From positions 1-64,000 of IMG/VR virus record IMGVR_UViG_3300033997_000092: a stretch of 64,000 bases of DNA; one strand, 5' to 3'. Both the position numbers and the translations under genes were made by a program. Below, in pieces: positions 1-64,000 of the stretch. The notes beneath the pieces are model-generated. The model worked only from the letters and a program-made list of their open reading frames with translations, did no database searches and was not told the DNA's origin. The DNA is from a virus. Positions within the stretch are counted from its first letter, which is position 1, and each line of letters opens with the position of its first letter.

Positions 1-311
1 TTGCTACTCCTACAAGCCACTGGTATCCAAAGTATGACAGAAAAGACGAAGTTACTTCGTTGGAAGAAGCATGGCTTTACTGCCTGCATACAAACACAGT
101 CCAAAAAGAACTGATTGATTTGTTACGCAAATATCTGGTACTGGACGCATCGTATTTCAAAGGTACAGTGTTCTACATTATATTCTGTTGGCCTGTTGTG
201 CTGGTGCGTTTCATTTTAGGTGATTTCATATTGCGCCTGAAAGATTACTTCTTCCGTGTATCTGCCCGTTTGATGAATGCAGTATCACAAGCATTTACCT
301 CACGTATGTAA
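1..311 (+). CDS. Partial membrane protein, 3' end only
   Basis: The left edge of the window cuts this gene. The frame is open from base 3 and ends in TAA at 309-311, so about 102 C-terminal residues are visible. One strongly hydrophobic segment lies at about visible residues 54-76 (GTVFYIIFCW...), followed by a basic amphipathic tail, which suggests a single-pass membrane protein. I do not recognise the family. The next gene starts 10 bases downstream with its own AAGGA site, so the two are probably co-transcribed. Confidence 0.6.
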   Translation, partial: ATPTSHWYPKYDRKDEVTSLEEAWLYCLHTNTVQKELIDLLRKYLVLDASYFKGTVFYIIFCWPVVLVRFILGDFILRLKDYFFRVSARLMNAVSQAFTSRM

Positions 312-321
312 GGAACACTGT

Positions 322-993
322 ATGTCAGACAATTCTAAATTTAAGGTCTTCGCTAATACAACTAACCCAGAAGGCTCTGAAAGTGTTGAGCAGTTTCTGG
401 GTTATGTCGATAGCATTAGCGTACCGACATCTGCCGATAAAACAGTAGTTATCGATAGTGTTCCTGATCACTTGTTTCCGCATCAACGCAAAGCTATGGA
501 GTTTTTGCAGAGCGGTAAACAAGTGTACGTGCAGCGTGTACTTCCTGGCGGGCACGCTGTTGTGGATTCAGACGCCGACAAAGAACGCGGTATCACTCTT
601 TGGGGCCCTAAAACACTAATGCTTGATGTGCCTCCCAACATGGGAAAAACACTTTCCCTGTTAGCAGCAAAGGCAATAACGACTCAGGTAATTCACTCGG
701 TAGATGAAGCTCCGTTTTGGCCAAAATCAGACGCAACAGGTGCGTGGCCTAATATAGAAGAATTCAGACTATCTGCTAAAGAAGTCGAAGAACTTCGTGG
801 CTTATCTATGACTGAAGATACATCGCCAAGTTTCCACGTCAAAGATCTTACTAAGCTTGGGTACGGCAAGTTCCCTAATGCTAGTATGCGTCCTGGTGAA
901 AACATTCCTGCAACAAAACCAGTCAGGCACGACAAAGTACGTGCCAGAGCTAAAGCAGCGAAGGTAGCACGTAAACGGAACAGGAGAAAGTAA
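322..993 (+). CDS. SF2 helicase-like protein with only the first ATP-binding motifs
   Basis: This 223-residue protein starts at ATG 322 behind AAGGA; an in-frame start further upstream lacks a ribosome site. It carries a Q-motif-like stretch, HQRKAMEFL (residues 54-62), and a Walker A-like PPNMGKT (104-110) followed by a helix, LSLLAAKA. This is the order seen at the start of a superfamily 2 helicase RecA domain. No DEAD/DEAH box, motif III or second RecA domain follows. The last 20 residues are very basic (RARAKAAKVARKRNRRK), suggesting nucleic-acid contact. It may be a relic, a stand-alone ATP-binding protein or one part of a split helicase. It overlaps the next gene by one base (TAATG). 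Confidence 0.5.
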   Translation: MSDNSKFKVFANTTNPEGSESVEQFLGYVDSISVPTSADKTVVIDSVPDHLFPHQRKAMEFLQSGKQVYVQRVLPGGHAVVDSDADKERGITLWGPKTLMLDVPPNMGKTLSLLAAKAITTQVIHSVDEAPFWPKSDATGAWPNIEEFRLSAKEVEELRGLSMTEDTSPSFHVKDLTKLGYGKFPNASMRPGENIPATKPVRHDKVRARAKAAKVARKRNRRK

Positions 994-1676
994 TGGACAT
1001 CAACAAAAAGAAAGCAGAGTTTATTCTACAAAACTACCCAGTGGATATGCTGAATATCAAAATCGGCTCCACTGTCTGGGTATGGACAATGAACAAACTG
1101 TTCCGTATCTATGTGTTAAGTATGGCTCGTCCTGAATACAAACGTGCAAAAATCGCTATCGACAAAGGCGAAGTTCCTACAGCGTTCAGTGTTAAAGGCG
1201 TGGTACTGGATAAGCAGACAGGATTTAAGCAGCCTGAATTGCAGCACACCAGCAGTGTATATGCTGCCCGTCAACTTTATTTCAAAGCTAATCATGTACT
1301 CAGCGCTGAAGGCTTGCGTGTGGTATGCCAGCAAGAAGACAAGCCTGATGAAATACTGACGGAGCTGTTTCCTGATATTGACACTAAGCCAAACCTTGCC
1401 TACCGTAAAGCTTGGTCTACTGTTAGGGAATATGTCAAGCTGCATCCACAGTTCAAGGTATGCGACAGCTATGACCGTCCAGCAATACAGGCACGATTGA
1501 ATCCAACACACACAATCGATGTCGTGTTTTCTTACACCGACAATCAGCACTCATATACAGCGGTACTGTACGAGGACAAGCAAGTCGTACTACAGTCAAA
1601 ACCGCTCCCGTCTATAGAAGCTGCGCTAGTTGAGCTATCGACTGGCTATAAGCAATCTCTGCTATCCGTTGCATAA
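993..1676 (+). CDS. Hypothetical protein, 227 residues
   Basis: It is coupled to the helicase-like gene by a TAATG overlap. The protein is soluble, mixed alpha/beta by appearance, with no signal peptide or membrane segment. I recognise no motif. The C-terminal third (DVVFSYTDNQHSYTAVLYEDKQVVLQS...) alternates hydrophobic and polar residues like a beta meander ending in a helix. Translational coupling suggests it works with, or in the same amounts as, the helicase-like protein. It ends just before the strong promoter at 1685-1714, so it probably closes its transcription unit. Confidence 0.55.
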   Translation: MDINKKKAEFILQNYPVDMLNIKIGSTVWVWTMNKLFRIYVLSMARPEYKRAKIAIDKGEVPTAFSVKGVVLDKQTGFKQPELQHTSSVYAARQLYFKANHVLSAEGLRVVCQQEDKPDEILTELFPDIDTKPNLAYRKAWSTVREYVKLHPQFKVCDSYDRPAIQARLNPTHTIDVVFSYTDNQHSYTAVLYEDKQVVLQSKPLPSIEAALVELSTGYKQSLLSVA

Positions 1677-1684
1677 ATAGGCTA

Positions 1685-1714
1685 TTGACAGCAGGCTCAG
1701 TCCTGCTGTATAAT
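1685..1714 (+). promoter_or_regulatory. Near-consensus sigma70 promoter
   Basis: A perfect -35 box, TTGACA (1685-1690), and a perfect -10 box, TATAAT (1709-1714), are separated by 18 bp, one longer than the optimum. It lies in the 66-bp gap before the 305-residue gene at 1743, which has its own GGAG site at about 1732. It is the best match to host sigma70 in the window and should drive the genes from 1743 onward early after infection. Confidence 0.8.
1688..1709. repeat. Perfect inverted repeat inside the promoter spacer (operator candidate)
   Basis: ACAGCAGG (1688-1695) and CCTGCTGT (1702-1709) are exact reverse complements, 8 bp each, separated by CTCAGT. The arms cover the end of the -35 box and the first base of the -10 box, the classical place for a repressor operator. 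If transcribed from a promoter upstream it could also form a hairpin, but there is no T tract. Its role as an operator is inferred from position. Confidence 0.6.
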
Positions 1715-1742
1715 ACGCATATCAACTAAACGGAGTAATATC

Positions 1743-2660
1743 ATGCCTAGACAAGAAACTGAATCAATGCGTTATGTACAACGAGTATTACAAGCCATAA
1801 CTGACTTAGAACTCGACTTACTTCCACACAACTTCGACAAGAAGCCAGATTTGGTAATAGACTTGGACATCGAATACGATTCTAAGTTTATAATACAGGC
1901 GCGCAAAAAGATTCACCAGAACTATGCAATGCTTGCCCGAGAATATATTTCTCTGGAAGAAAGCCGTACCGTAGACCTTGAGCTTAACCTGAAGAAAGGC
2001 CCATCCATGACACAAGGAGAGTACAATGTGTATTTGGTTATCTCCCGTGTAGAAAGGAGTTTCTCAGTTCCAACAAGCCAAGATTTAGCAAACTTGTTGA
2101 AGCAGGCGTTTAAAGAAAATAACGGTGAGTTGTTAGGTAATACCATTCTTGCGATGGGTACTTATTACGCGTGGCAACCTCACTTCCGTACAATGTGGGC
2201 GCACTTATCCACTTTACTTAAAGGTCGTGATACACAACAAGCAATCAACACGTTGTTGACTGCTCACGGTCTGACTTGGTCGCAATTCATTTTGTCTTTG
2301 AGCATAATCGACCAGCGTAAATTCATCGAGTATGAAAAGACGTTCGGTCTGGACTTCAATGTATTCGGCTCTAAGCAGATTTCTTACTTGGGTAATGGTG
2401 AAGAATTAGAATGCTGGACGCCGTTGGCTCTGTTGAGTCCTGGCGTGAAAGTGGAGTTTAATGTCAGATACAGCAACGACAAAAAGCCGTACGTCGGAAC
2501 CATTCAGTCCATTAAATCTGAAGGCAAGCGATCTGTTATCGTGTGTTATCCTGAAACACCGGATTCTTATGAACAGAGAATGTTTACTATCCCAATTCAC
2601 GCTGTTAGTGAGCATGAAGATGCCGATGACATCGATGGTGTTTTTGTTCGCGTAGTTTAA
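1743..2660 (+). CDS. Hypothetical protein, 305 residues
   Basis: First gene after the sigma70 promoter, with GGAG about 8 bases before ATG. It is a soluble, acidic, mostly helical protein by composition; the last ~90 residues (from about GVKVEFNVRYSNDK) look beta-rich and could be a small barrel similar to SH3-like domains. No catalytic motif is recognisable. Two stem-loops follow in the 152-bp gap downstream, so it may form a monocistronic, strongly expressed early unit. Its strong private promoter suggests an immediate-early role, but the function is unknown. Confidence 0.55.
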   Translation: MPRQETESMRYVQRVLQAITDLELDLLPHNFDKKPDLVIDLDIEYDSKFIIQARKKIHQNYAMLAREYISLEESRTVDLELNLKKGPSMTQGEYNVYLVISRVERSFSVPTSQDLANLLKQAFKENNGELLGNTILAMGTYYAWQPHFRTMWAHLSTLLKGRDTQQAINTLLTAHGLTWSQFILSLSIIDQRKFIEYEKTFGLDFNVFGSKQISYLGNGEELECWTPLALLSPGVKVEFNVRYSNDKKPYVGTIQSIKSEGKRSVIVCYPETPDSYEQRMFTIPIHAVSEHEDADDIDGVFVRVV

Positions 2661-2671
2661 GCAGTTTGATA

Positions 2672-2695
2672 GTGTAGGTACAGTGTTGCCTACAC
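2672..2695 (+). other. Stem-loop downstream of the 305-residue gene
   Basis: GTGTAGG (2672-2678) pairs with CCTACAC (2689-2695) around a 10-base loop, 12 bases after the stop codon. A short T run (TTTTG) follows only about 12 bases later, so termination here is uncertain; it may protect the 3' end of the message. Confidence 0.45.
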
Positions 2696-2735
2696 ACTTG
2701 AAACTGTTTTGTCTGGCTCTGCAGGCTCAGACGCA

Positions 2736-2796
2736 GGAGCAGTGCTCCTCATTTGTTTTGGAATCACTGATGTTTTGCACTGCTCCTTATTTTATT
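2736..2796 (+). terminator. Likely Rho-independent terminator with a long loop
   Basis: GGAGCAGTGC (2736-2745) and GCACTGCTCC (2777-2786) are exact 10-bp inverted repeats around a 31-base loop, followed by TTATTTTATT. The first arm can also fold locally as GGAGC-AGT-GCTCC, so two alternative structures are possible. It separates the 305-residue gene from the membrane protein gene at 2813. No other gene lies in the 152-bp gap. Confidence 0.55.
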
Positions 2797-2812
2797 AACC
2801 GAGGGTAACAAT

Positions 2813-3202
2813 ATGACTTACTTAAATGATGTGATTGGTTTGTTCTTGCTGTACCAGTTTTACGTGTATGCAATTGTTGCTGGATTCGTATCAGCATTCT
2901 TACGTGGCTTCCAGAACAAGAACGTGGCAGCCAACATGAAAACACTGTCGTTCGGCACAGGCTGGTTGATGGGTGTTAGCGATGTTGCTATCATGGCACT
3001 TGTTGGGCATGCTGGTGTTGTTATTGGACTGTTCTCTGGCTTTGGTCTTGGTGTAGGTTACGTTGTGTCAATTATCGTACACAAACGCCTAACACGCCGT
3101 GCTGATAAAGCACGTAAACAGAAAAAGCGTTCGCGTCTTGATGCAAAAATCGAAGACATGGTCCACAGAATCTTAGATGAACGGGAGACACCAAATGGCT
3201 GA
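2813..3202 (+). CDS. Small multi-pass membrane protein, paralogue of the 16819 gene
   Basis: This 129-residue protein has about three hydrophobic segments: near residues 5-30 (LFLLYQFYVYAIVAGF), 48-66 (GWLMGVSDVAIMALVG) and 68-90 (GVVIGLFSGFGLGVGYVV). A highly basic cytoplasmic tail follows (KRLTRRADKARKQKKRSR). The core F-L-(R/K)-G-(F/W)-(Q)-x-(N/H)-(K/N)-N-V...(S/N)-x-x-D-V plus the glycine-rich third helix recurs in the protein at 16819-17079, so these are paralogues. The start ATG has GAGGG upstream. It overlaps the next gene by 8 bases. The family resembles small phage inner-membrane proteins of unknown role. Confidence 0.6.
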   Translation: MTYLNDVIGLFLLYQFYVYAIVAGFVSAFLRGFQNKNVAANMKTLSFGTGWLMGVSDVAIMALVGHAGVVIGLFSGFGLGVGYVVSIIVHKRLTRRADKARKQKKRSRLDAKIEDMVHRILDERETPNG

Positions 3203-3419
3203 GTTAAAACTGACTGAACTGCAACAGCAGGTAGTTGCTCGGATCCAGCAAGCATCGGTAAGCAGTAAATCTGGATGTGTTAAATTTAAAACGCGCGGTC
3301 TGGATGTAGTGGTGCCTGATGTATTCGCTGCCTTAGAAGCGGCATTTGCAAATTTATCAACTTTCCGGATTGTGTTGACACGCAAGTCAAATATCCGTAT
3401 CCAATACTCAATCGTTTAG
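3195..3419 (+). CDS. Hypothetical small protein, 74 residues
   Basis: Start chosen at ATG 3195 because GGGAG lies 7 bases upstream; an in-frame ATG at 3177 lies before that site. The protein begins with a helix (MAELKLTELQQQVVARIQ) and then has alternating beta-like segments. It overlaps the end of the membrane-protein gene by 8 bases and precedes the 440-residue gene by 10 bases, within one operon. I do not recognise it. Confidence 0.5.
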   Translation: MAELKLTELQQQVVARIQQASVSSKSGCVKFKTRGLDVVVPDVFAALEAAFANLSTFRIVLTRKSNIRIQYSIV

Positions 3420-3429
3420 GAGAATCAAC

Positions 3430-4752
3430 ATGGGTAAAATAGCAGCAACAGAGCCAAACAAATCATTTACTGCCGCGCAGTGTCAGACGTTACTCAAGAA
3501 TCGAGTATACGGTTCTAACGGTACAAACTCGTGGGCACTGAGTTTCAATCACCGCGATACTTTAATCGACGAATGTTTGGTGCCTGTACTGAAACTTATC
3601 TGTCCTCCTACAGCAGATATAGAACGAGCGCTACATAGCTTAACTAATACCGATCTAGTCTTGCTTGGAGCGCACTTGGCTCCCAGTAAAGGTCTGGAGC
3701 ATATTATCCGTTTAGGTATTGTATGCCGGACGACCAAGCACCGTATAGCACTATCTATCGAGCAGTTGGTCGAAATACTGACAATGACACCGACGGCTTC
3801 GCATATCTATGTATCGAACTTAGATGATACTTTCCGCGACAAGCTTCCTGATCTGATTGAACATATCAAGAAAATTGATAATGACTACCAGGAAGAAGGC
3901 AAGTCAGTTTATATGTTTGGTAATATCACAGACAAAACTCCCGTCGAACTGGAAACAGTATGCAAAGACATTTATATTCCAGTTGACCAGCGTGTCACTG
4001 TCTCACGCCACACAGAAGGATACGGTGTAGAGATTCTAAGTTTACAGGAAAAGGTACAGTACCTTATAGACAACACTGTTCTGAACTTTTTCCGCAGAAC
4101 AAGTGAGCAGCGCACACCTAAGTTTCTGGAATGGTTTGACCGTGAGACGTACTTGGGCAAATCAAACGCTATGGTATTCTCAATACCTCAGATGTTTGCC
4201 CATATCAAACTGGACAAAAACAAGGTAAATGGTGAAGGCCCTGATTTATCTAAAATAGCCGAGGAAAAAGTTGTGGAAAAAACAATAAATGTGGAAGTTA
4301 ATGCTTCTGAAAGTCAGGATGAATTGTTCCTGAATTTACGTTTAGCTCTGATGGCGACAAACACTTTACCACGCGAACTCCTTGTAAAGGCAGATAATAC
4401 AGCACTGTTACGTCTGGCGGCAGAATCAATAGATCCTTCATCAGCCGACATCACAGGCTTTATGCCGTTTTATACCTATGATAACGTAGGTTACTCGCGC
4501 AGTGCCTGTATTGAAATAGTGCAAACTGAGTTTGGCCTTAGCTTTAAACAGCTTGCTTGTTTGTCGGACTCCGAAATTACCGATTACATGAATCGGCATT
4601 TTGCTGAAGACGATGACGACGACTTCGACCGTGATGAAGCCATCGAAATGTTAGTTGAGTACGGCCATAAAAAAGCCCAACTGAAAAAGATGGACGATGC
4701 GGAGCTGAACGCTTTGCTTGACCGAGAATTATCAGAAGACGATGACGAATAA
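3430..4752 (+). CDS. Large hypothetical protein with a C-terminal domain shared with the next gene
   Basis: This 440-residue protein has GGAG before ATG 3430. Residues 1-280 form a soluble domain I do not recognise. From about residue 294 to 390 it carries a helical domain (LRLALMATNTLPRELL...) that is repeated in the protein encoded just downstream at 4787 (IRLALMSTNKHQRSVL...), with matching spacing through R-x-x-C/R-AEC-like helices. The end is strongly acidic (DDDDDFDRDEAIEML; ELSEDDDE) and contains short helical units of the form L-x-x-M-D-D-A-E-L-x-x-L-L. Tandem paralogy suggests a partner or DNA-mimic-like role, but this is inference. Confidence 0.55.
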   Translation: MGKIAATEPNKSFTAAQCQTLLKNRVYGSNGTNSWALSFNHRDTLIDECLVPVLKLICPPTADIERALHSLTNTDLVLLGAHLAPSKGLEHIIRLGIVCRTTKHRIALSIEQLVEILTMTPTASHIYVSNLDDTFRDKLPDLIEHIKKIDNDYQEEGKSVYMFGNITDKTPVELETVCKDIYIPVDQRVTVSRHTEGYGVEILSLQEKVQYLIDNTVLNFFRRTSEQRTPKFLEWFDRETYLGKSNAMVFSIPQMFAHIKLDKNKVNGEGPDLSKIAEEKVVEKTINVEVNASESQDELFLNLRLALMATNTLPRELLVKADNTALLRLAAESIDPSSADITGFMPFYTYDNVGYSRSACIEIVQTEFGLSFKQLACLSDSEITDYMNRHFAEDDDDDFDRDEAIEMLVEYGHKKAQLKKMDDAELNALLDRELSEDDDE

Positions 4753-4786
4753 TGTAAGTAGTAATAACCAACAAAAGGAGCCAGTC

Positions 4787-5602
4787 ATGGCAGAGAAAGA
4801 AAGTCAAACACAATTGTCCAAACTGATGTTAAACATTCGTCTGGCACTGATGTCAACTAACAAACACCAGCGCTCTGTTTTGGCAGATGCCTCGGATGAA
4901 CAGTTGCTGGTTATGGCGGCGAACTCTATCGACGGCACTAAGCAGACCTCTGACGTTTACTTCAAATGCGGCTCGATGCAGTATACGCGCGCCGAATGTG
5001 AGAAACTTATTCTGGACACATTCGATATTATGCCTGAAGACGTGGCAGCCTTCGACGAAGGCGAGTTTATGGAATGGGCAATCCATGCTGTCTTTATGGA
5101 TAGTGTGGAAGACACTGAAGTTAGTGAAGCAGACCCAGATCCGTTAGAAGGTAAATCTTCACTTTCTATATCCATTCTACTGGAGAAGTCTTGGACACGC
5201 AAACAAATGGAAGACCACCTGCGTGTATATGCAGCGCTTGACAGTGATGACTGGAAAGAGGTAGATGAACTTGATGATCATGAACTCGCACACTACATAG
5301 CCGATATGTATGATACAGGTGACGAAGACAAAAAAGACGAAGTAGAATCGGTGTCTTACGGTGGTCTGGAAGAAACAAGAGCACGTATGGCAAATATTGA
5401 AAAGTTGAATCGCTACGGCTTCCGTATTTCTTTTGTAGAGTTTACAAACGATCAAATTCGAGACATGGCAACAAACGCTAGACCTCGTGCTGAAATGATG
5501 GAAGCGATTAAAGCAGCGTATCCTGGAAAATCGTTCCGTTCTTTATCGACGCTACGGGTATATAACAAGTACATGGGCATTCTTAAGGCATCTACAGTCT
5601 AA
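4787..5602 (+). CDS. Hypothetical acidic protein, tandem paralogue of the 3430 gene
   Basis: Start at ATG 4787, 6 bases after a strong AAAGGAG. The 271-residue product repeats, at residues 5-103, the C-terminal domain of the preceding 440-residue protein. It then carries acidic helical modules (VDELDDHELAHYIADMYDTGDED; VEFTNDQIRDMATNARPR) resembling the short repeat at the end of its neighbour. Strong acidity and repeated small helical units suggest a binding or scaffolding protein rather than an enzyme. A stable hairpin follows the stop codon. Confidence 0.55.
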   Translation: MAEKESQTQLSKLMLNIRLALMSTNKHQRSVLADASDEQLLVMAANSIDGTKQTSDVYFKCGSMQYTRAECEKLILDTFDIMPEDVAAFDEGEFMEWAIHAVFMDSVEDTEVSEADPDPLEGKSSLSISILLEKSWTRKQMEDHLRVYAALDSDDWKEVDELDDHELAHYIADMYDTGDEDKKDEVESVSYGGLEETRARMANIEKLNRYGFRISFVEFTNDQIRDMATNARPRAEMMEAIKAAYPGKSFRSLSTLRVYNKYMGILKASTV

Positions 5603-5604
5603 TC

Positions 5605-5624
5605 TTGGAGGGTTCGCCCTCCAA
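5605..5624 (+). other. Perfect stem-loop with TTCG loop
   Basis: TTGGAGGG pairs exactly with CCCTCCAA around TTCG, 2 bases after the stop codon of the preceding gene. No T tract follows and the next ribosome site (AAAGGAG) is 3 bases away. It is therefore more likely an mRNA stabiliser or processing boundary than a terminator. Confidence 0.5.
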
Positions 5625-5638
5625 CTAAAGGAGTTTGT

Positions 5639-6076
5639 ATGATTGATATGTTTTTAGCAGTTGTCGAAGCTGTGTGGCATTTCACGTTTTATCTTGGAGA
5701 GTACGTTAACCATACACTGGGTAAAGTGCTTGTTGGTATAGGCATTCTGGCGTTTGTCAGTGTGCTACTGTTTATAGCATTGTACCCGTTCGTGTTCTTG
5801 TCTGGTTACATGCTGTGGGTAAAACTACAGTTAGATAAACGGTATCAACAAGCAGGCTATGCTAAGTGGCATGTAATCTCCACTAAGTACAAAGAAATGT
5901 ATCCACGCACTTACCCGTTTATGTACTGCCTGCGTCACTTCACGCATTGGGCAGGCAAAGACTTGCTGTGGGATAAGTTAGTTATGGGTGACGGTACTGT
6001 TATTCGTAACACTGGCTTGATTCCAAAAGTTACGTTTCCTATCATTCAGCCTATTAAGAAGGATGAAAGCAAATGA
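5639..6076 (+). CDS. Inner membrane protein, 145 residues
   Basis: ATG 5639 is preceded by AAAGGAG. Two closely spaced hydrophobic helices occupy about residues 28-60 (VLVGIGILAFVSVLLFIALYP; FVFLSGYMLW). A positively charged, tyrosine-rich tail of about 85 residues follows and is probably cytoplasmic by the positive-inside rule. No family is recognised. Its stop overlaps the next start as ATGA, so the two are translationally coupled. Confidence 0.55.
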   Translation: MIDMFLAVVEAVWHFTFYLGEYVNHTLGKVLVGIGILAFVSVLLFIALYPFVFLSGYMLWVKLQLDKRYQQAGYAKWHVISTKYKEMYPRTYPFMYCLRHFTHWAGKDLLWDKLVMGDGTVIRNTGLIPKVTFPIIQPIKKDESK

Positions 6077-6828
6077 TGTTATCTTCAGGTTCACCTACAG
6101 ATAGGTCAGAAGAAATTCCTGCACTCTTTTTGCGCTTCTCAAAAGACAACTGGCTCCGTATCACTGACCCTGTTGAGCGGGCTAAGGCATTTATCCGAAG
6201 CAAAAGCTTTGTGTTCGATGCTTCTAATGAAGATGCTATTGTGGCCAAGTTAGTGGCTATTGAAATTGCTTTCAGGACTTTGGTATTAGCTAAACAGGAT
6301 TTGACTAACAGCAAGCTGCTGTCTGTTGCATCTCCTGAGCCTGAACTTCGACAAGATGCAGATAAAGCCATTCGTTATTTCATGGGCATGTCGTCTACCG
6401 ATTTATCTCTGGAAATAGAACACCTGATTCGTGCGATGGCAGCAACTGTAACAGACCCAAGGACATTGCTTAACATAGTCACAGCGTTTGGTATTTTGAA
6501 ATCTGCGTCGTGGTTCGATTTAGATGAAACCCACTACAAAGGTAATATCACGGCGTTACGCCAGTCGATGTCTTCACAGAGTCAGGAGTTGTCACCTGAT
6601 TCGATTTTCGTTGATTTGAACCTGTTGCAGTTGATGCTACATACGTCACCCATAGGCAACGACTTTATCAGTATTGTAGGACGCAGCCGCTGCAAGGATC
6701 ACGATTTTAAAATCATCGTGTTTCCAAGTTCGTTTGACCTTTATGTGCGGCATAAAGCACTGCACACTGTTGAATTCCAAAGCAGTGACAGGATAACTCT
6801 ATACCATCTGAAAAATAAAACAGACTAA
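6073..6828 (+). CDS. Hypothetical protein, 251 residues
   Basis: Coupled to the upstream membrane protein by an ATGA overlap. The first ~170 residues are helical (for example DKAIRYFMGMSSTDLSLEIEHLIRAM); the C-terminal ~70 look beta-rich (GRSRCKDHDFKIIVFPSSFDLYVRHK). No catalytic motif or membrane segment is visible. It lies in the operon that leads to the SspB-like adaptor gene. Confidence 0.5.
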   Translation: MMLSSGSPTDRSEEIPALFLRFSKDNWLRITDPVERAKAFIRSKSFVFDASNEDAIVAKLVAIEIAFRTLVLAKQDLTNSKLLSVASPEPELRQDADKAIRYFMGMSSTDLSLEIEHLIRAMAATVTDPRTLLNIVTAFGILKSASWFDLDETHYKGNITALRQSMSSQSQELSPDSIFVDLNLLQLMLHTSPIGNDFISIVGRSRCKDHDFKIIVFPSSFDLYVRHKALHTVEFQSSDRITLYHLKNKTD

Positions 6829-6854
6829 CTCTGTAAACTAAATAAGGAGAGTGT

Positions 6855-7208
6855 ATGCTTCGGTTACAACAGCAACTAGATATGGACTACAGGAAATGTT
6901 CATGTGGTGCCAAACTGGAACGTGTTGTTATTAGCCAACAACACACGAACGGTCTGTGGAACGAAAAGCAGGAATTCAAATGCGGACGCATTGATGTGTT
7001 TGTTCCCAACTTCCAGGATTTGGTTCCGTGCAAACCTGACTCGACACCGTGCCCGAAAAGCCCAGAAGAAGCAGAGCGTTTAGCTGTTGAACAAAGGCAA
7101 TTGGAAGATGCTCAGACTCAGCTTGAGCGCGATTATCCTCACTTAGGTCCTGTACTTGCAGCAAGTATAGCCAAAACGATTTTAAAAGCAAAGAAGGAAA
7201 AGCAATGA
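6855..7208 (+). CDS. Zinc-ribbon-like protein, 117 residues
   Basis: ATG 6855 follows AAGGAG. The N-terminal half has cysteines at residues 15, 17, 43, 59 and 66 (CSC...FKCG...C...C), which could bind zinc. The C-terminal half is a charged helix (EEAERLAVEQRQLEDAQTQLERDY) suited to coiled-coil pairing. It overlaps the SspB-like gene by ATGA, so the two products are made together. Function unknown; it could be a client, or a partner that delivers clients, of the adaptor. Confidence 0.5.
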   Translation: MLRLQQQLDMDYRKCSCGAKLERVVISQQHTNGLWNEKQEFKCGRIDVFVPNFQDLVPCKPDSTPCPKSPEEAERLAVEQRQLEDAQTQLERDYPHLGPVLAASIAKTILKAKKEKQ

Positions 7209-7690
7209 ACTCTTTTGATTCATCCAAAGCAGCGCGTATTAACCAAATCCGTGATAGCCAGAACAAACTCAAGCGGAGACTGTTTGTAGAACTGGCAGTG
7301 TTCGTTCTAATGGCCGAAGATGAAAACGCTACTAATAGTACAGTAGTGCGGTTACCTCAAATTGAAATGGCTCCACAACTGGAACACGATGTTGCTGGTG
7401 GTAAACTTGTGTTGAGCATAGGAAGTAATGCCTGTCCTGTATTGCGTTTCACCGAAAGCAACGGCCAAGTGTTTATCGAAGGCGGCATCACTAAAGGCGG
7501 TGTACCCTGTTCGTTTAGATTTCCACTGGATTACGTTATTTGTGTGCGCGATCCAGACTCTGGTGAAATTGCTGCGTTTGAGCATTTGATGAATGTTCGT
7601 TTTTCTCAGGACTATCAAGAAGCACAAGCGAACTTCGAGCAGTCCACAGCAAACACCAAAAAGAAACCTCACCTGACAGTAGTAAAATAA
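7205..7690 (+). CDS. sspB: SspB-like ClpXP adaptor with a C-terminal ClpX-binding peptide
   Basis: This 161-residue protein lines up with bacterial stringent starvation protein B, which brings ssrA-tagged and other substrates to the ClpXP protease. After an N-terminal helical region, residues 66-126 (GKLVLSIGSNACPVL...GGVPCSFRFPLDYV...) match the SspB beta-sandwich GQIVLNI...GGIPRQVSVPLAAV in order and spacing. Residues 127-150 are a flexible, acidic/Gln-rich linker. The last residues, KKKPHLTVVK, resemble the SspB tail RPALRVVK, the segment that docks on the ClpX zinc-binding domain. A matching core, linker and tail make the call strong. The gene is ATGA-coupled to a zinc-ribbon-like gene. 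I infer that the phage uses it to redirect host ClpXP, to degrade host or defence proteins, or to compete with host SspB. Confidence 0.78.
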   Translation: MNSFDSSKAARINQIRDSQNKLKRRLFVELAVFVLMAEDENATNSTVVRLPQIEMAPQLEHDVAGGKLVLSIGSNACPVLRFTESNGQVFIEGGITKGGVPCSFRFPLDYVICVRDPDSGEIAAFEHLMNVRFSQDYQEAQANFEQSTANTKKKPHLTVVK

Positions 7691-7700
7691 GGAAGTAATT

Positions 7701-9770
7701 ATGAAGCAGCTTCAATTGTCGCCTGAAGGAAAAATGCACTGGGCTGAATATACACGCAACGCCTGTATTAAGATCGAAGACAATCCTGTCACAAACAGTA
7801 TGCCTACTTTCATTCCTGTTGAAGGCAAGAAAGATTTCTTCGGTATATTGGGTGCGTGTGGTATAACTCCTGACGGAAATAAAGCTCCTGCAGCTACAGC
7901 GGCGAAAGCACTAGAGACGGTTATAGCTAAAACGAAAGGCAAATATCCAGGCGTAGCGACATTGCCTTTTCTAGTCTGGGTTACTTCAGGTGGCGGTGAC
8001 GTCCAACAAAAAGCCAGTATGTATACTGTGCTAAATAAAGCACTGGTCGACACATACATGCCTACTCTGATCAATAGGCTTGCTTTGCCTGAAAACAGAG
8101 AAGACTTTTTGGAAACACTGGAATCCATCAGAGCGGTTGATTCTGCGGCTGTTGACAACGGTGAGGCGGCTTTCGAGCGTGACAATTCATTCCCTTGGTC
8201 ACGAGGAAGACAGTGTGATTTGATTTGGCGCAATAGAACGATTGGTTTAATATCTGACCTGTTGCGTGACTGTACGATAACGGTTAAAGATAGCACTATC
8301 CATCCTTCTACAGAAAATGTGATTGCTGAAAACACATTCATGTTTCTGATGTACTTGGCTATCACTGTGGGTCTGGTGCCTCAACTCGTTGCCTACGCAC
8401 TTACTAATCTAGGTATGCAACGCTACTTACCGAATTTGATAAGCGGTCCATTACGTAAGCTTATGGAAGAACAGATGGTTTTGGTAGACGGCAAACTAAA
8501 CCCAATCATCTACCACTACATAGCCAACGTAATGTACGACAACAACGTGGTGATACGTTATCTACTCAGCGACAAACCAAGCGAAGGAGAGTACAGCCAA
8601 GCCTTGTATCATCTGAAATTGATTGGTAAGAGTATAGATGAACGCCTTGATGCAGTATGTGATGGCAAAACAATTCTGTCTGTATTTGGATTCGACACTG
8701 ATATAGGTACCGAAGTTCCTTCCACAGTAATGCGTATGGAAGAATTCTATGTCAAAGACAGTTTGAATTCCACTGTATCACAAATGAACAACTATATCTC
8801 CTTAGATAAGTTGAACAAAATCGCTACCATCAAGGCAATCTTGGCTCCGTTCCAAGAAGCGCAGATGTCTAGTGCCTTGCGTGTGAAATACTCACGTGGT
8901 ATTAAACTGGTGCTGGCTGACATTATCGAATGTGCCGAAACACTGAACAGCACTCAGGTCCACGTCCAATCGTTGGTAGAAGCACTGTCGATTGCCTCAA
9001 TCACTGAGATGGTCCAGAAACTGGCGGACATTGATAAGAATGTCGATGTCCAAATCCAAGCATTGGATATGTTAGTCAAAGAAGCATTATGGGCAAACGA
9101 AGAAGCCAATGACGTAACTTTGCAACAGGAGCCAGTTGCTGCCAAATCCGAAAGTGAACTTGTTGCAATGTATGAAGATGAAATTCATACTCTAACAGGT
9201 CGTGTGCAGGACTTAACTACACAACTGCAAGATGCACAGCAGAAGTTACAGAAAGCAGGCCAGTTGATTGCCGAACAGCCTACACAAGTAGCTCCTGTTG
9301 TTAAGTGTGACCACAACCTGTTACAACGTGCGTTGAGCGACGACCTGCGTCTGTCAGAAATTCCTGATATTGTCAAAGCTTACTTTAGCCATGTTGTGTT
9401 TTTGCCAGGCAGCACCGACGAGTTGAAGAACTCCATCTACAAGAAGCCTGCTAAAGTATTGGAAGCACTGATTCGTTTGTGTGGTCCGTACTACGAAACA
9501 TTGATGTCAGGTAAGCCTGACTCAGTAGCAATGGAAATCATGGGCAATCTGTACCGTGCTAACGAAAGCGGCTTGACTATGGGTACTCCTGATTTGCGCC
9601 GTCTGCGTGAATTTGAAGTAAACGGCAAACGTGTGGAGTTTGAACAACATTTGGATATTGGTACACGTCACGGCGATGCGTATTGTATGCAAGTACACTT
9701 CCGTATTATCGAAGGTGTTCTTTACATAGGCCGTATGGGCGGTCACCTGCCTGTAAGCAAATTGCGTTAA
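7701..9770 (+). CDS. Large hypothetical protein with coiled coil and a conserved-looking C-terminal module
   Basis: This 689-residue protein is the largest product of the + strand block. Residues 1-470 are mostly helical and unrecognised, with a hydrophobic helix around residues 215-235 (FMFLMYLAITVGLVPQLVAYAL) that may be buried. A coiled coil spans about 484-527 (DEIHTLTGRVQDLTTQLQDAQQKLQKA). The final ~150 residues end in FEVNGKRVEFEQHLDIG...CMQVHFRI...LYIGRMGGHLPV. This R-x-F-x-V-x-G...HL...HF...IG-x-x-G-x-HLP pattern resembles a C-terminal module in many uncharacterised bacterial proteins. AGGAAG precedes ATG. It directly follows the SspB-like gene, 10 bases away, and is followed by a terminator-like hairpin. 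Confidence 0.5.
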   Translation: MKQLQLSPEGKMHWAEYTRNACIKIEDNPVTNSMPTFIPVEGKKDFFGILGACGITPDGNKAPAATAAKALETVIAKTKGKYPGVATLPFLVWVTSGGGDVQQKASMYTVLNKALVDTYMPTLINRLALPENREDFLETLESIRAVDSAAVDNGEAAFERDNSFPWSRGRQCDLIWRNRTIGLISDLLRDCTITVKDSTIHPSTENVIAENTFMFLMYLAITVGLVPQLVAYALTNLGMQRYLPNLISGPLRKLMEEQMVLVDGKLNPIIYHYIANVMYDNNVVIRYLLSDKPSEGEYSQALYHLKLIGKSIDERLDAVCDGKTILSVFGFDTDIGTEVPSTVMRMEEFYVKDSLNSTVSQMNNYISLDKLNKIATIKAILAPFQEAQMSSALRVKYSRGIKLVLADIIECAETLNSTQVHVQSLVEALSIASITEMVQKLADIDKNVDVQIQALDMLVKEALWANEEANDVTLQQEPVAAKSESELVAMYEDEIHTLTGRVQDLTTQLQDAQQKLQKAGQLIAEQPTQVAPVVKCDHNLLQRALSDDLRLSEIPDIVKAYFSHVVFLPGSTDELKNSIYKKPAKVLEALIRLCGPYYETLMSGKPDSVAMEIMGNLYRANESGLTMGTPDLRRLREFEVNGKRVEFEQHLDIGTRHGDAYCMQVHFRIIEGVLYIGRMGGHLPVSKLR

Positions 9771-9778
9771 TCCTTACT

Positions 9779-9810
9779 GGGTAGAGGGCAAGCGTTCTCT
9801 ACCCTTTAGT
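9779..9810 (+). terminator. Probable Rho-independent terminator
   Basis: GGGTAGAG (9779-9786) pairs exactly with CTCTACCC (9797-9804) around a 10-base loop, followed by a weak T run (TTTAGT). It begins 8 bases after the stop codon of the 689-residue gene. The 78-bp gap also contains AT-rich TATAAC-like sequence, but no convincing -35 box. Confidence 0.6.
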
Positions 9811-9848
9811 GTAAATGTATAAGTATAACAGCTATCTGGAGAAGAAAG

Positions 9849-10418
9849 ATGCAAGAAGCTATACAGAGGGTCAAAGCAGAGTTACTAAAAGAAGGCATAG
9901 AGGCAGGTTTGATTGTATTCAGCCATGACCTTCCTTGGGCAGATGTAGTTATCGATTTGGATGTACGCGGCTACAAACACCGTGTGTCGAAGATAATGCC
10001 CACAAGTTGGTTCGATGCTGAGTCAATGCAGTCAATTGGTTATATTGTGAATTCTATAATCAAATGCTACGCTGCGTTACGCAACCAAACGAATGCACGT
10101 GGCATATCAAACACCGCATACTCACTGTCGGATTCAATGTTCTTTTTAGGCAAACTCTCAATCACTGATGGGTATATTTTGTCAAAAAACTTCGGCCGTA
10201 TGATTATGGATGCTCCTCCACGCGACGAAGTTATTTTGGTAGAACGATTGGCTGTTCCTAACGGATTGCTATTTCAAAAGAAATCCGTTCCACTTTCAGA
10301 GCATTCGTATCTGCTTATCAGGTCGCATTGGGAAGACTTTGTTAATCCAATTCGTGAAGACAGTGTGCTTATCTGCAACCAACACAAGGTATTGTTGTCG
10401 TCAACTACAGGGAATTAG
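9849..10418 (+). CDS. Hypothetical protein, 189 residues
   Basis: First gene after the 9.8-kb terminator, with GGAGAAG 5 bases before ATG. A soluble, mixed alpha/beta protein with no signal sequence or known motif. It ends 1 base before the first of two tandem small membrane-protein genes, so it is probably expressed with them. Confidence 0.5.
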   Translation: MQEAIQRVKAELLKEGIEAGLIVFSHDLPWADVVIDLDVRGYKHRVSKIMPTSWFDAESMQSIGYIVNSIIKCYAALRNQTNARGISNTAYSLSDSMFFLGKLSITDGYILSKNFGRMIMDAPPRDEVILVERLAVPNGLLFQKKSVPLSEHSYLLIRSHWEDFVNPIREDSVLICNQHKVLLSSTTGN

Positions 10419-10419
10419 T

Positions 10420-10734
10420 ATGATGGATTTATTAAGCGCGTACCGCTTACTTAATGTGAGTTTGGCATTAGTAAGTACAGCTACCGCTGCGTGGGTTCTT
10501 ATATCAGGAATGATTGTAGGTCGCATGGACAGTATCACAGTCTCTTTATTGGACTATGTTACTAATGCAGCAATAGCTATCTTGGTATTGTATATGGCTC
10601 ATATTCCTTTCTATAAAGCCATACAAAAATCCGCATTACGTGCCTATATAAGCGCCGAAGTATCGTATGGACTGATAGCAAGCGCTTTGGTTATAGTTGT
10701 GTTGACTTCATTCAGGATTACTCAATATGGATAA
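10420..10734 (+). CDS. Small three-helix membrane protein
   Basis: The start is placed at ATG 10420, just after the previous stop, with AGGG about 10 bases upstream; a longer frame from 10339 would overlap the previous gene by 80 bases. The 104-residue product has three hydrophobic segments near residues 12-32 (LNVSLALVSTATAAWVLISG), 46-62 and 80-97. It overlaps the next small membrane-protein gene by 8 bases. The pair have the same size and topology and are probably partners or distant duplicates. Confidence 0.55.
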   Translation: MMDLLSAYRLLNVSLALVSTATAAWVLISGMIVGRMDSITVSLLDYVTNAAIAILVLYMAHIPFYKAIQKSALRAYISAEVSYGLIASALVIVVLTSFRITQYG

Positions 10735-11053
10735 CAGGGAAAAAGCAAAGCTTATGCTGGATGTTGTTGCTGTCGTTGCTGGACTGAGTATCATAACTGT
10801 TATGGTTGCTAAAGACCCGGCTATTCATTTCGACATCGACAGAACTATCCGTATGTGGGTACAAACAATACTGTGTTCCTTGTTCATGTTTGTAACGTAT
10901 GTGTCCTACGTAACAGCGGACCTCGAAGAATGCCATAGTGTTAGCCTGGTAGAAAGTATTAAAGCCAGCACAGCATTGGCCTCATTTGTAGTTGGTGTCT
11001 TTTTAACAATGACACTATACGAAGCTGTTCCAATAGTCTGGAGTATCTTATGA
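10727..11053 (+). CDS. Small three-helix membrane protein
   Basis: This 108-residue protein has hydrophobic segments near residues 11-27 (DVVAVVAGLSIITVMVA), 42-62 (MWVQTILCSLFMFVTYVSYV) and 82-105 (ASTALASFVVGVFLTMTLYEAV). It overlaps its neighbour upstream by 8 bases and the next gene by ATGA. Small paired membrane proteins in phages can be superinfection-exclusion or lysis-control factors, but nothing here fixes the role. Confidence 0.55.
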   Translation: MDNREKAKLMLDVVAVVAGLSIITVMVAKDPAIHFDIDRTIRMWVQTILCSLFMFVTYVSYVTADLEECHSVSLVESIKASTALASFVVGVFLTMTLYEAVPIVWSIL

Positions 11054-11478
11054 GAAAGTATGAAACGTCTTTTAACGATTTCAGATCGATGTTCGATGAA
11101 GCTCTGGCCCGTGCCAAGCTATTAGGTAAATTCGGCTATGAAATAAATCGCTATGTAATCTTCGGTTGCGTTGATTTTTACATGCGTGTAGGTACCGACA
11201 TGAAGACAGGTGTACTTTATGCGAAAGTAACAACTGTCACAAGTACCAATCCAGGATCTGGAGTATTCAAAGAGGTACTTCCTGAGCTACACAAAGTCGC
11301 TGTCGAATGTGGTGCCGACACTTTTAAATTTGATTGCGTACTATCTGAGCGCCTGTTCGATTTACTTAAAAACATGGGTTACTCTGTGGTAACTCAAATA
11401 GATGAACCTCGTGGTGTATCTGGTACACTGCATTTCAATTTACTGGAGAACGAAAATGTCACAACCTGCAATGCTTAA
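11050..11478 (+). CDS. Hypothetical protein, 142 residues, weakly GNAT-like
   Basis: Coupled to the membrane protein upstream by ATGA. The segment GSGVFKEVLPELHKVAVECGADTFKFDC...RLFDLLKNMGYSVV has the pattern of the second half of a GNAT acetyltransferase: a glycine turn, a helix, a strand, then a helix followed by 'lGY'. The usual Q/R-x-x-G-x-G/A pyrophosphate loop is not clear. I therefore treat the resemblance as weak. It overlaps the next gene by 23 bases. Confidence 0.4.
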   Translation: MRKYETSFNDFRSMFDEALARAKLLGKFGYEINRYVIFGCVDFYMRVGTDMKTGVLYAKVTTVTSTNPGSGVFKEVLPELHKVAVECGADTFKFDCVLSERLFDLLKNMGYSVVTQIDEPRGVSGTLHFNLLENENVTTCNA

Positions 11479-11989
11479 CAAAGTCGAATCACAACCTACG
11501 GTAGAACACTTCCCACTTACAATGAGTAAGATTGGATTCAATGGTGTTTATCAATCCAAAGAACCTGGTTCTGTGGAAGTGTCACGTTATTTCAGTGTGT
11601 CGGTGTATGAGCAAGATAACGTGCGTCTGATGGCTGTCCGTATACACAGTGAAGTAAAAGTTCCGAAGTTGGAAGGCATTTTATCTGGTGCTACCCCAGT
11701 GACCGATTACATCAAAAATGCAATCGACTACACTGTAACTACTGAAGGTCATACTGTGCTGCGCTTCATCGCCGACACTACAGCTCCGGAAGAAACAGAT
11801 ATTGTGGCAGCGTACAACGATGTTCAGGTTCCTGTTATGCAGTGGGATATCCTGGACATTACTATGCGCGTTATGGCAGATTTGGGTTTTGATTTAATGA
11901 CCCAGTATGCTGTTCGGGCATTAGTAAATCGCAGCACCGATGCGTTGCTGTTAGGCAATAATGTAGCCAGCGAAGAAACAGGTGAATAG
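11456..11989 (+). CDS. Hypothetical protein, 177 residues
   Basis: The start is ATG 11456, with GGAG about 9 bases upstream inside the end of the previous gene; the reading frame extends further upstream without a ribosome site. The protein alternates beta strands (YFSVSVYEQDNVRLMAVRIHSEVKV) and helices, has no membrane segment, and is not recognised. It ends 1 base before the next ATG. Confidence 0.5.
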   Translation: MSQPAMLNKVESQPTVEHFPLTMSKIGFNGVYQSKEPGSVEVSRYFSVSVYEQDNVRLMAVRIHSEVKVPKLEGILSGATPVTDYIKNAIDYTVTTEGHTVLRFIADTTAPEETDIVAAYNDVQVPVMQWDILDITMRVMADLGFDLMTQYAVRALVNRSTDALLLGNNVASEETGE

Positions 11990-11990
11990 C

Positions 11991-12539
11991 ATGAGCGACA
12001 ACATCTTAGCTTTGGAAAAACTGGACGAATCGTCAGCGCGTATCGTCTTGATGTTAAACGTGCCTATGTGTTTCAGCCTGAGACATGATCTGTCCCAGGA
12101 CCTTCAGGACACACTGTTTGATTTCCTGAACGATTTAGGTATAGCGTTCGACTTCAAACCGTTCTTAGATAAACCTGATACACCAGACGGTCCTTACGAC
12201 TCCGTTGATCCTAACGAACCGTCTACTGCCGTATATGACGAAGACGATGAAGAAGACGAGATTGATACTGAATCATGGAACGACTTCAGTGATCACTGCT
12301 ACGCACTTTTCCGTGCTGGAAAACTTCCGTATTTGTTTATCGGTGTTGCTGATGTTCCTGTTCCCTTCGACGTCCGTAAAGATGCTGAAGGTAACATCGA
12401 AAGCTACAGCAGCAATGAATTCGGCATGTATCGTTCGTACCTCATCAAAGGTAACAACATGAGCGAGATGGCAGATTGTATTCTGGAGATTGAGAATAAT
12501 CTTCTGGAAGAAGTCTGGAAAAAAGAACAACAAAACTAA
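11991..12539 (+). CDS. Acidic hypothetical protein, 182 residues
   Basis: ATG 11991 is chosen over an upstream GTG at 11982 because AGGTG lies 6 bases before it. The protein has a long acidic stretch in the middle (DEDDEEDEIDTE, about residues 80-91) and acidic ends, with an estimated net charge well below zero. Strongly acidic small phage proteins sometimes mimic DNA, but there is no direct evidence for that here. Confidence 0.5.
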   Translation: MSDNILALEKLDESSARIVLMLNVPMCFSLRHDLSQDLQDTLFDFLNDLGIAFDFKPFLDKPDTPDGPYDSVDPNEPSTAVYDEDDEEDEIDTESWNDFSDHCYALFRAGKLPYLFIGVADVPVPFDVRKDAEGNIESYSSNEFGMYRSYLIKGNNMSEMADCILEIENNLLEEVWKKEQQN

Positions 12540-12562
12540 TCAAATCATTGGGGAAATGAACC

Positions 12563-13273
12563 ATGAAAGTAATGCAGTGGATTGAGAAAAACAACTCTAA
12601 GTTTATGCGTTCGGTTATTGTACTGGCGTTACTGTTAACTGTTGGCGTATGGGCACACGTACTGATTACGTTGGACGGAATCAAACAAAGCTTTGAAGAA
12701 TTAAAGACGTCACAGGTATCGTATGTAACTGACACCGAACAGAACTTACCTGAAGTAGCATCTATGCAAATAGATTCAATCGACCAGAAGCTGGCTACTA
12801 ACGAAGGTGATGAACGTGTTACTAAGCACGGGCTTGATACGATGTCACCAGAACAATTGGACAGGCTTGTAGAAATTTACGCATACGCTGATCGTGTTAG
12901 TGAATATGGATTGACATTGACAGCTATTGCGTGGAAAGAAAGCAGAGGCTCGCGTTATCCTGTAAACTTGGACGACCCGTCGTGTGGTCCATTTCACACA
13001 AAAGTTAGCAACGTCCTAACACGCGAAAAGATTGAAGTGACACCGTTCAACAAAAACGTAGTGTGTGCTAAACTGATGCGGGACTTACCTTTCGCTGTGA
13101 AACACGCAAACATGGAACTCAATGTGTGGCGTACAAAGCACAAAGGTAACTGGCGCAAGATGGTCGAGTCCTACAACTCAGGACACGGCAAAAACAAATC
13201 TTATGCAGAAGATATTGCGGAGATTGTAGATATTCTCCGTACGTCCAACATAGATCGTTTATCTGAATTGTGA
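12563..13273 (+). CDS. Membrane-anchored lytic transglycosylase (SLT-like)
   Basis: This 236-residue protein has one N-terminal hydrophobic helix (residues 16-37, SVIVLALLLTVGVWAHVLI) after a short basic start, consistent with a signal anchor that places the rest in the periplasm. The C-terminal domain has the SLT pattern: AIAWKESRGSRYP with the likely catalytic Glu126, a GPF turn (142-144), and ESYNSGHGK (202-210) in the place of the family's A-Y-N-x-G motif. Such enzymes cleave the glycan strands of peptidoglycan. It lies far from the probable holin at 41241 and on the opposite strand, so it could act early, in cell-wall remodelling or superinfection control, or serve as the endolysin. Confidence 0.65.
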   Translation: MKVMQWIEKNNSKFMRSVIVLALLLTVGVWAHVLITLDGIKQSFEELKTSQVSYVTDTEQNLPEVASMQIDSIDQKLATNEGDERVTKHGLDTMSPEQLDRLVEIYAYADRVSEYGLTLTAIAWKESRGSRYPVNLDDPSCGPFHTKVSNVLTREKIEVTPFNKNVVCAKLMRDLPFAVKHANMELNVWRTKHKGNWRKMVESYNSGHGKNKSYAEDIAEIVDILRTSNIDRLSEL

Positions 13274-13281
13274 GGTGACGT

Positions 13282-14205
13282 ATGTCCGGCCAATCTCAAC
13301 AATGTTTGTTTTTGCAACTAGCGCAAGGTCGTGCATTGGAACTTTTGAAGTCAGTGAACTTCGACCAACAAAAAATCAGTGCTATGCTTTTGGACATGCA
13401 GGACATAGAGGCTATCAGGAAGCAAGCTTCTATTACGTTTGGTGATATTGTGCTGGACACAAAGGACTTAGAAGTGTTCGGTAAGTTGATTCGTGAAAAT
13501 TTACGAATACTCAAAAAGCCAAACGTCAACCTCATGGACCCACTACGAAAAGCTGTCATGCGTGTTTGCTCTACTCCAGCATTAGATTTGTTTGATGCAC
13601 ACTTAGACGAGCATGTAGGTTCAGGTAAGTCTGTTGGTGTTAGCTTGCGTACAGTATATCCTGATTTAGTCACTCTTACTGAAACCAGCGACCTCACGTT
13701 CGGTGATATAAATATCAAAGTTCGCCGTGATTTGATGTATGATGGCCACGGAGCAAGTGTTGGATATTTCTATTATGTACGTGTGTCAGGTCGTAGGCAT
13801 GTGAGTAATTCTTTCTGTGGTAAAGTTTCCGGTATGTATTACGAAGAAGGCCCAATAATGCCTGTGCTAGTCGGCGCTCTTGGACTGTTATTAGTACACG
13901 CCAAATTGGTCAATATAGGCCTTACAGGCCAGTACAAGAAACCTGATCAAATACTGTCGTTGAATAATCCATGTGAAGAGGTGCTACGCATTGGAATAGG
14001 ATCGAGACAAGTTGATCAGATATTTATGCAAGATATGAAGCTCGGTGAGATTTTATTTAACGAGTTTGCTGATTATCCGGGCATATCATTCTTTGAGAGT
14101 GTCGCACATTACCAAAAGTCAGAAGAAGTTATTAAGCTTCTGGACAGTGTGCGTGACTGCAACAGCATTCTCCGTAAAGCAATCTTGATTGAAGGACTAT
14201 TGTAA
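13282..14205 (+). CDS. Hypothetical protein, 307 residues
   Basis: GAGGTGACGT precedes ATG 13282, 8 bases after the transglycosylase stop. The N-terminal ~110 residues look helical and the middle section (residues ~115-180) beta-rich (ISVGVSLRTVYPDLV...). I see no catalytic motif, signal peptide or clear membrane span, apart from a hydrophobic stretch around residues 190-210 (MPVLVGALGLLLVHAKLV). It overlaps the dioxygenase-like gene by 1 base (TAATG). Confidence 0.5.
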   Translation: MSGQSQQCLFLQLAQGRALELLKSVNFDQQKISAMLLDMQDIEAIRKQASITFGDIVLDTKDLEVFGKLIRENLRILKKPNVNLMDPLRKAVMRVCSTPALDLFDAHLDEHVGSGKSVGVSLRTVYPDLVTLTETSDLTFGDINIKVRRDLMYDGHGASVGYFYYVRVSGRRHVSNSFCGKVSGMYYEEGPIMPVLVGALGLLLVHAKLVNIGLTGQYKKPDQILSLNNPCEEVLRIGIGSRQVDQIFMQDMKLGEILFNEFADYPGISFFESVAHYQKSEEVIKLLDSVRDCNSILRKAILIEGLL

Positions 14206-14639
14206 TGGGATTTCGCACAACTGTTAAACGTACAATGTATTTTGTTGGAGTGCGTTGGTATAAGTTCTACACAGCGTTATTGTTGTGGATAACATCGCTG
14301 CGCTGGGAAGACGGCCGACAGAACTCAGGCTACAAAAAGTTTAAGCTGTGGTCGTTCTTGAGTTCCGACGGCTGGATTATCTGGTACCCGAAAGGCAGTA
14401 GTGTTCCTGTACACCGTGATGGTACATTCAAAGGTAAACGACATCGACGGTTGAATATAGTGCTGTACAACTCCAGCGATAGTTGTTTTAAGCACAATGC
14501 TCAGGCACCTTACTTGGTAACAGAATGGTTCTTCAACAGAATAGTGCTGTTCTATGCCAGTGAAGTAGATCACTGGGTCGATGAAGTTGACGGCACTCGC
14601 GTAGTGTTATCTTTTGGCTGGCTGGAGAACGCAAAATGA
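14205..14639 (+). CDS. 2-oxoglutarate/Fe(II) dioxygenase-like protein
   Basis: This 144-residue protein carries the signature of the 2OG-Fe(II) dioxygenase jelly roll. It has an H-x-D iron motif (HRD, residues 70-72) after VPV, then RRLNIVLYNSS, a distal His123 in VDHWV, and Arg132 nine residues later in TRVVLSFGW, the place of the residue that binds the 2OG carboxylate. The N-terminus (residues 11-33) is aromatic and hydrophobic and might peripherally anchor the enzyme to the membrane. Phage members of this superfamily hydroxylate proteins or nucleobases; the substrate is unknown. The gene is coupled at both ends (TAATG upstream, ATGA downstream). Confidence 0.65.
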   Translation: MGFRTTVKRTMYFVGVRWYKFYTALLLWITSLRWEDGRQNSGYKKFKLWSFLSSDGWIIWYPKGSSVPVHRDGTFKGKRHRRLNIVLYNSSDSCFKHNAQAPYLVTEWFFNRIVLFYASEVDHWVDEVDGTRVVLSFGWLENAK

Positions 14640-14914
14640 AACAGTGGATCGCAGTAGGCGTTGTGACTGCTTTAGGTTGGATAGTTTACTTTTCATTAAA
14701 CGCTGTGCCATTAGATAAAGTCGCGCCTACAGTAATAGTTCCTGTCCAGGTTAAAGAGGACCAGATTGAAGTAGTCGGGCGTTACTGCATAGATGGAATT
14801 CGCGTTGTTCATTACAAAGTAAAGCGATGGTCAGATCGTTACGAATTCTACAACTACGTTCAGGCTCATGATGGAGCAATAACTGAATTCAATATTAACT
14901 ACGGCTACTGTTAG
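14636..14914 (+). CDS. Small membrane-anchored protein, 92 residues
   Basis: A single N-terminal hydrophobic segment (residues 4-22, WIAVGVVTALGWIVYFSLN) is followed by a ~65-residue domain with two cysteines (YC near residue 50 and the final C), suggesting a periplasmic disulfide-linked domain. It is ATGA-coupled to the dioxygenase-like gene. Not recognised. Confidence 0.5.
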   Translation: MKQWIAVGVVTALGWIVYFSLNAVPLDKVAPTVIVPVQVKEDQIEVVGRYCIDGIRVVHYKVKRWSDRYEFYNYVQAHDGAITEFNINYGYC

Positions 14915-14922
14915 GAGTGCTT

Positions 14923-15279
14923 ATGGCAGGACCGTTTCGTGACCCAGAGCATATAAACAATATGCTCAAGAAAGACCCGAAGCTTGGATTAGGTGATTCG
15001 CCAGAGCTAGATATAAATGAATGCTACTGGTTTTCGATTCTGGCCCGTGTAGAAGAATGTCCTGCACTTGCCAGAAATGTAAATCTTAATTCAATGCTTC
15101 GTAGAGTTGAATCAGAACTGGGCTACAGATATGCTGCCCGTGTTGCTTCAAGGTTCTCCTGCTTACGCGGAGACGCTGGTGCTTTATTTTTGCGTACTGT
15201 ACAGCAAGCAAAGATGGGCGTAAAATTTATGAAAGAGTTTGATAGGCATAGTGCCATATACCGAACTTGTAAATGTTGA
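14923..15279 (+). CDS. Hypothetical protein, 118 residues
   Basis: The start is ATG 14923, 5 bases after AGGAG; a GTG at 14917 would overlap the ribosome site. The protein is helical and basic in its C-terminal half and contains six cysteines, including a C-K-C end. No family recognised. A 6-bp stem-loop begins inside its last codons. Confidence 0.5.
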   Translation: MAGPFRDPEHINNMLKKDPKLGLGDSPELDINECYWFSILARVEECPALARNVNLNSMLRRVESELGYRYAARVASRFSCLRGDAGALFLRTVQQAKMGVKFMKEFDRHSAIYRTCKC

Positions 15280-15291
15280 GTATAGCTCAAC
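15275..15291 (+). other. Short stem-loop between genes
   Basis: GTTGAG (15275-15280) and CTCAAC (15286-15291) pair exactly around TATAG. The stem overlaps the stop codon of the preceding gene and ends 3 bases before the GGAG site of the dCMP deaminase-like gene. It may modulate translation of that gene, but the stem is short. Confidence 0.35.
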
Positions 15292-15303
15292 TTGGAGTTG
15301 TGT

Positions 15304-16299
15304 ATGTTGAATACAATGCGTGGTTTAGGTACCTATATCTTAGATGCTTATGTGGCTGCTCAGCGTAGCCACGTGACTCGTAAGAAAATGGGTAGTGTGA
15401 TGGTCGGCCGCCGTGCAGATACAAACGTATGGCATATTATTGCCGACGGTTGCAACGGCGTTCCTCCTGGAAGTGACCACGACTTCGAGCGTGACGGTGT
15501 TACATTGCCTACAGTAATCCATTCTGAAAAGAACGTGATTACTAAGATCCACAGCATAAGTGAAGGCATAGATACGAAAGCTTTTGTACAGCAATTCGAT
15601 TTGTTTGTACTGATTGTAATGTCCAGCCCATGCGCGTCATGTGCAAACTCTATCATCGGTAGCTTCGGCCCCGAAGGCAGTTCTGCGATAAAGCTGGACG
15701 CTGTGGTCTATCTGGAATCTTACCGTGATCAAACAGGTGTACAACACTTGTTGAACGCAGGTATCAAATGCCATAAAATCACTACCGAAGAAATAGAGCA
15801 CCTGGTCCATGTTAGCCAGAATGTGACATTCGAGCTTCAGGTAGCTGCGTTAATTGGCAACAAGCTGCTGGAATCTATCTGTTCATTGACAATCTCCACG
15901 CGTATGGAAAATGAAGCGGAGTTTGAACGTAACCTGATTGACTTTGCGGCATATATGAATGATGAATTCATGGTACTTCGTGCTGAAGGCCTGGACAGAT
16001 TACGTAGTGTTCGCTATGGTCTTTTATCTGTAGGCGAAAACATGCGTACTCTTGTCGAAGGTATTCGGGTTCACAACATGAGCGTAGAAGGTTCCAATCT
16101 GGAAGACTTCGCCTCTATTGTTGATCGTGGTCCAGGCCAAACAGGTGATGCTCCGAAGTTCAATCGTGTATTTGACTTCAGTACAGGTAAAGTCGGTGTG
16201 AGTGTTGGCTTACTTCAAAATGAAGCCACGAAATCCTGGCGTCCTTACATAGTGGCGTTCCGCGGTAAATCTTTTGAGTTTGCTGAACATCTAAACTAA
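15304..16299 (+). CDS. dCMP/cytidine deaminase-like protein with a C-terminal extension
   Basis: The start is ATG 15304, 6 bases after GGAG. Residues 1-165 form a zinc-dependent deaminase domain: H73-S-E75 provides a zinc ligand and the proton-shuttling Glu, and P-C-A-S-C at 109-113 provides the other two zinc ligands. HSE plus PCxxC is the signature of deoxycytidylate deaminases, which make dUMP for dTTP synthesis. The remaining ~165 residues are an added helical domain not found in ordinary dCMP deaminases, so substrate and regulation may differ. It forms a TAATG junction with the next gene. Confidence 0.7.
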   Translation: MLNTMRGLGTYILDAYVAAQRSHVTRKKMGSVMVGRRADTNVWHIIADGCNGVPPGSDHDFERDGVTLPTVIHSEKNVITKIHSISEGIDTKAFVQQFDLFVLIVMSSPCASCANSIIGSFGPEGSSAIKLDAVVYLESYRDQTGVQHLLNAGIKCHKITTEEIEHLVHVSQNVTFELQVAALIGNKLLESICSLTISTRMENEAEFERNLIDFAAYMNDEFMVLRAEGLDRLRSVRYGLLSVGENMRTLVEGIRVHNMSVEGSNLEDFASIVDRGPGQTGDAPKFNRVFDFSTGKVGVSVGLLQNEATKSWRPYIVAFRGKSFEFAEHLN

Positions 16300-16622
16300 T
16301 GGCTAAACTGTTTATTGGTGAAGAAAGTAAAGTTCCTGAGCTCCTGTCTCAGGTTCTTTCGTTTCAGGACTCAATGGAGATTTACTTTGATTCCTACGAT
16401 AAAAGTGATTGCTACGAAACAGTAGTCACTTGTTCTTCTGAGGCAGATGAAAAAGTCGCCGCTAAGTTTTTAATGTCACCTTATACGTTCTTGGCGTGCG
16501 TAAGTGACAACAAAACAACATTCCATAATGTCTTGGTAACAGGACTGTATGGAAACAAAGTCAGCTTATCTGTTAGCAGATCGATAGAGGCAACAATATG
16601 GGAAAACAATCTATTGCGTTAA
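16299..16622 (+). CDS. Hypothetical protein, 107 residues
   Basis: Coupled to the deaminase-like gene by TAATG and overlapping the next gene by 25 bases. A small soluble protein, probably alpha/beta, with no recognisable motif. Its translation is tied to that of the deaminase. Confidence 0.45.
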   Translation: MAKLFIGEESKVPELLSQVLSFQDSMEIYFDSYDKSDCYETVVTCSSEADEKVAAKFLMSPYTFLACVSDNKTTFHNVLVTGLYGNKVSLSVSRSIEATIWENNLLR

Positions 16623-16816
16623 GCTCTATGATTCCTACGACCAAACAAGAGGCAGAGAAGTTTCCTGAAGGACATTATCTGGTTCGTTTCAGGTCAGCGG
16701 AAGACAGCGAGTTACGCCTGGGTGTACTGGATGCCCACGAGAACTTTGCACGTATTGGTATGTATTTTATATTCGACGTACACTCCGTAGAATTCTACCT
16801 TCCAATAGAGGCATAG
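16598..16816 (+). CDS. Hypothetical small protein, 72 residues
   Basis: ATG 16598 lies within the end of the previous gene, with AGAGG about 8 bases upstream. The sequence (HYLVRFRSAEDSELRLGVLDAHENFARIGMYFIFDVHSVEFYLP) suggests a small beta-barrel. Not recognised. Confidence 0.45.
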   Translation: MGKQSIALSSMIPTTKQEAEKFPEGHYLVRFRSAEDSELRLGVLDAHENFARIGMYFIFDVHSVEFYLPIEA

Positions 16817-16818
16817 TT

Positions 16819-17079
16819 ATGCTTTACTTAATGGGATTTTGTATGTGTTTTGCCACAGTGTTTTTGAAAGGGTGGCAGCACAACAATGTTATCAAACAAC
16901 TGTACGTAAATACATTCGTAACGTCTTACCTGATGAATTTCCTAGATGTAATGTTGATTGGACTTATAGTAAAAGCGTCAACGTGGGAAATAGCTGTGTT
17001 CACTGGAGCAGGAGCTGCATTGGGTATGGTAAGTTCTATGTATCTACACAACATCATCTATGGCAAAAAGATAGGTTAA
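16819..17079 (+). CDS. Small membrane protein, paralogue of the 2813 gene
   Basis: This 86-residue protein matches the 129-residue membrane protein at 2813-3202 along most of its length: TVFLKGWQHNNVIKQL against SAFLRGFQNKNVAANM, SYLMNFLDVMLIGLI against GWLMGVSDVAIMALV, and a Gly/Ala-rich third helix ending in a basic tail. It lacks the long basic extension of its paralogue. AGAGG precedes ATG. Two diverged copies 14 kb apart suggest distinct but related membrane functions. Confidence 0.6.
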   Translation: MLYLMGFCMCFATVFLKGWQHNNVIKQLYVNTFVTSYLMNFLDVMLIGLIVKASTWEIAVFTGAGAALGMVSSMYLHNIIYGKKIG

Positions 17080-17091
17080 CGGAGATTGTCC

Positions 17092-18345
17092 ATGTCAATA
17101 ATGTTACTTCACGCTGTATTCAATTCTATGGAAGTTCACCTGCCTCACATAGCAAAGTCTAGTGTTAAACCTGGCACAGAATACTTTAGTGCTAGGATGC
17201 GTTCGATGCCTGCAGGTTTTCTAATTAGCCGTAATCTGGAAGATACTATCAAATCCGGAAAAGAACTGGATTATGACAAAGGTTTTCAGCGGCCTCAGAT
17301 GTTCTTACACAATCTGCAGGACCATGTAACACGTACAATCAAACGTATCGTAAACAAAACATCAGTGACAGGAAATCCGCCTATGTTTTTGCGGTCTGTA
17401 GATCTTACTGATTATCTACAAGCCGTAGATGTACGTGGCGGTCCTGGCTCTCTTAAATTCGGCAGACATGGTGAAATACATAACGCGGACAGCTATGTGC
17501 AAAAGCATATCCGTATCCAGGCCGCTGTTATGGCAGAACACACCTCAGCTTTACGTGAACTGTTATTGTTTGCAGGCCACAGCTTTGACAATGCACAGTA
17601 TAGCCAAACAAACGATGCCGAAGCGCATGGAATTATAGCTTACACCGTTATGACTATAGCTTTGAATCTGATTCGCAACTCAGAGACAATCAAATTTCTG
17701 AATCCGGAAGTGGCAGCAAATGTGAAGTCCATGTGCAGCAGAATTGAATCAGGTTTTGGCCAATTCGCAAATATGTATGCCGCTTTTGGCTACAATATGC
17801 GACGTATGACACCGACAGATGCGTGGGCGTGGACAGGATACTTAACAAGTTCGGAAATCTTTTTATCGAATGCGTATAAGTCCATGATGGAGTACGCAGA
17901 CTCCGCACAATTCAAAACATTGAAGATTGCTTTAGGTAGCCAACTGGAACAGTTCCTGATGTTAGTGAGTGTGGATGCAATGGCACCGCAAACACTACAT
18001 AAGACAACAGAGCAATTGTTGGAAAAACAATTCAATGCTATACACGTTAAGCTCTTGGACGCACAGCTAAAACACAATCTCGTCAACGGCTGGCGTATGC
18101 CTAGCGCGAAGAATTTAGCTAAGTCTGGTGATGGCCGTTTCTTCACAGATGCTAAAACGTGTGCTATTGCATTGGTGCACCACATGCACAAAGGTGACTT
18201 GCAAGACATAATCATCTATTCTATGTACTTGCAGGAGTTGCTTGCCGAAGAAGGTAAATCGCTGTCTGATGTTATAGAAAAATGTAATACCCGTACACCA
18301 AAAGGTAGTAAGGTATCTGATATAAAATGGCGTGTAAAGGAGTAG
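17092..18345 (+). CDS. Hypothetical protein, 417 residues
   Basis: The start is ATG 17092, 7 bases after GGAG. A long, mainly helical soluble protein with no recognised motif, rich in Met and His. The RGGPGSLKFGRHGEIHNADSY segment (about residues 108-128) is the most distinctive loop. It ends 3 bases before the 138-residue gene and the methylase gene, with which it is probably co-expressed. Confidence 0.5.
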   Translation: MSIMLLHAVFNSMEVHLPHIAKSSVKPGTEYFSARMRSMPAGFLISRNLEDTIKSGKELDYDKGFQRPQMFLHNLQDHVTRTIKRIVNKTSVTGNPPMFLRSVDLTDYLQAVDVRGGPGSLKFGRHGEIHNADSYVQKHIRIQAAVMAEHTSALRELLLFAGHSFDNAQYSQTNDAEAHGIIAYTVMTIALNLIRNSETIKFLNPEVAANVKSMCSRIESGFGQFANMYAAFGYNMRRMTPTDAWAWTGYLTSSEIFLSNAYKSMMEYADSAQFKTLKIALGSQLEQFLMLVSVDAMAPQTLHKTTEQLLEKQFNAIHVKLLDAQLKHNLVNGWRMPSAKNLAKSGDGRFFTDAKTCAIALVHHMHKGDLQDIIIYSMYLQELLAEEGKSLSDVIEKCNTRTPKGSKVSDIKWRVKE

Positions 18346-18348
18346 TAC

Positions 18349-18765
18349 ATGGCGCGCAATACAAATATGTTTAAGTTTCTAATGGCCACATCAGTATACA
18401 CAGCTACGAAAATTGGCTGGGTAGGTAAAAATGACCGTAAGCATATTCGTTTCGTGCGTACTGAGTTTGCTAAAAACCACATTAAGAAGGACGGTGTTGT
18501 TGTCAAAGATTCAGGCGTACTGAAATTGAACAACGGCCGTCCTCTTATGTGGATGGATGTACTACGCTATCTTGAACATGGAACAGTCTCAGCTATGATG
18601 TGGGCATTCTTTGCCGACTTGTATCAAAGGCTGTTGCTGTCAGGTGACTATTCACGGGACCAAATACTGTTTAACACAGACGGCTATACTTTGAGCATGG
18701 CAGACATTATAGATTTTGCCAATTACTATAGCTTCGATTTACTCAGTGAGGTACCAGAACTGTGA
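18349..18765 (+). CDS. Hypothetical protein, 138 residues
   Basis: ATG 18349 follows AAAGGAG. A soluble, basic N-terminal half (GWVGKNDRKHIRFVRTEFAKNHIKK) and a helical C-terminal half. Its stop overlaps the GTG start of the adenine methylase (GTGA), so the two are coupled; it could be an accessory subunit. Not recognised. Confidence 0.5.
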   Translation: MARNTNMFKFLMATSVYTATKIGWVGKNDRKHIRFVRTEFAKNHIKKDGVVVKDSGVLKLNNGRPLMWMDVLRYLEHGTVSAMMWAFFADLYQRLLLSGDYSRDQILFNTDGYTLSMADIIDFANYYSFDLLSEVPEL

Positions 18766-19616
18766 CAGTACGCAGCCCGTTAGCATATCAGGGATCAAAG
18801 TGGTCCCTGATACCTTCACTGTTAGCCGAATTTGATAGTGTTAGAAACTTGTATGATGTGTTCGGTGGTTCGGCTACAGTATCTATAAATGCAGTAGGAC
18901 ATGCAAAGCGCGTGTACTATAATGACCACGATGAAAGAGTCGTGGATATCCTAATTACCTTAAGTGATATGGGGCCGAAGAAAGTAATATCTAGGCTTGA
19001 TGCAGTTATTAAGAAGCACGGTCTAGGTAGAACTAAAGCACACAGGTCAGCATACTTCGCTTTCCGTGATTACTACAACCGTAAGCCAAATCCATTCTTG
19101 CTGTGGGTATTGAGCAAACACAGCTTCTCCAGTTTGATTCGTTTTTCAAGCAAAGGTTTCAATTTGCCTTTTGGCAAACGAAGTCCTGGGAAATCTGAAC
19201 AACGCGATAGAGAACTGACCGAATCTATATCACGATTGCAATTGGTCAATTTATCATGCTGTACTTACTTGCAGTTTGTGAAGCGATATTACAAACGGGC
19301 CAAGCCCAATGACTTGTTCTATTTTGACCCTCCATATTTGGCAAGTGGGGATAACGTGTATAAGGGCACCTGGACGGAACAAGACGATCTCAAACTAATG
19401 CAGCTATTAGATTTCCTTGACAGTAAAGGCTTGCGCTGGATGTTGAGCAATGTGACGGAACACAGAGGCAGAATCAACAAGCCGTTAAAGAAGTGGATGA
19501 AGAAATACAACGTAAAATATCCTACGTTTAACAGGTCAGGTGAAGGCTATATACTGAATAGGGCAACAACGTCAGATCCAAATAAGACTGTTGAAGTTTT
19601 GATAACCAACTACTGA
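18762..19616 (+). CDS. dam: DNA adenine N6-methyltransferase (Dam/D12 class)
   Basis: This 284-residue protein, of usual Dam length, starts at GTG 18762 overlapping the upstream stop. Near the start it has LAYQGSKWSLIP, the D12-class motif (PFxKxGGK-like) that binds S-adenosylmethionine, then DVFGGSATVS (motif I), and the catalytic DPPY at residues 189-192. The enzyme would transfer a methyl group to adenine N6, commonly in GATC. In phages it protects DNA from host restriction or marks it for regulation. The C-terminal region (RSGEGYILNRATT) is typical of the class and the length suggests an intact enzyme. Confidence 0.85.
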   Translation: MTVRSPLAYQGSKWSLIPSLLAEFDSVRNLYDVFGGSATVSINAVGHAKRVYYNDHDERVVDILITLSDMGPKKVISRLDAVIKKHGLGRTKAHRSAYFAFRDYYNRKPNPFLLWVLSKHSFSSLIRFSSKGFNLPFGKRSPGKSEQRDRELTESISRLQLVNLSCCTYLQFVKRYYKRAKPNDLFYFDPPYLASGDNVYKGTWTEQDDLKLMQLLDFLDSKGLRWMLSNVTEHRGRINKPLKKWMKKYNVKYPTFNRSGEGYILNRATTSDPNKTVEVLITNY

Positions 19617-19623
19617 GAATAGT

Positions 19624-20109
19624 ATGGACATAAAACTATATGAAAAAGATGATGTGTACTATGCAGCAAAGCTGGCATTGAAACACAGACTGTATGTTCC
19701 TAAAAATGAGTGGCAACTGCAAACACTGTTGAGAACAATAGTTCAACAGCGATACCGCCTTGAAGACAGCAAGATTTTCATAGCGTTAGCTTTTGAAAAC
19801 GAAGTTCCTGTAGGTGTTTGCTTGCTTTACAGGCAGCAAAGAAAGTCAGTTACCTTTTACGAAATTTCTGTATTCGTCCGTAAGACATTGAGAGGTAAAG
19901 GAATAGGCAAGGCACTTGTCGATACTGCACTGACCAAGTGCCCGAAGTCGTATAGAGTGTATGCAACAAGTGGCATAGATGGAAGTGTAAACTTCTTCAA
20001 GAAAGCCTCGCAACGTATAGGAGTGTACACGTATGTCACAACACAAAACGCTAGATATGTTAAAAACGCAGAAACAATTCCATCTAAAGCGGCTGGCAGC
20101 GTTTCGTGA
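19624..20109 (+). CDS. GNAT-family N-acetyltransferase
   Basis: This 161-residue protein contains the acetyl-CoA pyrophosphate loop R90-G-K-G-I-G-K96, preceded by the expected strand (VTFYEISVFV) and followed by the helix ALVDTAL. A later strand and 'FFKKA' helix also fit the fold. The substrate is unknown; phage GNATs can acetylate host proteins or small molecules. Its last 77 bases overlap the next gene in another frame, an unusually long overlap. Confidence 0.75.
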   Translation: MDIKLYEKDDVYYAAKLALKHRLYVPKNEWQLQTLLRTIVQQRYRLEDSKIFIALAFENEVPVGVCLLYRQQRKSVTFYEISVFVRKTLRGKGIGKALVDTALTKCPKSYRVYATSGIDGSVNFFKKASQRIGVYTYVTTQNARYVKNAETIPSKAAGSVS

Positions 20110-20542
20110 GAAGTTCCCACAAGTATCTGAAGAAGGTAAGGTACTTGTAACAGGTACCAATCGCCAAGAAGACCTTATCCAACAGGCCTTGATAAATTTC
20201 AATATAACCAGAAAGCAAATCCTGTTCCGTGATATAGAGTCTGGCTTCTTCATCAGAGGTTACACTTTTCCTGTTGAAGGTAATGAGCAAATTGAGATTG
20301 ATTTCGGACTCAATATAGGGCCTGGTCGTTATGCTTATATGCAGTCACACGGCTCGTATCATGAAGGCCTCGTTTACATCCAACGCTATTCTAAAGCTGG
20401 CCATCACGATTTAGGCAATGTGCAGATAGGAACAAGGAATGATTTTGTTTCCTGTGTGTATGTGGATATCAATACAATGGTACATGAAGATGTGTTCCAG
20501 ATGATATTCGATTTTGACCAACTTGAAATACTGAGCTATTGA
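20033..20542 (+). CDS. Hypothetical protein, 169 residues
   Basis: It starts at ATG 20033 inside the acetyltransferase gene, with AGGAG 9 bases upstream. The product has a basic helical N-terminus and a beta-rich C-terminal part (GFFIRGYTFPVEGNEQIEIDFG...). No motif recognised. The long overlap suggests strict co-expression with the acetyltransferase. Confidence 0.5.
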   Translation: MSQHKTLDMLKTQKQFHLKRLAAFREKFPQVSEEGKVLVTGTNRQEDLIQQALINFNITRKQILFRDIESGFFIRGYTFPVEGNEQIEIDFGLNIGPGRYAYMQSHGSYHEGLVYIQRYSKAGHHDLGNVQIGTRNDFVSCVYVDINTMVHEDVFQMIFDFDQLEILSY

Positions 20543-20543
20543 A

Positions 20544-21086
20544 ATGCTGACATTATTCGCAGGTGATTTACATCTAGGCTCCAACAATGTAGTTAAATTC
20601 CGCAATCAGTTCAAAACAGTCGAAGAACACGACCAGACTATCGTAAATAACATCATGGAGTGTTTGAATAAACGATCACTTTTGTACCTTTTAGGCGATG
20701 TCTGTATGTCAGCAGAAGCACTGGCTTACATAGATATGTTCCGTTCTACTGGTGCCCGTGTTGTATTGATTGGCGGTAACCACTGCACTGACAAAGTATC
20801 TATGCAGATGTTGAGTAGTGCATTCGATGATGTCCTGTTCTACAAAAACAAATACGGCATGACAATGAGCCACATGCCTATTCACCCACAACAGCTACGA
20901 GGTAAGTTAAACCTTCATGCACATACACACGATTCCATAATTACTGATTCACGGTATCTATGTGTAAGCTTGGAGCAAATAAACTACAAGCCTATTTCAA
21001 TAGAGCAGGTGCGTGAAGTATTCTTGGCCAGAATGCGTGTCCATCTATTATCGCCTGATTATGCTCAACAGTTACGTCTGGAGTAG
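20544..21086 (+). CDS. Calcineurin-like metallophosphoesterase
   Basis: This 180-residue protein contains all the metal-binding motifs in order: G-D8-L-H10, G-D52 (LLGDVC), G-G-N-H80, H110 (MSHMP) and a histidine-rich L-H-A-H-T-H at 124-129, where GHxH is usual. It is close to the minimal size of stand-alone phosphoesterases such as YfcE-type or MPP small enzymes. It probably cleaves a phosphodiester or phosphomonoester in a nucleotide or nucleic acid. The ribosome site is weak. Neighbours are an acetyltransferase operon and a SLOG protein. Confidence 0.75.
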   Translation: MLTLFAGDLHLGSNNVVKFRNQFKTVEEHDQTIVNNIMECLNKRSLLYLLGDVCMSAEALAYIDMFRSTGARVVLIGGNHCTDKVSMQMLSSAFDDVLFYKNKYGMTMSHMPIHPQQLRGKLNLHAHTHDSIITDSRYLCVSLEQINYKPISIEQVREVFLARMRVHLLSPDYAQQLRLE

Positions 21087-21088
21087 TT

Positions 21089-22009
21089 ATGTATTGGACA
21101 GGAATAGGGAGCAGAGAGACTCCTAAAAATATCCAAAAGTGGATGCAAGCAATTGCGTATATCATAAGCAAACAGGGCCACACATTGCGTTCTGGAAAAG
21201 CTGAAGGTGCAGACTTGGCTTTCCAACGCGGCCTTGAACTTGCCTACTTTGAAACAAAACAAGGAAAGGGCGAGATTTATTTACCTTTTGACAACTGGCA
21301 CCGTCAATATTGTTGTCTATGGGATGTGTATGTCAGATCTCCCAACAGTACACAAAAAGCTTTGAAGATTGCTTCTGAAATCCACGGAGCATGGAACAAA
21401 GTAAGAAACATATACAGACCTTACCACATCAGGAACGTATTCCAGATAATGGGTCCCAGAGTAGCAGAAGATGAATTGAGTTCTTTCGTGCTGTTTTGGG
21501 CCCCAGAAGTAAACGATGTTGTTAGCGGAGGTACTGCAACAGCCGTACACTTAGCTAGGTCGCTGAATATACCAACATTCAATATGTCTGGGTCTGGACC
21601 ACGCAGGCTATGCGCTTTCTTGCAAAGATTCAGAATCGATATTGACGAATCCAGTCTCAAGCGTGTTGTAGAAACTTTTGAATCGCTTTGGGATAAACAC
21701 TACGACAGCTATGTTGCCCATGGATATTATGATCTTGGAAGTGTTAGCGGTCGATACCAATTCAATTCAGATTGTCTGGCTGCCGTTGGTGCACAGCGTT
21801 TACCAGGACAACAATATCTAGGTAAAACAGATATTGAGCCAGTGGAATTGTTTGAACATTGGAAGAATCATAAACACCTCCACAAAGAAACCTATTCTCA
21901 ACAACTAACGCGCGCGGCTGTACGTACACTTGATTCCTATAAAGTTGTGCGTAGGAAAAGCGAGTATATGTTACGTGACACTATTCAAGACAGATTAATA
22001 GGAAGCTGA
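21089..22009 (+). CDS. SLOG-fold (DprA/YpsA-like) nucleotide-binding protein
   Basis: The N-terminus reads YWTGIGSRETP then SGKAEGAD at 35-42, the two glycine-rich loops of the SLOG Rossmann-like fold, in which ligands such as ADP-ribose or other nucleotides bind. Later segments (SSFVLFWAPEVNDVVSGGTATAVHLARSLNIPTFNM) match the second half of the fold: a hydrophobic strand, a G-G-T-A turn, a helix and then a strand. The last ~110 of 306 residues are an unrecognised helical extension. SLOG proteins sense or process nucleotide signals in several bacterial immune systems. A phage copy could act in DNA metabolism or in counter-defence; the sequence does not decide. Confidence 0.65.
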   Translation: MYWTGIGSRETPKNIQKWMQAIAYIISKQGHTLRSGKAEGADLAFQRGLELAYFETKQGKGEIYLPFDNWHRQYCCLWDVYVRSPNSTQKALKIASEIHGAWNKVRNIYRPYHIRNVFQIMGPRVAEDELSSFVLFWAPEVNDVVSGGTATAVHLARSLNIPTFNMSGSGPRRLCAFLQRFRIDIDESSLKRVVETFESLWDKHYDSYVAHGYYDLGSVSGRYQFNSDCLAAVGAQRLPGQQYLGKTDIEPVELFEHWKNHKHLHKETYSQQLTRAAVRTLDSYKVVRRKSEYMLRDTIQDRLIGS

Positions 22010-22010
22010 C

Positions 22011-22358
22011 ATGGCAAGTTCACAAACAAATAAATTCTGGTCAGGCAAAGCTTCATTGATTTCGACAACAGAAAAAGTGTCCTACTCAATGATTGTTCCT
22101 ACTAGGCTTCAGGTAGACTTTAAAAACCATTTCAACTCACATGACTATCCAAAGAACAATGTAATTCTTGGCAGCCATGAATGTATTCGTTGTGTTATCG
22201 CCAGCTTCACAGTAGAGTTTTGGTATCGCCCAGATGCGAAGCCTGGACCTTACCAAGTAAGAATAGGTGCCTTGAATGAGCGTAGTGGTGACTTGGAAAC
22301 TTTCACCGACGCAATCAAATGGTTAGAAGACGCGATACACTATTTCAGAAATTCGTGA
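22011..22358 (+). CDS. Hypothetical protein, 115 residues
   Basis: It begins 1 base after the SLOG gene stop. A soluble protein with a beta-strand-rich middle (CIRCVIASFTVEFWYRPDAKPGPYQVRIGAL) and a terminal helix, containing a C-x-x-C-like pair (ECIRC). Not recognised. Tight spacing suggests it is expressed with the SLOG protein. Confidence 0.45.
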   Translation: MASSQTNKFWSGKASLISTTEKVSYSMIVPTRLQVDFKNHFNSHDYPKNNVILGSHECIRCVIASFTVEFWYRPDAKPGPYQVRIGALNERSGDLETFTDAIKWLEDAIHYFRNS

Positions 22359-22365
22359 GGTAACT

Positions 22366-22944
22366 ATGGAAAGATATTTAGAATTGTTGAAGAAGTTGGA
22401 CCTGCGCCGTGATTATGGAACAGCAGGCTGCTTCATGGTAATGATAGCAGATTGCGACAAAGAATCGTTTGAAGCAGTTGCGGATGGTCAAATTGTTATC
22501 ATGCACAGACGCGAAAATGTGGATGATATGCTGCGTGGTATGTCAGGAATCAATTTGCTTGCTGTGTTTTCAGATAAGGGCGATGACCTATCTAAAGAAC
22601 AATATAAGCAGATAGAAGACCTGTCGGTAGAAGCCCGAAAACATCTGTTGCCTTTTTCTTTCTTCGGTGACAAAGACGAGTTGGGTATCTATATGTTTGA
22701 CATAAGCTATTTCCTGAAGAAGGAACCCGACTTTATTGATGTTGATGGTCATGAAGTCAGTGTTTCTGATGTTGTGAATATCGGCCAGTATATGTATGCA
22801 CCAACTGTTGTATTTGAAGCGTACAGTAAGGCTGACAGGTGCGAGTCACTTGGTATCTACAGTCTACCTTTACCTAGTTTCTTAGAGAAGGTAAATCGTA
22901 GTATTGTTCCTGATACTTCTGAATGCTATGTCGTTAATGTTTAG
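22366..22944 (+). CDS. Hypothetical protein, 192 residues
   Basis: GTGAGG precedes ATG 22366. A soluble acidic alpha/beta protein with no membrane segment and no recognised motif. It is followed after 9 bases by a small gene and then the 23.25-kb terminator, so it belongs to the distal part of the 9.8-23.2 kb unit. Confidence 0.5.
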   Translation: MERYLELLKKLDLRRDYGTAGCFMVMIADCDKESFEAVADGQIVIMHRRENVDDMLRGMSGINLLAVFSDKGDDLSKEQYKQIEDLSVEARKHLLPFSFFGDKDELGIYMFDISYFLKKEPDFIDVDGHEVSVSDVVNIGQYMYAPTVVFEAYSKADRCESLGIYSLPLPSFLEKVNRSIVPDTSECYVVNV

Positions 22945-22953
22945 GAGCCTGAA

Positions 22954-23229
22954 ATGCTTTCAATCCTTAGTTTGATAACCCTGTGTGAAATGTTGAATGT
23001 TCGCTATAAGCAGCATTACTGCAATGCAAAAGCAACGGCGGCCATCATACCAAAGCCTGACGATTTGAATAAAGGAGGCAGCTTCTGCATTTGCCTTCCA
23101 TTTAGGTCAACCAGCCCTCTTGTACAAAGAGGCACTTTGGTATTCGATCATGAGGACCTTAATAAATCATTGGATGAAGTGTTTAATGAGATTAAAGGCG
23201 TCCTCGATCCACTTGTCGAAAATACATAA
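22954..23229 (+). CDS. Hypothetical small protein, 91 residues
   Basis: GGAG lies 6 bases before ATG 22954. It is the last gene before a strong terminator. It has a hydrophobic N-terminal helix (MLSILSLITLCEMLNV) which could be a weak signal or simply amphipathic, and no recognisable domain. Confidence 0.45.
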   Translation: MLSILSLITLCEMLNVRYKQHYCNAKATAAIIPKPDDLNKGGSFCICLPFRSTSPLVQRGTLVFDHEDLNKSLDEVFNEIKGVLDPLVENT

Positions 23230-23246
23230 CCGAGTAATAAAACCTC

Positions 23247-23280
23247 AAGGCTTAGAGTGATTTCTAAGCCTTTTCTGTTT
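23247..23280 (+). terminator. Rho-independent terminator
   Basis: AAGGCTTAGA (23247-23256) and TCTAAGCCTT (23263-23272) form a perfect 10-bp stem with the loop GTGATT, followed by TTCTGTTTCTG. It closes the transcription unit that begins near 9849. Confidence 0.8.
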
Positions 23281-23301
23281 CTGTAAATCCTATGTTATAA
23301 G
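23273..23301 (+). promoter_or_regulatory. Weak promoter candidate after the 23.25-kb terminator
   Basis: TATAAG (23296-23301) could serve as a -10 box, with TTCTGT (23273-23278) at a 17-bp spacing as a very poor -35. Position argues for a promoter here, because a strong terminator precedes the gene at 23325, but the sequence match is weak. Confidence 0.25.
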
Positions 23302-23324
23302 AGCATCAACAAGGAAATATAACT

Positions 23325-23984
23325 ATGCTACGTGCAATCAAAGGCAGCATTATTCGGCCATTGCCATCAGACCTACCCGCCCAAACATTCAAAGTGGAGA
23401 AGCGTCCGGAGTACGTGGCATTCCTGTTAGATGAAGCTGAGTTCCGCAAAACGAAAGGAATCATGCGTCACCACGGAACAGTGTTCTTGCTTGATCAAGG
23501 CCACGACTGGTTCTTTGATGAAAAAGCCAATACTATTCGTGTGTATATGGACCAAGAAAATCCACTGCCTGTATTAGTTGGCTACAAAGTTAAACGCACT
23601 GAACTACAAAATCATCCTATTGTAATAGATGGTGATAGATTCATCGATGACTTTACGCCAAGCAAAGAACTGAAATCGTTGGAAGCCGAGTGGTCACGCA
23701 ATACTTCACTGTGGTTCAGTACAGACATAGTAGTCAAAGCTGTTGTCACTACGCTGTTTGGACGGCCTGTCTCAACAGGTAAAATCGACAGTGTGCTGTT
23801 TCCACACAAAAAGATCTGCAAGAAACGAATCAAGTCTTCTGGAACGCTGGAGAATTGTGTTGAGACAATACACAGTGCTGTTGCCGAACTGGACATAGAG
23901 TATATGTCCGTTCCTGAGATTAACTTCAGTAGCAATAAAGGCAAGTTCCGTGCGGAGGTTGTAATTGAATACATTACTAGGTAG
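23325..23984 (+). CDS. Hypothetical protein, 219 residues
   Basis: First gene after the 23.25-kb terminator, with AAGGAAAT before ATG. Soluble, basic and mixed alpha/beta. A C-rich basic stretch (HKKICKKRIKSSG, about residues 162-174) may bind nucleic acid. No family recognised. It overlaps the HAD-like gene by 20 bases, and its 3' end contains that gene's GGAGG site. Confidence 0.5.
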   Translation: MLRAIKGSIIRPLPSDLPAQTFKVEKRPEYVAFLLDEAEFRKTKGIMRHHGTVFLLDQGHDWFFDEKANTIRVYMDQENPLPVLVGYKVKRTELQNHPIVIDGDRFIDDFTPSKELKSLEAEWSRNTSLWFSTDIVVKAVVTTLFGRPVSTGKIDSVLFPHKKICKKRIKSSGTLENCVETIHSAVAELDIEYMSVPEINFSSNKGKFRAEVVIEYITR

Positions 23985-24576
23985 CTACGAGCGTATCCTA
24001 TTCCTTGATATTTGTGATGTATTGAATACACACGGAACTTTCTTGCAGCAAACCAACGTATGTCTAGGTAAGTTGAAAGGCGATGTCATTGATAGGAACC
24101 GTGGACTAGCACTGTCACGTATTCTACGACATGCCGAACGCACAGGTAATCCTGTCCACGTAATCGGTGTATCTTCCTGGTTTTCATCATCACAGGAAAT
24201 GACTGAGCAAGACAAAGAATTCTTAAAGCGGTTTGACAATGAGTTAGGTCTGAAAATCAGCGAACTTAGTTGTATGACAGGAGGCGGTACAAGCAGGACA
24301 AAAGGAATACTTGACTTGCTTGTAAAGCATAAGCCAAAATACTGGTGTATATTAGATGACCAAGATCACTGGAATCAGCCAAGCCATCCATTCTATGATA
24401 GCAAACCGTACTATGATATTGGCTTACATCATGTTCAGCCGCAACGCTTTGCAATGAACGATAATCACTTTGAGCAACTTGTTGAAGTGCTTGCGTTGGT
24501 CCAATCCAACTATCAAAAGCGTAATGTGTTTACGTACCATTATGACTACAGCAAAAGGAAAGAATCAGATGAATAG
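23965..24576 (+). CDS. HAD-like phosphatase or nuclease-associated protein with an altered motif I
   Basis: A TTG start at 23965 is supported by a perfect GGAGG 6 bases upstream, and the product begins MNTLLGSYERILFLDICDVLN. The layout is that of small HAD proteins: motif I at residues 14-21 (L-D15-I-C17-D18-V-L-N), motif II (VSSW, 69-72), motif III Lys113 (RTKG) and motif IV (ILDDQDHW, DD at 131-132). The family consensus for motif I is D-I-D-G-V-L-N. Here the second Asp, the general acid/base, is Cys, and an Asp has moved into the Gly place. Activity may be lost or changed. Similar HAD domains occur in RNA-repair proteins and stand-alone 5'-nucleotidases. Confidence 0.6.
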   Translation: MNTLLGSYERILFLDICDVLNTHGTFLQQTNVCLGKLKGDVIDRNRGLALSRILRHAERTGNPVHVIGVSSWFSSSQEMTEQDKEFLKRFDNELGLKISELSCMTGGGTSRTKGILDLLVKHKPKYWCILDDQDHWNQPSHPFYDSKPYYDIGLHHVQPQRFAMNDNHFEQLVEVLALVQSNYQKRNVFTYHYDYSKRKESDE

Positions 24577-24997
24577 CTACCATTGTACTGGAAAAAGAGT
24601 AGTTAACGAAGACGGCACTGTAACAATGCGGTTCGGCGTTGAGAACTACAAAGGTGAGATTGTTGAACGCACAAAAGATTCACACCCATACAACTATGAT
24701 GGTTTTCTGATCTGGAAGACTATGGACCACAAACTGTGTACAGGTAGTGTGTATACAGACCGCTTGTTTCAGTGGGACTACAGACTTACCACCGATCTTA
24801 TACAAAAGCACTTCAATACAAGCTCGCAGTATTTTGATAAGTACAGTCCAAAGCAGTTGCAGGAATTCTTGCGTGAAAGGCTAGATATGCCCAATCTGGA
24901 AGTCGTATTCTTGCAGGAAGAATGCAATCAGGCATCAGGATATCCATTGTGGTACATTGGCTATAGAAACGTCGAAGTTGAAGGAGAGCAAGCATGA
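24569..24997 (+). CDS. Hypothetical protein, 142 residues
   Basis: ATG 24569 overlaps the end of the HAD-like gene by 8 bases, with AAAGGA about 10 bases upstream; a longer frame upstream would lie within that gene. The soluble product has an N-terminal beta region (YHCTGKRVVNEDGTVTMRFGV) and a helical middle. Its stop overlaps the DHH gene (ATGA). Not recognised; coupling suggests a functional link to both neighbours. Confidence 0.45.
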   Translation: MNSYHCTGKRVVNEDGTVTMRFGVENYKGEIVERTKDSHPYNYDGFLIWKTMDHKLCTGSVYTDRLFQWDYRLTTDLIQKHFNTSSQYFDKYSPKQLQEFLRERLDMPNLEVVFLQEECNQASGYPLWYIGYRNVEVEGEQA

Positions 24998-26190
24998 ACA
25001 AAAAACAAATATTCGTAGTGTATCACGCAAAATGTACTGACGGACTGTTTGCTGCTGCTTCGGTGAAAATGTACTTAGATCCGTTTTATGAAAACAAGGC
25101 AGACATCAAGTACATTCCCATGGACTACGACGAATCGGAAAATTTTGTGGCAAACGGCGCTATCGTCATTGCTGTCGATTTCAGTTTCAGCCCAAACAAG
25201 GTCCGTGTGTTGTTAGACAACAATAACTCGTTGTTGATTATCGATCACCATAAGTCTGCCTTTGAAAAACTGATTCCTGTTGCCAAAGAACTGGACATTG
25301 ATGTTGTTGAAGATATAGATTCGTTCTGCAATAAAGTCAATTGGTTCTCCGAAGACAAAGATTCCCTGAAAGGCGATGCGGCCTGGCTATTAGAAGATTT
25401 GCCTAAGTACAACCTGTTTGTTTTTAACAAAGAACATTCAGGTGCCACGTTAGCATTCAGGATATTCAGAGCATTGAGTTATAACACGCATGATGTTCCT
25501 GAAGAACGACGCGAGAAGGAAATTCCATTAGCTTTGCAGTACGTGGAAGATCGTGACCTGTGGAGAAAGCAATTACCTGACACCGACGCGGTATCAGCTT
25601 ATTTAAAATCAGAAGTAAACTCTATCAATGACGCATACTCTTTGATACTCAGACCTGCAATAGGTTCAGGCTGGTTTAAAGACGCAGTTTCTAAAGGTGA
25701 GTACATTCTGAAAGGTTTAGACTCGGTTACTGAAAGCCAGCTGGAATCCAGTCTGCATTGTGTTATGTTCTCATTCACCGAAGCGTACATACGTTCACTG
25801 TCTCCGTTCTTACTCACAACATTCCTTGACCTGAAGAAAGAGTACGGCAGGAAAGCAACACTGATTGATGATAATGTAGAAGGCATTGTTATTCCAGCCT
25901 GTATGATGCCTGGATTACTTGCATCCGATGCCTGTGTTGAGATTATGCAGTTTACTGGTACTAACCTCTCTGCTACATACAACATTGAAAGTTCAGGCTC
26001 TATAAAGTGGAGTTTCAGGTCGCGCAATACTGGACAAGGCAAAGCATATGCCTTAGCTTCTATTTTGGGAGGCGGCGGTCATTTGAATTCAGGAGGTGCC
26101 TACACGCGCTTAGGAAAACAAGCTGAGACCTCTTTTTTCTTCGGTACAAAGTCATTGCGTCTGGTGCAGATATTCAGAATAGGTGAATAG
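24994..26190 (+). CDS. DHH/DHHA1-family phosphoesterase
   Basis: This 398-residue protein begins VVYHAKCTDGLFAAASVK, the family's first motif (H11, D16), followed by IAVDFS (D62) and LIIDHHKS (D84-H85-H86), which bind the two catalytic metals. The middle has LQYVEDRDLW, typical of the linker region. The C-terminal GGGGHLNSGGAY (about 355-366) is the DHHA1 substrate-binding signature. Members hydrolyse short oligonucleotides, cyclic dinucleotides or linear nanoRNA. In a phage it could recycle nucleotides or remove nucleotide second messengers used in host immunity; which one is unknown. Confidence 0.75.
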   Translation: MNKKQIFVVYHAKCTDGLFAAASVKMYLDPFYENKADIKYIPMDYDESENFVANGAIVIAVDFSFSPNKVRVLLDNNNSLLIIDHHKSAFEKLIPVAKELDIDVVEDIDSFCNKVNWFSEDKDSLKGDAAWLLEDLPKYNLFVFNKEHSGATLAFRIFRALSYNTHDVPEERREKEIPLALQYVEDRDLWRKQLPDTDAVSAYLKSEVNSINDAYSLILRPAIGSGWFKDAVSKGEYILKGLDSVTESQLESSLHCVMFSFTEAYIRSLSPFLLTTFLDLKKEYGRKATLIDDNVEGIVIPACMMPGLLASDACVEIMQFTGTNLSATYNIESSGSIKWSFRSRNTGQGKAYALASILGGGGHLNSGGAYTRLGKQAETSFFFGTKSLRLVQIFRIGE

Positions 26191-26191
26191 A

Positions 26192-26725
26192 ATGGCAAAG
26201 AAATATCATGGACGTGCTTTTCTGTGTCCTTCTCCTAGCACTAACAGCGTGTCGTGGGAAACTTATATCAAAGATTTTCCTGATACTGTTGGCCAAGCGT
26301 TTTATGGCAAACTAACTATCTGCTGGTCAGGTAAATTGATAGGCTTCCATAGTTATTCCGAAGATGGTGTACGTGGATTCGAGAACTTCTTGGATAAATT
26401 GCGTCAGATAGATACTGCACTGTGTCATTACCGTAGTTTGATTGAGACTGGATTTCACGGTAGAAGTTTGGTCGACTTGAATGAAAATACAAACAACCAT
26501 TTCTCTGGTACTGTATTCATCAACAGGTCGAAAGTTCCTTCTACAGGAGAGTTATTGTCGATTCTTGAATTTGCTTCGTGCAAGGAAAAGATCCGTATTC
26601 ACAGCGGTGACGACGAAAAAGCAATGCTTAAAACATTGGATATTTTACGGCGTGAACTCAGTCGCTTAACAGGCGCGTGTAGCCAAGTACAATACCAGTA
26701 CAAGAAATTAAAGGGTGTGTTATGA
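26192..26725 (+). CDS. Hypothetical protein, 177 residues
   Basis: ATG 26192 is chosen because AGGTG lies 6 bases upstream; a GTG at 26183 sits within that site. Soluble alpha/beta protein with a long C-terminal amphipathic helix (LKTLDILRRELSRLTGACSQVQYQYKKLKG). Not recognised. It overlaps the next gene by ATGA. Confidence 0.45.
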   Translation: MAKKYHGRAFLCPSPSTNSVSWETYIKDFPDTVGQAFYGKLTICWSGKLIGFHSYSEDGVRGFENFLDKLRQIDTALCHYRSLIETGFHGRSLVDLNENTNNHFSGTVFINRSKVPSTGELLSILEFASCKEKIRIHSGDDEKAMLKTLDILRRELSRLTGACSQVQYQYKKLKGVL

Positions 26726-27591
26726 GCAATCCAATAGCAAAAAATGTGAAAGAAGGTACACGTTGGCGACACCATAACGGCTGTGAATACACAGTGAAGT
26801 GCCTAGCGAACGTCACATCGACTCGGCCTGAATACCCAGTGACCGTTGTTTATGAAGGCGATAATGGACTGACTTGGACAAAGAAGCTCGAAGACTTCCT
26901 TGCTAAGATGACACCAATCGATGAAATATCGAAAAAGTGCAGGGCGTTAGGTTTAAGTAAAGACTTTTTTGAAAGCATGTCAGGAAATCAAGTCGCTGAA
27001 AAAGGCAGTCGTATTGGTCTGAGTTCTTCCTTTGAGAAAGACATGGTTGAATTCGTGGAGCACTTTGATGATAGCAGTTATGGTGCTTTGAACGCAAACA
27101 CTCACGGTGATATTAAACTAAGTCCAACACAGTTGCTTTCGTCGCGTATGTTATCTGTCTCTCTACACAGGTATGACCCGTACGGGTTTGTTGAGTTGTA
27201 CTTACTGAAAACACTGCAAACCATAACAGAAAGCTGGCGCGATTATGTGACACTAGGCTTGAAAAGTCGGGTCATGGTAATAGCTCCTGAAGAATTCGAT
27301 TCGCTGAAATCTGAAATCACAGGCGGCTTTCCTCTGACCTATATGGCAAAAATGGACTGGTTCACTTATACAGAAGTTGAATCTCCTGCCCATGTACTGG
27401 AACTGTCAGCAAACATCCGTTCTACTCTTGTTGATAGTGGCAAAGAATACGCGCTTGTTATTATTGTCGGCTTAGCTGACCGTTTTGCAAATACTTTGCT
27501 TGGCTATTTGTCCAGCGACTTAGTAGAGTTTACCAAAGCAAGTGATGGGTCAACTTTCATATTGAATGTGGCGCGAGGTTACCGTGCATAA
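26722..27591 (+). CDS. Hypothetical protein with a DUF1653-like N-terminal domain
   Basis: Residues 12-66 (GTRWRHHNGCEYTVKCLANV...YPVTVVYEGDNGLTWTKKLEDFLAKM) match the pattern of DUF1653-type small domains: Y-x-H-x-x-G-x-x-Y-x-V, then V-x-Y near the middle, and an aromatic/charged F-x-x-K-M end. The following ~220 residues are an unrecognised mixed domain. Total length is 289. DUF1653 has no firm function. The gene is coupled at both ends. Confidence 0.5.
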   Translation: MSNPIAKNVKEGTRWRHHNGCEYTVKCLANVTSTRPEYPVTVVYEGDNGLTWTKKLEDFLAKMTPIDEISKKCRALGLSKDFFESMSGNQVAEKGSRIGLSSSFEKDMVEFVEHFDDSSYGALNANTHGDIKLSPTQLLSSRMLSVSLHRYDPYGFVELYLLKTLQTITESWRDYVTLGLKSRVMVIAPEEFDSLKSEITGGFPLTYMAKMDWFTYTEVESPAHVLELSANIRSTLVDSGKEYALVIIVGLADRFANTLLGYLSSDLVEFTKASDGSTFILNVARGYRA

Positions 27592-27781
27592 GAATACAGT
27601 AGTTTACCAGCATCCTGTTGTTGGTGAAATATGGATAGCTCCAGGATCGACATCGTTTGAAACATATAACGAAATGTCAAAAGCAAAGAACCCAACAACA
27701 AAGCAAGCACTGAAGGTTGTGTTGGACAAAGAAATAGCTGAATCGTATACCAAATCAGGTATGCGTAACCCAATGAGGTAA
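27584..27781 (+). CDS. Hypothetical small protein, 65 residues
   Basis: The most likely start is GTG 27584, 5 bases after GAGG and overlapping the previous gene by 8 bases; an ATG at 27566 in the same frame lacks a ribosome site. The N-terminus (HKNTVVYQHPVVGEIWIAPGSTSFETY) looks like a small beta domain and the tail is a basic helix. Not recognised. Confidence 0.4.
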   Translation: MHKNTVVYQHPVVGEIWIAPGSTSFETYNEMSKAKNPTTKQALKVVLDKEIAESYTKSGMRNPMR

Positions 27782-27783
27782 TT

Positions 27784-28653
27784 ATGGATATTGTAAAATT
27801 CGGTTTGATAGTTATGTCGGTTCTGGCCGTAATGTTTGCGTTCGGTTATTTTCGCATGAAAGACCGTTACGAGGTCATATCAGCAGATTACAAACAATCT
27901 TGTTCTGATCACGAACGCAAGTGTATTATCCTGAAAAATGCTGAACGAAATGCAGTCAGTGCAAAAACACGTTTGGAAAAAATGTGTAATAAACATGGCA
28001 TATGCACTGTATGTGGCTCAATGTTTTCACACGACATAGATGAACCATTTGCTTCATGTAAATGTGGTACGTCTGAATGGTACACAATGACTCCGTATAT
28101 GATTCTGGAGCAGAAGATCTACAACTTGCGTAAGTACATTGCAGCGCTAAACGCCAGTTTCAAATATGGTAGTAACGATCAGATTGTTGAAGGTATTGTA
28201 AAACACAATGCAAATCTGGCATGGCGCAAAACAAACAACACAAACAGTATGGGTCAGACTGGGTATGAGCCTATTCTTACACTGAACGGCATACCGTGCC
28301 CAGCGCTGTTAAATATTCACCTGCTGTACGATGTACCTGAAGACTGCCAGGAGTTTGCTAGTCCTAAACAGGAAACAGAAGACGTTGGTACAAGTGGGCA
28401 AACTATTGAGCTTGAAGGTTTAAAAGGTCCTGCAGGTGGAAATTATCCGTATTTAGATGGCGGTCCTGGTCCTACAGGTGCACCATCAACACACGACGAC
28501 AATGCCAAATCTTTCTTCGATAATCAGGAGTTTAGCAGGACGGTACGTGTAGACACACCTACAGTACATTCGGATCCTGCTCCGTCTCCGTCTCCAGCAC
28601 CTGATTACTCAGCATCGTCGTCTAGCAGCGGAGGAACAAGTGGTTGCGATTAA
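27784..28653 (+). CDS. Membrane-anchored protein with zinc ribbon and Gly/Pro/Ser-rich tail
   Basis: This 289-residue protein has an N-terminal membrane helix (residues 5-22, KFGLIVMSVLAVMFAFGY) and then a helix rich in charged residues. Four cysteines follow as C74-x2-C77...C92-x-C94, a zinc-ribbon-like group. From about residue 200 the sequence is low complexity: GLKGPAGG, GGPGPTGAPS, then SDPAPSPSPAPDYSASSSSSGG. Such flexible tails often act as linkers or binding peptides. Family unknown. It overlaps the next gene by 14 bases. Confidence 0.5.
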   Translation: MDIVKFGLIVMSVLAVMFAFGYFRMKDRYEVISADYKQSCSDHERKCIILKNAERNAVSAKTRLEKMCNKHGICTVCGSMFSHDIDEPFASCKCGTSEWYTMTPYMILEQKIYNLRKYIAALNASFKYGSNDQIVEGIVKHNANLAWRKTNNTNSMGQTGYEPILTLNGIPCPALLNIHLLYDVPEDCQEFASPKQETEDVGTSGQTIELEGLKGPAGGNYPYLDGGPGPTGAPSTHDDNAKSFFDNQEFSRTVRVDTPTVHSDPAPSPSPAPDYSASSSSSGGTSGCD

Positions 28654-28822
28654 TGTAGTAAGTGCTATAGTGATCCTTACTGTCGTCATTGGGTACTTAT
28701 GTACCCTGATGTCGGCACGTAAGACACCAGCCGTCCGTAAGACTGTAGCTGTAGTAATCGGTCTAAGTTCATTATATGTGATAACGCATTTGGCAGTATC
28801 ACTAACTAAAGGTGCTGTATGA
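28640..28822 (+). CDS. Small two-helix membrane protein, 60 residues
   Basis: A GTG start at 28640 has GAGGA 4 bases upstream, within the end of the previous gene. The product is almost entirely two hydrophobic helices (residues 2-22 VAINVVSAIVILTVVIGYLC and 35-55) joined by a basic loop (SARKTPAVRKT). It is ATGA-coupled to the next gene. Size and shape fit a small holin-like or membrane-modulating protein, but position does not support lysis. Confidence 0.5.
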   Translation: MVAINVVSAIVILTVVIGYLCTLMSARKTPAVRKTVAVVIGLSSLYVITHLAVSLTKGAV

Positions 28823-29253
28823 GTACAAATGCGCTGATCGAATTTCGATATTCTGACGGTCCTCCAATTACGCGCTTCTATATCCACAGCAACGCCAGCC
28901 GTAAGATGATACAGGAAGCCTTAACTAAACACATTGAGGCAACAAAACAAAGTCGCCTTATCGAGCGCGGTGGACCTGACCTTCAATCAATAGTAACACG
29001 CATGGTACGTGATTTGATTGATGTGTCTGGATTCAAATCTCGTATCTGGAATACGAATGGCGACTTCAAACAACGCAGTGTAGTTTATGCTTACACGGTC
29101 CAGGCAAGTCCTGACTGGGACTCGTCTGACCCAAGCAAGTACGATGACCACTTAATCGTGACTAGCTTCGATAGCCGTGACAACGTAGAGTTTACTTGCC
29201 CACTAAGTAAACTTGCTGATTTCAATGATGAAAATGAAGAGGAAATGACATGA
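28819..29253 (+). CDS. Hypothetical protein, 144 residues
   Basis: Coupled by ATGA at both ends. Soluble; a helical basic first half and a beta-rich, acidic C-terminal part (DHLIVTSFDSRDNVEFTCPLSKLADFNDENEEE). Not recognised. Confidence 0.45.
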   Translation: MSTNALIEFRYSDGPPITRFYIHSNASRKMIQEALTKHIEATKQSRLIERGGPDLQSIVTRMVRDLIDVSGFKSRIWNTNGDFKQRSVVYAYTVQASPDWDSSDPSKYDDHLIVTSFDSRDNVEFTCPLSKLADFNDENEEEMT

Positions 29254-29768
29254 AACCTATTTTCATAATTGGCTATACCGAGTGCCTTGGCCGTCTAAGA
29301 ATAGTAAACTGGAGCAAGAAGCATCCAGATCCTGATGACACGTACCGTTACGCAGCCAAAGCAAAATCTGCAACTATTCAGGACTTTTTGAAGTCGGAAG
29401 TGAAGTTTGCTTTCCGTGTGCAAGACACAGTAGTACCACGTCCTACGACTTTGGAAGAAACTGATCATAACGGTCTTGATGTTAAACTGCACAGGTATCA
29501 GAATATCACTGTGCAACTTGAAGATCTGGCTGTGGTTGTCGTTAAAGTACACGAAGACGACACAGGTATTTACTATGCTGTTGGTGAAACAAATGAACGT
29601 ACCCATATAAAGCGTGTCAACAAGTCCAAAGCTTGGGTCATCTATGAGCTGTTGACAGTTCACCAATGTACCGACGTAAATAATCCAATTGAAGTCAAAT
29701 TGAATCCAATCTTAAAAGACTTCTTCGACACAAATGAAACAATGCTGCTGGATTTATTGAAGCAGTAA
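29250..29768 (+). CDS. Hypothetical protein, 172 residues
   Basis: GAGGAAATGAC precedes ATG 29250, which overlaps the upstream stop. Mixed alpha/beta soluble protein with long strands (ITVQLEDLAVVVVKVHED) and a C-terminal helix. No known motif. It belongs to the 23.3-30.4 kb unit. Confidence 0.45.
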   Translation: MKPIFIIGYTECLGRLRIVNWSKKHPDPDDTYRYAAKAKSATIQDFLKSEVKFAFRVQDTVVPRPTTLEETDHNGLDVKLHRYQNITVQLEDLAVVVVKVHEDDTGIYYAVGETNERTHIKRVNKSKAWVIYELLTVHQCTDVNNPIEVKLNPILKDFFDTNETMLLDLLKQ

Positions 29769-29781
29769 GCAGGAGGCCGTT

Positions 29782-30435
29782 ATGCCTAGAAATTTTCCAG
29801 ATATTGACAGTTTGAAAAACAATGCTGCGTGGCGTGGCTTTCGTCAACCTCAAGAAGGAGAAACAGAAGCACAGTATCGAGAAGACTTTTACAACTTCAT
29901 GCTGTATGTTGACTCAGTTGAAGCCGGCGAGATACGTGCAGGTGTAGGTTGGGACAAACAATCACCTCTATCGATACTCAGTGCGTTTGTTGATCAAAGC
30001 AATGCACCTAAGTATGTTTGGCAACTGGGTCTTTTACAAGACGACCCTGCGTTCTTCACAAATTTACGGACGTCTGTTAATGGACGGGGACGTACAGTGA
30101 TAGAAGTGGACTACGTTGACCCAAGTATCAAAGAAAAATACTCTGAGGAATACGTTAAGCAATACACAGCCAAATTTACTATCAAACACGTTATGGCTGA
30201 ACCAAAAGGTTTTGAATGTGTGGCGAGCCTTGATATGTGCGGTGAGACCATCAGTATGTTGAAACACAAACAAACAGGTGAAGTGTATACTGTCGTATCG
30301 GCAGCTACATTTGCTATAGCGCAACCGAAAGACATTTGTTTCCAATGTACAGATACACAGGATACTGTAACCGGATCTTCGGTACCTGAAGAAATGCTGT
30401 GCAAGTACCTGGACAAAAGCGTTAAAGTACAGTGA
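29782..30435 (+). CDS. Hypothetical protein, 217 residues
   Basis: AGGAGG lies 6 bases before ATG 29782. An N-terminal helical segment rich in charged residues is followed by beta-like segments (YTAKFTIKHVMAEPKGFECVASL...). Several cysteines near the end (CFQC) might bind metal. The gene is followed 4 bases later by a strong terminator, so it ends its transcription unit. Confidence 0.45.
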   Translation: MPRNFPDIDSLKNNAAWRGFRQPQEGETEAQYREDFYNFMLYVDSVEAGEIRAGVGWDKQSPLSILSAFVDQSNAPKYVWQLGLLQDDPAFFTNLRTSVNGRGRTVIEVDYVDPSIKEKYSEEYVKQYTAKFTIKHVMAEPKGFECVASLDMCGETISMLKHKQTGEVYTVVSAATFAIAQPKDICFQCTDTQDTVTGSSVPEEMLCKYLDKSVKVQ

Positions 30436-30439
30436 TATA

Positions 30440-30462
30440 GGACCTTCGGGTCCTTTTCATTT
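30440..30462 (+). terminator. Rho-independent terminator with a cTTCGg tetraloop
   Basis: GGACC-TTCG-GGTCC (30440-30453) is a perfect stem capped by the extra-stable C(UUCG)G tetraloop, followed by TTTTCATTTT. It separates the 217-residue gene from the rubredoxin-like gene. Confidence 0.85.
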
Positions 30463-30472
30463 TGAGGTAGAT

Positions 30473-31087
30473 ATGGCAATATTCGTTTGTGACGTATGTG
30501 ATTGCGTCGAGAATTCAACTGAAGGTAACTGGTGGTTCCGTAGTAAGGACGCTGGTGTGGCCAAGTGTAGTTTCTGCTCTAAAGGCCAGTGGCATAAATG
30601 TTTTCCACGTCAACGATGGGACCAAAAACGGCGTGTAGAGAATAGGCAAGTTGTCGATGGACCTTATCCAGAGTATCTATACGAAAAAGATAGTTGGATG
30701 CAGGACTCTGTCGAATTAAAATATCCAGTGTACGAAGGTGAACGCAACCTGTATATCCAACGTGATGGATTCTATTTGTTCTTTCACCTGCCTTCAGGTA
30801 TAGGTCATGAGAAAACAATCGGATATGTCACTGTGATACGCAGTAAAGAACTCCTGAGTAACATCCAGTCTGATATTATCCTTAACCCACGCAAATACGC
30901 AAGGATTCGATTAGATATTCTTGCTGCTCTGAAAATTGCCGATAAAATGTTTGGGAAAGATTTTGACAGGTCATGTGTTGTTGCAGGAGGCTTGTTTGAA
31001 GCAATTGAATCAGAGATACTGGGACTGGAAAGCTTGTTATCCACAGGCTTAACTCTGGCAGAAAAAGCGCACAGTAACCTTGCCTAG
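30473..31087 (+). CDS. Rubredoxin-like zinc protein
   Basis: This 204-residue protein begins with a metal site: C6-D-V-C9-D-C11 and C32-S-F-C35...GQWHKC43FPR. The CxxC...WxR...CxxC-x-x-G-x-W-H-x-x-F-x-R layout is common in rubredoxin-like treble-clef or zinc-ribbon domains of phage and bacterial proteins. The remaining ~155 residues form a mixed domain, with a terminal helical part, that I do not recognise. It starts the short unit between the 30.44-kb terminator and the convergent terminator; no clear promoter is visible in the 37-bp gap, so read-through is likely. Confidence 0.55.
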   Translation: MAIFVCDVCDCVENSTEGNWWFRSKDAGVAKCSFCSKGQWHKCFPRQRWDQKRRVENRQVVDGPYPEYLYEKDSWMQDSVELKYPVYEGERNLYIQRDGFYLFFHLPSGIGHEKTIGYVTVIRSKELLSNIQSDIILNPRKYARIRLDILAALKIADKMFGKDFDRSCVVAGGLFEAIESEILGLESLLSTGLTLAEKAHSNLA

Positions 31088-31116
31088 GCTTTAGCTGTAT
31101 TTTCGGAGAAAATTAA

Positions 31117-31707
31117 ATGAATATTTCCGCCAAAATCGATTTGGATAATTACCCAAACAGCTACTTTAAATATGTGATTTCGCATACAATATTTTATTTG
31201 AAAGGCATTAAATTTAAGAGGGCATCTACAGGCATATCAGCCCACTCAACTAAAGGGCAATCCGGACTTGATGCCACAGGATTAAGTTTTATTGTTCCAT
31301 TCATTCAAACCTTATCTGACATCCAACTGGAAGCTATGAACAAGTGCAGCTCACTGATGGGATGTTTTGGCCAAAAGGATTTAAATCCTAAGATACTTGA
31401 GTTAAAATACCTAACAGGAATAGAACATAAATCCGGTGAGGATAAAACAAACACAAATATCTACGTGATACATGCAAACGCTAATGCAGAAGTGTCCGCC
31501 ATCAAAGACGCGAATTCGCGTATCAACTTAAAACGTGGAAGTATTATCGTGGCCGAAGTTACCGATCCATCAGATACCGTGTCATTACTCCCTGAACTTA
31601 TTCCAAAGTTGCAATTCCTGTCCAAACGTGATTTCTTTTTAAAGCAGGGATGGGAAATAGTATCAGAGACAGACAATATTTTGCGTATGAAAAGAACAGT
31701 TTCATAG
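31117..31707 (+). CDS. Hypothetical protein, 196 residues
   Basis: GGAG lies about 9 bases before ATG 31117. A soluble, basic, mixed alpha/beta protein; the C-terminal strand-helix pattern (NIYVIHANANAEVSAIKDANSRINLKRGSIIVAEV) is regular but matches nothing I know. The codon use is slightly more AT-rich than its neighbours. Confidence 0.45.
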   Translation: MNISAKIDLDNYPNSYFKYVISHTIFYLKGIKFKRASTGISAHSTKGQSGLDATGLSFIVPFIQTLSDIQLEAMNKCSSLMGCFGQKDLNPKILELKYLTGIEHKSGEDKTNTNIYVIHANANAEVSAIKDANSRINLKRGSIIVAEVTDPSDTVSLLPELIPKLQFLSKRDFFLKQGWEIVSETDNILRMKRTVS

Positions 31708-31732
31708 TTTTAAGTTATAAGAAGGAAATAAG

Positions 31733-32434
31733 ATGTATATCAGCGCAGAGGTAAGAAAGGAACTGTCAGAAGAAGACCTATTGGCAGTTGACGCATACAG
31801 AGACCAGCTATCTATATCGCTCCAGTTCAAGGCCATTATGGCAGAACTCATGCGTGAGTTTAGTGGGTCATTTATCGATTTCCATTTAAAAGCGCGTATA
31901 GAGGAACGCCTACATCAAGCAGCCGCTACTTTGAAAGAAGGAATACAGATATTAAAATCCTTTACGCCTATGGAAAAGCACAATCTGGTATTTTGCTTGA
32001 AGTGTGACAGCATTCAAGACTCGGTGACTGTTTATCCAACAGAGCCCTTAAATTCTATACTGGAATGTACATACGGACATGCAGTAAGGTATAGCCTAGT
32101 AGCCGCTAAAATCAAGCGAATTGAAGATATACAATACAGGAAGAAGCAGGAAGAACACAACAGACTACATTATATTGGAACGCATGTTAAACGGTCTGAA
32201 TATCCATGTAATGACGAAACAAGCATGTCGCCTGCAGAAATGCGTGAAAGAGGATACATTCCTAAAGGGTACGAATTAGTTCCTATGGAAGTGCTTGCTC
32301 TACTCATTGAAGCTGGAAGGGACCCGTATTCCCTGGCCGTAGGAGGCGAAACTAACGCCCAAATGATACGCCAGGCGTCCCGTGCGGCACAGAATTTAGT
32401 TGACCGTAGACAAACAGCAGGCAAAAAGAAATGA
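31733..32434 (+). CDS. Hypothetical protein with possible zinc site, 233 residues
   Basis: AAGGAAAT precedes ATG 31733. The N-terminal third is helical; the middle carries FCLKCDSI...LECTYGHA, a C-x2-C...C-x3-H arrangement that could bind zinc. A charged coiled-coil-like helix follows (IKRIEDIQYRKKQEEHNRLHY). The end is basic (RRQTAGKKK). It is the last gene of the + strand block; its stop codon touches the convergent terminator. Confidence 0.45.
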   Translation: MYISAEVRKELSEEDLLAVDAYRDQLSISLQFKAIMAELMREFSGSFIDFHLKARIEERLHQAAATLKEGIQILKSFTPMEKHNLVFCLKCDSIQDSVTVYPTEPLNSILECTYGHAVRYSLVAAKIKRIEDIQYRKKQEEHNRLHYIGTHVKRSEYPCNDETSMSPAEMRERGYIPKGYELVPMEVLALLIEAGRDPYSLAVGGETNAQMIRQASRAAQNLVDRRQTAGKKK

Positions 32435-32458
32435 AAAAGGCACCGGTTAGGGTGCCTT
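32430..32458. terminator. Terminator between converging transcription blocks
   Basis: AAGGCACC (32437-32444) pairs with GGTGCCTT (32451-32458) around GGTTAG. On the - strand the hairpin is followed by TTTTTCATTT, a good Rho-independent terminator for the late block. On the + strand the T run is short (TTCA), so it is weaker in that direction. The stop codon of the - strand gene (TAA, 32447-32449) lies in the hairpin loop. Confidence 0.75.
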
Positions 32459-32779
32459 CACAAATACAATTCCTATCTTTTTACTTGGTCTAGCTGTAGA
32501 TATAAGCGTTACTTTGTCCTTGTCTACGTGGACAGCAAACTTCTCCATATCCTCATTAAACTTCTGCTTTACAATAGGACCAAGCAATTCAACTACTTTC
32601 TTGTAGATACGTAATTCACGTATATCCAGAGACTCTAGTTGTTGCTTGGCACTTTTAGGAACCTTAGCTCCTCGCCTAATATCGTCTGCCACTAAAACAC
32701 TTTGTCCAAAGAAGCGTTTTGATACTTCCCAGTACAACTGGAATAAACGCAGATGTCTTGCCTTCAGATAAATCTTCAT
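32447..32779 (-). CDS. Basic hypothetical protein, 110 residues
   Basis: Last gene of the - strand block. AGGAAG lies 6 bases before its ATG, and it overlaps the previous gene by ATGA. The product is basic and mostly helical (FQLYWEVSKRFFG; RELRIYKKVVELLGPIVKQKF) with a beta-like end. The opening MKIYLKARHL resembles the openings of the ADP-ribosyltransferase (MKIQLSL) and of the 42708 protein (MKIKVKLKRRF), all in the late accessory region. This may be coincidence or a shared signal. Confidence 0.5.
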   Translation of the reverse strand: MKIYLKARHLRLFQLYWEVSKRFFGQSVLVADDIRRGAKVPKSAKQQLESLDIRELRIYKKVVELLGPIVKQKFNEDMEKFAVHVDKDKVTLISTARPSKKIGIVFVKAP

Positions 32780-33099
32780 ATAAAACTTCCTGTCTTATCA
32801 TCAGACACAGAGTATTGCATGTTTATGCCGTCAGGTCCACACGAATTTAATAGGCCTTCCCTGAATGAAGAACCATACATCAGGTTTAACTGCTCAGGTA
32901 CAACAACGCGCAGACAATGCAGTGTTATTGATTCCCGGACTGATTTGTCACGTGGACAAACATCGATGATCAATGTGCTAAGAAATCCAGTTGAAGCAGT
33001 TGGAGCAAACTCTGCTTTGAGTTCACCCGCTGCTAACTTACTGAATATAGGAAGGCACATTAGCTTATCAGTGACATTGATATAGTTCTGTCCCCACAT
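32776..33099 (-). CDS. Hypothetical protein, 107 residues
   Basis: GGGAG lies 5 bases before ATG. It sits 13 bases after the ADP-ribosyltransferase gene and overlaps the next by ATGA, so the three form one module. The sequence has a conserved-looking loop, LIIDVCPRDKSVRESITLHCLRVVVPEQ, with two cysteines. Not recognised; it could be an immunity-like or partner protein of the ADP-ribosyltransferase, but only context suggests this. Confidence 0.45.
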   Translation of the reverse strand: MWGQNYINVTDKLMCLPIFSKLAAGELKAEFAPTASTGFLSTLIIDVCPRDKSVRESITLHCLRVVVPEQLNLMYGSSFREGLLNSCGPDGINMQYSVSDDKTGSFI

Positions 33100-33112
33100 A
33101 CATGCTCCCGTA

Positions 33113-33952
33113 CTACTTGATTTTCACAATCTTGAAGATGTGCTTAGGCAAAAGTTGAATCTTATCAACAATAGATTCCTCTTCTACCAAAGTACCAGGC
33201 TCATATGAGTAAGAGTCCCCTCCAGGCAGCGCACCAAGTTCAGCCAACTTAATCAAATCGGAGTTCTTTTGCACGAACGTATGGATATCAAGCATTACCT
33301 TTTGGTCGGTCAGTTGGAATATAATTCCATAACTTGAGCCATCTATACGATCAAGGCTAGTCCCAGCTCGCCCAGTGGCATATATACGGGCTTTCTTCGG
33401 ATTAAGAGTCCAGCTCGTTGGATTTGTCAACGTGAGTCCGTTACGTTTAATCTCCTTGAGTTGATCCGCAGAGACCCGCATACCACGATACAATACAGGA
33501 ACTTTATCGGCATAAGGCTTGAGTAAATTGCCGTACCGTAGAATCTTCTGCAACGCTTCTTGGTTGTTTGGAGTTGTTGTCCAGCTCATTATATCAACGA
33601 GAAGACGCGCACGTACTTTGATAGATTTATCGCTAAGTAGTGGTTTGATTGCCGTTAACTCTTTGGTTATGTTTACAAACTTTCTGGGTGTAAAAGGCAG
33701 ATTAGCTTTCTTCCAACTACCCAAAACATTAGCGTTGTGGTTAAACACACCATCAGGCATAACACGCAACATAACGTAAGGCAGCTTCTCTACCGAAATA
33801 TGGTAAAAGTGTTTCGATCCTAAATTACGCTTTGACACGGAAGGCTTGAAACCGGCAGCTTTAATCGCATCAGTAATTAAACTCAACGCCGTAAGCATGT
33901 CTTGGTCTGACAGTCCTTTTTTAGGTTCATCTAACGATAGTTGAATTTTCAT
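33113..33952 (-). CDS. ADP-ribosyltransferase-like protein (R-S-E type)
   Basis: The C-terminal half of this 279-residue protein has the three landmarks of arginine-type mono-ADP-ribosyltransferases in order. VLYRGM carries the NAD-binding Arg (about residue 154), NPTSWTLNPKKARIYA carries the S-T-S-like strand (about 178-182), and LVEEESIVD carries the E-x-E catalytic pair (about 255-258). The spacing and the closing strands (KIQLLPKHIFKIVKI) fit the fold. T4-like phages inject or express such enzymes (Alt, ModA, ModB) to modify host RNA polymerase and other proteins. The N-terminal half is unrecognised. Its late position suggests it may be packaged in the virion and injected. Confidence 0.7.
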   Translation of the reverse strand: MKIQLSLDEPKKGLSDQDMLTALSLITDAIKAAGFKPSVSKRNLGSKHFYHISVEKLPYVMLRVMPDGVFNHNANVLGSWKKANLPFTPRKFVNITKELTAIKPLLSDKSIKVRARLLVDIMSWTTTPNNQEALQKILRYGNLLKPYADKVPVLYRGMRVSADQLKEIKRNGLTLTNPTSWTLNPKKARIYATGRAGTSLDRIDGSSYGIIFQLTDQKVMLDIHTFVQKNSDLIKLAELGALPGGDSYSYEPGTLVEEESIVDKIQLLPKHIFKIVKIK

Positions 33953-33955
33953 ACA

Positions 33956-35605
33956 CTACTCCGTATCTTTAGAAGCTTTATCTATGGCTGTCTGGATAGC
34001 ATTGTTAGGGCGCACACCCAGCTCACGGAAAAACTCTTTCAACAGGCCCGGATCGATATAGTTTTGGATTGCTGTTGTAGCAGTCACTTTATCACCGTTC
34101 ATATGTCCCAGCTTCTCACCTACCTTCTTCAATGCTTCCAATACCCATTTGTTTACAGCAGCATCGGTTGCATTGCGCCCTTTACCAAATGGGTGCTTGG
34201 CAAGGATTTCCTTAGTAAGGATTGTACCACGTGCATGGCGGAAGTTGTGGGCAGTGACTCCATCAGGAGCACCAATACGCTTCAGGTAGTCGTTGACTTT
34301 TGAACCAGTAACACGGCTTTGACGAGGACCATACGTCATTAAAAAGTCGCCGCTATTTTTCCCATCAGCTAGTTGTCGGAGCAAACCACGCAACAGACCA
34401 GTTATGTGCGTATTGGAAGGTATAGTGTGTTTTTGTGCAATACCTTTCTTGCCAATATACTTCAATGTGAAGCTATTTGCCGCCTTATCCAAGAACTCTT
34501 TCACTTTCAGGCTACTAATACCTGTAGCGCCAGTTGCACTACCTATACGGCCTGACGTTATATAGATGGTTTCTATGATAACAGCGCATACTGTGTCCAG
34601 TGAGTTTATATCACCAGACAGATCACGGCGCCAGCGTTTTTGTAGTTTCGGAAGGCTATCAATCAGTTCTTTAACAGTGTCGAATTTGCCCACTGTCGCA
34701 GACTTCTTATAGTTGATAGTGTAGATGCGTTGGGGCTGACCATTACCAAACAAAGGATAATGGAGGAAGACATAAGTGTCGTCTTTAACTGGGTCATATT
34801 TCGTATTCAACTCTATTCGGCCTGTAACAGCACCGTTGATTTTAACTTTAGCAGAAGTGTACAATGCGCCTGCTTCATCCAGATACCCGTCAAACATAGG
34901 CAGCTTATGTTTTATGTTCAACTTAGCCATGTGTCTGTGGACGTCTTTCAAATGGACAAGCTTTGCGCCTGAACCACGCACTAACCGCAATATTTCGGAT
35001 TTGACTACAGCACCTATATCACGATTAAGTTTCAGGAACTGTTTGTATACTTCGGCATTTTTAGCACGTAAGGCTTCTTTCTGTTCGACAGTAACGCTGT
35101 CAGAATTCACACCAAAATGCTTCTTAGAAAAGACCTGCAAGTCTTTAATTAGGGCACTCTGGTCATTTGTTTCAGTGTGATTGAACATACCACTCAGTGT
35201 AGTGTCTCCAAGCAATGACACGTTTTTGGTCATTTGTTTCTTGGCAGTTTCACTGTCCCGAAGCACGATAGATACAAAGTTATTGATAAGGCCGAGTTGA
35301 GCTTTACTCAAATCAGTTTCTTTTTCAAGTAAAGCACGTTTGGCTTTCAGTGCCTCAGCCAGATCAATGATGTCTTCTGTATCTTCACCTTTCAATGTAT
35401 CAGCAAGTACACGGGCCAAAATAGGCTTCCGTAACTTGAACCGCTCCATGAATTCGTCAGTTTGTTTGTGCCAAGTAACGGCATCTTTCATTGCTTGTTT
35501 GTCCATCTGCCTTTCAAACACATGGACAGCTATAAACAAAGTGATTAGCTTTAAGAAGCTGTGGGCTGTAGTAGAAGATACAGCCGATTGTGATAAAAGA
35601 GTCAT
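33956..35605 (-). CDS. Type IB DNA topoisomerase-like protein
   Basis: This 549-residue protein has a C-terminal catalytic domain in which the five active-site landmarks of topoisomerase IB occur in order. They are TSGRIGSATG (Arg about 349), FTLKYIGKKG (Lys about 382, matching the poxvirus KFVGKD hairpin), HNFRHARGT (Arg about 453), KLGHMNGDK (His about 499) and IQNYIDP (Tyr about 515). The spacing is near that of poxvirus topoisomerase (R130, K167, R223, H265, Y274). The same fold is used by tyrosine recombinases, but KYIGKKG favours a topoisomerase. The N-terminal ~330 residues include an extended helical region and a beta domain probably equal to the DNA-clamping cap. It is ATGA-coupled to the HDOD gene. 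Confidence 0.75.
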   Translation of the reverse strand: MTLLSQSAVSSTTAHSFLKLITLFIAVHVFERQMDKQAMKDAVTWHKQTDEFMERFKLRKPILARVLADTLKGEDTEDIIDLAEALKAKRALLEKETDLSKAQLGLINNFVSIVLRDSETAKKQMTKNVSLLGDTTLSGMFNHTETNDQSALIKDLQVFSKKHFGVNSDSVTVEQKEALRAKNAEVYKQFLKLNRDIGAVVKSEILRLVRGSGAKLVHLKDVHRHMAKLNIKHKLPMFDGYLDEAGALYTSAKVKINGAVTGRIELNTKYDPVKDDTYVFLHYPLFGNGQPQRIYTINYKKSATVGKFDTVKELIDSLPKLQKRWRRDLSGDINSLDTVCAVIIETIYITSGRIGSATGATGISSLKVKEFLDKAANSFTLKYIGKKGIAQKHTIPSNTHITGLLRGLLRQLADGKNSGDFLMTYGPRQSRVTGSKVNDYLKRIGAPDGVTAHNFRHARGTILTKEILAKHPFGKGRNATDAAVNKWVLEALKKVGEKLGHMNGDKVTATTAIQNYIDPGLLKEFFRELGVRPNNAIQTAIDKASKDTE

Positions 35606-36393
35606 TCAAAAATCTCCTTCATAGAATCCGCGAATATTTTTATTTCTGGCGAATCCAATTTTAATCCTTCTTCCAGTAAAAAGTTGCTATAGATGTCAGG
35701 TAGCCCTTGTATAGCTGCTTTACTTGCAGCAACAAATGCCGCAGCAGTTACAGTTCCATTGACATCGTATTCTACGGCTTTCACTGCTTCCTCTAAGAAG
35801 ACAGTATCCATATCCCAAGATTTCAACACTGCCCTTGTAAGTGTCTTTACAAGGTTCGGATTGATCATGCTCAAATCTAAGTCATCAATACCGTTAGCAT
35901 CAGCTTCAGCAATAATAGGCAAATAACCTATGTTGCTTATCATGCCATGTAACATCAGATCATCCGAGCTACATGCGTTGGGAAAGCGTGAATGGTAATG
36001 CAGTGAAAGTGCCATACAGGCAACATCACACGATTCTTTGTATAGGTTACGTATCAATGTTTTATTCTTGCCGTGACGACCAACAAAGACTTGTTCCAAT
36101 GCAATAGCACTGACAATGTTTTTAATCCGACCAATGCCAATACGGATAACGGCTGCCTTCAGGTCTGTAATACGAACAGGAGAAGATAGAAGGGCACTAT
36201 TCGATATTTTCAAGATGCGTAATGACATCGACGGGTCTTGAATCAGTATATTTGCTATCTGGTGTGCTGTAGCCAGTTCATTGTCGAATGCCCGTAGCAC
36301 TTTAATAGCAATCTCAGGAAGCGTAGGCAACACTAAATAGCCTGTGGATAGTTTACTTCGCACAGTAGATGCAAGCATACTTAGTTTAGACAT
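35602..36393 (-). CDS. HDOD-domain protein
   Basis: ATG 36393 is preferred because GGAG lies 6 bases upstream; an ATG 12 bases earlier overlaps that site. The 263-residue product has the HDOD pattern almost throughout: LPTLPEIAIKVLRAFDNE, then IANILIQDPSMSLRILKISNSALL, then ITDLKAAVIRIGIGRIKNIVSAIAL, and a distal helical part. HDOD domains are HD-related but usually lack the metal-binding His/Asp pairs, and act in bacterial signalling, including cyclic-di-GMP networks. I know of few phage examples. It is translationally coupled to the topoisomerase IB-like gene, suggesting joint action or a virion-associated pair. Confidence 0.75.
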   Translation of the reverse strand: MSKLSMLASTVRSKLSTGYLVLPTLPEIAIKVLRAFDNELATAHQIANILIQDPSMSLRILKISNSALLSSPVRITDLKAAVIRIGIGRIKNIVSAIALEQVFVGRHGKNKTLIRNLYKESCDVACMALSLHYHSRFPNACSSDDLMLHGMISNIGYLPIIAEADANGIDDLDLSMINPNLVKTLTRAVLKSWDMDTVFLEEAVKAVEYDVNGTVTAAAFVAASKAAIQGLPDIYSNFLLEEGLKLDSPEIKIFADSMKEIFE

Positions 36394-36409
36394 ATGAAAC
36401 TCCATACAA

Positions 36410-36440
36410 GATAAAGAAAAGGGAGCACTTTGGCTCCCTT
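36410..36440 (-). terminator. Rho-independent terminator
   Basis: On the - strand AAGGGAGC-CAAAGT-GCTCCCTT (stem 36419-36440) is followed by TTCTTTATC. It closes the large 864-residue gene. No promoter is evident between it and the HDOD gene, so the HDOD-topoisomerase-ADP-ribosyltransferase module may rely on read-through or on a promoter I cannot recognise. Confidence 0.75.
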
Positions 36441-36451
36441 CAAAGATACAC

Positions 36452-39046
36452 TTAAATTATCTTGCGTCCGCCGCCATAGATCCAAAGATCAGAAACAACT
36501 TCTTTATCTTTGTTACCACCACGAACTTGACGCACTGTTAAAGTACCGTCATGGATATTGTAATCGACTACTTCAACAGTCAACCACACTTTACCCTTTT
36601 TGATACTGTAGACAGGTGCATTCATAATAAGCGCATCGCTGGTCAGTGCCTCTGTCAGAGCATTAGCTAATTTGGCTTGGCGATCAATCAGAGTACCAAG
36701 TTTAACAGCGTCAGGAGAACCTGGAGAGGCACCCTGTGCTTTAGCTGTGGCATCTTTGATTTGCTGTGTCAAGCGATTCAGTTCTTCAACTGAGGCTTTA
36801 ACATCGCCAATCTTATCCATGTTCTGTACCATAGTGTGAATCAGACGACTACGTTCAATAGCCTTAGGCTCACGTTCTGGTAATATCAGACCAAGAATAA
36901 CCAATGTATATTCTTTACCTTCACTAATACGCTCTGTTACTTTACCGCGGAAGAAGTTACCATATGCACGGCGAATACGGTCGATTGTATTCTTAGCTTC
37001 TTGTACGAAAAGTGGGCTGTTGTTAGGAGCTGCCAGCACAATACGTGGAGGATTGTTGATAACAACATGCTCAGCACCAGCAGGCAACAATTTACTATCT
37101 TTGATATAGTAGGGCTTAAACTCAGCAGAGAAGAAACCTTCGTTGATTGCTTTAGCTAATTCCAACAACACAGATGTTTCGTTACCTGTATAGATTGGTT
37201 GCTTCAGCTTGTACCCAGTAGCAGGCTGCTTAGGACGAACAGTGAATTTCTCCATTGCTTGCGTAAGCATTACTGACTTGGCCTGGTTCTTGTTGGCAAT
37301 ACTATCACCAACAGCTTTAGCCAGAACTGGATATTGTTGCTTCTGGGAATTAACTACTAATGAGTCGTTGCCTTTCAGCACGAATGTTTTGTACATTGGA
37401 ACAGCAGTTGATTTTTTACGTACCAGCTCTGCTTTAACCAATACATCAAGTTCTTTCTGCGTTGTAGCCAAAAGTACACTGTATTCATCGACGAATGCTG
37501 ATGTCTGAACAAGTCCAACATGGACAGGAGAAGTTTTACCGAAGATTTGAAGCTTCTTAACTTCTTTTGCTTTCTGTCGTAAATCTTTATTGGAATCTTT
37601 TACAGTACCGAAACGCTTGGTTTCAACAGCCTCGCGTAGCTCCTGTTGTTTAGGAGACTCAGGTACCTTACGTTTTGTTTCTGCCTTAACTGCAATAGAC
37701 AGTTCTTTAGCAGGTGATGTTACCTTGATGCCTGCAGGTACTTTGCCTTTGTAAGGAACACAAGACTTCAGTAGCAGGTCAAGTTCACGTTCTGTCAGCT
37801 TGAATTCTACCTTTGGTTCTTGTAAGTCAATTACATACATTACGTTGCGTATGCCACGGCGGTAACCAAACACTTCATTGGCTTCTAAGCTCATTTCATA
37901 TTTGGCATGGTGATTACGCAAATGCTTTGCACGACCGTTAGCTGGCTTGTAACGTACTACAGTGTATTCTTTATCAGCAGCAGACTGAGACACTATGACG
38001 TTGTGTTGGCGATGTTCACCGGTACGTGGACCGCCACGATTGAAATTGGCAGCAGGTTTGCGTGTTACCAAATGCTGCTTATGCTCACCGCTACGAACTC
38101 CGTACGGATAACCTGACACGTTTGCAAAGTGCGATGTCTTAGTTTGGGTAGACTCTGACTCAGGAACAGGAGAAGGCTTATCACCTTCATTTGAAGCAGG
38201 TACAGTCGCTTCTAAACAAAGTTCATGTTCAACGCCTTCAGCAACTACGTCATTACATTTGTTGTCTGATATTGTACCAAACCGAGTAGATAAATCCTTT
38301 ATCTCAGTTGTGATACGAGGCGTATTGCCATATATCTCAGATACTGGAACATTCACAGGACCATCGGTACCACAATGTTTTGCAATGACAGCATCTACAA
38401 CGTGTTTGATTTTCTCAATTTCCATAGCGTTACACAACAGGAACATTGCTTTCTTCAAACGCATTGTATCACGCATAGATACCATGCTGTTCATACGGCT
38501 GTATTCTTCTGCATCCGATTCGGTCAAAGCAGACATAAAGCCTTCGAAGCCCCAGCACAGCCACAGACCCAATTTGTAACTGAAACCAAAAGAACATACT
38601 GTGTGGATAGGCTGTCCTGTTTCACGGTCGTGTACTACGCGTGGAGCGCGTACATCTAAATCATGGAGAATCTGAGCAACAGGGTAGCGTCCAATCAACT
38701 GACCAAACGAGTTGCAGAAAATCAATTCTTCTGCAGGCAAGCCTTGATCTACTACACAAGATGATACACCAACTCGCCAGTTAAAATCTGGACCGCACAC
38801 TTTAGATGCTAACTCAGTTCCGGGTAAACTATCACACTCTGGCTCAGATGGCTTAACTATGATAGCGGCTGTTGACTCAAGTTCATTTGCCTGTAGCCGC
38901 TGTGTTTTGCCGAATAACGGCATAGGTTTACCATTACCGAAACTGATAGTGCCGTTCCCATAATCAGCACTGATAGATATATGCAGATCGTCTTGGGCTA
39001 AGTGTAACCAAACTCTATCAGTCTGGGGAATCATAGATTTGTCCAT
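36452..39046 (-). CDS. Large probable virion protein, 864 residues
   Basis: GAGGG precedes ATG 39046. I do not recognise the protein as a whole. Residues 1-250 form a mixed domain with several cysteines. Residues about 330-385 contain two related histidine-rich units, GEHKQHLV and GEHRQHNV. At about 410-435 the pattern VEFKLTERELDLLLKSCVPYKGKV closely matches IQFKFEPKVLKRLLDASKPYKGKV in the tail-region protein at 54240-54929. The C-terminal 200 residues include a coiled-coil-like helix (VEELNRLTQQIKDATAKAQ) and a beta-rich end. Size, location and shared domain point to a late virion protein, perhaps injected or capsid-internal. Confidence 0.5.
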   Translation of the reverse strand: MDKSMIPQTDRVWLHLAQDDLHISISADYGNGTISFGNGKPMPLFGKTQRLQANELESTAAIIVKPSEPECDSLPGTELASKVCGPDFNWRVGVSSCVVDQGLPAEELIFCNSFGQLIGRYPVAQILHDLDVRAPRVVHDRETGQPIHTVCSFGFSYKLGLWLCWGFEGFMSALTESDAEEYSRMNSMVSMRDTMRLKKAMFLLCNAMEIEKIKHVVDAVIAKHCGTDGPVNVPVSEIYGNTPRITTEIKDLSTRFGTISDNKCNDVVAEGVEHELCLEATVPASNEGDKPSPVPESESTQTKTSHFANVSGYPYGVRSGEHKQHLVTRKPAANFNRGGPRTGEHRQHNVIVSQSAADKEYTVVRYKPANGRAKHLRNHHAKYEMSLEANEVFGYRRGIRNVMYVIDLQEPKVEFKLTERELDLLLKSCVPYKGKVPAGIKVTSPAKELSIAVKAETKRKVPESPKQQELREAVETKRFGTVKDSNKDLRQKAKEVKKLQIFGKTSPVHVGLVQTSAFVDEYSVLLATTQKELDVLVKAELVRKKSTAVPMYKTFVLKGNDSLVVNSQKQQYPVLAKAVGDSIANKNQAKSVMLTQAMEKFTVRPKQPATGYKLKQPIYTGNETSVLLELAKAINEGFFSAEFKPYYIKDSKLLPAGAEHVVINNPPRIVLAAPNNSPLFVQEAKNTIDRIRRAYGNFFRGKVTERISEGKEYTLVILGLILPEREPKAIERSRLIHTMVQNMDKIGDVKASVEELNRLTQQIKDATAKAQGASPGSPDAVKLGTLIDRQAKLANALTEALTSDALIMNAPVYSIKKGKVWLTVEVVDYNIHDGTLTVRQVRGGNKDKEVVSDLWIYGGGRKII

Positions 39047-39048
39047 TG

Positions 39049-39687
39049 TTATCCCTCTAAATCTACTGGAGTAGACGGTCTGTACTCAGGCCAATCAACC
39101 CACGATAGTGTTAATAATTCGTTCACTGAATTCGCTGCTAAGATACGGCGCTTCAATATCCTACGCTGGCCTTCAACCTGACCGAAATAATCCTTCAGGC
39201 TGTCGTTTGACCCAAGATAGTTTTGGATAATCGAAATGCACAGTTCATAAGGGTCTTGATTGACCACATCACTTTCATTTTTGATTATCGTAGGAACCGT
39301 TACCTGAGCAACATCTTCATTTTTAACTTGGGCTTCTTCGTAATCTTTTACATAAGCACAGGCCTCATCGTACTTTATTTTGTAGATGTCTGCCTGAATC
39401 TGAGTTGTCGTTTTTGAAATCGTATGATAGCTTGTGGCTTGTTGCTGCAAAGTATTTGCCTGCTCAAACGATCTTTCTATATACAGGAATTTTGAATATT
39501 CCAATTGCACACGTTCAGCTTCATACTCAGATATGGAATGGTGTGACGTAATTACCAAATCGTTGAATGTTGTACCAGAAGCATAACACTCAAGTCCTGG
39601 TATGGCCCAAGTCAAAGCAGATACAAATGAAGGTATGTTCGGTCTTCCGTCAGGATTAGAGCCTGCCGAACTGGGAGGTACAATCAT
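39049..39687 (-). CDS. Hypothetical late protein, 212 residues
   Basis: GAGAGGATT precedes ATG 39687, which overlaps the upstream stop. A proline/glycine-rich N-terminus (PPSSAGSNPDGRPNIPSF) is followed by long polar helices (about residues 55-125), suggesting an extended coiled coil, and a helical C-terminus. It follows the jelly-roll-like protein and might be a fibre chaperone or accessory fibre subunit; this is inference from position only. Confidence 0.4.
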   Translation of the reverse strand: MIVPPSSAGSNPDGRPNIPSFVSALTWAIPGLECYASGTTFNDLVITSHHSISEYEAERVQLEYSKFLYIERSFEQANTLQQQATSYHTISKTTTQIQADIYKIKYDEACAYVKDYEEAQVKNEDVAQVTVPTIIKNESDVVNQDPYELCISIIQNYLGSNDSLKDYFGQVEGQRRILKRRILAANSVNELLTLSWVDWPEYRPSTPVDLEG

Positions 39688-40181
39688 AATGAAATCCTCT
39701 CAATAAACAAAGAGCAACCTTCTGGCAATAAATTTATAGTTCCAGGAGAATTCAACCTGCGTACTCCAATTTGGACATAATCGCCTTTGTTGAGAACTAC
39801 ATTAGGTAAAGCAAACTCTAATGTCTGTGTTCCTTGATTACCCAACTGATAAGCGTTACCGTACGAAACACTTCTGGCCAGTCCTTCACCATTAACAGCA
39901 ATAAACACTTGCACTATATCACCTGCACGGGCAGCGTTAGCTCCTCCTGTGCTATATCCTTCTATAGATACAGTACACCTGTACTTGATGCTGTATGTAG
40001 ATCTTTCAGTTACACGGATTCTATCTTTCTCTGTGCCCTGACTATACAATCTAACATCATACCCTTGAACAAGTGTTATAGGAATTGCTACTGCCTGTGA
40101 CGAACTAAGTGTAAGTCCCGACGGAGATACTGCTAAGGCAGATTGTGCTTTTTGTTGGACCAACTGGCCATTCATATTCAT
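39684..40181 (-). CDS. Jelly-roll-like virion surface protein
   Basis: After a short Gln/Ser-rich start, this 165-residue protein consists of alternating beta strands with the look of a C1q/TNF-type jelly roll. RSTYSIKYRCTVSIEGY, VQVFIAVNGEG, TLEFALPNVVLNKGDYVQIGVRRL and GCSLFIERI recall the A, F, G and H strands of such trimers. These folds occur in phage receptor-binding tips, head fibres and decoration proteins. It lies downstream of the baseplate genes, which fits a tail-fibre tip or decoration role. Its start forms TAATG with the gene upstream. Confidence 0.45.
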   Translation of the reverse strand: MNMNGQLVQQKAQSALAVSPSGLTLSSSQAVAIPITLVQGYDVRLYSQGTEKDRIRVTERSTYSIKYRCTVSIEGYSTGGANAARAGDIVQVFIAVNGEGLARSVSYGNAYQLGNQGTQTLEFALPNVVLNKGDYVQIGVRRLNSPGTINLLPEGCSLFIERISL

Positions 40182-40741
40182 TATTCAATCCACACTAAGG
40201 AAGCGTCAAATTCCACTACCCGTGTTGGCATGTTGTGTTCATCAAACATGGCTACCTTAGCTCTAGTGCCTGCCCAATTCAAACCTACCATAATTCCTTG
40301 TTGTTCACGATTTGGTCCTACCAATACGGGAGTGTTCATCGCACGATGTTCACGGGAATACGTGATGTTCTTCACGTTTATGTTCAGCATCTTCTTGCCT
40401 TCAAAGGCTTTTACTTGGTCTGCTACAAACTTACGGCAAGTAACAACCAAGTCTTCTTTAAGTCTGCGTATGTCAGCATTCATAAAGAAGGTCATACATG
40501 CTTCCCTTACATCCTTATATGGGTAACTCACAAGCGGAGTTTTAGGTGCTTTGTTTTCAACCATGAAAGCATCTTTACCAAGTTTGATAAGCTTGGTTTG
40601 CACGTTGGTCATTTTGTTTGTCCACGTCAGTGAATAAACATTACCAATCTTATCAAACTTGACTTCTATTTGTACAGGGCCGTATGTTTCTCGCCGAAGT
40701 GCTGCACTGGCTGTGGCAGCCAAACTGATGAATACAAGCAT
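40181..40741 (-). CDS. Exported protein with signal peptide, 186 residues
   Basis: ATG 40741 is supported by AAGGA 7 bases upstream; a TTG two codons earlier is unlikely. The N-terminus MLVFISLAATASA followed by ALRRE is a short but good signal peptide with an A-x-A cleavage site near residues 11-13. The mature part is about 173 residues, mixed alpha/beta, basic, with two cysteines. It sits near the probable holin, so it could be a periplasmic lysis-region protein such as a spanin-like factor or an inhibitor, but no family is recognised. Confidence 0.45.
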   Translation of the reverse strand: MLVFISLAATASAALRRETYGPVQIEVKFDKIGNVYSLTWTNKMTNVQTKLIKLGKDAFMVENKAPKTPLVSYPYKDVREACMTFFMNADIRRLKEDLVVTCRKFVADQVKAFEGKKMLNINVKNITYSREHRAMNTPVLVGPNREQQGIMVGLNWAGTRAKVAMFDEHNMPTRVVEFDASLVWIE

Positions 40742-40743
40742 TG

Positions 40744-41244
40744 TCAATTCCTTAATGATATTAGTAAGCCACAGCGGAACATTAAATCGCGCTCTGTAGG
40801 AAGCAGAGTGCCGCGGCTAGAACCTTCAATGAAAGTTCCTGTGAATACACCGACATAGACAAAGCTGTTAGGCTTTACTGAAGCCAAGCAATCAGAGAAG
40901 TTTTTGAAGCACACAGGACCTACTTTAATATCTGGAGCCAGCGATGTTTCTCCAGTTAAGGCAGACCTGTACAGTTCTGGGTCCCTGTCTTGCAGCAACC
41001 GTCTATCGTATTTTATGAATGAAGGCAGTTTCTGCCATTGATTGTAAATGCGTGAGCGTTCAGCATTTGTTATACTTGGGTGAAGCAACGACATAAATGC
41101 AACGCGCTTAACATCTAGTGCCAGACTCTCACCGTCAGGCAAAGCAACAATCTTTGCATCAAACATCTTAGTTTTGTTTGGTGAGGCTTTACGCAGTAGA
41201 TTGTTCAAGTTGTTTTGTACTGTCAGATCTACAGGATTAATCAT
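40744..41244 (-). CDS. Hypothetical late protein, 166 residues
   Basis: AGAGG lies 9 bases before ATG 41244, which overlaps the holin stop. The C-terminal half (NSFVYVGVFTGTFIEGSSRGTLLPTERDLMFRCGLL) looks like a beta sandwich; the N-terminal half is helical. Not recognised. Confidence 0.45.
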   Translation of the reverse strand: MINPVDLTVQNNLNNLLRKASPNKTKMFDAKIVALPDGESLALDVKRVAFMSLLHPSITNAERSRIYNQWQKLPSFIKYDRRLLQDRDPELYRSALTGETSLAPDIKVGPVCFKNFSDCLASVKPNSFVYVGVFTGTFIEGSSRGTLLPTERDLMFRCGLLISLRN

Positions 41245-41600
41245 TCGCGTTTACCTCTGTGTCCAAAAACAGCAACGCCTGTGAGTATGGAACCTATTGC
41301 AAGATAAAACATACCGACACCATCAGACAATGTTAAAGGTTTCCAGACTCTTGTGTTGTACTCGATTATCATATGACGACTTTTATCATCAAGGTCTTTA
41401 ACAAGGATAGCCAGTTCGTCGGCAGGAACTCTTGTCTTTCCTATGTATGCTGGCGCAATGGCAAAATCGAATAAGATGATAATGCAGAATACTGTGGCTA
41501 ACAATGGCTTCCATGCATGGCGCATAAAATCACGCTTATCGGATGCCTTCTGCCTCATATTTATAATGCGCCTCTGTAGCCTGAATGTAAGAGGAGTCAT
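41241..41600 (-). CDS. Probable holin
   Basis: This 119-residue protein has a basic N-terminus and two membrane helices (about residues 32-50, PLLATVFCIIILFDFAIAP, and 95-113, GMFYLAIGSILTGVAVFG). The loop between them is amphipathic and the C-terminus short and basic (HRGKRE). Both helices are tied to a W-K-P-L motif. Topology, size, charge and location in the late region among virion genes match phage holins, which open the inner membrane at lysis. A holin with the N- and C-termini in the cytoplasm is the best reading. No endolysin lies next to it; the nearest candidate is the transglycosylase at 12563. Confidence 0.6.
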   Translation of the reverse strand: MTPLTFRLQRRIINMRQKASDKRDFMRHAWKPLLATVFCIIILFDFAIAPAYIGKTRVPADELAILVKDLDDKSRHMIIEYNTRVWKPLTLSDGVGMFYLAIGSILTGVAVFGHRGKRE

Positions 41601-41609
41601 TCAAGTACC

Positions 41610-42242
41610 TCACGAATAAGGGTCAGAGTTCAGTAGTGGATAGGCTAAGTAGCGCTTATATCCACAGCGTGGGTGTTTAGATAAGTAAGAGCTACGGTCA
41701 GCTTTACACAGACCTAAGAATTGAATCAAGCTGAGGTCTTGCATAGGTGTGGATTTTGTTGAACAGTCAAATCTCATTGACCTATCAATAGTAGCTTTAC
41801 TGAAGCCTCCACGCCATGCAAGTTTTGTCAACAACCAGCGCCTTGTCTTACCTGGTACTTTGCGGCGTTTAGCATTAACTAAAGCGCGTACACCGCCTTC
41901 CGAATCCACGACAAGAATGCCAGCACCATGTTCTTTGGCACGCTTCTTAATATACTCGCCTTGTTTGGATTCAAACAGTTCGATTGTTATTAAGAAGTAC
42001 ATCTTGTTGCAATACTCCAGATAGCTTTCCCATTTGGTATCTGTAACAAAGTCACGCCAGCTCGACTTAATCTCAGTGATTATCAAATCGCCTTTCATGT
42101 TGAAGGCAAGTATATCTGCACGTAGATTGGACCTGTGCTTACTTGCCTTTAACCCTACCTCATCATAAACACTAAAACCCTTATCTACGAAGTAGTAAGT
42201 GGCTACTCTCCGCAGTCTAAGGGTTGTTTCTTTCCTACTCAT
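41610..42242 (-). CDS. MmcB-like PD-(D/E)XK nuclease
   Basis: AAGGACG lies 7 bases before ATG 42242. In the first 60 residues RRVATYYFVDKGFSVYDEVGL is followed by RADILAFNMKGDLIITEIKSSWRDFVTDTKW. This is the PD-(D/E)XK signature, D-(I)-L...(I)-x-E-(I)-K, with the 'KSSxxDF' continuation typical of MmcB-family DNA-repair proteins. Total length is 210, somewhat longer than the family (about 150), with a basic C-terminal extension. It probably cleaves or processes DNA; it lies between the holin and the Acb1-like gene. Confidence 0.65.
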   Translation of the reverse strand: MSRKETTLRLRRVATYYFVDKGFSVYDEVGLKASKHRSNLRADILAFNMKGDLIITEIKSSWRDFVTDTKWESYLEYCNKMYFLITIELFESKQGEYIKKRAKEHGAGILVVDSEGGVRALVNAKRRKVPGKTRRWLLTKLAWRGGFSKATIDRSMRFDCSTKSTPMQDLSLIQFLGLCKADRSSYLSKHPRCGYKRYLAYPLLNSDPYS

Positions 42243-42244
42243 TA

Positions 42245-42697
42245 TTAATCGTCCTTCAATGGCTCGATTACTTCTTGGTCAAACCACAACACTATCTGAG
42301 GCATTTGGGACAAAGCATTACGCACTGATTGCAGGTATAGTTCAGCATCATCACCATACGCAAGGCTCAAGTGAGGCTTGAATGACGGATAGCTGTGCTT
42401 GTAACCAGAATAAATGAAGTAGTTCCAGCGGCGAGTAAGAGAAGGGGCCTTAAGCTTCAACACTACTGCACGCCATTTGCCTTCACCCATAACTTCAGCG
42501 CCCACTACCTCAACACGGTGCTGTGTGTTGCTTGGACTCAGATTACCAATAGGTGTATCTTTATCGTACAAAATAGTCGAGTGAAGTTTGTTTCCGGGAA
42601 TACAGACATTGTTAGGAATGCCTGCTTTGTTCATAATGCGTTTGATAATGTCAACAGACTCACGGGTCGGCTTAACACATACATAGGTACCTGGCAT
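42245..42697 (-). CDS. acb1: Acb1-like 2H phosphoesterase (anti-CBASS)
   Basis: This 150-residue protein has the two H-x-(S/T) motifs of 2H phosphoesterases: H39-S-T41 in KLHSTILYD and H109-L-S111 in FKPHLSLAYG. T4 Acb1 (gp57B, 152 residues) has H44-x-T46 and H113-x-T115, so length, spacing and context agree. The start (GTYVCVKPTRESVDIIKR...AGIPN) also reads like the Acb1 N-terminus. Acb1 degrades the cyclic oligonucleotides that activate CBASS immunity. GGAG precedes ATG. It is followed 2 bases later by the MmcB-like gene. Other 2H enzymes (ligT, CPDase) are the alternative, but they are usually longer. Confidence 0.72.
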   Translation of the reverse strand: MPGTYVCVKPTRESVDIIKRIMNKAGIPNNVCIPGNKLHSTILYDKDTPIGNLSPSNTQHRVEVVGAEVMGEGKWRAVVLKLKAPSLTRRWNYFIYSGYKHSYPSFKPHLSLAYGDDAELYLQSVRNALSQMPQIVLWFDQEVIEPLKDD

Positions 42698-42707
42698 ATC
42701 AATCTCC

Positions 42708-43664
42708 TTACGAGGAGATCGAATCTATCAGATCTCCTACTTTAAAAATGCCCAGAACACGAAGCGACATTGGGTTCTTCAAAACGATGCCTTGAGATTT
42801 AATATCAATCAGTGAGGCATACAGGAACTTAGTGTTCTGGTCTATTGTTATTGGTCTTAAAAGTTCTTCATCGTCATCACGGTCAAAAACTTTCTTGTTT
42901 GTTTGATCTAAGATAATGCTGTGGACTGTGTAGTCCTCATTTGGAGAACCAAGTATGCAAATCTTAAATTGTCTCAGTATGGGGTCCTTACGTTTGAATT
43001 CATCGTACAGGAACTTAGCTGAGTGGCCGTGACATAAACCAACATTACCCATCGATTTGTATATGTTGGAAATATCATAGCCTCCTCTTTGTTTCAAAGC
43101 ACCGAGCAGTATCTTGGTAGCAAAGAACACCGGAGGTTTGTTTAAATCTGAAGCAACTGCTTTAAGTGATTTTGCTCCGCCATTTTCACGAACCAAATTC
43201 TTTAGATCTTGGTAGGTATAGCGTGTTACCAAACGGACACGTACAAGCTTTTCAGCAGCTTTGTATGTGTATGCAGGTTGAAGCAATTTATCTTTACGCA
43301 GGTAACGGCCTTCATTTGACCGTATGTGCTGGGCTGGGTCCATAACAACCACAAGTCCCTCACTGACAATACAGTGGAAGCGTCCACCGTTATCAGTGTA
43401 GATATTAAGCATCAGATTCTTTGGATTATCTTGCATTGCTATGTGGAGAAAAGAAGCCACAGGTGCATACGCAAACAAACCTGAACTGTTTAAAGCACTA
43501 CGGAAGAATTCATTACCACGTGCGTTGCTGCGGTAGTAGGGCATGTCTTTCAAAGCCCTTTTGCTATCGATAGCTCCGAACAGATTTCTGGCTATCTTGG
43601 CGGCCTCGTCATAGTCACGACTACACGAAATGAATCGCCGCTTTAGTTTAACCTTGATTTTCAT
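42708..43664 (-). CDS. Hypothetical protein with a Cys-His enzyme-like motif
   Basis: AGGA precedes ATG 43664. The 318-residue protein begins very basic (MKIKVKLKRRF). Its C-terminal half has GNVGLCHGHSAKFLYDEF (Cys about 210) followed ~37 residues later by YTVHSIILD (His about 247) and KVFDRD. Cys at a helix start, then His on a strand and Asp nearby, is the layout of papain-fold proteases, deamidases and transglutaminase-like effectors. This is only a pattern, and Cys may not be catalytic. Its position next to Acb1 suggests a host-directed late or injected protein. Confidence 0.4.
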   Translation of the reverse strand: MKIKVKLKRRFISCSRDYDEAAKIARNLFGAIDSKRALKDMPYYRSNARGNEFFRSALNSSGLFAYAPVASFLHIAMQDNPKNLMLNIYTDNGGRFHCIVSEGLVVVMDPAQHIRSNEGRYLRKDKLLQPAYTYKAAEKLVRVRLVTRYTYQDLKNLVRENGGAKSLKAVASDLNKPPVFFATKILLGALKQRGGYDISNIYKSMGNVGLCHGHSAKFLYDEFKRKDPILRQFKICILGSPNEDYTVHSIILDQTNKKVFDRDDDEELLRPITIDQNTKFLYASLIDIKSQGIVLKNPMSLRVLGIFKVGDLIDSISS

Positions 43665-43717
43665 AAAATCCTACCATTCTTCAAGTATGCTAATAAATTA
43701 GTAAGGTCCTAGCGATA

Positions 43718-44110
43718 CTACCTGGTCAAGAATGCTCTTTCTGCGCCGGTCATAATCTTATCTATGTGAATAGGGCAGAATCTATGCACAAAAGTACCAA
43801 GCCTAGTCATGGCTTCATTAAATGAAGCTGCCTGGTCAAATGACATTGAACCATAAGGGGCTTCTTCATCACAGAACGCAAGTTCCTCGTCATCGCCCTC
43901 AGATATAACGTAAAGGGCTGTCTCGAAGCAACTGCCTATCTTCTTCAAATGGAAGCCAAAATCCGGGTGTACTAAATTGAATGATTTGTATGTGGTGCAA
44001 TCTGAGGTCGCTTTAACCGTCACGAAAAACGACAGTTCAGGACTCAATGATGTGACTGCCTGGGGAGACGAGTTATACTGCGAATCCCCATCAGAGTTTC
44101 TGATAAGCAT
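43718..44110 (-). CDS. Hypothetical late protein, 130 residues
   Basis: GGGAG lies 9 bases before ATG 44110. A soluble acidic protein with no clear motif. It ends in IMTGAERAFLTR; the protein at 44511 contains VTGAERALRN, a small shared string of unknown meaning. The 53 bases downstream hold no recognisable signal. Confidence 0.4.
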   Translation of the reverse strand: MLIRNSDGDSQYNSSPQAVTSLSPELSFFVTVKATSDCTTYKSFNLVHPDFGFHLKKIGSCFETALYVISEGDDEELAFCDEEAPYGSMSFDQAASFNEAMTRLGTFVHRFCPIHIDKIMTGAERAFLTR

Positions 44111-44158
44111 GGTTGCTATCTCCCAGTTGATTTACAAGGAGAAATTAGCGTCTGCTTT

Positions 44159-44503
44159 TTATGGAAGGTCGGGGTGGATAAATTTCACCCGTTTTACATT
44201 AGGGTAGCTTTCTTTAAGCCTTGATTTAATCTTAGGCCTATCACGAGGAGAAGCAACAACAATCAGATATTCGACAGATTCTGCAACTTGCTTATGAGAT
44301 TTAGCCCATACTAAGCCAGCAAACTTAGTGAAACGGAACTGGTGTTCCACAACATCTATGTTTATGTCTTCCCGGAATATATTGACTCTGCCTCCTCCCC
44401 AGAACGCTCCTTCCTTTTTAATAGCAGCATCTACCAAGACAGGTAGATTCTCCAATCCATGCTTACCGTAAGAGATTACTCCTACATCCACATACTTACT
44501 CAT
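44159..44503 (-). CDS. Hypothetical late protein, 114 residues
   Basis: GAGG lies 5 bases before ATG 44503. Small alpha/beta protein that opens VDVGVISYGKHGLENLPVLVDAA, a strand-turn-helix start, and contains a long helix followed by VKRVKFIHPDLP. Not recognised. It follows the baseplate spike genes and precedes the Acb1 region. Confidence 0.45.
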   Translation of the reverse strand: MSKYVDVGVISYGKHGLENLPVLVDAAIKKEGAFWGGGRVNIFREDINIDVVEHQFRFTKFAGLVWAKSHKQVAESVEYLIVVASPRDRPKIKSRLKESYPNVKRVKFIHPDLP

Positions 44504-44510
44504 AGGTACC

Positions 44511-45272
44511 TCAGTTCATTTTTGTACGCAGCAACTGAGCATTGTACTCATACACAGCATAAGCCAGGCCTATGTGGTTAGTAAACATATCCATACCAGA
44601 GTCACCTATAGGCAGCTCAACTACATCAGGATAGTTTATATGCAGGCAAAGTTCCTCGACGTCATCTGGGTTATTTAAATCGTAAGAACTTTGATTGAAT
44701 GTGGCTTTGGGAGACAGATAGTAGCACAGGTTACGCAGTGCGCGTTCGGCACCTGTTACACCAATCATATCTTCTACAAATTGCCAGACAAGGCCATCCG
44801 CAACAATCTGCACAAACTCAGGTTTGAAGTTGAGTTCATAGATTGTGCAAGTTTTGTTATCAGGTGACCTGCATACAATCGATACGTTAGTCGGACGGCA
44901 CAGTGTTGTGTCCGTGATTTTCAACACTGGATTGTGTTTATGTTCCATACGCATCAAAACACTGTTGATTAGATCGGTGTCCGATTCTACCAACACGTAT
45001 TGCGTAAGGTCATTCAGTGTTTCGTAAAATTTACGTACCCAATTAGCAGCAAACACATAGGAGTCGCAGTTTATTGCTACTTTGCTATCAGACGGAGACC
45101 CTTCCATTAGATATAACGGGTAAACCACACGATGCGCCAGAGAAGAAGCGCTACGACAATTGAATGTGCCTGCCCTGGAGTACGCTGTTGTTCCAAGATA
45201 ATCACTGTCTTCGTTCTGTACTATGGACATACGGAACTTGTTTGGAATTAATTCCTGTGTAATCATAGTCAT
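44511..45272 (-). CDS. Hypothetical late protein downstream of the spike, 253 residues
   Basis: The start could be ATG 45272 or ATG 45266; the second has AGG at the better distance of 9 bases. The protein looks mixed alpha/beta (IVCRSPDNKTCTIYELNFKPEFVQIVADG) with an acidic C-terminal section. It follows the spike gene by 9 bases and may be a baseplate assembly or wedge protein, but no motif supports a named function. Confidence 0.4.
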   Translation of the reverse strand: MTMITQELIPNKFRMSIVQNEDSDYLGTTAYSRAGTFNCRSASSLAHRVVYPLYLMEGSPSDSKVAINCDSYVFAANWVRKFYETLNDLTQYVLVESDTDLINSVLMRMEHKHNPVLKITDTTLCRPTNVSIVCRSPDNKTCTIYELNFKPEFVQIVADGLVWQFVEDMIGVTGAERALRNLCYYLSPKATFNQSSYDLNNPDDVEELCLHINYPDVVELPIGDSGMDMFTNHIGLAYAVYEYNAQLLRTKMN

Positions 45273-45281
45273 TAACCTGTA

Positions 45282-46088
45282 TTAAGCTATATCAACACGC
45301 TGGCCATCGATTGTAGTAGAGCCACCTGAAGATATGTCTGTGTTAGAACCAGCTTTGACTTTAACATTTCGTGCTATGTCAAAATCTGAAGATCCACCAA
45401 CTGTAGCAGTCCAGTCGCCTTCTACTTCAAAGTGCAGGTTTCCTGATTCTTTATCCATCCTTCCTTGAAACGGGACGCGCTTCTGTTGGTTCTTCGTTAG
45501 CTTCTCGTATAAGTCACTAACAGAATCTTTCAGATAGCTAGGAATACCAGGATCGTCTTTCTTAACTGTTAGCTGCATGTTACCTACAACACGCTGGTGA
45601 ACATCACCATAAACGGTCATATGAGTATCACCAGGAACAGTAAGAAACAATTCTCCCGTCTTGTCATCGTAGACGAAGAAGAAACCGCTTGGAAGAATCT
45701 CTCCTAAGCGATTTGGGTAGTTTTCAAGAAATTCTGGAGGAATCGTCTGCTTGTCGAAAGGCAATCTATGTGAGTATGATGGTAACTGAGGGTCACCACC
45801 ATGCTTAAAATAGACTGAAACGCGGTTGCCTTTCTTAGGCACACCAAGAAGCGTAGCAGCACGACCCAAGCCTGAGCCTTTCAGACCACGATTGTGAGTA
45901 TTGTCTTCCGGTATAGCCCAGGGCAAATCTTCGTCTTTGATGCCATCGAACAACAAAGGTATGCGAATTTGAACACGACACATTTGCTCAGGGTCCATGT
46001 CATCAACAACAATACCTATATGGGGCTTCTGTGGATCGATTCCCTTCTTGGAAATCATTTCCATAACATTGACAGCCGTCTTTGCCAT
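45282..46088 (-). CDS. Baseplate central spike, gp5/OB-fold type
   Basis: The N-terminal ~130 of 268 residues form the OB fold of gp5/gpV-type spike proteins: HIGIVVDDMDPEQMCRVQIRIP, then LPWAIPE, then LLGVPKKGNRVSVYFKHGGDPQLP. The C-terminal part (GNLHFEVEGDWTATVGGSSDFDIARNVKVKAGSNTDISSGGSTTI) has short repeated strands like the triple-stranded beta-helix needle. No lysozyme domain is inserted, unlike T4 gp5. The trimeric spike pierces the outer membrane. It immediately follows the hub gene, 1 base away, as expected. Confidence 0.8.
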   Translation of the reverse strand: MAKTAVNVMEMISKKGIDPQKPHIGIVVDDMDPEQMCRVQIRIPLLFDGIKDEDLPWAIPEDNTHNRGLKGSGLGRAATLLGVPKKGNRVSVYFKHGGDPQLPSYSHRLPFDKQTIPPEFLENYPNRLGEILPSGFFFVYDDKTGELFLTVPGDTHMTVYGDVHQRVVGNMQLTVKKDDPGIPSYLKDSVSDLYEKLTKNQQKRVPFQGRMDKESGNLHFEVEGDWTATVGGSSDFDIARNVKVKAGSNTDISSGGSTTIDGQRVDIA

Positions 46089-46089
46089 A

Positions 46090-48018
46090 CTATGTTCCTA
46101 TCAAGCATAATATGTCACGTAAGAATCTGTTGAGTAATCTACGTAACCTATCAAGTCTGGTATTAGGGGACCTTAAACGATCAAGCGAATAGTTGTCCAG
46201 ACATTTATCTGGAAAGCGTTCTGCTATAGCAGCGTTTAAGTGGTCTGTCTTAAATTGTTTACAGTTAGTGAACAGGCTAGGAGCAGTTAAATAGCCTCCA
46301 TTGATGTCACCACTTGCAACAAGAGCGTTGAGTGCCGCCAAAAGCAAAGCAGATAAACCTTCAACTTTGCCGAGCCTGCTCTCTATCATGCGTAACAGTG
46401 GTCCTAAGTTTAAGCGAACAAAGTCCAACGCAAACTTTTGTAGTGGAAGTAACTTACCGCACTGTTCCAGAGTAGACTTGGCTGAAGCAAACTCCAGCAT
46501 AACAGCAGCAAGCATATCGTAAGAGTTTCCGTACTTAGAACGTAAATCATCTAAGCCAAGTGTACCACTCTCAGCAAGAAATTCTTGTTCCAATCTATCA
46601 ATCTTAGACATGCTATCACTTACATAAGTATCTAGCACTGACTGGTTGTTTGTGTCCAATGGATTGAACGTATCAAGGAACGGACGATTGTTGAGACTAC
46701 TAACAGCAGCCTTTAAATTTGTGTTCTGTTGGCTTGCTATTGATTTGGTGTTATCAATATCAGAGAACTGAGCAACACTATCACGGGCACCTTCGAATTC
46801 AGGCTTACCTGAACTAGGCTTCTGGTTCTTTGAGCCCAGTGTCGGTGTGTTACCACTCTCAGTAACATGGTGACGGTATAAGGTGTAGAGTTCGCTGTAG
46901 TGGGGTCCGTTAGATACAAGTGTTACGTTACCAACTACATAAACGCCAGAGTCTGCCTGATTGAGAACTAAGTCAGTTCCAAGCATACGCATTGCTTTAA
47001 ACTCAACTGTGGAAAACACAGGAATCGACACCTGCGTATCAATTTGCACACGAATAGCTTGATTGAACAAAGCTAACATGCGTTGGTTGCGGTATTTAGC
47101 TTCGTAATATTTCTTGTGTCCATTACTAGCACCAATATCACCCACACCAGAATCAAAATAAGCACTGCTGGACATGCGGGCATATTTAAAGCTCTCATGC
47201 TTTTCCTGATTGACTGCTACACCATCTTCCATTATTGGAGCAGTAATCTTGTCGTATGTGTCTAAATCGCCTGACATACGTGTCTGCACAGTAGCAGTGC
47301 CATAGTTGGCTAAGGCGTTTAGTAGTCCTGTTGGAGCCATCGGCTGATAAGCAACGGCTAAGAATGTTTTGCTGTCCGATGTACGTGACTCTCCGACTAC
47401 ACCGTCGAATATAGTGTACTCAGGTTCTTGTGTAGCTGCTTTCATCATATCGACATAGTGGAATGTTTTGTCCACATCCACGATAGCGGCCATAACACTT
47501 TCATCGTTTTTGTATGAGTAAGCGGCAATCTTTGCAGCAAACTGGGCACGGCTTACACCTACACCAATCCACTTCATCTTATCATCTGTTGATTCTTCGC
47601 TCTCAAACTTCAATCCTGCTTTAGAGCAAAGTTCACGCAAAGCATCTACGGATGTCCCATTGAATACCTCTGACTGTGCACCAAAAGAATATTTAGGCAC
47701 AGACAGTAAGCAAGTACACTGGAAAATAACACCTGTTGAAGAAGGCTGTGTGTTCTTATTCAAAAACTCAAGCTCTACCTTCTTGTTGAAATCGCGCTTA
47801 CCAAAGGACAGTGTTATTCTTGTGCCATCGGTAAGAGCGAGTTTTCCAGTGAGTATGTTCTTTGTGTCATTCAACGTGAGTACAGCAGCAGGAATAGGAA
47901 ATCCAAACCCATAATAGATTCGCATACCAGCAAACAGGTTTTCTGCGTACGGTATCGGCTCGTCGTTGATCAGTATTGATACGGACAGTACGTCCTTTAT
48001 TGCTGATTGATTTGTCAT
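46090..48018 (-). CDS. Baseplate hub protein, gp27/gpD-like
   Basis: This 642-residue protein precedes the spike gene, the usual order for gp27-gp5-type hubs. Its opening (VSILINDEPIPYAENLFAGMRIYYGFGFPIPAAVLTLND) and the region SVDALRELCSKAGLKFE...KIAAYSYKNDESVMAAIVDVDKTFHYVD match the hub fold: a tube-like domain followed by a phage late-control type domain with a predicted 'AFIMVDRENRFHFVD' style strand. The last ~230 residues are a helical extension, possibly for contact with the tape measure or wedges. It overlaps the previous gene by ATGA. Confidence 0.7.
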   Translation of the reverse strand: MTNQSAIKDVLSVSILINDEPIPYAENLFAGMRIYYGFGFPIPAAVLTLNDTKNILTGKLALTDGTRITLSFGKRDFNKKVELEFLNKNTQPSSTGVIFQCTCLLSVPKYSFGAQSEVFNGTSVDALRELCSKAGLKFESEESTDDKMKWIGVGVSRAQFAAKIAAYSYKNDESVMAAIVDVDKTFHYVDMMKAATQEPEYTIFDGVVGESRTSDSKTFLAVAYQPMAPTGLLNALANYGTATVQTRMSGDLDTYDKITAPIMEDGVAVNQEKHESFKYARMSSSAYFDSGVGDIGASNGHKKYYEAKYRNQRMLALFNQAIRVQIDTQVSIPVFSTVEFKAMRMLGTDLVLNQADSGVYVVGNVTLVSNGPHYSELYTLYRHHVTESGNTPTLGSKNQKPSSGKPEFEGARDSVAQFSDIDNTKSIASQQNTNLKAAVSSLNNRPFLDTFNPLDTNNQSVLDTYVSDSMSKIDRLEQEFLAESGTLGLDDLRSKYGNSYDMLAAVMLEFASAKSTLEQCGKLLPLQKFALDFVRLNLGPLLRMIESRLGKVEGLSALLLAALNALVASGDINGGYLTAPSLFTNCKQFKTDHLNAAIAERFPDKCLDNYSLDRLRSPNTRLDRLRRLLNRFLRDILCLIGT

Positions 48019-48335
48019 ATGGTAATAGTTCCTACTACGCCACGTGAAGATCGTGTTGGATTCAATATCAATTTGACTGTAGCTGCATTAGGTATTTGAA
48101 TCTTAGTTCCTTCGACAAAAGCAAAAGAGTCTCCAATGCCGTTATAAAACAAGATTACCCAATAAAGCTCGACACTACCTAAACGGTCATGTGCGAGAAG
48201 TTGAGGGTTACCACTATACTTAGCAGTAACCGTAAATGGCGATGAATCTGATATAGCAAGGATTCTATCGATAATATCGGTAGCAATAGGATCTTGCCCA
48301 AATTCATCAAACGCTAGAGCTGATCTTCTTGTCAT
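48015..48335 (-). CDS. Baseplate wedge protein, gp53/LysM-like
   Basis: This 106-residue protein contains LGSVELYWVILFYNGIGDSFAFVEGTKIQIP, the pattern yW-x-I-l-x-x-N-x-I...G-x-x-I-x-I-P found in gp53-type wedges and LysM-like baseplate adaptors. In T4, gp53 binds the wedge to the hub. GGAAG precedes ATG. It lies between a tube-like baseplate protein and the hub gene. Confidence 0.55.
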   Translation of the reverse strand: MTRRSALAFDEFGQDPIATDIIDRILAISDSSPFTVTAKYSGNPQLLAHDRLGSVELYWVILFYNGIGDSFAFVEGTKIQIPNAATVKLILNPTRSSRGVVGTITI

Positions 48336-48347
48336 ATCAAAGCTTCC

Positions 48348-49058
48348 TTAAGAACCAAATCCACCTTTCAACCAAGCACGTATGTCATCTTTGGTAACAG
48401 CAAAATAACTACGCAACTCTACGTTAAGGTCTATTGTCATTGGATTACCAGTCTCATGCTCAGGCTGAGAAGACACAGCGGCGGTAACACTTGTTACAAT
48501 GCACGGAGTCATCCGGAACCATTTACCGAGCTGACAAACTATCAATTGGTCTTCATTGATTGGAATATCAATGCCCATTTGACTTGCCACTTCAGCTATA
48601 GGCACAGGACCAGGAGGAACAAGTACACCAGCGGGTGATAAGTCAGGAGTAACAAACAACGATATGTCTTCCAATTTTTGAATAACTTCGTCCTTTGTGC
48701 TACGTAAAGCAATCAAGTGTATAGGAAGGCTTAACTCAAGATAAGCTGGGCCTTCCCACATTTGAGCGCTAAGCATCTTCATCTTAGATGATGCACCAGC
48801 AGCACCAGCAGCACGTTCAAGCATGGCGCCCTGTTGGCCAGCAACAGTTTCAGCTACAGACATAGTGGGAAACATAGGTCCCCACTGTGACTGCAATGTT
48901 ATCTGAAAGTCAGCAGGAACATATCCCTGAAACGATAAGCTACCAGATTGGTTGTATATGTGGGTCTTATGAATGGCATCTACATGGATACCACTAGACT
49001 GTTGAGGACTAGCGGCAGGAACTGTAATACCTGATACATTACGTTTCAAATAGTTCAT
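48348..49058 (-). CDS. Probable baseplate tube-junction protein, gp48/gp54-like
   Basis: This 236-residue protein follows the tape measure gene with a 1-base TAATG-type join. It is beta-rich, and its C-terminal part (MTIDLNVELRSYFAVTKDDIRAWLKGG) together with FQGYVPADFQITLQSQWGP near the start resembles tube-like baseplate proteins that link the tail tube to the hub. A flexible Ala/Gly stretch lies in the middle. The assignment rests on position and fold impression. Confidence 0.45.
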   Translation of the reverse strand: MNYLKRNVSGITVPAASPQQSSGIHVDAIHKTHIYNQSGSLSFQGYVPADFQITLQSQWGPMFPTMSVAETVAGQQGAMLERAAGAAGASSKMKMLSAQMWEGPAYLELSLPIHLIALRSTKDEVIQKLEDISLFVTPDLSPAGVLVPPGPVPIAEVASQMGIDIPINEDQLIVCQLGKWFRMTPCIVTSVTAAVSSQPEHETGNPMTIDLNVELRSYFAVTKDDIRAWLKGGFGS

Positions 49059-51460
49059 TACACTTGTCCCAGATTTAATAACTGAAGTACAGGGTCATCA
49101 ATATGCAGAGGAACCGTAGCCAGTGTAGGCTTGGTACTAGCTGCAACTTGATTAGAGCGTTCCTGTGCTTTACCTTGATGTCCGTGAACAACTTTAGCAG
49201 TCGCTTTTGGTTTCGATTCTTTTGGTTTCGATCCCGCTGCAACAGCAGCTTCCAGACGAGAAGTAGCAGCGTCACGGTCTTCCTGCTCATATACATAAAC
49301 AGGACTGCGTGGCACTATTATCTGGTCTGAGTCTTGCCCTTCGCGATACATCTTATCGAATTCAGCATCAGAGTAACGAGGACCTGAGCCATATTCAACT
49401 GTGCTGGAGGTTTCAGTAATCTTTTTCTTAGGAGGATTACTTGCTGTGTTTGGTATACCAGGATTAACTGTTGGTTTGGGAGCAGGAGAGTCGGAGTCAC
49501 GGCTAAACTTGTTGAACATAGAGGAAAAGAATCCTCCACCTTCTTCAACTTCACGCTCGGTAGTATCTATCATCTTAGTGATGCGTTCGGTTGAATCAAG
49601 TTGACTATCTTGAATCTCCCTAGATACTTCTCCAAGTTCTTCCTGTTGATCTGCTCCAAACTTAAAGAAGTTTTCAATGGAGTTTTGTGTAGTGGTAGAA
49701 TCATCTAACACATCAGCACCCACATCGTAAATCTTTTCAGCAGCTTTCTCACCAAGATCAGCAAGACCTAATTCTTCAGCAGCAAAATATCCTGCAACGC
49801 TACCAAGCAATCCACCTATAGCCGTACCGACCAGTGGAACTACACTTCCTATAGCTGCCCCAGCTGCGGCACCTGCCAATGCTCCAGATTGTTTTCCTGC
49901 AAATCTGCCTAATAAACCAGCAGTGCCTTTATCACGCTCTTCCTCTGTAGCGTATTCTTGTTCACGCTGGGCAACAACGTCTTGATACAAAAACACACTA
50001 TCTAAGGCTGAACCAACAAGGCCACCAGCACGTACAGACTTTAAGCCGCCTAATTTTGAATCAACAGGTAGCTTAGTTTTAACATCAGGTGTTACCGTAG
50101 GCTTTATACCAGGAGCCGCTGCGTTGGGAGCAGAAACAGTATCAGGTACAGCAGGAGTACTGGGTGACATTACTTTAGCAGCAGCGTAGCCAGCTCCAGC
50201 TAGGCCTGCTGTAGCAAGCAATGTTCCTGTTGTTAGAAATGAAGAATCTTCCTCAACAGGTTCAGCTTTAGCTTTTTGTTGTGCCAGTTTACGTTCGCGG
50301 CTTTCAAGTCTGATTTGACCTAAACGCTTTTCATCGTAATCATCTTCGGATAATGCCTCTAGTCTCTCACGCTCAACACGGATTTCATCTTCTTCAGCAG
50401 CAATCTGTTCAGGACTTAAAGTGTTCCCGCCAAACGCACCGGATAAACCCCCCATACCATACTTAGTAAGAGCGCTATCAGCGATAAGAGCTCCTGTACC
50501 AGCGAGTAATGTGCCGCCTGCGATAGTAGCTAAGTTGTCACGTATGCCATTGTACACCCAACCAGCAGCACGTCCAAATTTACCGCCTGCTTTTGCTTTT
50601 GGTGCGTCAGAAGTATTGTCAGGAAAGTCTGCATCTATACGTGTAGGAAGATTGATTTCATCTACAACAGTCGGTAAATTCATACGACGAGAAGGTTTAG
50701 CATCTACGTCGGGACCAACTGTGCGTTTACGTTGTTTACCGTATTCGCGTACATCAGCATTAGTTTCTTTCTTAGGCTTACGGCGCTGCTCTGCTTCAGG
50801 CTCTACAGTGCGTTTACGTCTGCGGCTAGGAATATCGTCGTCAACATCAGGCATACGTCTTGACGAACGACGGCGTTTAGCATCAACATCAGTGTCACCT
50901 TTGCCCTTACCACGGCGGCGCTTCTTGCGTTTGCCAGGCATATCGAAGCCAATAAGATCATCGAGGAGTCCTAGTAAACCATCGCCCATGTCAGTTTGTT
51001 GGTTCAACAGGTTCTGCTGGTTTGCTTTGCTTTGGATAGCCATGTTGGCTTCTTTACGCAACGCATCTTTCCTACGTTGTTTCTCGGCTGCCTTGTACTG
51101 CTTGTCCAAAACATCGTACATGCTCTCAAGTAATTCAGTTTGTTTTTCTGATTGTGCATGTATAGCAAGTAATCCGCCTTCAAGCATATCCAAGTCGATG
51201 TCAACAATTTCCTTGTCATCATCTGATTTAGATACAGTAACATTTATCTCTGGAGGCAGACCAGCATCGACTTCAATAGCGGGTTTATACTCACCCTGAC
51301 GCCGATTGATCATGTCTGTACCAGGAGTAACTACATCAACAAGTTCCTGCATATCATCATGTAGGAGTTCTGCTTGATCTAGCATAGCGCCGAAGAAATC
51401 GATAGAGTTATCCAACAAGTCATGGACATTACTATCGATTTGCGTGAGTTGGATTTCCAT
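49058..51460 (-). CDS. Tape measure protein
   Basis: The start is ATG 51460, 6 bases after GAGG and overlapping the upstream stop. The 800-residue protein is the longest in the tail cluster. It has an N-terminal helical part, a very basic region (KRKKRRRGKGKGDTDVDAKRRR, about 175-265), acidic helices and a glycine-zipper membrane segment (GALAGAAAGAAIGSVVPLVG, about residues 530-565). A low-complexity C-terminus follows. Tape measures set tail length and can insert into the host membrane during DNA entry, and glycine zippers are typical. Disordered basic stretches are less usual, and this is why I am not fully certain. Confidence 0.65.
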   Translation of the reverse strand: MEIQLTQIDSNVHDLLDNSIDFFGAMLDQAELLHDDMQELVDVVTPGTDMINRRQGEYKPAIEVDAGLPPEINVTVSKSDDDKEIVDIDLDMLEGGLLAIHAQSEKQTELLESMYDVLDKQYKAAEKQRRKDALRKEANMAIQSKANQQNLLNQQTDMGDGLLGLLDDLIGFDMPGKRKKRRRGKGKGDTDVDAKRRRSSRRMPDVDDDIPSRRRKRTVEPEAEQRRKPKKETNADVREYGKQRKRTVGPDVDAKPSRRMNLPTVVDEINLPTRIDADFPDNTSDAPKAKAGGKFGRAAGWVYNGIRDNLATIAGGTLLAGTGALIADSALTKYGMGGLSGAFGGNTLSPEQIAAEEDEIRVERERLEALSEDDYDEKRLGQIRLESRERKLAQQKAKAEPVEEDSSFLTTGTLLATAGLAGAGYAAAKVMSPSTPAVPDTVSAPNAAAPGIKPTVTPDVKTKLPVDSKLGGLKSVRAGGLVGSALDSVFLYQDVVAQREQEYATEEERDKGTAGLLGRFAGKQSGALAGAAAGAAIGSVVPLVGTAIGGLLGSVAGYFAAEELGLADLGEKAAEKIYDVGADVLDDSTTTQNSIENFFKFGADQQEELGEVSREIQDSQLDSTERITKMIDTTEREVEEGGGFFSSMFNKFSRDSDSPAPKPTVNPGIPNTASNPPKKKITETSSTVEYGSGPRYSDAEFDKMYREGQDSDQIIVPRSPVYVYEQEDRDAATSRLEAAVAAGSKPKESKPKATAKVVHGHQGKAQERSNQVAASTKPTLATVPLHIDDPVLQLLNLGQV

Positions 51461-52431
51461 CAATCACCTCTCGGTCGTCGTTGCGCCTTCTTCATACGGG
51501 CAGCAGCAATTTTATCTTGTTTATCTTTCTGATAAGCGCTGTGCCAATACAACAATTTCTGCAAAGGTGTATCTTCACCTAGAGTGCAGTGCAATTTACC
51601 CATCAATGTGTACTGCATATTCATAACGCTGTCGCTTGATACAACAGGCAGCGAGTTGAACCCATCAAGCTCTTTTGTAACTGTAGGACTGTGACCGCAA
51701 TCACCACATAAAAGTTTGTAGGATAACGAAACCGAATGCTTGTATTTATCACGCAACGCAAATGAGTATGCGTTTTCTTCTGCTATAGATTCACCTAGTG
51801 ATTTGAACTGATCCAGTTTCTCTTGTACTGTCTTACCGTTTAACCACAACAGCAGATTGCGGAATTGAGAAAGCGAAGGCCATTCATTCAAATCTTCCAT
51901 GTCGTCAAGGACTATAGCATCGTGCAATGTTGGAAGTGAATATGTGGTGCCTACATCGGTATAGTAAGATGACCAGTCAACACTGGGAATGATATAGCTG
52001 TACATATATGGATAGAGAAGTTGTGTGTTCTTCCTACCACAAGTGCGCCGTTCCAAGTTTTGGGCAGCTAGTTCCTGCTTTCCTAATTCAAACTTACCTA
52101 GAACTATATTGCGCGGGTCATCTATGTCAGAAATGACTTGAGCCAGACAGTCCCACGTAGAAGTTATTGGCGCATCGGTGTAGCTAAGCTTCCTGATATA
52201 CGAGAATACGTAGCCAATCTCGTCCAGTGTTATGCTCAGTATATCACTGTCATCCAATCCAACACAAACATTACGAAGTAACAAGAACACATCACTTGGT
52301 CTGTGCATGTTCCTGATGGCTTCTATCATAGGCATATCTGCTAAACAAAGCTGCCTTATATAGAGGCTGGAAAAACGATAAAAGCGGTAACCCGTAGGTA
52401 AACCGCCTATAAAATGTACTGGTAGTGTCAT
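51460..52431 (-). CDS. Tail/baseplate assembly protein with Cys pair
   Basis: This 323-residue protein lies immediately before the tape measure gene (ATGA overlap) and overlaps the gene upstream the same way. It is mostly helical, with a C-G-D-C-G-H near residue 243 and a basic C-terminus (RMKKAQRRPRGD). Genes in this place encode tape-measure chaperones or hub-assembly factors such as T4 gp26/gp51. The paired neighbour at 52428 also has a cysteine cluster. Confidence 0.45.
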   Translation of the reverse strand: MTLPVHFIGGLPTGYRFYRFSSLYIRQLCLADMPMIEAIRNMHRPSDVFLLLRNVCVGLDDSDILSITLDEIGYVFSYIRKLSYTDAPITSTWDCLAQVISDIDDPRNIVLGKFELGKQELAAQNLERRTCGRKNTQLLYPYMYSYIIPSVDWSSYYTDVGTTYSLPTLHDAIVLDDMEDLNEWPSLSQFRNLLLWLNGKTVQEKLDQFKSLGESIAEENAYSFALRDKYKHSVSLSYKLLCGDCGHSPTVTKELDGFNSLPVVSSDSVMNMQYTLMGKLHCTLGEDTPLQKLLYWHSAYQKDKQDKIAAARMKKAQRRPRGD

Positions 52432-53285
52432 CTGAAGAAAGAGTGCGCTGATACACTGTAAGTACGTGAGTCCGTCTGCGCCTTACATAAATCACAAGGA
52501 GGACACTGTAACTCATGCACTATACCGTGGGTGGTAGACACATAGAACTTAGAAGCATCATCTATCAATTCAACGGCATTTTCCAACCCACGCAACGTAT
52601 TTATTCTGTCCGTAAGTGTGTGGCCATATTTTAATGGATTTAGGCAGCTGGCCATAGGCAGAAGTTTACGCAGTCGTGGTTGCTCTGCATACAGCTTTTT
52701 GTATTCTGGTATTGTGTCCACACGTGGAATAATGAAATCTTCCGTTTCTTGTTGTGTTTCATCTATATAGCGCAAGTTGGCTATGATAGTTGGAACATCA
52801 ATTGACTTGCGATTGTTGTGGCCGCAGTCCTGCAAACTTCCACGATAGTGATTTTCGTAGTTGTTCTGCATGTGTGTGACAATGCGATTTATTTTACCAG
52901 GACTGAGATTGGTAAACATAAAGTTCTGTGGATCTATACGCATAGCAGATGCCAACATATCATCGTCAGGAACAGCTCCAGTGAAAGCAATTTGAAGATT
53001 TGTACCTGAACACGTCCACAGCCATTCAATAGGTGATTTTGGAAAAGTAAGAACACGGATAATTGATGCAAACGCATAGAAGTCGCCAGATGTCATAAGG
53101 TCGTTTAAACCACTGGCAGCCTGCACAGCTTTGACAAAAAGAGTTTCATCTTCAGTTTCTACGCTGGCACTGCACATCATCATTTCTTCTACACCAAATG
53201 CCCGGACAGTAATCTGGTCAGGCGTATTCGGGTACAATATTCCACGAGAAGCTAAATCAGTTTTATTCATAACATGGGTATTCAT
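52428..53285 (-). CDS. Tail/baseplate assembly protein with C-terminal Cys cluster
   Basis: GGAG lies 8 bases before ATG 53285. This 285-residue protein opens with a beta-like section (QITVRAFGVEEMMMCSASV) and ends with CPPCDLC (about 260-266), a likely zinc site. It is ATGA-coupled to the 323-residue gene, and the two probably form a complex, perhaps as tape-measure chaperones or hub-assembly proteins. No signature fixes the function. Confidence 0.45.
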   Translation of the reverse strand: MNTHVMNKTDLASRGILYPNTPDQITVRAFGVEEMMMCSASVETEDETLFVKAVQAASGLNDLMTSGDFYAFASIIRVLTFPKSPIEWLWTCSGTNLQIAFTGAVPDDDMLASAMRIDPQNFMFTNLSPGKINRIVTHMQNNYENHYRGSLQDCGHNNRKSIDVPTIIANLRYIDETQQETEDFIIPRVDTIPEYKKLYAEQPRLRKLLPMASCLNPLKYGHTLTDRINTLRGLENAVELIDDASKFYVSTTHGIVHELQCPPCDLCKAQTDSRTYSVSAHSFFR

Positions 53286-53310
53286 AACGATCTCCGTCGG
53301 CTCTTTGTTC

Positions 53311-53850
53311 TTATGTATTTACAGATGATCCCTGACCTACTCTAAGGATTTGAGCCGTACAAGCCATCTGAATATTCAATCTCACCCGGTTGTTTTCTTG
53401 GTTGAGTGCTAGAGTTGATATAGATATTGGCCACACATTGTAAACTGTAGACGTACCTATATCTTCGTTTTTGGTATTCATCAGAGTAACAGGTAAGTTT
53501 CTCCAATAAACAGCAGGAACATTGTATCCACCGGACAGTGGATTCTGGACAAGGTGCTTCCAAGTAAGGAAGTAATCCATAGCGCTTAACTTCTGGTCTT
53601 CGTAAACAGTAAGCTCGAAACTATCGATGCTAGATGTTCCTGGTAAAGACAGAGTTGTAGCTGCTATTTCCTTAGTGTTCTGGTTGAACTGAGCAAAGGG
53701 CAATCCAACTTCCTCACAATAAGATGTAGGAAGTGTTTTACCTGCTATGTCTGGAAACGCACGTAAGTACCATTTCCAAGCAAGCAACGGCTCACCAGCG
53801 CCACTATGCACCTGCCTCAACTTATTGATGTCGAGCAGTTCTTTTCCCAT
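53311..53850 (-). CDS. Tail tube-like protein, possibly a tube initiator
   Basis: This 179-residue protein has the tube-fold look: LLAWKWYLRAFPDIAGKTLP, then EIAATTLSLPGTSSIDSFELTVYEDQKLSAMDYFLTWKHLV, then alternating strands to the end. The phrase 'fELTvYED...yFltW' parallels gp19-type tubes, in which the subunit's central strands are followed by a helix. A second tube paralogue close to the tape measure usually caps the baseplate (T4 gp54). Its start forms TAATG with the upstream gene. Confidence 0.5.
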   Translation of the reverse strand: MGKELLDINKLRQVHSGAGEPLLAWKWYLRAFPDIAGKTLPTSYCEEVGLPFAQFNQNTKEIAATTLSLPGTSSIDSFELTVYEDQKLSAMDYFLTWKHLVQNPLSGGYNVPAVYWRNLPVTLMNTKNEDIGTSTVYNVWPISISTLALNQENNRVRLNIQMACTAQILRVGQGSSVNT

Positions 53851-54230
53851 TAACCGACCGTCATATCAAATGTATCGAATAGGGTACGAGCGGCATTGGA
53901 TTCTATTGTCGACCAGAAAGCATCAGGCAACTTCTTGTTATCTGGTTTACGAGAAGACATAACTTCATCGTACCAACTATCTACCATAGCAACAAAAGAC
54001 GACTTAATGTTTTGTATTGCACGAAGTACATCTTGGTTACGGAAAGCAAGAGCAGCTAGCAGGCTGGAAGCATGTTTAGCATGTGTCTTTGACCGTTGGC
54101 CGATAGTAACAAGTTTCTCGCATAAGTCTTCTGGAACCTGAGCGGCTTTAAGATTCTGCTTGATAGTAGGCAACGACACGAAAAGAGTTCCTTGCCTCAT
54201 TACAGTAGGTGACGCATGTGTTTTAATCAT
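53850..54230 (-). CDS. Hypothetical tail-region protein, 126 residues
   Basis: AAGGAAAG precedes ATG 54230. A helical, slightly basic protein (LCEKLVTIGQRSKTHAKHASSLLAALAFRNQDVLRAIQNI). Location between the tube and tape measure genes suggests a tail-assembly role. Not recognised. Confidence 0.45.
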   Translation of the reverse strand: MIKTHASPTVMRQGTLFVSLPTIKQNLKAAQVPEDLCEKLVTIGQRSKTHAKHASSLLAALAFRNQDVLRAIQNIKSSFVAMVDSWYDEVMSSRKPDNKKLPDAFWSTIESNAARTLFDTFDMTVG

Positions 54231-54239
54231 TGTCTTTCC

Positions 54240-54929
54240 TTATAATATCACGGACATCAGATGGTAAAGCTTGCCATCAATACGAGCAGAGCCAAATTCT
54301 ACATCAACTGTTCTATCCAGTTTTTCAACAGCGCGTTCACTGTCGTCTTCCCACTTACCGTAAGCTAATGGCTGGAGCCCTTTCTTGTCTTGATATTGAC
54401 GCAGTACAGGTTCAGCATCATAGTAATAGTAGACTTCCCCAGGAAGCATTTCTTGGGCGAACAAAAACTTAATCTTGTTCATACCAGGAACTTTGATTTT
54501 TTGCAGCTTAGCAGTAACCAATTTGTCTTCGCGTATTTGCGATTTGAACGGGCTAGTTCCTGTAGGAGCAGCCGCTTTTGGTTGAGCGTCAGGCTTGCTT
54601 ACTTTAACGAGTGTGTCGAGTTGTTCAGGGCCAGGCAACACAGGTCTGCCATTTACCTTACCTTTATAAGGCTTTGACGCATCCAGTAGACGTTTAAGCA
54701 CTTTAGGCTCAAACTTAAACTGTATAGATACATCACTTTCGTGGACAACTACAACTTTTGATTTAGTTGCCAGTACACCAAATCTGTCATTCTGATCGAA
54801 GTCAAGATCATACGCACGGTGGACGTTCTTGAACATCAGAGGCTTTTTACCTGTGTACTTGTACCACTTGTAATCTGCTTCTGTTTTCTTAGAGGCAGAT
54901 AGAGATAACATCAGGAGCTTTATACTCAT
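54240..54929 (-). CDS. Virion-associated protein sharing a domain with the 864-residue protein
   Basis: This 229-residue protein starts with a possible signal-like stretch (MSIKLLMLSLSAS). Residues 68-92 (SIQFKFEPKVLKRLL...PYKGKV) match the large late protein at 36452-39046. Downstream is a Pro/Ala-rich linker (PKAAAPTGTSP) and a second domain, with EVYYYYDAEPVLRQYQDKKG. Its ribosome site is AGGT/AAAGG just before ATG. It lies between the basic 104-residue gene and the tail genes. The shared domain suggests a module that binds a common virion partner. Confidence 0.5.
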   Translation of the reverse strand: MSIKLLMLSLSASKKTEADYKWYKYTGKKPLMFKNVHRAYDLDFDQNDRFGVLATKSKVVVVHESDVSIQFKFEPKVLKRLLDASKPYKGKVNGRPVLPGPEQLDTLVKVSKPDAQPKAAAPTGTSPFKSQIREDKLVTAKLQKIKVPGMNKIKFLFAQEMLPGEVYYYYDAEPVLRQYQDKKGLQPLAYGKWEDDSERAVEKLDRTVDVEFGSARIDGKLYHLMSVIL

Positions 54930-55240
54930 CCTTTACCTGCCTTTTGAATGTTTACAATGGTTTGAATACGGCGTACAAGGTTGTTGTACTCCATTTTAAG
55001 GCGCATGGCCTCTGCACGTTTCTTAGCGTGTTTCACAGGGTCACCGCGACGCAGATGAATACTATCCAGCCTAGAGATTATCTTGGCACGAATATTCTTC
55101 AAACGCTTACGGAGTTGCTGTAGCTGAGTACGTGTTAAGTGTTTGCGTCTTGGACCAAAACGGCGCTTACGAGGACCACGATAGATATAAGGCTTTGTCG
55201 TGTTTACGTCTGCATAAGAAACCGATACTGATATAAGCAT
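54926..55240 (-). CDS. Very basic small protein, possibly exported
   Basis: ATG 55240 follows GGAG by 6 bases; a TTG at 55258 is inside that site. The 104-residue product begins MLISVSVSYADVN, a short possible signal peptide, and is then extremely basic (GPRKRRFGPRRKHLTRTQLQQLRKRLKNIRAKI). Such charge suggests DNA, RNA or membrane binding. It follows the tail tube gene and its terminator, and overlaps the 229-residue gene by ATGA. It might be packaged with the DNA or injected. Confidence 0.45.
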   Translation of the reverse strand: MLISVSVSYADVNTTKPYIYRGPRKRRFGPRRKHLTRTQLQQLRKRLKNIRAKIISRLDSIHLRRGDPVKHAKKRAEAMRLKMEYNNLVRRIQTIVNIQKAGKG

Positions 55241-55250
55241 AATACACTCC

Positions 55251-55276
55251 AGAAACAAAGAAGGGGCCGTAGCCCC
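55251..55276 (-). terminator. Rho-independent terminator after the tail tube gene, with a UACG loop
   Basis: On the - strand GGGGC-TACG-GCCCC (55263-55276), capped by an extra-stable C(UACG)G loop, is followed by TTCTTTGTTT. It would let the abundant sheath and tube messages end before the less-needed assembly genes. Confidence 0.8.
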
Positions 55277-55285
55277 TGTCTTTTA

Positions 55286-55840
55286 TTATGCACCAGCAAT
55301 AATACCAGCAGGGCGCGCCATTGGGTTTTGAACGCGGGTGTAGTCATCGAACGCGAACTCTACGTTACAAGGCAAAGCTGTAGCCATACCGTCGAACGTA
55401 AGGTCTTGTACTGCTTTAACCCAGAAGCCGTGAATTTCATATGACTCTTTGGTAGCACCTTTAGCATCAAAGATGTTTAAGGTTGCAGTAACGGCGTATT
55501 CAGATTTGAACAAGCCACGTTGTTCTTCTGTAGTACGTTCAATGTTTGCCCAGTCTTCACAGATTTTGTGAATACGCATGTCAGCGTTTTCCACGAACTC
55601 AGCACTGATAGTACCAGAGAAAGTTTTACGGCCTGCATAACGCAGCGTGTGACCGTGAGCTTCCTGTAATACTTCTTCAATTGTCTGACCGGGTTTGATG
55701 AACGTCTTACATTGCAGACGGAACGCACGGCCACCGTCTGAAGGAAGTCCTGGCGGCAATGCTGGGATAACTAACTCAAAGCTATCTGACAGCAAAGGAT
55801 CGCCTACGGACTTAAATTCACTTAATGTTACCTTAGCCAT
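55286..55840 (-). CDS. Tail tube protein (gp19-like)
   Basis: A 184-residue protein directly after the sheath gene, as in most myoviruses. SDSFELVIPALP, GHTLRYAGRKTFSGTISAEFVENADMRIHKICEDWANIER and the closing strands (GFWVKAVQDLTFDGMATALPCNVEFAFDDYTRV) are the tube-fold pattern. It polymerises into the inner tube through which DNA passes. GGAG precedes ATG by 7 bases. Codon use here is more optimal and GC-richer than in the + strand block, consistent with high expression. Confidence 0.85.
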   Translation of the reverse strand: MAKVTLSEFKSVGDPLLSDSFELVIPALPPGLPSDGGRAFRLQCKTFIKPGQTIEEVLQEAHGHTLRYAGRKTFSGTISAEFVENADMRIHKICEDWANIERTTEEQRGLFKSEYAVTATLNIFDAKGATKESYEIHGFWVKAVQDLTFDGMATALPCNVEFAFDDYTRVQNPMARPAGIIAGA

Positions 55841-55852
55841 TATCTCGCTCCA

Positions 55853-57475
55853 TTAACTGCGATCAACTAAACTTTCAGCAAAACGGATAGCACCACGTTT
55901 AGGAACAATCGCGTTAAGATGAATACGTTTCGTGTACCGTGTTGGATCGAGGAACACGTCACACACCAGGTCACCATTAGCAACCCATTCGTTTGGATTG
56001 TTGCGGCTGTCGCACACAACGTCATACCAATCCAGACCACGGTCAACACGGATAGGCTCAAGCATATCACGCATCTGACGGTTAATCTGAGACTGAAGGA
56101 AACTGTCGTTCGGCTGGAACACAGAAGACAGTTGACCGAAACGTACAATACGATGCAGTATTGCTAACAAGCGGCGCACACCGATGTCGTTCAGTGGAGA
56201 CTCAACACCGTACAGTGTATCTGCGTTCCAAATCACGTTACCATAGCCGCTCATGTTGCGGATATAGTTGATTTGGTTCTCAGTCAGTGCATTGCGGTCA
56301 CCTTGATCGTAGTCATAGCCAAGTGCTTCAACACCGGACAACACACCACGATTTGTACCAGCAGGAGCAAACCAAGATTTGGCTACACGGTCTGTACGTG
56401 CAAACACACCACCAACTTTACCACTCGGAGGAACAAAGTAACTGCGAGAGTTATCATCATCAAACAGTTTGAGATAAGGAGCATACAATGCAGCCGTAGA
56501 GCTGTTCATGTTCAATGTGTTACGACGGAAGTTGATTGCACGGTCAGGACGTACTAAGTTTTCTGGTAAGTCCAACACAGCTATACAGTCAAGGCGATTA
56601 GCAGCAATCTCATTGATTTTGTGCAGTATTGCCTCATTGGTATAGCCAGCACTCATTAAGATGTCCACGTCTACTTCTTCGTAGTCACGGTACAGGTCCC
56701 ACGCACGGAGATAGTCACCGATTGTTGGGTCAACACCGTTATCACCACCGAAGAACTGGCCGTTGTTAACACCAGTAAGAGCATCAGAAGGACCACCAAT
56801 GATTGCATTAATCAACACAGGCTCGTCAGTCTGTTGGAACTCAGGATGGTTCCAGTTGAAACGTACACGAATGCGGTCACTGAAAGTATTAACCACATCT
56901 TCTACGAATAACTGTTTACCGTCTTCTGATTTTTTGTAGAAAGTAGTACAGGCATACTTCTCAACAGGTACGCTTGAATCGCCTTCATACACTTCGATAA
57001 AAAACTGCTGGTAGTCTGGATCGTTTACATCTGGGTACATCACTACGTACAGGTCATCGCCCCACTTGCCGGGATTCTCTGCACTGATTAACATGATGTC
57101 GTTACCAGTTAAAGCAGCTTGTGCTGGGTCAGTCATACCTTGTGCCAGTTTAATAGGCGCACAGAAATTGCTTACTGTACGAATCATAATACCAGCGAAC
57201 TTGGCATCCCGAGCAACACGGGTATAGAACAGGCTGTTACTTTCCGTCAGGAAATGCTCAGCACAGTGAATACCGTAGCTTGTCTTTGGATCTTTTTTAC
57301 CGAACAGCGACTTCAATCGTCCAGTGTCAGTTAATTTCACACGTTGCATGACAGGACCGCGATGGCTAGCAGCACAAATTACACCTGTTGATACAGAGAA
57401 TGTACGCTGGCCTACGGCACGATCAATTTCACTTGTGTAAACACCTGCACTGGGATTATTAGGCCGTATGGACAT
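55853..57475 (-). CDS. Tail sheath protein
   Basis: This 540-residue protein begins PNNPSAGVYTSEIDRAVGQRTFSVSTGVICAASHRGPV, the usual sheath opening. It ends with a region (MLEPIRVDRGLDWYDVVCDSRNNP...GDLVCDVFLDPT) typical of the conserved C-terminal sheath domain. It forms the contractile sleeve around the tube. Length is within the usual sheath range. CTGGAG precedes ATG. Its place immediately before the tube gene supports the call. Confidence 0.9.
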   Translation of the reverse strand: MSIRPNNPSAGVYTSEIDRAVGQRTFSVSTGVICAASHRGPVMQRVKLTDTGRLKSLFGKKDPKTSYGIHCAEHFLTESNSLFYTRVARDAKFAGIMIRTVSNFCAPIKLAQGMTDPAQAALTGNDIMLISAENPGKWGDDLYVVMYPDVNDPDYQQFFIEVYEGDSSVPVEKYACTTFYKKSEDGKQLFVEDVVNTFSDRIRVRFNWNHPEFQQTDEPVLINAIIGGPSDALTGVNNGQFFGGDNGVDPTIGDYLRAWDLYRDYEEVDVDILMSAGYTNEAILHKINEIAANRLDCIAVLDLPENLVRPDRAINFRRNTLNMNSSTAALYAPYLKLFDDDNSRSYFVPPSGKVGGVFARTDRVAKSWFAPAGTNRGVLSGVEALGYDYDQGDRNALTENQINYIRNMSGYGNVIWNADTLYGVESPLNDIGVRRLLAILHRIVRFGQLSSVFQPNDSFLQSQINRQMRDMLEPIRVDRGLDWYDVVCDSRNNPNEWVANGDLVCDVFLDPTRYTKRIHLNAIVPKRGAIRFAESLVDRS

Positions 57476-57507
57476 AAGTGTTCTCCAGTTGTGTCTTCAT
57501 CAATAAA

Positions 57508-57903
57508 TTATGAATACTGTATGGTACAGCGAATAGGATCTTCATATTCACCGACTACAGTAAGCTCGCCCAATATAGGTCCCATCATAATAAACATCTT
57601 ATCAGGAACAGCGAATAATATTGGGTCAGTCATACCAGGAAGCTTGTACATGAGCCGGAATTTGTGTGCGGCTGTAATACTGATGAAGCGGGTAATTTTA
57701 CCTTCCTCGATGACGTGGGCAGAAGTCAAGGACACAGCGGTGTCCAAGCTAGTTATAGCAGCATCAGGCCCAATGCGTACACTGGACGAATTGTGCAAGA
57801 TAGATTCACGGGTATGTTGCGTAGTACAGACACCTTGCACACTGAAAGTAAGTGTTTTTCCAGATTGCCTGTAGCGATTTATACGCATATCTTTGACTGA
57901 CAT
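57508..57903 (-). CDS. Tail/neck-region protein, 131 residues
   Basis: ATG 57903 is supported by GGAGG 7 bases upstream. A mostly beta protein (TLTFSVQGVCTTQHTR...HKFRLMYKLPGMTDPILFAVPDKMF). It overlaps the stop of the upstream gene by ATGA and lies just before the sheath gene, where neck or tail terminator proteins are encoded. Not recognised beyond that. Confidence 0.45.
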   Translation of the reverse strand: MSVKDMRINRYRQSGKTLTFSVQGVCTTQHTRESILHNSSSVRIGPDAAITSLDTAVSLTSAHVIEEGKITRFISITAAHKFRLMYKLPGMTDPILFAVPDKMFIMMGPILGELTVVGEYEDPIRCTIQYS

Positions 57904-58586
57904 CAAGGCACCTCCACTGCAGGGCTGTTACCAGCAACAATATTAGTTGTCACACGTCCTTCGTTATTAATCTTAGGAACGGCTTTGTATTCACCGAATT
58001 GACTACGCATTTCCAGTGAATGGTTTATTTTGTAAACGCGAGGTCCGTCAGTAGCTTCATTACTCGAAGTAGGGAACGCAACTGATCTTGCACCTTGAAC
58101 TATTACGTTCCAGGAATCAGTACCACCCTCATCATCTGCCTCTATAGTAACGCCAGTGTACAGTGCTTTTGTACAGCAAGCTATACTAAGACGTTCAACA
58201 AGCTTACAGGCTGATTGAAGGCTATTTGTTCTTATCTCAAGCTCACAGTTAATGTTTGACCAGAACTTATAATGCTTGAGTATGTAAGTGTTATCCATGT
58301 CGCCAGATATAGAAAGTCCTGAGCCTGAACGCGCTGTCACACGTGGATTAGGAGCATCATCTGAAACGCCAGCGGATGATATTTTGATTATTGCAAACGG
58401 ATATAAATCAGTGTCGTCATTTTCAACGCCACGGGCATCCTTTCTATGCTTTCTTATAGCTTCAATTACCGTCTCTTCATCGGTTATCCAAATAATATCG
58501 ATACCGAATAGTTTACGGAATTTCATCATAAAAGCATTGATGGTAATCTCTATTCCAGATTCATCGCCAGTTATGTTTGCTGCCAT
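57903..58586 (-). CDS. Tail/neck-region protein, 227 residues
   Basis: ATG 58586 is taken as start, though the ribosome site is poor and a TTG 18 bases earlier is possible. The first ~60 residues are helical (INAFMMKFRKLFGIDIIWITDEETVIEAIRKHRK), then a beta-rich section with SGSGLSISGDMDNTYILKHYKFWSNINCELEIRTNS, and a long C-terminal part. Its size and place before the sheath fit a tail terminator or tail completion protein (gp3/gp15 analogue). A terminator upstream and a weak ribosome site suggest low expression. Confidence 0.45.
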   Translation of the reverse strand: MAANITGDESGIEITINAFMMKFRKLFGIDIIWITDEETVIEAIRKHRKDARGVENDDTDLYPFAIIKISSAGVSDDAPNPRVTARSGSGLSISGDMDNTYILKHYKFWSNINCELEIRTNSLQSACKLVERLSIACCTKALYTGVTIEADDEGGTDSWNVIVQGARSVAFPTSSNEATDGPRVYKINHSLEMRSQFGEYKAVPKINNEGRVTTNIVAGNSPAVEVP

Positions 58587-58600
58587 TTCGGGAACCCAAA

Positions 58601-58638
58601 GCAAAAAACCCAGAGCAAAGTCACCTCGGCTCTGGGTT
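58601..58638 (-). terminator. Rho-independent terminator after the capsid module
   Basis: On the - strand AACCCAGAGC (58629-58638 complement) pairs with GCTCTGGGTT (58607-58616 complement), a perfect 10-bp stem with a 12-base loop, followed by TTTTTTGCTTT. It would limit transcription from the capsid gene cluster into the tail genes. Confidence 0.85.
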
Positions 58639-58661
58639 CAGTTTTAAACGAGACTTAGTAG

Positions 58662-58711
58662 GTTGTGTTTTGCTAGGTGAAGGTGAGAGGGCATCACCTG
58701 CATAGCACAAC
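58662..58711. other. Imperfect stem-loop between the small capsid-side gene and the terminator
   Basis: GTTGTG (58662-58667) pairs with CACAAC (58706-58711) and AGGTGA (58675-58680) pairs with TCACCT (58694-58699), giving two stacked 6-bp stems with internal mismatches. It sits 2 bases downstream of the 58713 gene stop on the - strand. There is no T tract; it may protect the 3' end of the capsid message. Confidence 0.4.
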
Positions 58712-58712
58712 A

Positions 58713-59015
58713 TTACGTTTCGCTGTCTGCCCCTTCCGATGTATCAGCACAGGTGCGTTCTGCTTCCATACTGATTGAGATTTGACGCGAAAGTGAAGCC
58801 AAGCTTTCAAGTTCAACATCGTGGCCTAAATCACCAAAGTCACTGCTTGTAACGGAGAGGTCGGGTGCACTAGATTGCAGCAAGAAACGTACAGCTTCTT
58901 CGCTATCAGGCAGAGCCATTGAGTTCACAAACAGTTGACCGGCTTCTTCCACGTTGCCGTTCCTTAAACTTACTGCGGCTAGCGCTACTAATGCCAACGC
59001 AGAACATCTTGCCAT
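58713..59015 (-). CDS. Hypothetical small capsid-region protein, 100 residues
   Basis: GGAG lies 7 bases before ATG 59015, immediately downstream of the capsid gene and its stem-loop. The first ~16 residues are hydrophobic (MARCSALALVALAAVSL) and could be a signal peptide; the rest is acidic and Ser-rich. It might be a decoration or chaperone-like protein or an exported one. Not recognised. Confidence 0.45.
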   Translation of the reverse strand: MARCSALALVALAAVSLRNGNVEEAGQLFVNSMALPDSEEAVRFLLQSSAPDLSVTSSDFGDLGHDVELESLASLSRQISISMEAERTCADTSEGADSET

Positions 59016-59036
59016 AGCGGTCTCCTACTTGGAGAA

Positions 59037-59056
59037 GTTGGGGACTAAGCCCCAAC
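59037..59056 (-). other. Stem-loop directly after the capsid gene
   Basis: GTTGGGG (59037-59043) pairs with CCCCAAC (59050-59056), 2 bases downstream of the capsid stop codon on the - strand. Only a short pyrimidine run (TTCTCC) follows, so it is probably a weak terminator or an mRNA stabiliser. Confidence 0.5.
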
Positions 59057-59058
59057 TA

Positions 59059-60156
59059 TTAACGCTTGGCTTTTGCTACTGAGCGTGGGTTGGCCAGAAC
59101 GAAAGACATGATTTCGTTCAGTAACCAGCCCTTAGTAGTTTCACCCTGATTCTCGCCAGAAGTCGGACGAGAAGTGATACCACCACGCACGTTCATTACA
59201 CCGTGGTTCTCACGGTCAGAAACAACATAGATGTCACCACGATCCAGAACACGTTGGTTCTCAGGACGGTAACCGTCTGTCATCAGTTCCAGGCCGTACA
59301 GTGTACCAACTTTACCAGTCATTACCAGTTCATACTGGGCAACTGGAGTCAGAGCATCAGCCCACTGAGGTTCAGCGATGATGTCTTCCCAGAAGTTGTT
59401 GGCGATCAGAGCTTTAGTAGCCGGCAGGTTCCAGTCAGTAACCTGAGTACGCAGTGCACCGATAACAGCAGGAGTTAAACGGCCTGAAATCAGAGTGATG
59501 TTGTTAGCAACACCGACAGTCATATCAGCAGCACGTTTCCAAATGCGGTCGCGGCCAGTAACCATTGCTTCCAGAGCTTGACCGTAAGCGTGGTCCAGCA
59601 AATCGTGAGTAGCCTGACCCAGGTCTAACTCAGATACACGGACGTTTGCTTTCAGTTCAAATTCCTGAGGGAAGAAGTAACGGTCTTTGATCAGCTGGTA
59701 ACCCATTTGAGTCGGGCTAGTAGCCACAACAGCTTGAACATCGTGACGAGGCATTGGCACACGTGGCGCTTCACCTTGACGCAGTTCGTTGATCATTACC
59801 AGGCTTGACATGAAGCCTTGACGGGTTTGCTGTTCACGGACGTCTTCAGAAATGGTAGCACCTAAAGATGCCCACAAATCAGCGTCAGCGTGTGCCGCTT
59901 GCAGAATGTCGCGCTTATCAGCGTTTGACATTGAAGCGAAAGTTTTCTGACCTTCGTTAACAGCAACAATTTGACCGCTGGCTAAAGCCATCATCAAAGC
60001 TTGTTGTTGTTGCAACAGGTCTTTAAAACCAGAAGCGTTGATTTCACCAGTTGAGCTGCTAAGGGCTTTCATACCCTGACCAGGCAACACCAGATCCGCT
60101 AAATCGCCGCCGTTGGCCAGACGAAATGTTACACCCTGCTTAGGTAAGTTCTTCAT
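59059..60156 (-). CDS. Probable major capsid protein (HK97 fold)
   Basis: ATG 60156 is preferred; the upstream TTG at 60171 overlaps the GGAG site. The 365-residue protein has an N-terminal helical part rich in Gln/Ala (LLQQQQALMMALASGQ), then FFPQEFELKANVRVSELDLGQATHDLLDHAYGQALEAMVTGRD, the elongated helix and strand area of HK97-fold shells. Its C-terminal WADALTPVAQYELVMTGKVGTLYGLELMTDGYR is the A-domain pattern found in many such proteins. Its GC-rich, optimal codon use, its stem-loop downstream and its position after a decoration-like gene support a major shell subunit. No portal or terminase gene lies in the window. Confidence 0.7.
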   Translation of the reverse strand: MKNLPKQGVTFRLANGGDLADLVLPGQGMKALSSSTGEINASGFKDLLQQQQALMMALASGQIVAVNEGQKTFASMSNADKRDILQAAHADADLWASLGATISEDVREQQTRQGFMSSLVMINELRQGEAPRVPMPRHDVQAVVATSPTQMGYQLIKDRYFFPQEFELKANVRVSELDLGQATHDLLDHAYGQALEAMVTGRDRIWKRAADMTVGVANNITLISGRLTPAVIGALRTQVTDWNLPATKALIANNFWEDIIAEPQWADALTPVAQYELVMTGKVGTLYGLELMTDGYRPENQRVLDRGDIYVVSDRENHGVMNVRGGITSRPTSGENQGETTKGWLLNEIMSFVLANPRSVAKAKR

Positions 60157-60200
60157 ACCTTGTATCTCCAAAATTGTTCAACCGAGAACTCAGCGCCTAA

Positions 60201-60893
60201 TTAGGCGCGGATTTCCAGACGTAAGAAAGACGATTCAGCAGACGGGCTGCCTAACACAACTACGTTGGTCAGCAGAGTACCGTTGCCGCCAACTGTGAAC
60301 ATACCGTTCTGGCCCAGTTTCGGGTGAACAACAGAAGTCCAGTCAACAGACGCATCAAACATAGAAGTTTCGATAGTACCACGCTGAACAACACCAGTAG
60401 AACCGAACTCAGCAGAAGCTGTGTTGACACCGCCCAGGTGATCACCAGTGAATTGCTTAGCTTCAGAAGCCAGCAGTTCGTAGTGGTACTGAACAAATAC
60501 TGATTTACCTACGTCAGCGGTATTGAAGAATACGTCTTTACCGTTAACAGTAGCAGTGCCTGCATCACCGGCAGAAGTACCTGCGCTGATAGTTGCTTTA
60601 GTGCCAGCAACTTTAACCAGCAACTGGCCAGTAACAGGAACGCGGTTCAGACTGATTTTGCCGCCAGTAGGAATTACGTGTTCTTCGACCATAGTCGCAC
60701 GTGAAGGAGGCAGGTTAACGCTCATGTTCAGACCAGCGAAAGTTTCACCTTCAACGCCAGTAGAAGTAGATACGTAGGTCTTACCGTCTTCTTTGACGTA
60801 AACCAGAGCATAACCTTCTTCGTTCAGCGCCAGGCCAGGAAGGATATCGAACGGGTTGGTCTCGAAGAACTGTGATTGCTTGTAGTTCAACAT
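60201..60893 (-). CDS. Probable capsid decoration or head protein
   Basis: This 230-residue protein follows the acidic head protein and precedes the capsid gene. It is beta-rich with many Gly/Thr/Val (VPVTGQLLVKVAGTKATISAGTSAGDAGTATVNGKDVFFNTADVGKSVFVQYHY), like decoration or cementing proteins. Its codon use is as optimal as that of the capsid gene, so it should be abundant. CTGGAG precedes ATG 60893. A scaffold-related role is an alternative. Confidence 0.5.
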   Translation of the reverse strand: MLNYKQSQFFETNPFDILPGLALNEEGYALVYVKEDGKTYVSTSTGVEGETFAGLNMSVNLPPSRATMVEEHVIPTGGKISLNRVPVTGQLLVKVAGTKATISAGTSAGDAGTATVNGKDVFFNTADVGKSVFVQYHYELLASEAKQFTGDHLGGVNTASAEFGSTGVVQRGTIETSMFDASVDWTSVVHPKLGQNGMFTVGGNGTLLTNVVVLGSPSAESSFLRLEIRA

Positions 60894-60958
60894 AACTGTT
60901 TTCTCCAGAATTATTTAAGCTAAGTATCTAAGCACCGTGTGCCTTGAAACTTAATGAC

Positions 60959-63061
60959 TTAGTTTTTGCGTGCCGCGGCAGCCAATAAATTACCCCAACC
61001 GGTACCAGCCTTGCCTTTAGCACTCGCAACAGCTTCTAACTGTTGTGGTTCTTGCTGGACAGACTGTTGCTGATTGGATTTCTTCACATCCCAGTCACTC
61101 AGACGTTGTTCAACATCCTTGTGGCCGGCTGCCTGATAGGAAGCTTGCGCTACCATATCGGCGTATGAGTTCTGTACTTCAAGCGGCTGAGACAACAAGT
61201 TCATAGCTGCTTCAACAACCATCTGGCTGGCTTGGTCGCCAGTGTCCTGGAAGGCTGTGTGTACAATCTGCTCTGCATTACCAACACCAGCAGCACTTAA
61301 CGCCGCAATCAAACGATTAATCGTTGGGTTAGTTTTGCCTTTAAACACACCACGGTTGATACCCATGCTGGCAGTAGCCAATGCAGCCATCAAACGAGTT
61401 TTAGTTTCTTCACGCTCAGCGTCTACCTGTTGCAGAGTTTCCTGAACACGGGCTTCGGCTTTAGCCATGATTGCATGTTCAACAACTGCTTGAACATCGA
61501 TATCTGGATTGATACGGGCGAAGCCGTAATCAGTCAGAGCCTGTTCAATACCATCAGCGTTAGCAGTAGCAATAACTGCGTCACGGAAAGTAGGAGTTGA
61601 GAAGATGCGTTTCAGTTCAGCATTACCGTCGACGGCAGAGGCAGTAGCTACTGCAACTGGAGTACGGTCATAGAATGCTGTCCAGGTGATTTCGCCACCG
61701 ATTACACCACAGTTCGCAACAGCAAACAGCTTAGCATCGAGGTTACCGCCAGTAGAAGCTGCTATTGCAGTCAACATATCAACGTCCAGTTCATCAACAG
61801 GTTCACCTGTATGAGTACCAGCAGATGATTCAGATTCCAACTCACCGTCTTCATCTTCATCGCCTGTATAGGCATCGTCATCCAAGTCTTCATCCAGGTC
61901 TTCATCGTCAGATGATTCAGATTCCAGTTCGCCGTCTTCGTCTTCGTCGTCGGCATCCAGATCGTCTAAGTCGAGGTCAAGATCGAGGTCTTCGTCTTCA
62001 TCAGACTCCTCTTCTTCCTCGTCTTCGTCTTCTTCATCACCGTCAGAAGCCTGAGCTTCTAAACGTGCCAATTCGGCATCAAGATCAAAGTCGTCTTCGT
62101 CGGATGATTCAGATTCCAACTCACCGTCTTCATCTTCGTCTTCATCCAACTCCAGGCCTTCGAGGTCTTCATCATCACCATCGAGATCCAGGTCAGCGTC
62201 TTCGTCGTCACCGTCTTCATCATCAGATGAAACTGAGAAAAGTTCTTCCAGTTTATCCATTTCAGCAGACAGAGAATGTAAGCAACCTGAGTCCTGTGGA
62301 TCTAACAGGCCGCCGCCACATGAAGGACATACAGTCACATCAGAACTGGTACTTACGATAACATTACCGCAAGTGTCTGAATGAGAACATAAGTACAGGT
62401 GGGCTTCAACTTGTTTACCATCAGAGGCTTCTGCTTGGAACGGAGTCTCTGACTCAACTTGTTCCAGGTCGTCCATACCTTCAACTGGGTCAACATTAAA
62501 ATGTACCGAGTTGTGGCTAATGAAAGTACCGCTCTCTGAGGTCAGAGTAACAGTGTCTTCACCGCGACAGGCAGCAGCAAAAGAGTCACGCGCTTCTTCA
62601 GCAGTAGGAGCAGCTACGATTACGATTGGCTGGTCGGTAGTACCGGCACCAGTTTCACCTTCATCAGAGCTGAGTGCTTCAATTTCAGAATCGCTTAATT
62701 CAGGGATTTGGGTGCTGCACTGTGGACAATATTCTAAGTCAGAAGACTCAGAAAGTAAGTGGGCACCGCAACCATCAGCACAGATGGTGTAATTAACTGT
62801 CACTTTGTCACCAACAGAGGCTAATGCTTGGAACGGCATATTACCTGTGTAAGGGGTCAAGTCATTCTGACCTGTAAGCGGGTTGTACGGCTCTGTAGCA
62901 GAGGCGTGTGTCACGAAAGTGCGTTTATCGCTGTCTTGAAAAACAGCTACACTACCTTCCTGTGCATACGCTACTGCGGCAAACAGGGCCTGCGCTTCAT
63001 GTTTAGAACGACCAGCGACAACGATACCAGAGTTACCTGGTTCCTTTTTACGCTTGATCAT
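60959..63061 (-). CDS. Acidic head protein with duplicated zinc-ribbon module
   Basis: This 700-residue protein, AAAGGAG-started, is the first gene after the 165-bp regulatory gap. Residues ~12-135 and ~145-265 are a tandem duplication: both read MPFQA/TPFQA...(18-22 residues)...C-x3-C/C-x5-C...C-P-x-C, with zinc-ribbon cysteines. Residues 270-420 are an acidic linker with three copies of EDEDGELESESS. The C-terminal ~270 residues are helical (VVEHAIMAKAEARVQETLQQVDAEREETK). Position before the capsid gene suggests a scaffold, prohead core or internal capsid protein. The acidic low complexity resembles the scaffolding properties of other phages, but the zinc modules are unusual. Confidence 0.55.
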   Translation of the reverse strand: MIKRKKEPGNSGIVVAGRSKHEAQALFAAVAYAQEGSVAVFQDSDKRTFVTHASATEPYNPLTGQNDLTPYTGNMPFQALASVGDKVTVNYTICADGCGAHLLSESSDLEYCPQCSTQIPELSDSEIEALSSDEGETGAGTTDQPIVIVAAPTAEEARDSFAAACRGEDTVTLTSESGTFISHNSVHFNVDPVEGMDDLEQVESETPFQAEASDGKQVEAHLYLCSHSDTCGNVIVSTSSDVTVCPSCGGGLLDPQDSGCLHSLSAEMDKLEELFSVSSDDEDGDDEDADLDLDGDDEDLEGLELDEDEDEDGELESESSDEDDFDLDAELARLEAQASDGDEEDEDEEEEESDEDEDLDLDLDLDDLDADDEDEDGELESESSDDEDLDEDLDDDAYTGDEDEDGELESESSAGTHTGEPVDELDVDMLTAIAASTGGNLDAKLFAVANCGVIGGEITWTAFYDRTPVAVATASAVDGNAELKRIFSTPTFRDAVIATANADGIEQALTDYGFARINPDIDVQAVVEHAIMAKAEARVQETLQQVDAEREETKTRLMAALATASMGINRGVFKGKTNPTINRLIAALSAAGVGNAEQIVHTAFQDTGDQASQMVVEAAMNLLSQPLEVQNSYADMVAQASYQAAGHKDVEQRLSDWDVKKSNQQQSVQQEPQQLEAVASAKGKAGTGWGNLLAAAARKN
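61824..62140. repeat. Three DNA copies of an acidic-repeat unit within the head protein gene
   Basis: Near-identical 38-bp stretches at 61824-61861, 61911-61948 and 62103-62140 (starting GATGATTCAGATTCC) encode the repeated residues DEDEDGELESESS. The copies differ only at a few third positions. They are likely to be prone to length change by recombination. Confidence 0.75.
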
Positions 63062-63226
63062 CGGTTTCTCCTTTCGGATTGTTTAGAACACCACACAGAG
63101 TCTTCTGATTCTGCATATATTAAAATTAAGTTTCGCAGAAAAATATCTACGAAAATACCGGTATTTTTAGCAAATAATTTACCGGTATTTTTCAGCGAAT
63201 TTTCGAGACATTACAGCGTAAAATCA
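63062..63226 (-). promoter_or_regulatory. AT-rich regulatory region before the capsid/tail block
   Basis: This 165-bp gap separates the 156-residue gene from the acidic head protein gene and is the only long AT-rich gap in the - strand block. It contains palindromic repeats (see 63152-63187), two copies of TAAGTTTCG (63127-63135 and 63231-63239), and TAATATA-like sequence about 60 bases before the head gene start. I cannot assign a sigma70 promoter with confidence; it may be used by a phage-encoded polymerase or sigma factor for late genes. Confidence 0.5.
63152..63187. repeat. Palindromic ACCGGT operator-like repeats
   Basis: AAAATACCGGTATTTT (63152-63167) is a perfect 16-bp palindrome. A second ACCGGTATTTTT begins at 63181, with centres 24 bp apart. 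They lie in the middle of the regulatory gap before the capsid operon, where a repressor or activator could bind as a pair. Confidence 0.65.
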
Positions 63227-63697
63227 TCAGTAAGTTTCGATTGATTTGTAGAATTTTTCAAGTCCTTTTAGATTAGGAGAATATCCATGATCTCCGACCA
63301 TCTTGAAGAACTCTGCATTTTTCAAATCCTTCAAAGGATTGTTTTCGCGTAGCTCACCTTTGGGATGAATATAATCAGCGACGAACGTATCCCAATCGAC
63401 ACCATACGACCGCATTTCTTGAGCAAATATAAAGAACTTTTGCCATTGAGCTTGATCGTCTCCGTTCAGGTCAGTCAACGAATAGTGTTGAATGTCTGAA
63501 TCGGATAGTGGTTTAGGATAAACTACGATGCCGAACCTGTAGCGACTCTCAGGAAGTTTCCTTGTTATCGATTCAGGTATATCAGCAGGAGCTATAAAAC
63601 GTGAGTGACCTTTCGGCTGCGTTCCTAAGCTGAAGGGACGCAAACGCATCCCATACAGGTATTCTTTAGCTTTAGCAATACTGACTAATACGCGCAT
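63227..63697 (-). CDS. Hypothetical protein, 156 residues
   Basis: It begins MRVLVSIAKAKEYLYGMRLRPFSLGTQPKGHSRF; the phrase G-M-R-L-R-P-F-x-x-G-x-Q-P-K-G looks like a conserved motif, perhaps for binding, but I cannot name the family. The rest is mixed alpha/beta with a Trp-rich helix (DDQAQWQKFFIFAQEM). Its start overlaps the upstream stop (TAATG). It ends exactly at the regulatory gap, so its transcript may continue into the capsid genes or end there. Confidence 0.5.
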   Translation of the reverse strand: MRVLVSIAKAKEYLYGMRLRPFSLGTQPKGHSRFIAPADIPESITRKLPESRYRFGIVVYPKPLSDSDIQHYSLTDLNGDDQAQWQKFFIFAQEMRSYGVDWDTFVADYIHPKGELRENNPLKDLKNAEFFKMVGDHGYSPNLKGLEKFYKSIETY

Positions 63698-64000
63698 TAG
63701 ATTTTATTCGCTATAGTCTTTTTGCGGGCTTTAGAGGCAGCAGCGTCTTTGATTGCTGTTTTAGGATCTGCCTTCAATGCAGCTCTGGCTTTACCTGCTT
63801 CACGTAACTTTTTACTGAAAGCCTTCAACGTACCGAAATTGATTTTAACTGCTTTACCCATAATAGAGCGCATCAGTTTAATCAAACTGTTTTTATGTTT
63901 GATAGGAACTTCTTTACCTGCTATCATTGCTTTCAGAGTATCTTTATCTTGTTTCGTTGCTTCAGGTGCTGCTTTATCTTCAGCAGCAGCTTTGGCGGCT
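63697..64000 (-). CDS. Partial basic, Ala/Lys-rich protein (3' part)
   Basis: The right edge cuts this gene: the frame stays open from 63927 to the window end, so at least 100 codons are present and the start is outside. The visible part begins AAKAAAEDKAAPEATKQDKD and ends LREAGKARAALKADPKTAIKDAAASKARKKTIANK, strongly basic and helix-forming, like histone H1-like or scaffold tails. It probably binds DNA or an acidic partner. The gene is joined to the 156-residue gene by TAATG. Confidence 0.5.
   Translation of the reverse strand, partial: AAKAAAEDKAAPEATKQDKDTLKAMIAGKEVPIKHKNSLIKLMRSIMGKAVKINFGTLKAFSKKLREAGKARAALKADPKTAIKDAAASKARKKTIANKI

Follow-up and report, generated by a model that had tools for sequence, protein, structure and literature searches.

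The SspB-like Gene and its Neighbors

The stretch of DNA analyzed here (the window, 64,000 nucleotides in length) is part of a 261,032-base virus record, and it contains an open reading frame whose 161 amino acid product is, as judged by sequence comparison, a highly diverged homologue of the bacterial adaptor SspB, which delivers proteins to the ClpXP protease. The features of the locus and the lines of evidence for each are as follows.

6855–7208, + strand: upstream Cys-rich, zinc-ribbon-like gene, 117 aa (ATGA overlap; distant homologue in HRDY3)
7205–7690, + strand: divergent SspB-like adaptor gene, 161 aa (open reading frame, phrog_8945, NCBIfam SspB, hhalign, profile test)
7274–7579, + strand: SspB-like folded domain, residues ~24–125 (alignment, AlphaFold2 with alignment, Foldseek PDB)
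7583–7660, + strand: linker of about 26 residues (127–152), of low model confidence (pLDDT, disorder)
7661–7687, + strand: predicted ClpX-docking tail KKPHLTVVK, residues 153–161 (tail comparison; unique in the genome)

The SspB-like reading frame starts with ATG, is preceded by the purine-rich sequence AAGGAAAAG, and overlaps the termination codon of the upstream gene in the sequence ATGA at 7205–7208. This overlap suggests that the two genes are probably co-translated, but it does not suggest a shared function. The 117 aa zinc-ribbon-like protein has a homologue in phage HRDY3 (XDJ15392.1, 35% over 60 aa), with the pattern QH..GLWN....F.CG..F.PN conserved and some of the Cys positions kept. 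The original prediction had proposed that the zinc-ribbon-like protein is a partner or client of the adaptor, and this finds no support; a partnership was rejected because the coupling is not conserved, HRDY3 having the homologue and no detectable SspB. Downstream lies a 689 aa gene (7701–9770, + strand), residues 559–686 of which match the PADLOC defence models NsnC (E 1.1e-7) and HEC-07 (E 4.1e-6). No relative of this neighbor was found in a phage collection of 50,697 records, nor by peptide patterns in IMG/VR.

The major capsid protein gene is located at 59059–60171 (– strand), and its product is closest to that of NCTB (51%), followed by those of Lu11, HRDY3, PaBG and the Alexandravirus group. 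The presence of a tail sheath and a tail tube protein points to a jumbo myovirus, of 261 kb and with NCTB, PaBG and Lu11 among its relatives.

Homology to SspB

The relationship of the 161 aa protein to SspB is distant, and the Pfam SspB model (PF04386) does not match it. It is matched by phrog_8945 ('stringent starvation protein SspB-like') in a PHROG search with an E value of 1.6e-4, residues 32–161 aligning with positions 17–149 of the 149-position profile, and this reading frame is the only match to phrog_8945 in the entire 261 kb record. Three NCBIfam families also respond, all of them SspB (best E 0.0033), although the score of 17.3 bits misses the curated cut-off of 191. Such cut-offs are an unfair measure for phage forms, as the RAY protein falls below those of NCBIfam, and that of phiKZ below those of both NCBIfam and Pfam. 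Profile-profile comparison with six SspBs using hhalign gives a probability of 95.8% (E 7.5e-9).

A profile built from 16 bacterial and phage SspBs scores the protein at 26.2 bits, compared with 10.7 for the highest-scoring of 20,000 shuffled copies and no more than 4.1 for any other reading frame in the window. The SspB signal does not rest on the tail, since the score is still 21.9 bits when the last nine residues are removed; residues 60–130 by themselves score 14.4 bits. A profile made from bacterial SspBs only gives 13.9 bits, barely above the best shuffle (12.5), and the phage relatives are therefore needed as a bridge to SspB. These searches bear out the proposal that the phage encodes an SspB-like protein, and the alignments likewise uphold the more specific claim that residues 66–126 follow the SspB beta-sandwich in order; the likeness in fact extends back to helix 1, near residue 24.

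No close relatives of the 161 aa protein were found in the 50,697 phage records by tblastn, or in IMG/VR by peptide patterns. In a tree of 19 SspBs it lies on the longest branch, and as the support for its placement is 42, we make no claim as to the origin of the gene.

Predicted Fold

Strands are predicted at residues 45–49, 67–71, 79–85, 88–97, 100–107, 111–115 and 122–124, in addition to helix 1. The outcome of fold prediction, one of the checks suggested in the original prediction, depends on the information supplied. A structure model made from the single sequence is too poor for use (pLDDT 37), and a structure search with it returned no SspB, nor any match at all. When SspB rows are present in the alignment (AlphaFold2 with 23 aligned SspBs), the model contains helix 1 and the beta strands, with a mean pLDDT of 66 and blocks of 82–87 over residues 81–110, and only SspB is matched: the best 19 Foldseek matches in the PDB are all SspBs or their orthologues, including the alpha-proteobacterial forms, and there are no non-SspB entries at an E value of 0.2 or better. 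The best match has an E value of 1.4e-5, and TM scores by target are 0.60–0.73 for most matches; because the model used SspB rows, this agreement is partly circular, and is support rather than independent proof. In a viral structure library, the named top matches include phage SspBs and phiKZ-like proteins. The alignment-guided model lends support to a predicted SspB fold for residues ~24–125. The linker that follows is 73% disorder-prone residues, and pLDDT falls below 50 at residues 127–137.

A Conserved Tail and an Altered Substrate Domain

The C-terminal KKPHLTVVK is predicted to be a ClpX-binding (XB) tail following the linker. Its resemblance to the docking tail of E. coli SspB, put forward in the original prediction, is confirmed at five of nine positions (GRPALRVVK), and the match to phage SspBs is closer still, with seven of nine identical in both NCTB (KKPTLSVVK) and pf16 (KKPTLRVVK), and eight of nine in RAY (KKPTLTVVK). 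The core of the RAY protein is only 18% identical, and given that core identity the binomial probability of an 8/9 tail match is 7e-6. The 261 kb record contains 1,149 reading frames with a length of 50 aa or more, and the SspB-like one alone ends in a PxLxxVK-type tail. Docking-type tails are present in most of the phage SspBs examined, with those of Vibrio phage SspBs alike only in part. Together with the profiles and the fold comparison, this conservation supports the predicted layout of substrate domain, linker and docking tail. LucasX has an SspB domain that scores above the Pfam cut-off and has lost the docking tail, possibly permitting substrate binding without docking. In P. aeruginosa SspB, substitution of residues 128–135, which match the tail, with alanine weakens ClpX binding from 27 to 179 nM (PMC13251409), and the XB peptide of E. 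coli suffices to recruit ClpXP (PMC12373786).

The substrate half is considerably less well conserved. At 44 core positions conserved among the sampled bacterial SspBs (Enterobacterales and beta-type forms), the 161 aa protein is identical at 15, and the residues corresponding to E. coli F72, A74, R75, F76, Y94, R96, E97 and N98 are all replaced. These positions are taken to lie in or adjoining the strands expected to bind peptide. Scanning of the phage reading frames for ssrA-like C-termini and AANDENY-like motifs yielded chance-like matches only, and no convincing SspB-binding motif was seen in them.

Comparison with Known SspBs

The bacterial SspBs of gamma- and beta-proteobacteria (PF04386; PDB 1OX9, 1OU8, 1YFN, 8ET3) share with the 161 aa protein the predicted fold, the order of elements, the linker and the C-terminal docking tail, but the phage protein has only ~24% core identity, a longer N-terminus and many changes at invariant residues, and falls below the Pfam and NCBIfam thresholds. 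SspB homologues are present in a variety of phages, including phiKZ and its relatives, Psa21, SNUABM_54, LucasX, NCTB and Vibrio phages. Two had been reported previously: gp18 of Pseudomonas phage pf16 (PMC5587285), and gp039 of Erwinia phage RAY (PHROG 8945), which is cytoplasmic and outside the phage nucleus (PMC10299810). A phage-borne SspB is thus not new, and the protein described here is a new and very divergent example. Both reported proteins have the docking tail noted above, but pf16 gp18 is near to host SspB (53% to E. coli over its core), whereas the 161 aa protein is far from any host SspB, and RAY is a nucleus-forming chimallivirus with an SspB that scores above the Pfam cut-off.

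The nearest phage by capsid, NCTB, encodes an SspB (120464–120874) that has a similar tail but only 18% core identity to the 161 aa protein and a different gene neighborhood; it is a homologue, with no implication of orthology. The NCTB gene is annotated as hypothetical, and its annotated start at 120527 is too late and cuts off helix 1. Profile searches of Lu11, HRDY3, PaBG, AD1 and fHe-Yen9-02 found no SspB, and with one present in NCTB the gene appears to be patchy within this phage lineage. PHIKZ232 of phiKZ and gp299 of Psa21 also have an SspB domain and a tail-like end (PxLTVIKGGKK or PxLTLIQGGKK), but are longer (248–302 aa), and long inserts separate the domain from the tail. Neither has been assigned a function in its annotation, and in both the GGKK is terminal and follows the docking-like motif.

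Possible Roles during Infection

The 261 kb record was searched for a ClpX zinc domain, ClpP and tmRNA and none was found, so the tail, if it acts at all, would have to act on host ClpX. During infection, the phage protein would use its tail to dock on the N-terminal zinc-binding domain of host ClpX, and proteins gripped by the SspB domain would be tethered to ClpX and degraded by host ClpXP; it may concurrently displace host SspB from ClpX. It is reasonable to infer that the phage protein captures host ClpXP. Many bacterial-invariant residues near the expected peptide-binding strands are changed, yet the tail has been preserved, and for this reason the protein would probably deliver chosen host or phage proteins, either instead of ssrA-tagged ones or alongside them. 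We think it fairly probable that this phage version of SspB docks on host ClpX and delivers at least some clients that are not ssrA-tagged. A more specific form of this proposal, which we advance tentatively and at less than even odds, is that it is a retargeted viral adaptor in which the docking tail has been kept and the substrate face rebuilt, such that host ClpXP would destroy specific non-ssrA host proteins, for example those of defence or transcription.

These proposals must be weighed against other roles. A working ssrA-tag adaptor would take tmRNA-tagged proteins to ClpXP and so, late in infection, sustain quality control and the supply of amino acids; it would account for the overall homology and layout and for the SspB folds, ssrA-bound forms among them, that are the top structural matches. 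It seems quite unlikely, however, as few of the bacterial-invariant residues around the strands expected to bind peptide are kept, there is no tmRNA in the phage record, and the host presumably has an SspB of its own. Alternatively, the protein could act as a competitor whose tail occupies ClpX and ousts host SspB and other adaptors, lowering the delivery of ssrA-tagged and other substrates and perhaps sparing phage proteins. If the tail binds the same ClpX site, such competition would be expected, and the docking tail is indeed more strongly conserved than the substrate domain; yet the tail by itself would suffice for this, and a folded domain, detectable without the tail, has been retained, making competition as the principal role rather unlikely.

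Finally, the resemblance to SspB could be fortuitous, the product being a small beta protein unrelated to SspB whose VVK tail arose by accident. The silence of the Pfam model, the failure of the single-sequence model to match any SspB and the weak score of the bacterial-only profile would all accord with this, but independent models concur (PHROG, hhalign and NCBIfam), the full-profile score stands well above all 20,000 shuffles, and an SspB with the same tail is clearly present in the related phage NCTB. We regard coincidence as very improbable.

For a phage-encoded adaptor that redirects host ClpXP, as we favor, there are precedents in phage SPO1 Gp53, an adaptor-like protein for ClpC (PMC6873191), and in the ClpS adaptors encoded by jumbo phages (PMC7824862). 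We found no reports in the literature of what any phage SspB-like protein delivers. Curated SspB models overlook genes such as the one at 7205–7690, and SspB-like genes recur across several unrelated jumbo and large phages. With its near-unchanged docking tail and strongly altered substrate domain, the protein described here offers a good test of whether ClpXP may be reprogrammed by exchanging the substrate end of an adaptor.

Follow-up and report, generated by a model that had tools for sequence, protein, structure and literature searches.

The DNA analysed here (the window: 64,000 nucleotides of a 261-kb viral genome) encodes a stand-alone HDOD protein that is real, rare and selectively kept; the family is already known, and the gene's setting is unusual. 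Bacteria widely use HDOD proteins as regulators, by a molecular mechanism that is not yet established. Tentatively, we interpret the viral protein as a captured, non-enzymatic HDOD regulator of host origin, encoded beside a topoisomerase IB (topo IB) gene, that would bind a host partner or ligand in c-di-GMP or motility signalling.

An HDOD protein that has lost the HD motif

The longest open reading frame (35602–36405, minus strand) encodes 267 amino acids (aa) and opens at an in-frame ATG (36405) four codons before another ATG (36393). We prefer the latter, which the earlier note had also chosen, because a GGAG lies six bases 5′ of it and because it agrees with the start in relatives. The protein matches the HDOD profile PF08668 with E = 3e-25 and 89.2 bits (curated cut-off, 22.9 bits), and phmmer matches it in the PDB to 3i7a, a Shewanella HDOD protein (E = 2e-29). 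An AlphaFold2 model built on an input alignment of 23 sequences (pTM 0.82) agrees with these matches: the predicted fold is all-helical and HD-related, like that of solved HDOD proteins, and Foldseek aligns it with 3i7a over nearly the full length (TM 0.83/0.78, E = 4e-11). The HDOD identity, first proposed from the sequence together with structure prediction as a check, is thus borne out. So is the proposal that the domain fills almost the whole protein, although the Pfam match covers residues 26–166 of the 267-aa form (profile positions 1–137 of 196); the relatives' proteins align up to profile position 188–192. The second structural match is SadB of Pseudomonas aeruginosa (9qzk, TMq 0.64). 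A fold search of BFVD with the model returned no viral protein at E ≤ 0.001, PADLOC, NCBIfam and PHROGs gave nothing useful for this protein, and Pfam finds a single HDOD in the 261-kb genome.

The solved protein 3i7a, from Shewanella amazonensis, belongs to the Alteromonadales stand-alone HDOD subfamily, has about 280 aa and shares with the window protein the LPTLPE, R-x-G and EQ-x-F motifs. Arg84, Glu100 and Gln101, numbered on the 263-aa form, are invariant residues. It differs in sequence (29% identity), in carrying HN where the phage-borne protein has SN, and in not being a phage protein. This position is informative across the family. In general gammaproteobacterial relatives it holds H in 34 of 34 sequences, followed in most by D or N; in the Alteromonadales group N follows Y, F or H; and phage members of the subfamily have SN (as in the window), SR, CR, HL or HR. 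Because the HD metal motif is eroded, HD-type catalysis by the phage HDOD proteins appears very unlikely from sequence, in which case the protein should act by binding. HD-GYP and HD-alarmone enzymes have been described in jumbo phages (PMC7824862), and the HD-GYP phosphodiesterases among them resemble the window protein in being phage-borne members of the HD superfamily, with a proposed counter-nucleotide role. Unlike those proposed enzymes, the window protein matches HDOD rather than HD-GYP and has S-N in place of the conserved HD metal-binding residues, a loss on which we reject an HD-GYP or HD phosphohydrolase reading.

Table 1 Features around the HDOD gene in the window
Feature	Position	Strand	Evidence or remarks
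279-aa gene directly downstream of topo IB	33113..33952	minus	Motifs resembling those of ADP-ribosyltransferases, seen by eye only
Phage-type topoisomerase IB, 549 aa	33956..35605	minus	PF01028 E = 3e-16; phrog_23460 E = 1.5e-122; alignment
HDOD protein, 263 aa, HD motif lost	35602..36393	minus	PF08668; 3i7a; AlphaFold2/Foldseek; GGAG Shine–Dalgarno
Terminator-like hairpin between upstream gene and HDOD	36418..36441	minus	Loci L096 and L098 of relatives also have a hairpin here, of different sequence
864-aa gene, weak KMPT-N (KTSC) match	36452..39046	minus	Directly upstream of HDOD; homologue in NCTB

A conserved neighbour of topoisomerase IB

The adjoining topo IB keeps Arg353, Lys386, His453/Arg456, His501 and Tyr516, all invariant in five phage relatives in the alignment. 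It is of the phage-specific type that PMC7824862 names in Motura, NCTB, RSL1, Lu11 and PaBG, and its best phage relatives are those of PaBG, NCTB, Lu11 and HRDY3, a relationship by which the 261-kb genome is assigned to the PaBG/NCTB/Lu11 group of jumbo phages.

With the topo alignment as query, a scan of viral contigs yielded 25 loci, one per record. Of these records, all searched with Pfam, four encode HDOD: a 24-kb contig with HDOD and topo proteins identical to those of the window, and records G002, G003 and G004, whose topo proteins are exactly the three closest to that of the window (44–45% identity). The linkage that the earlier note had seen in one sequence is therefore kept in three other virus records. 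In the window and in these three, HDOD lies directly upstream of topo and a protein of 864–935 aa with a KMPT-N match is encoded directly upstream of HDOD, and the order upstream gene, hairpin, HDOD, topo is retained throughout. Because G002 and G003 are near-identical, this conservation represents three lineages at most. Between those two phages the HDOD gene carries 13 synonymous and 5 non-synonymous differences (pN/pS 0.108) and is thus under purifying selection, looser than that on topo or the upstream gene. HDOD identity among the phages (23–43%) is lower than that of topo, and so their HDOD targets may differ. By Pfam, HDOD is absent from nine further records of 195–314 kb that carry this topo, and none was found in PaBG, Lu11 or HRDY3, which were searched directly. 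PaBG gp85, encoded upstream of topo in that phage, was considered as a hidden HDOD and ruled out (hhalign probability 1.6%). Near topo in the relatives are two small proteins (L096:12870-13364 and L098:15673-16188) that are 45% identical to each other, with a YRG/FRG...WVT pattern and no Pfam match.

Translational coupling of the pair, also proposed earlier, holds in part. In the window the start of topo does overlap the HDOD stop by 4 nucleotides (ATGA), but HDOD ends 8 nucleotides before topo in G002 and G003 and 2 nucleotides before it in G004, and the topo gene has its own AAGGAG; coupling is thus plausible but, on these sequences, not conserved. The placement among virion genes likewise needs qualification: major capsid protein, sheath and baseplate genes do lie about 9–24 kb upstream on the same strand, but the adjoining genes are not recognised as virion genes, and a terminator-like hairpin separates HDOD from the gene upstream. 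The immediate neighbours of HDOD are topo and genes without assigned function, with an MmcB-like gene 5 kb away. Because the corresponding hairpins in L096 and L098 match a terminator more weakly or on the opposite strand, the stem upstream of HDOD might instead act in mRNA processing or regulation. A second terminator-like hairpin (32436–32459) lies where plus- and minus-strand gene blocks of the window converge. Sigma-70-type promoter matches were no commoner than in shuffled sequence, and the 64-kb window contains no tRNA that might point to the host. In the protein encoded downstream of topo, YRGM, TSWT and EEES motifs follow one another as they do in R-S-E ADP-ribosyltransferases, a lead only; the protein has no Pfam, NCBIfam or PDB match.

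Origin and rarity of phage HDOD proteins

In a 60-row tree, the HDOD proteins of the window, G002, G004, NCTB and locus L133 fall inside the Alteromonadales stand-alone HDOD subfamily, a set of 17 rows with support of 100/99; its branches, however, are long, and long branches may group falsely. The window protein groups with those of G002 and G004 (support 95/82). Its best identity among 369 sampled genomes of the class is 35%; the capture is therefore either not a recent event or from a source outside the sample.

The NCTB protein (BN7874_164) is likewise a phage-borne member of this subfamily and is 31% identical to that of the window. Unlike the window gene, it lies elsewhere in its genome, about 55 kb from topo and on the other strand, in a plus-strand nucleotide-metabolism cluster that includes genes for thymidylate synthase and DHFR. 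Its grouping with Alteromonadales proteins hints that the host of NCTB, which has been called a Trichodesmium phage (PMC7412058), may be an associated gammaproteobacterium.

Locus L133, on the 195-kb contig G397, holds at L133:6795-8825 tandem HDOD-type genes of 391 and 274 aa, in which a 391-aa HDOD-like protein (PF08668 E = 9e-11) is encoded just upstream of the member of the subfamily; the pair adjoins a divergent DnaB-like helicase gene. The PHROG major head protein of this contig is of another jumbo-phage type, which we take to be phiKZ-like. The HDOD proteins of Pseudomonas phage YMC12/01/R24 and of cyanophages Dfl-JY45 and MaAM05 fall in other HDOD branches, and an unverified record, Y10, which was left out of the tree, also gives an HDOD match. 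The gene of MaAM05, a Microcystis phage, is annotated as ribonuclease Y and looks misannotated (L004:5947-6831, equal to MW495066.1 66392-67276).

Scans that require a short shared motif found HDOD in few of 50,697 phage records and in a handful of 2.9 million viral contigs, returning the same few records, and the gene is therefore rare in viruses. This agrees with the earlier impression that phage examples are few, as does the literature: full-text searches, with subscription papers mostly outside their scope, gave no paper on a phage HDOD, although the supplement of PMC7824862 may contain these proteins under a different name.

Possible roles

The nearest indications of function come from bacterial HDOD proteins. 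Cousins of the window gene in Shewanella lie directly upstream of a GGDEF–EAL gene in six of six loci, which links them to c-di-GMP; the window gene, unlike them, adjoins topo IB. SadB of Pseudomonas, which has the HDOD fold and is described as non-catalytic, binds c-di-GMP (PMC6543031). It differs from the window protein in being chromosomal, in its sequence (14% identity) and in an extra N-terminal YbaK-like domain, so that its c-di-GMP binding may reside outside HDOD. The P. syringae DC3000 protein PSPTO_4229 is a stand-alone HDOD of similar kind (273 aa), chromosomal and likened here by description rather than by sequence; its deletion reduces swimming and its overexpression almost abolishes it (PMC11813219). 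Interference with host second-messenger signalling, as suggested earlier, would be consistent with these three cases. No GGDEF or PilZ domain was found in the phages, and any such signal would therefore come from the host.

In the reading that we prefer, a stand-alone HDOD gene would have been captured from an Alteromonadales-type gammaproteobacterium and retained beside topo IB, as its constant neighbour, in a small PaBG-like clade of jumbo phages. Presumably expressed with the topo gene in the infected cell, the protein would act as a binding module and not as an enzyme, a decoy that takes up what the host's own HDOD regulator binds, either its partner protein or its cyclic-dinucleotide ligand. 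Flagellar motility, surface state or other traits linked to c-di-GMP would thereby be switched off or redirected. The kept placement beside topo suggests a working tool for handling host signalling. If this is true, phages reach c-di-GMP or motility control by an undescribed route, and a minimal, non-enzymatic HDOD kept by phages offers a small system for finding the HDOD target. We are more doubtful of a broader version, in which at least two unrelated jumbo-phage lineages (PaBG-like and phiKZ-like) captured members of the same Alteromonadales HDOD subfamily, which as catalytically dead decoys or sponges would override cyclic-dinucleotide or motility signalling in the host; if correct, it would define a class of phage counter-signalling protein not described so far.

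That topo is always the neighbour would also suit a function inside the phage's own biology, and through this linkage HDOD may have a part in phage DNA handling. HDOD might regulate or scaffold the phage's own topo IB or DNA processing, with no target in host signalling: throughout the subclade it immediately precedes topo, and the hairpin sets the pair apart from the upstream gene. We nevertheless think this unlikely, as the NCTB gene is distant from topo, most topo-bearing relatives are without HDOD, and the HDOD of the phiKZ-like phage adjoins a helicase gene instead. Somewhat less likely still is a cyclic-nucleotide sponge directed against defence systems that signal through nucleotides, for example CBASS or type III CRISPR. 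An HD-type fold without catalytic residues would suit a sponge, jumbo phages have been proposed to carry HD-superfamily counter-nucleotide proteins (PMC7824862), and viral nucleotide sponges are known (PMC11722364). Against this, the protein matches neither PADLOC nor a described sponge, the old HD-site residues vary among phages, and none of the papers cited here shows a stand-alone HDOD binding a ligand.

That the protein is packaged in the virion and enters the cell with the DNA, as its position on the same strand in the distal part of the block with head, sheath and baseplate genes might suggest, is unsupported and seems improbable to us given immediate neighbours that are not recognised as virion genes, the terminator-like hairpin upstream and the nucleotide-metabolism setting in NCTB. 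We give marginally less weight to a passenger gene without a selected role, which would explain the patchy presence within the phage group; the gene is under purifying selection and has stayed beside topo despite divergence to 28% identity.
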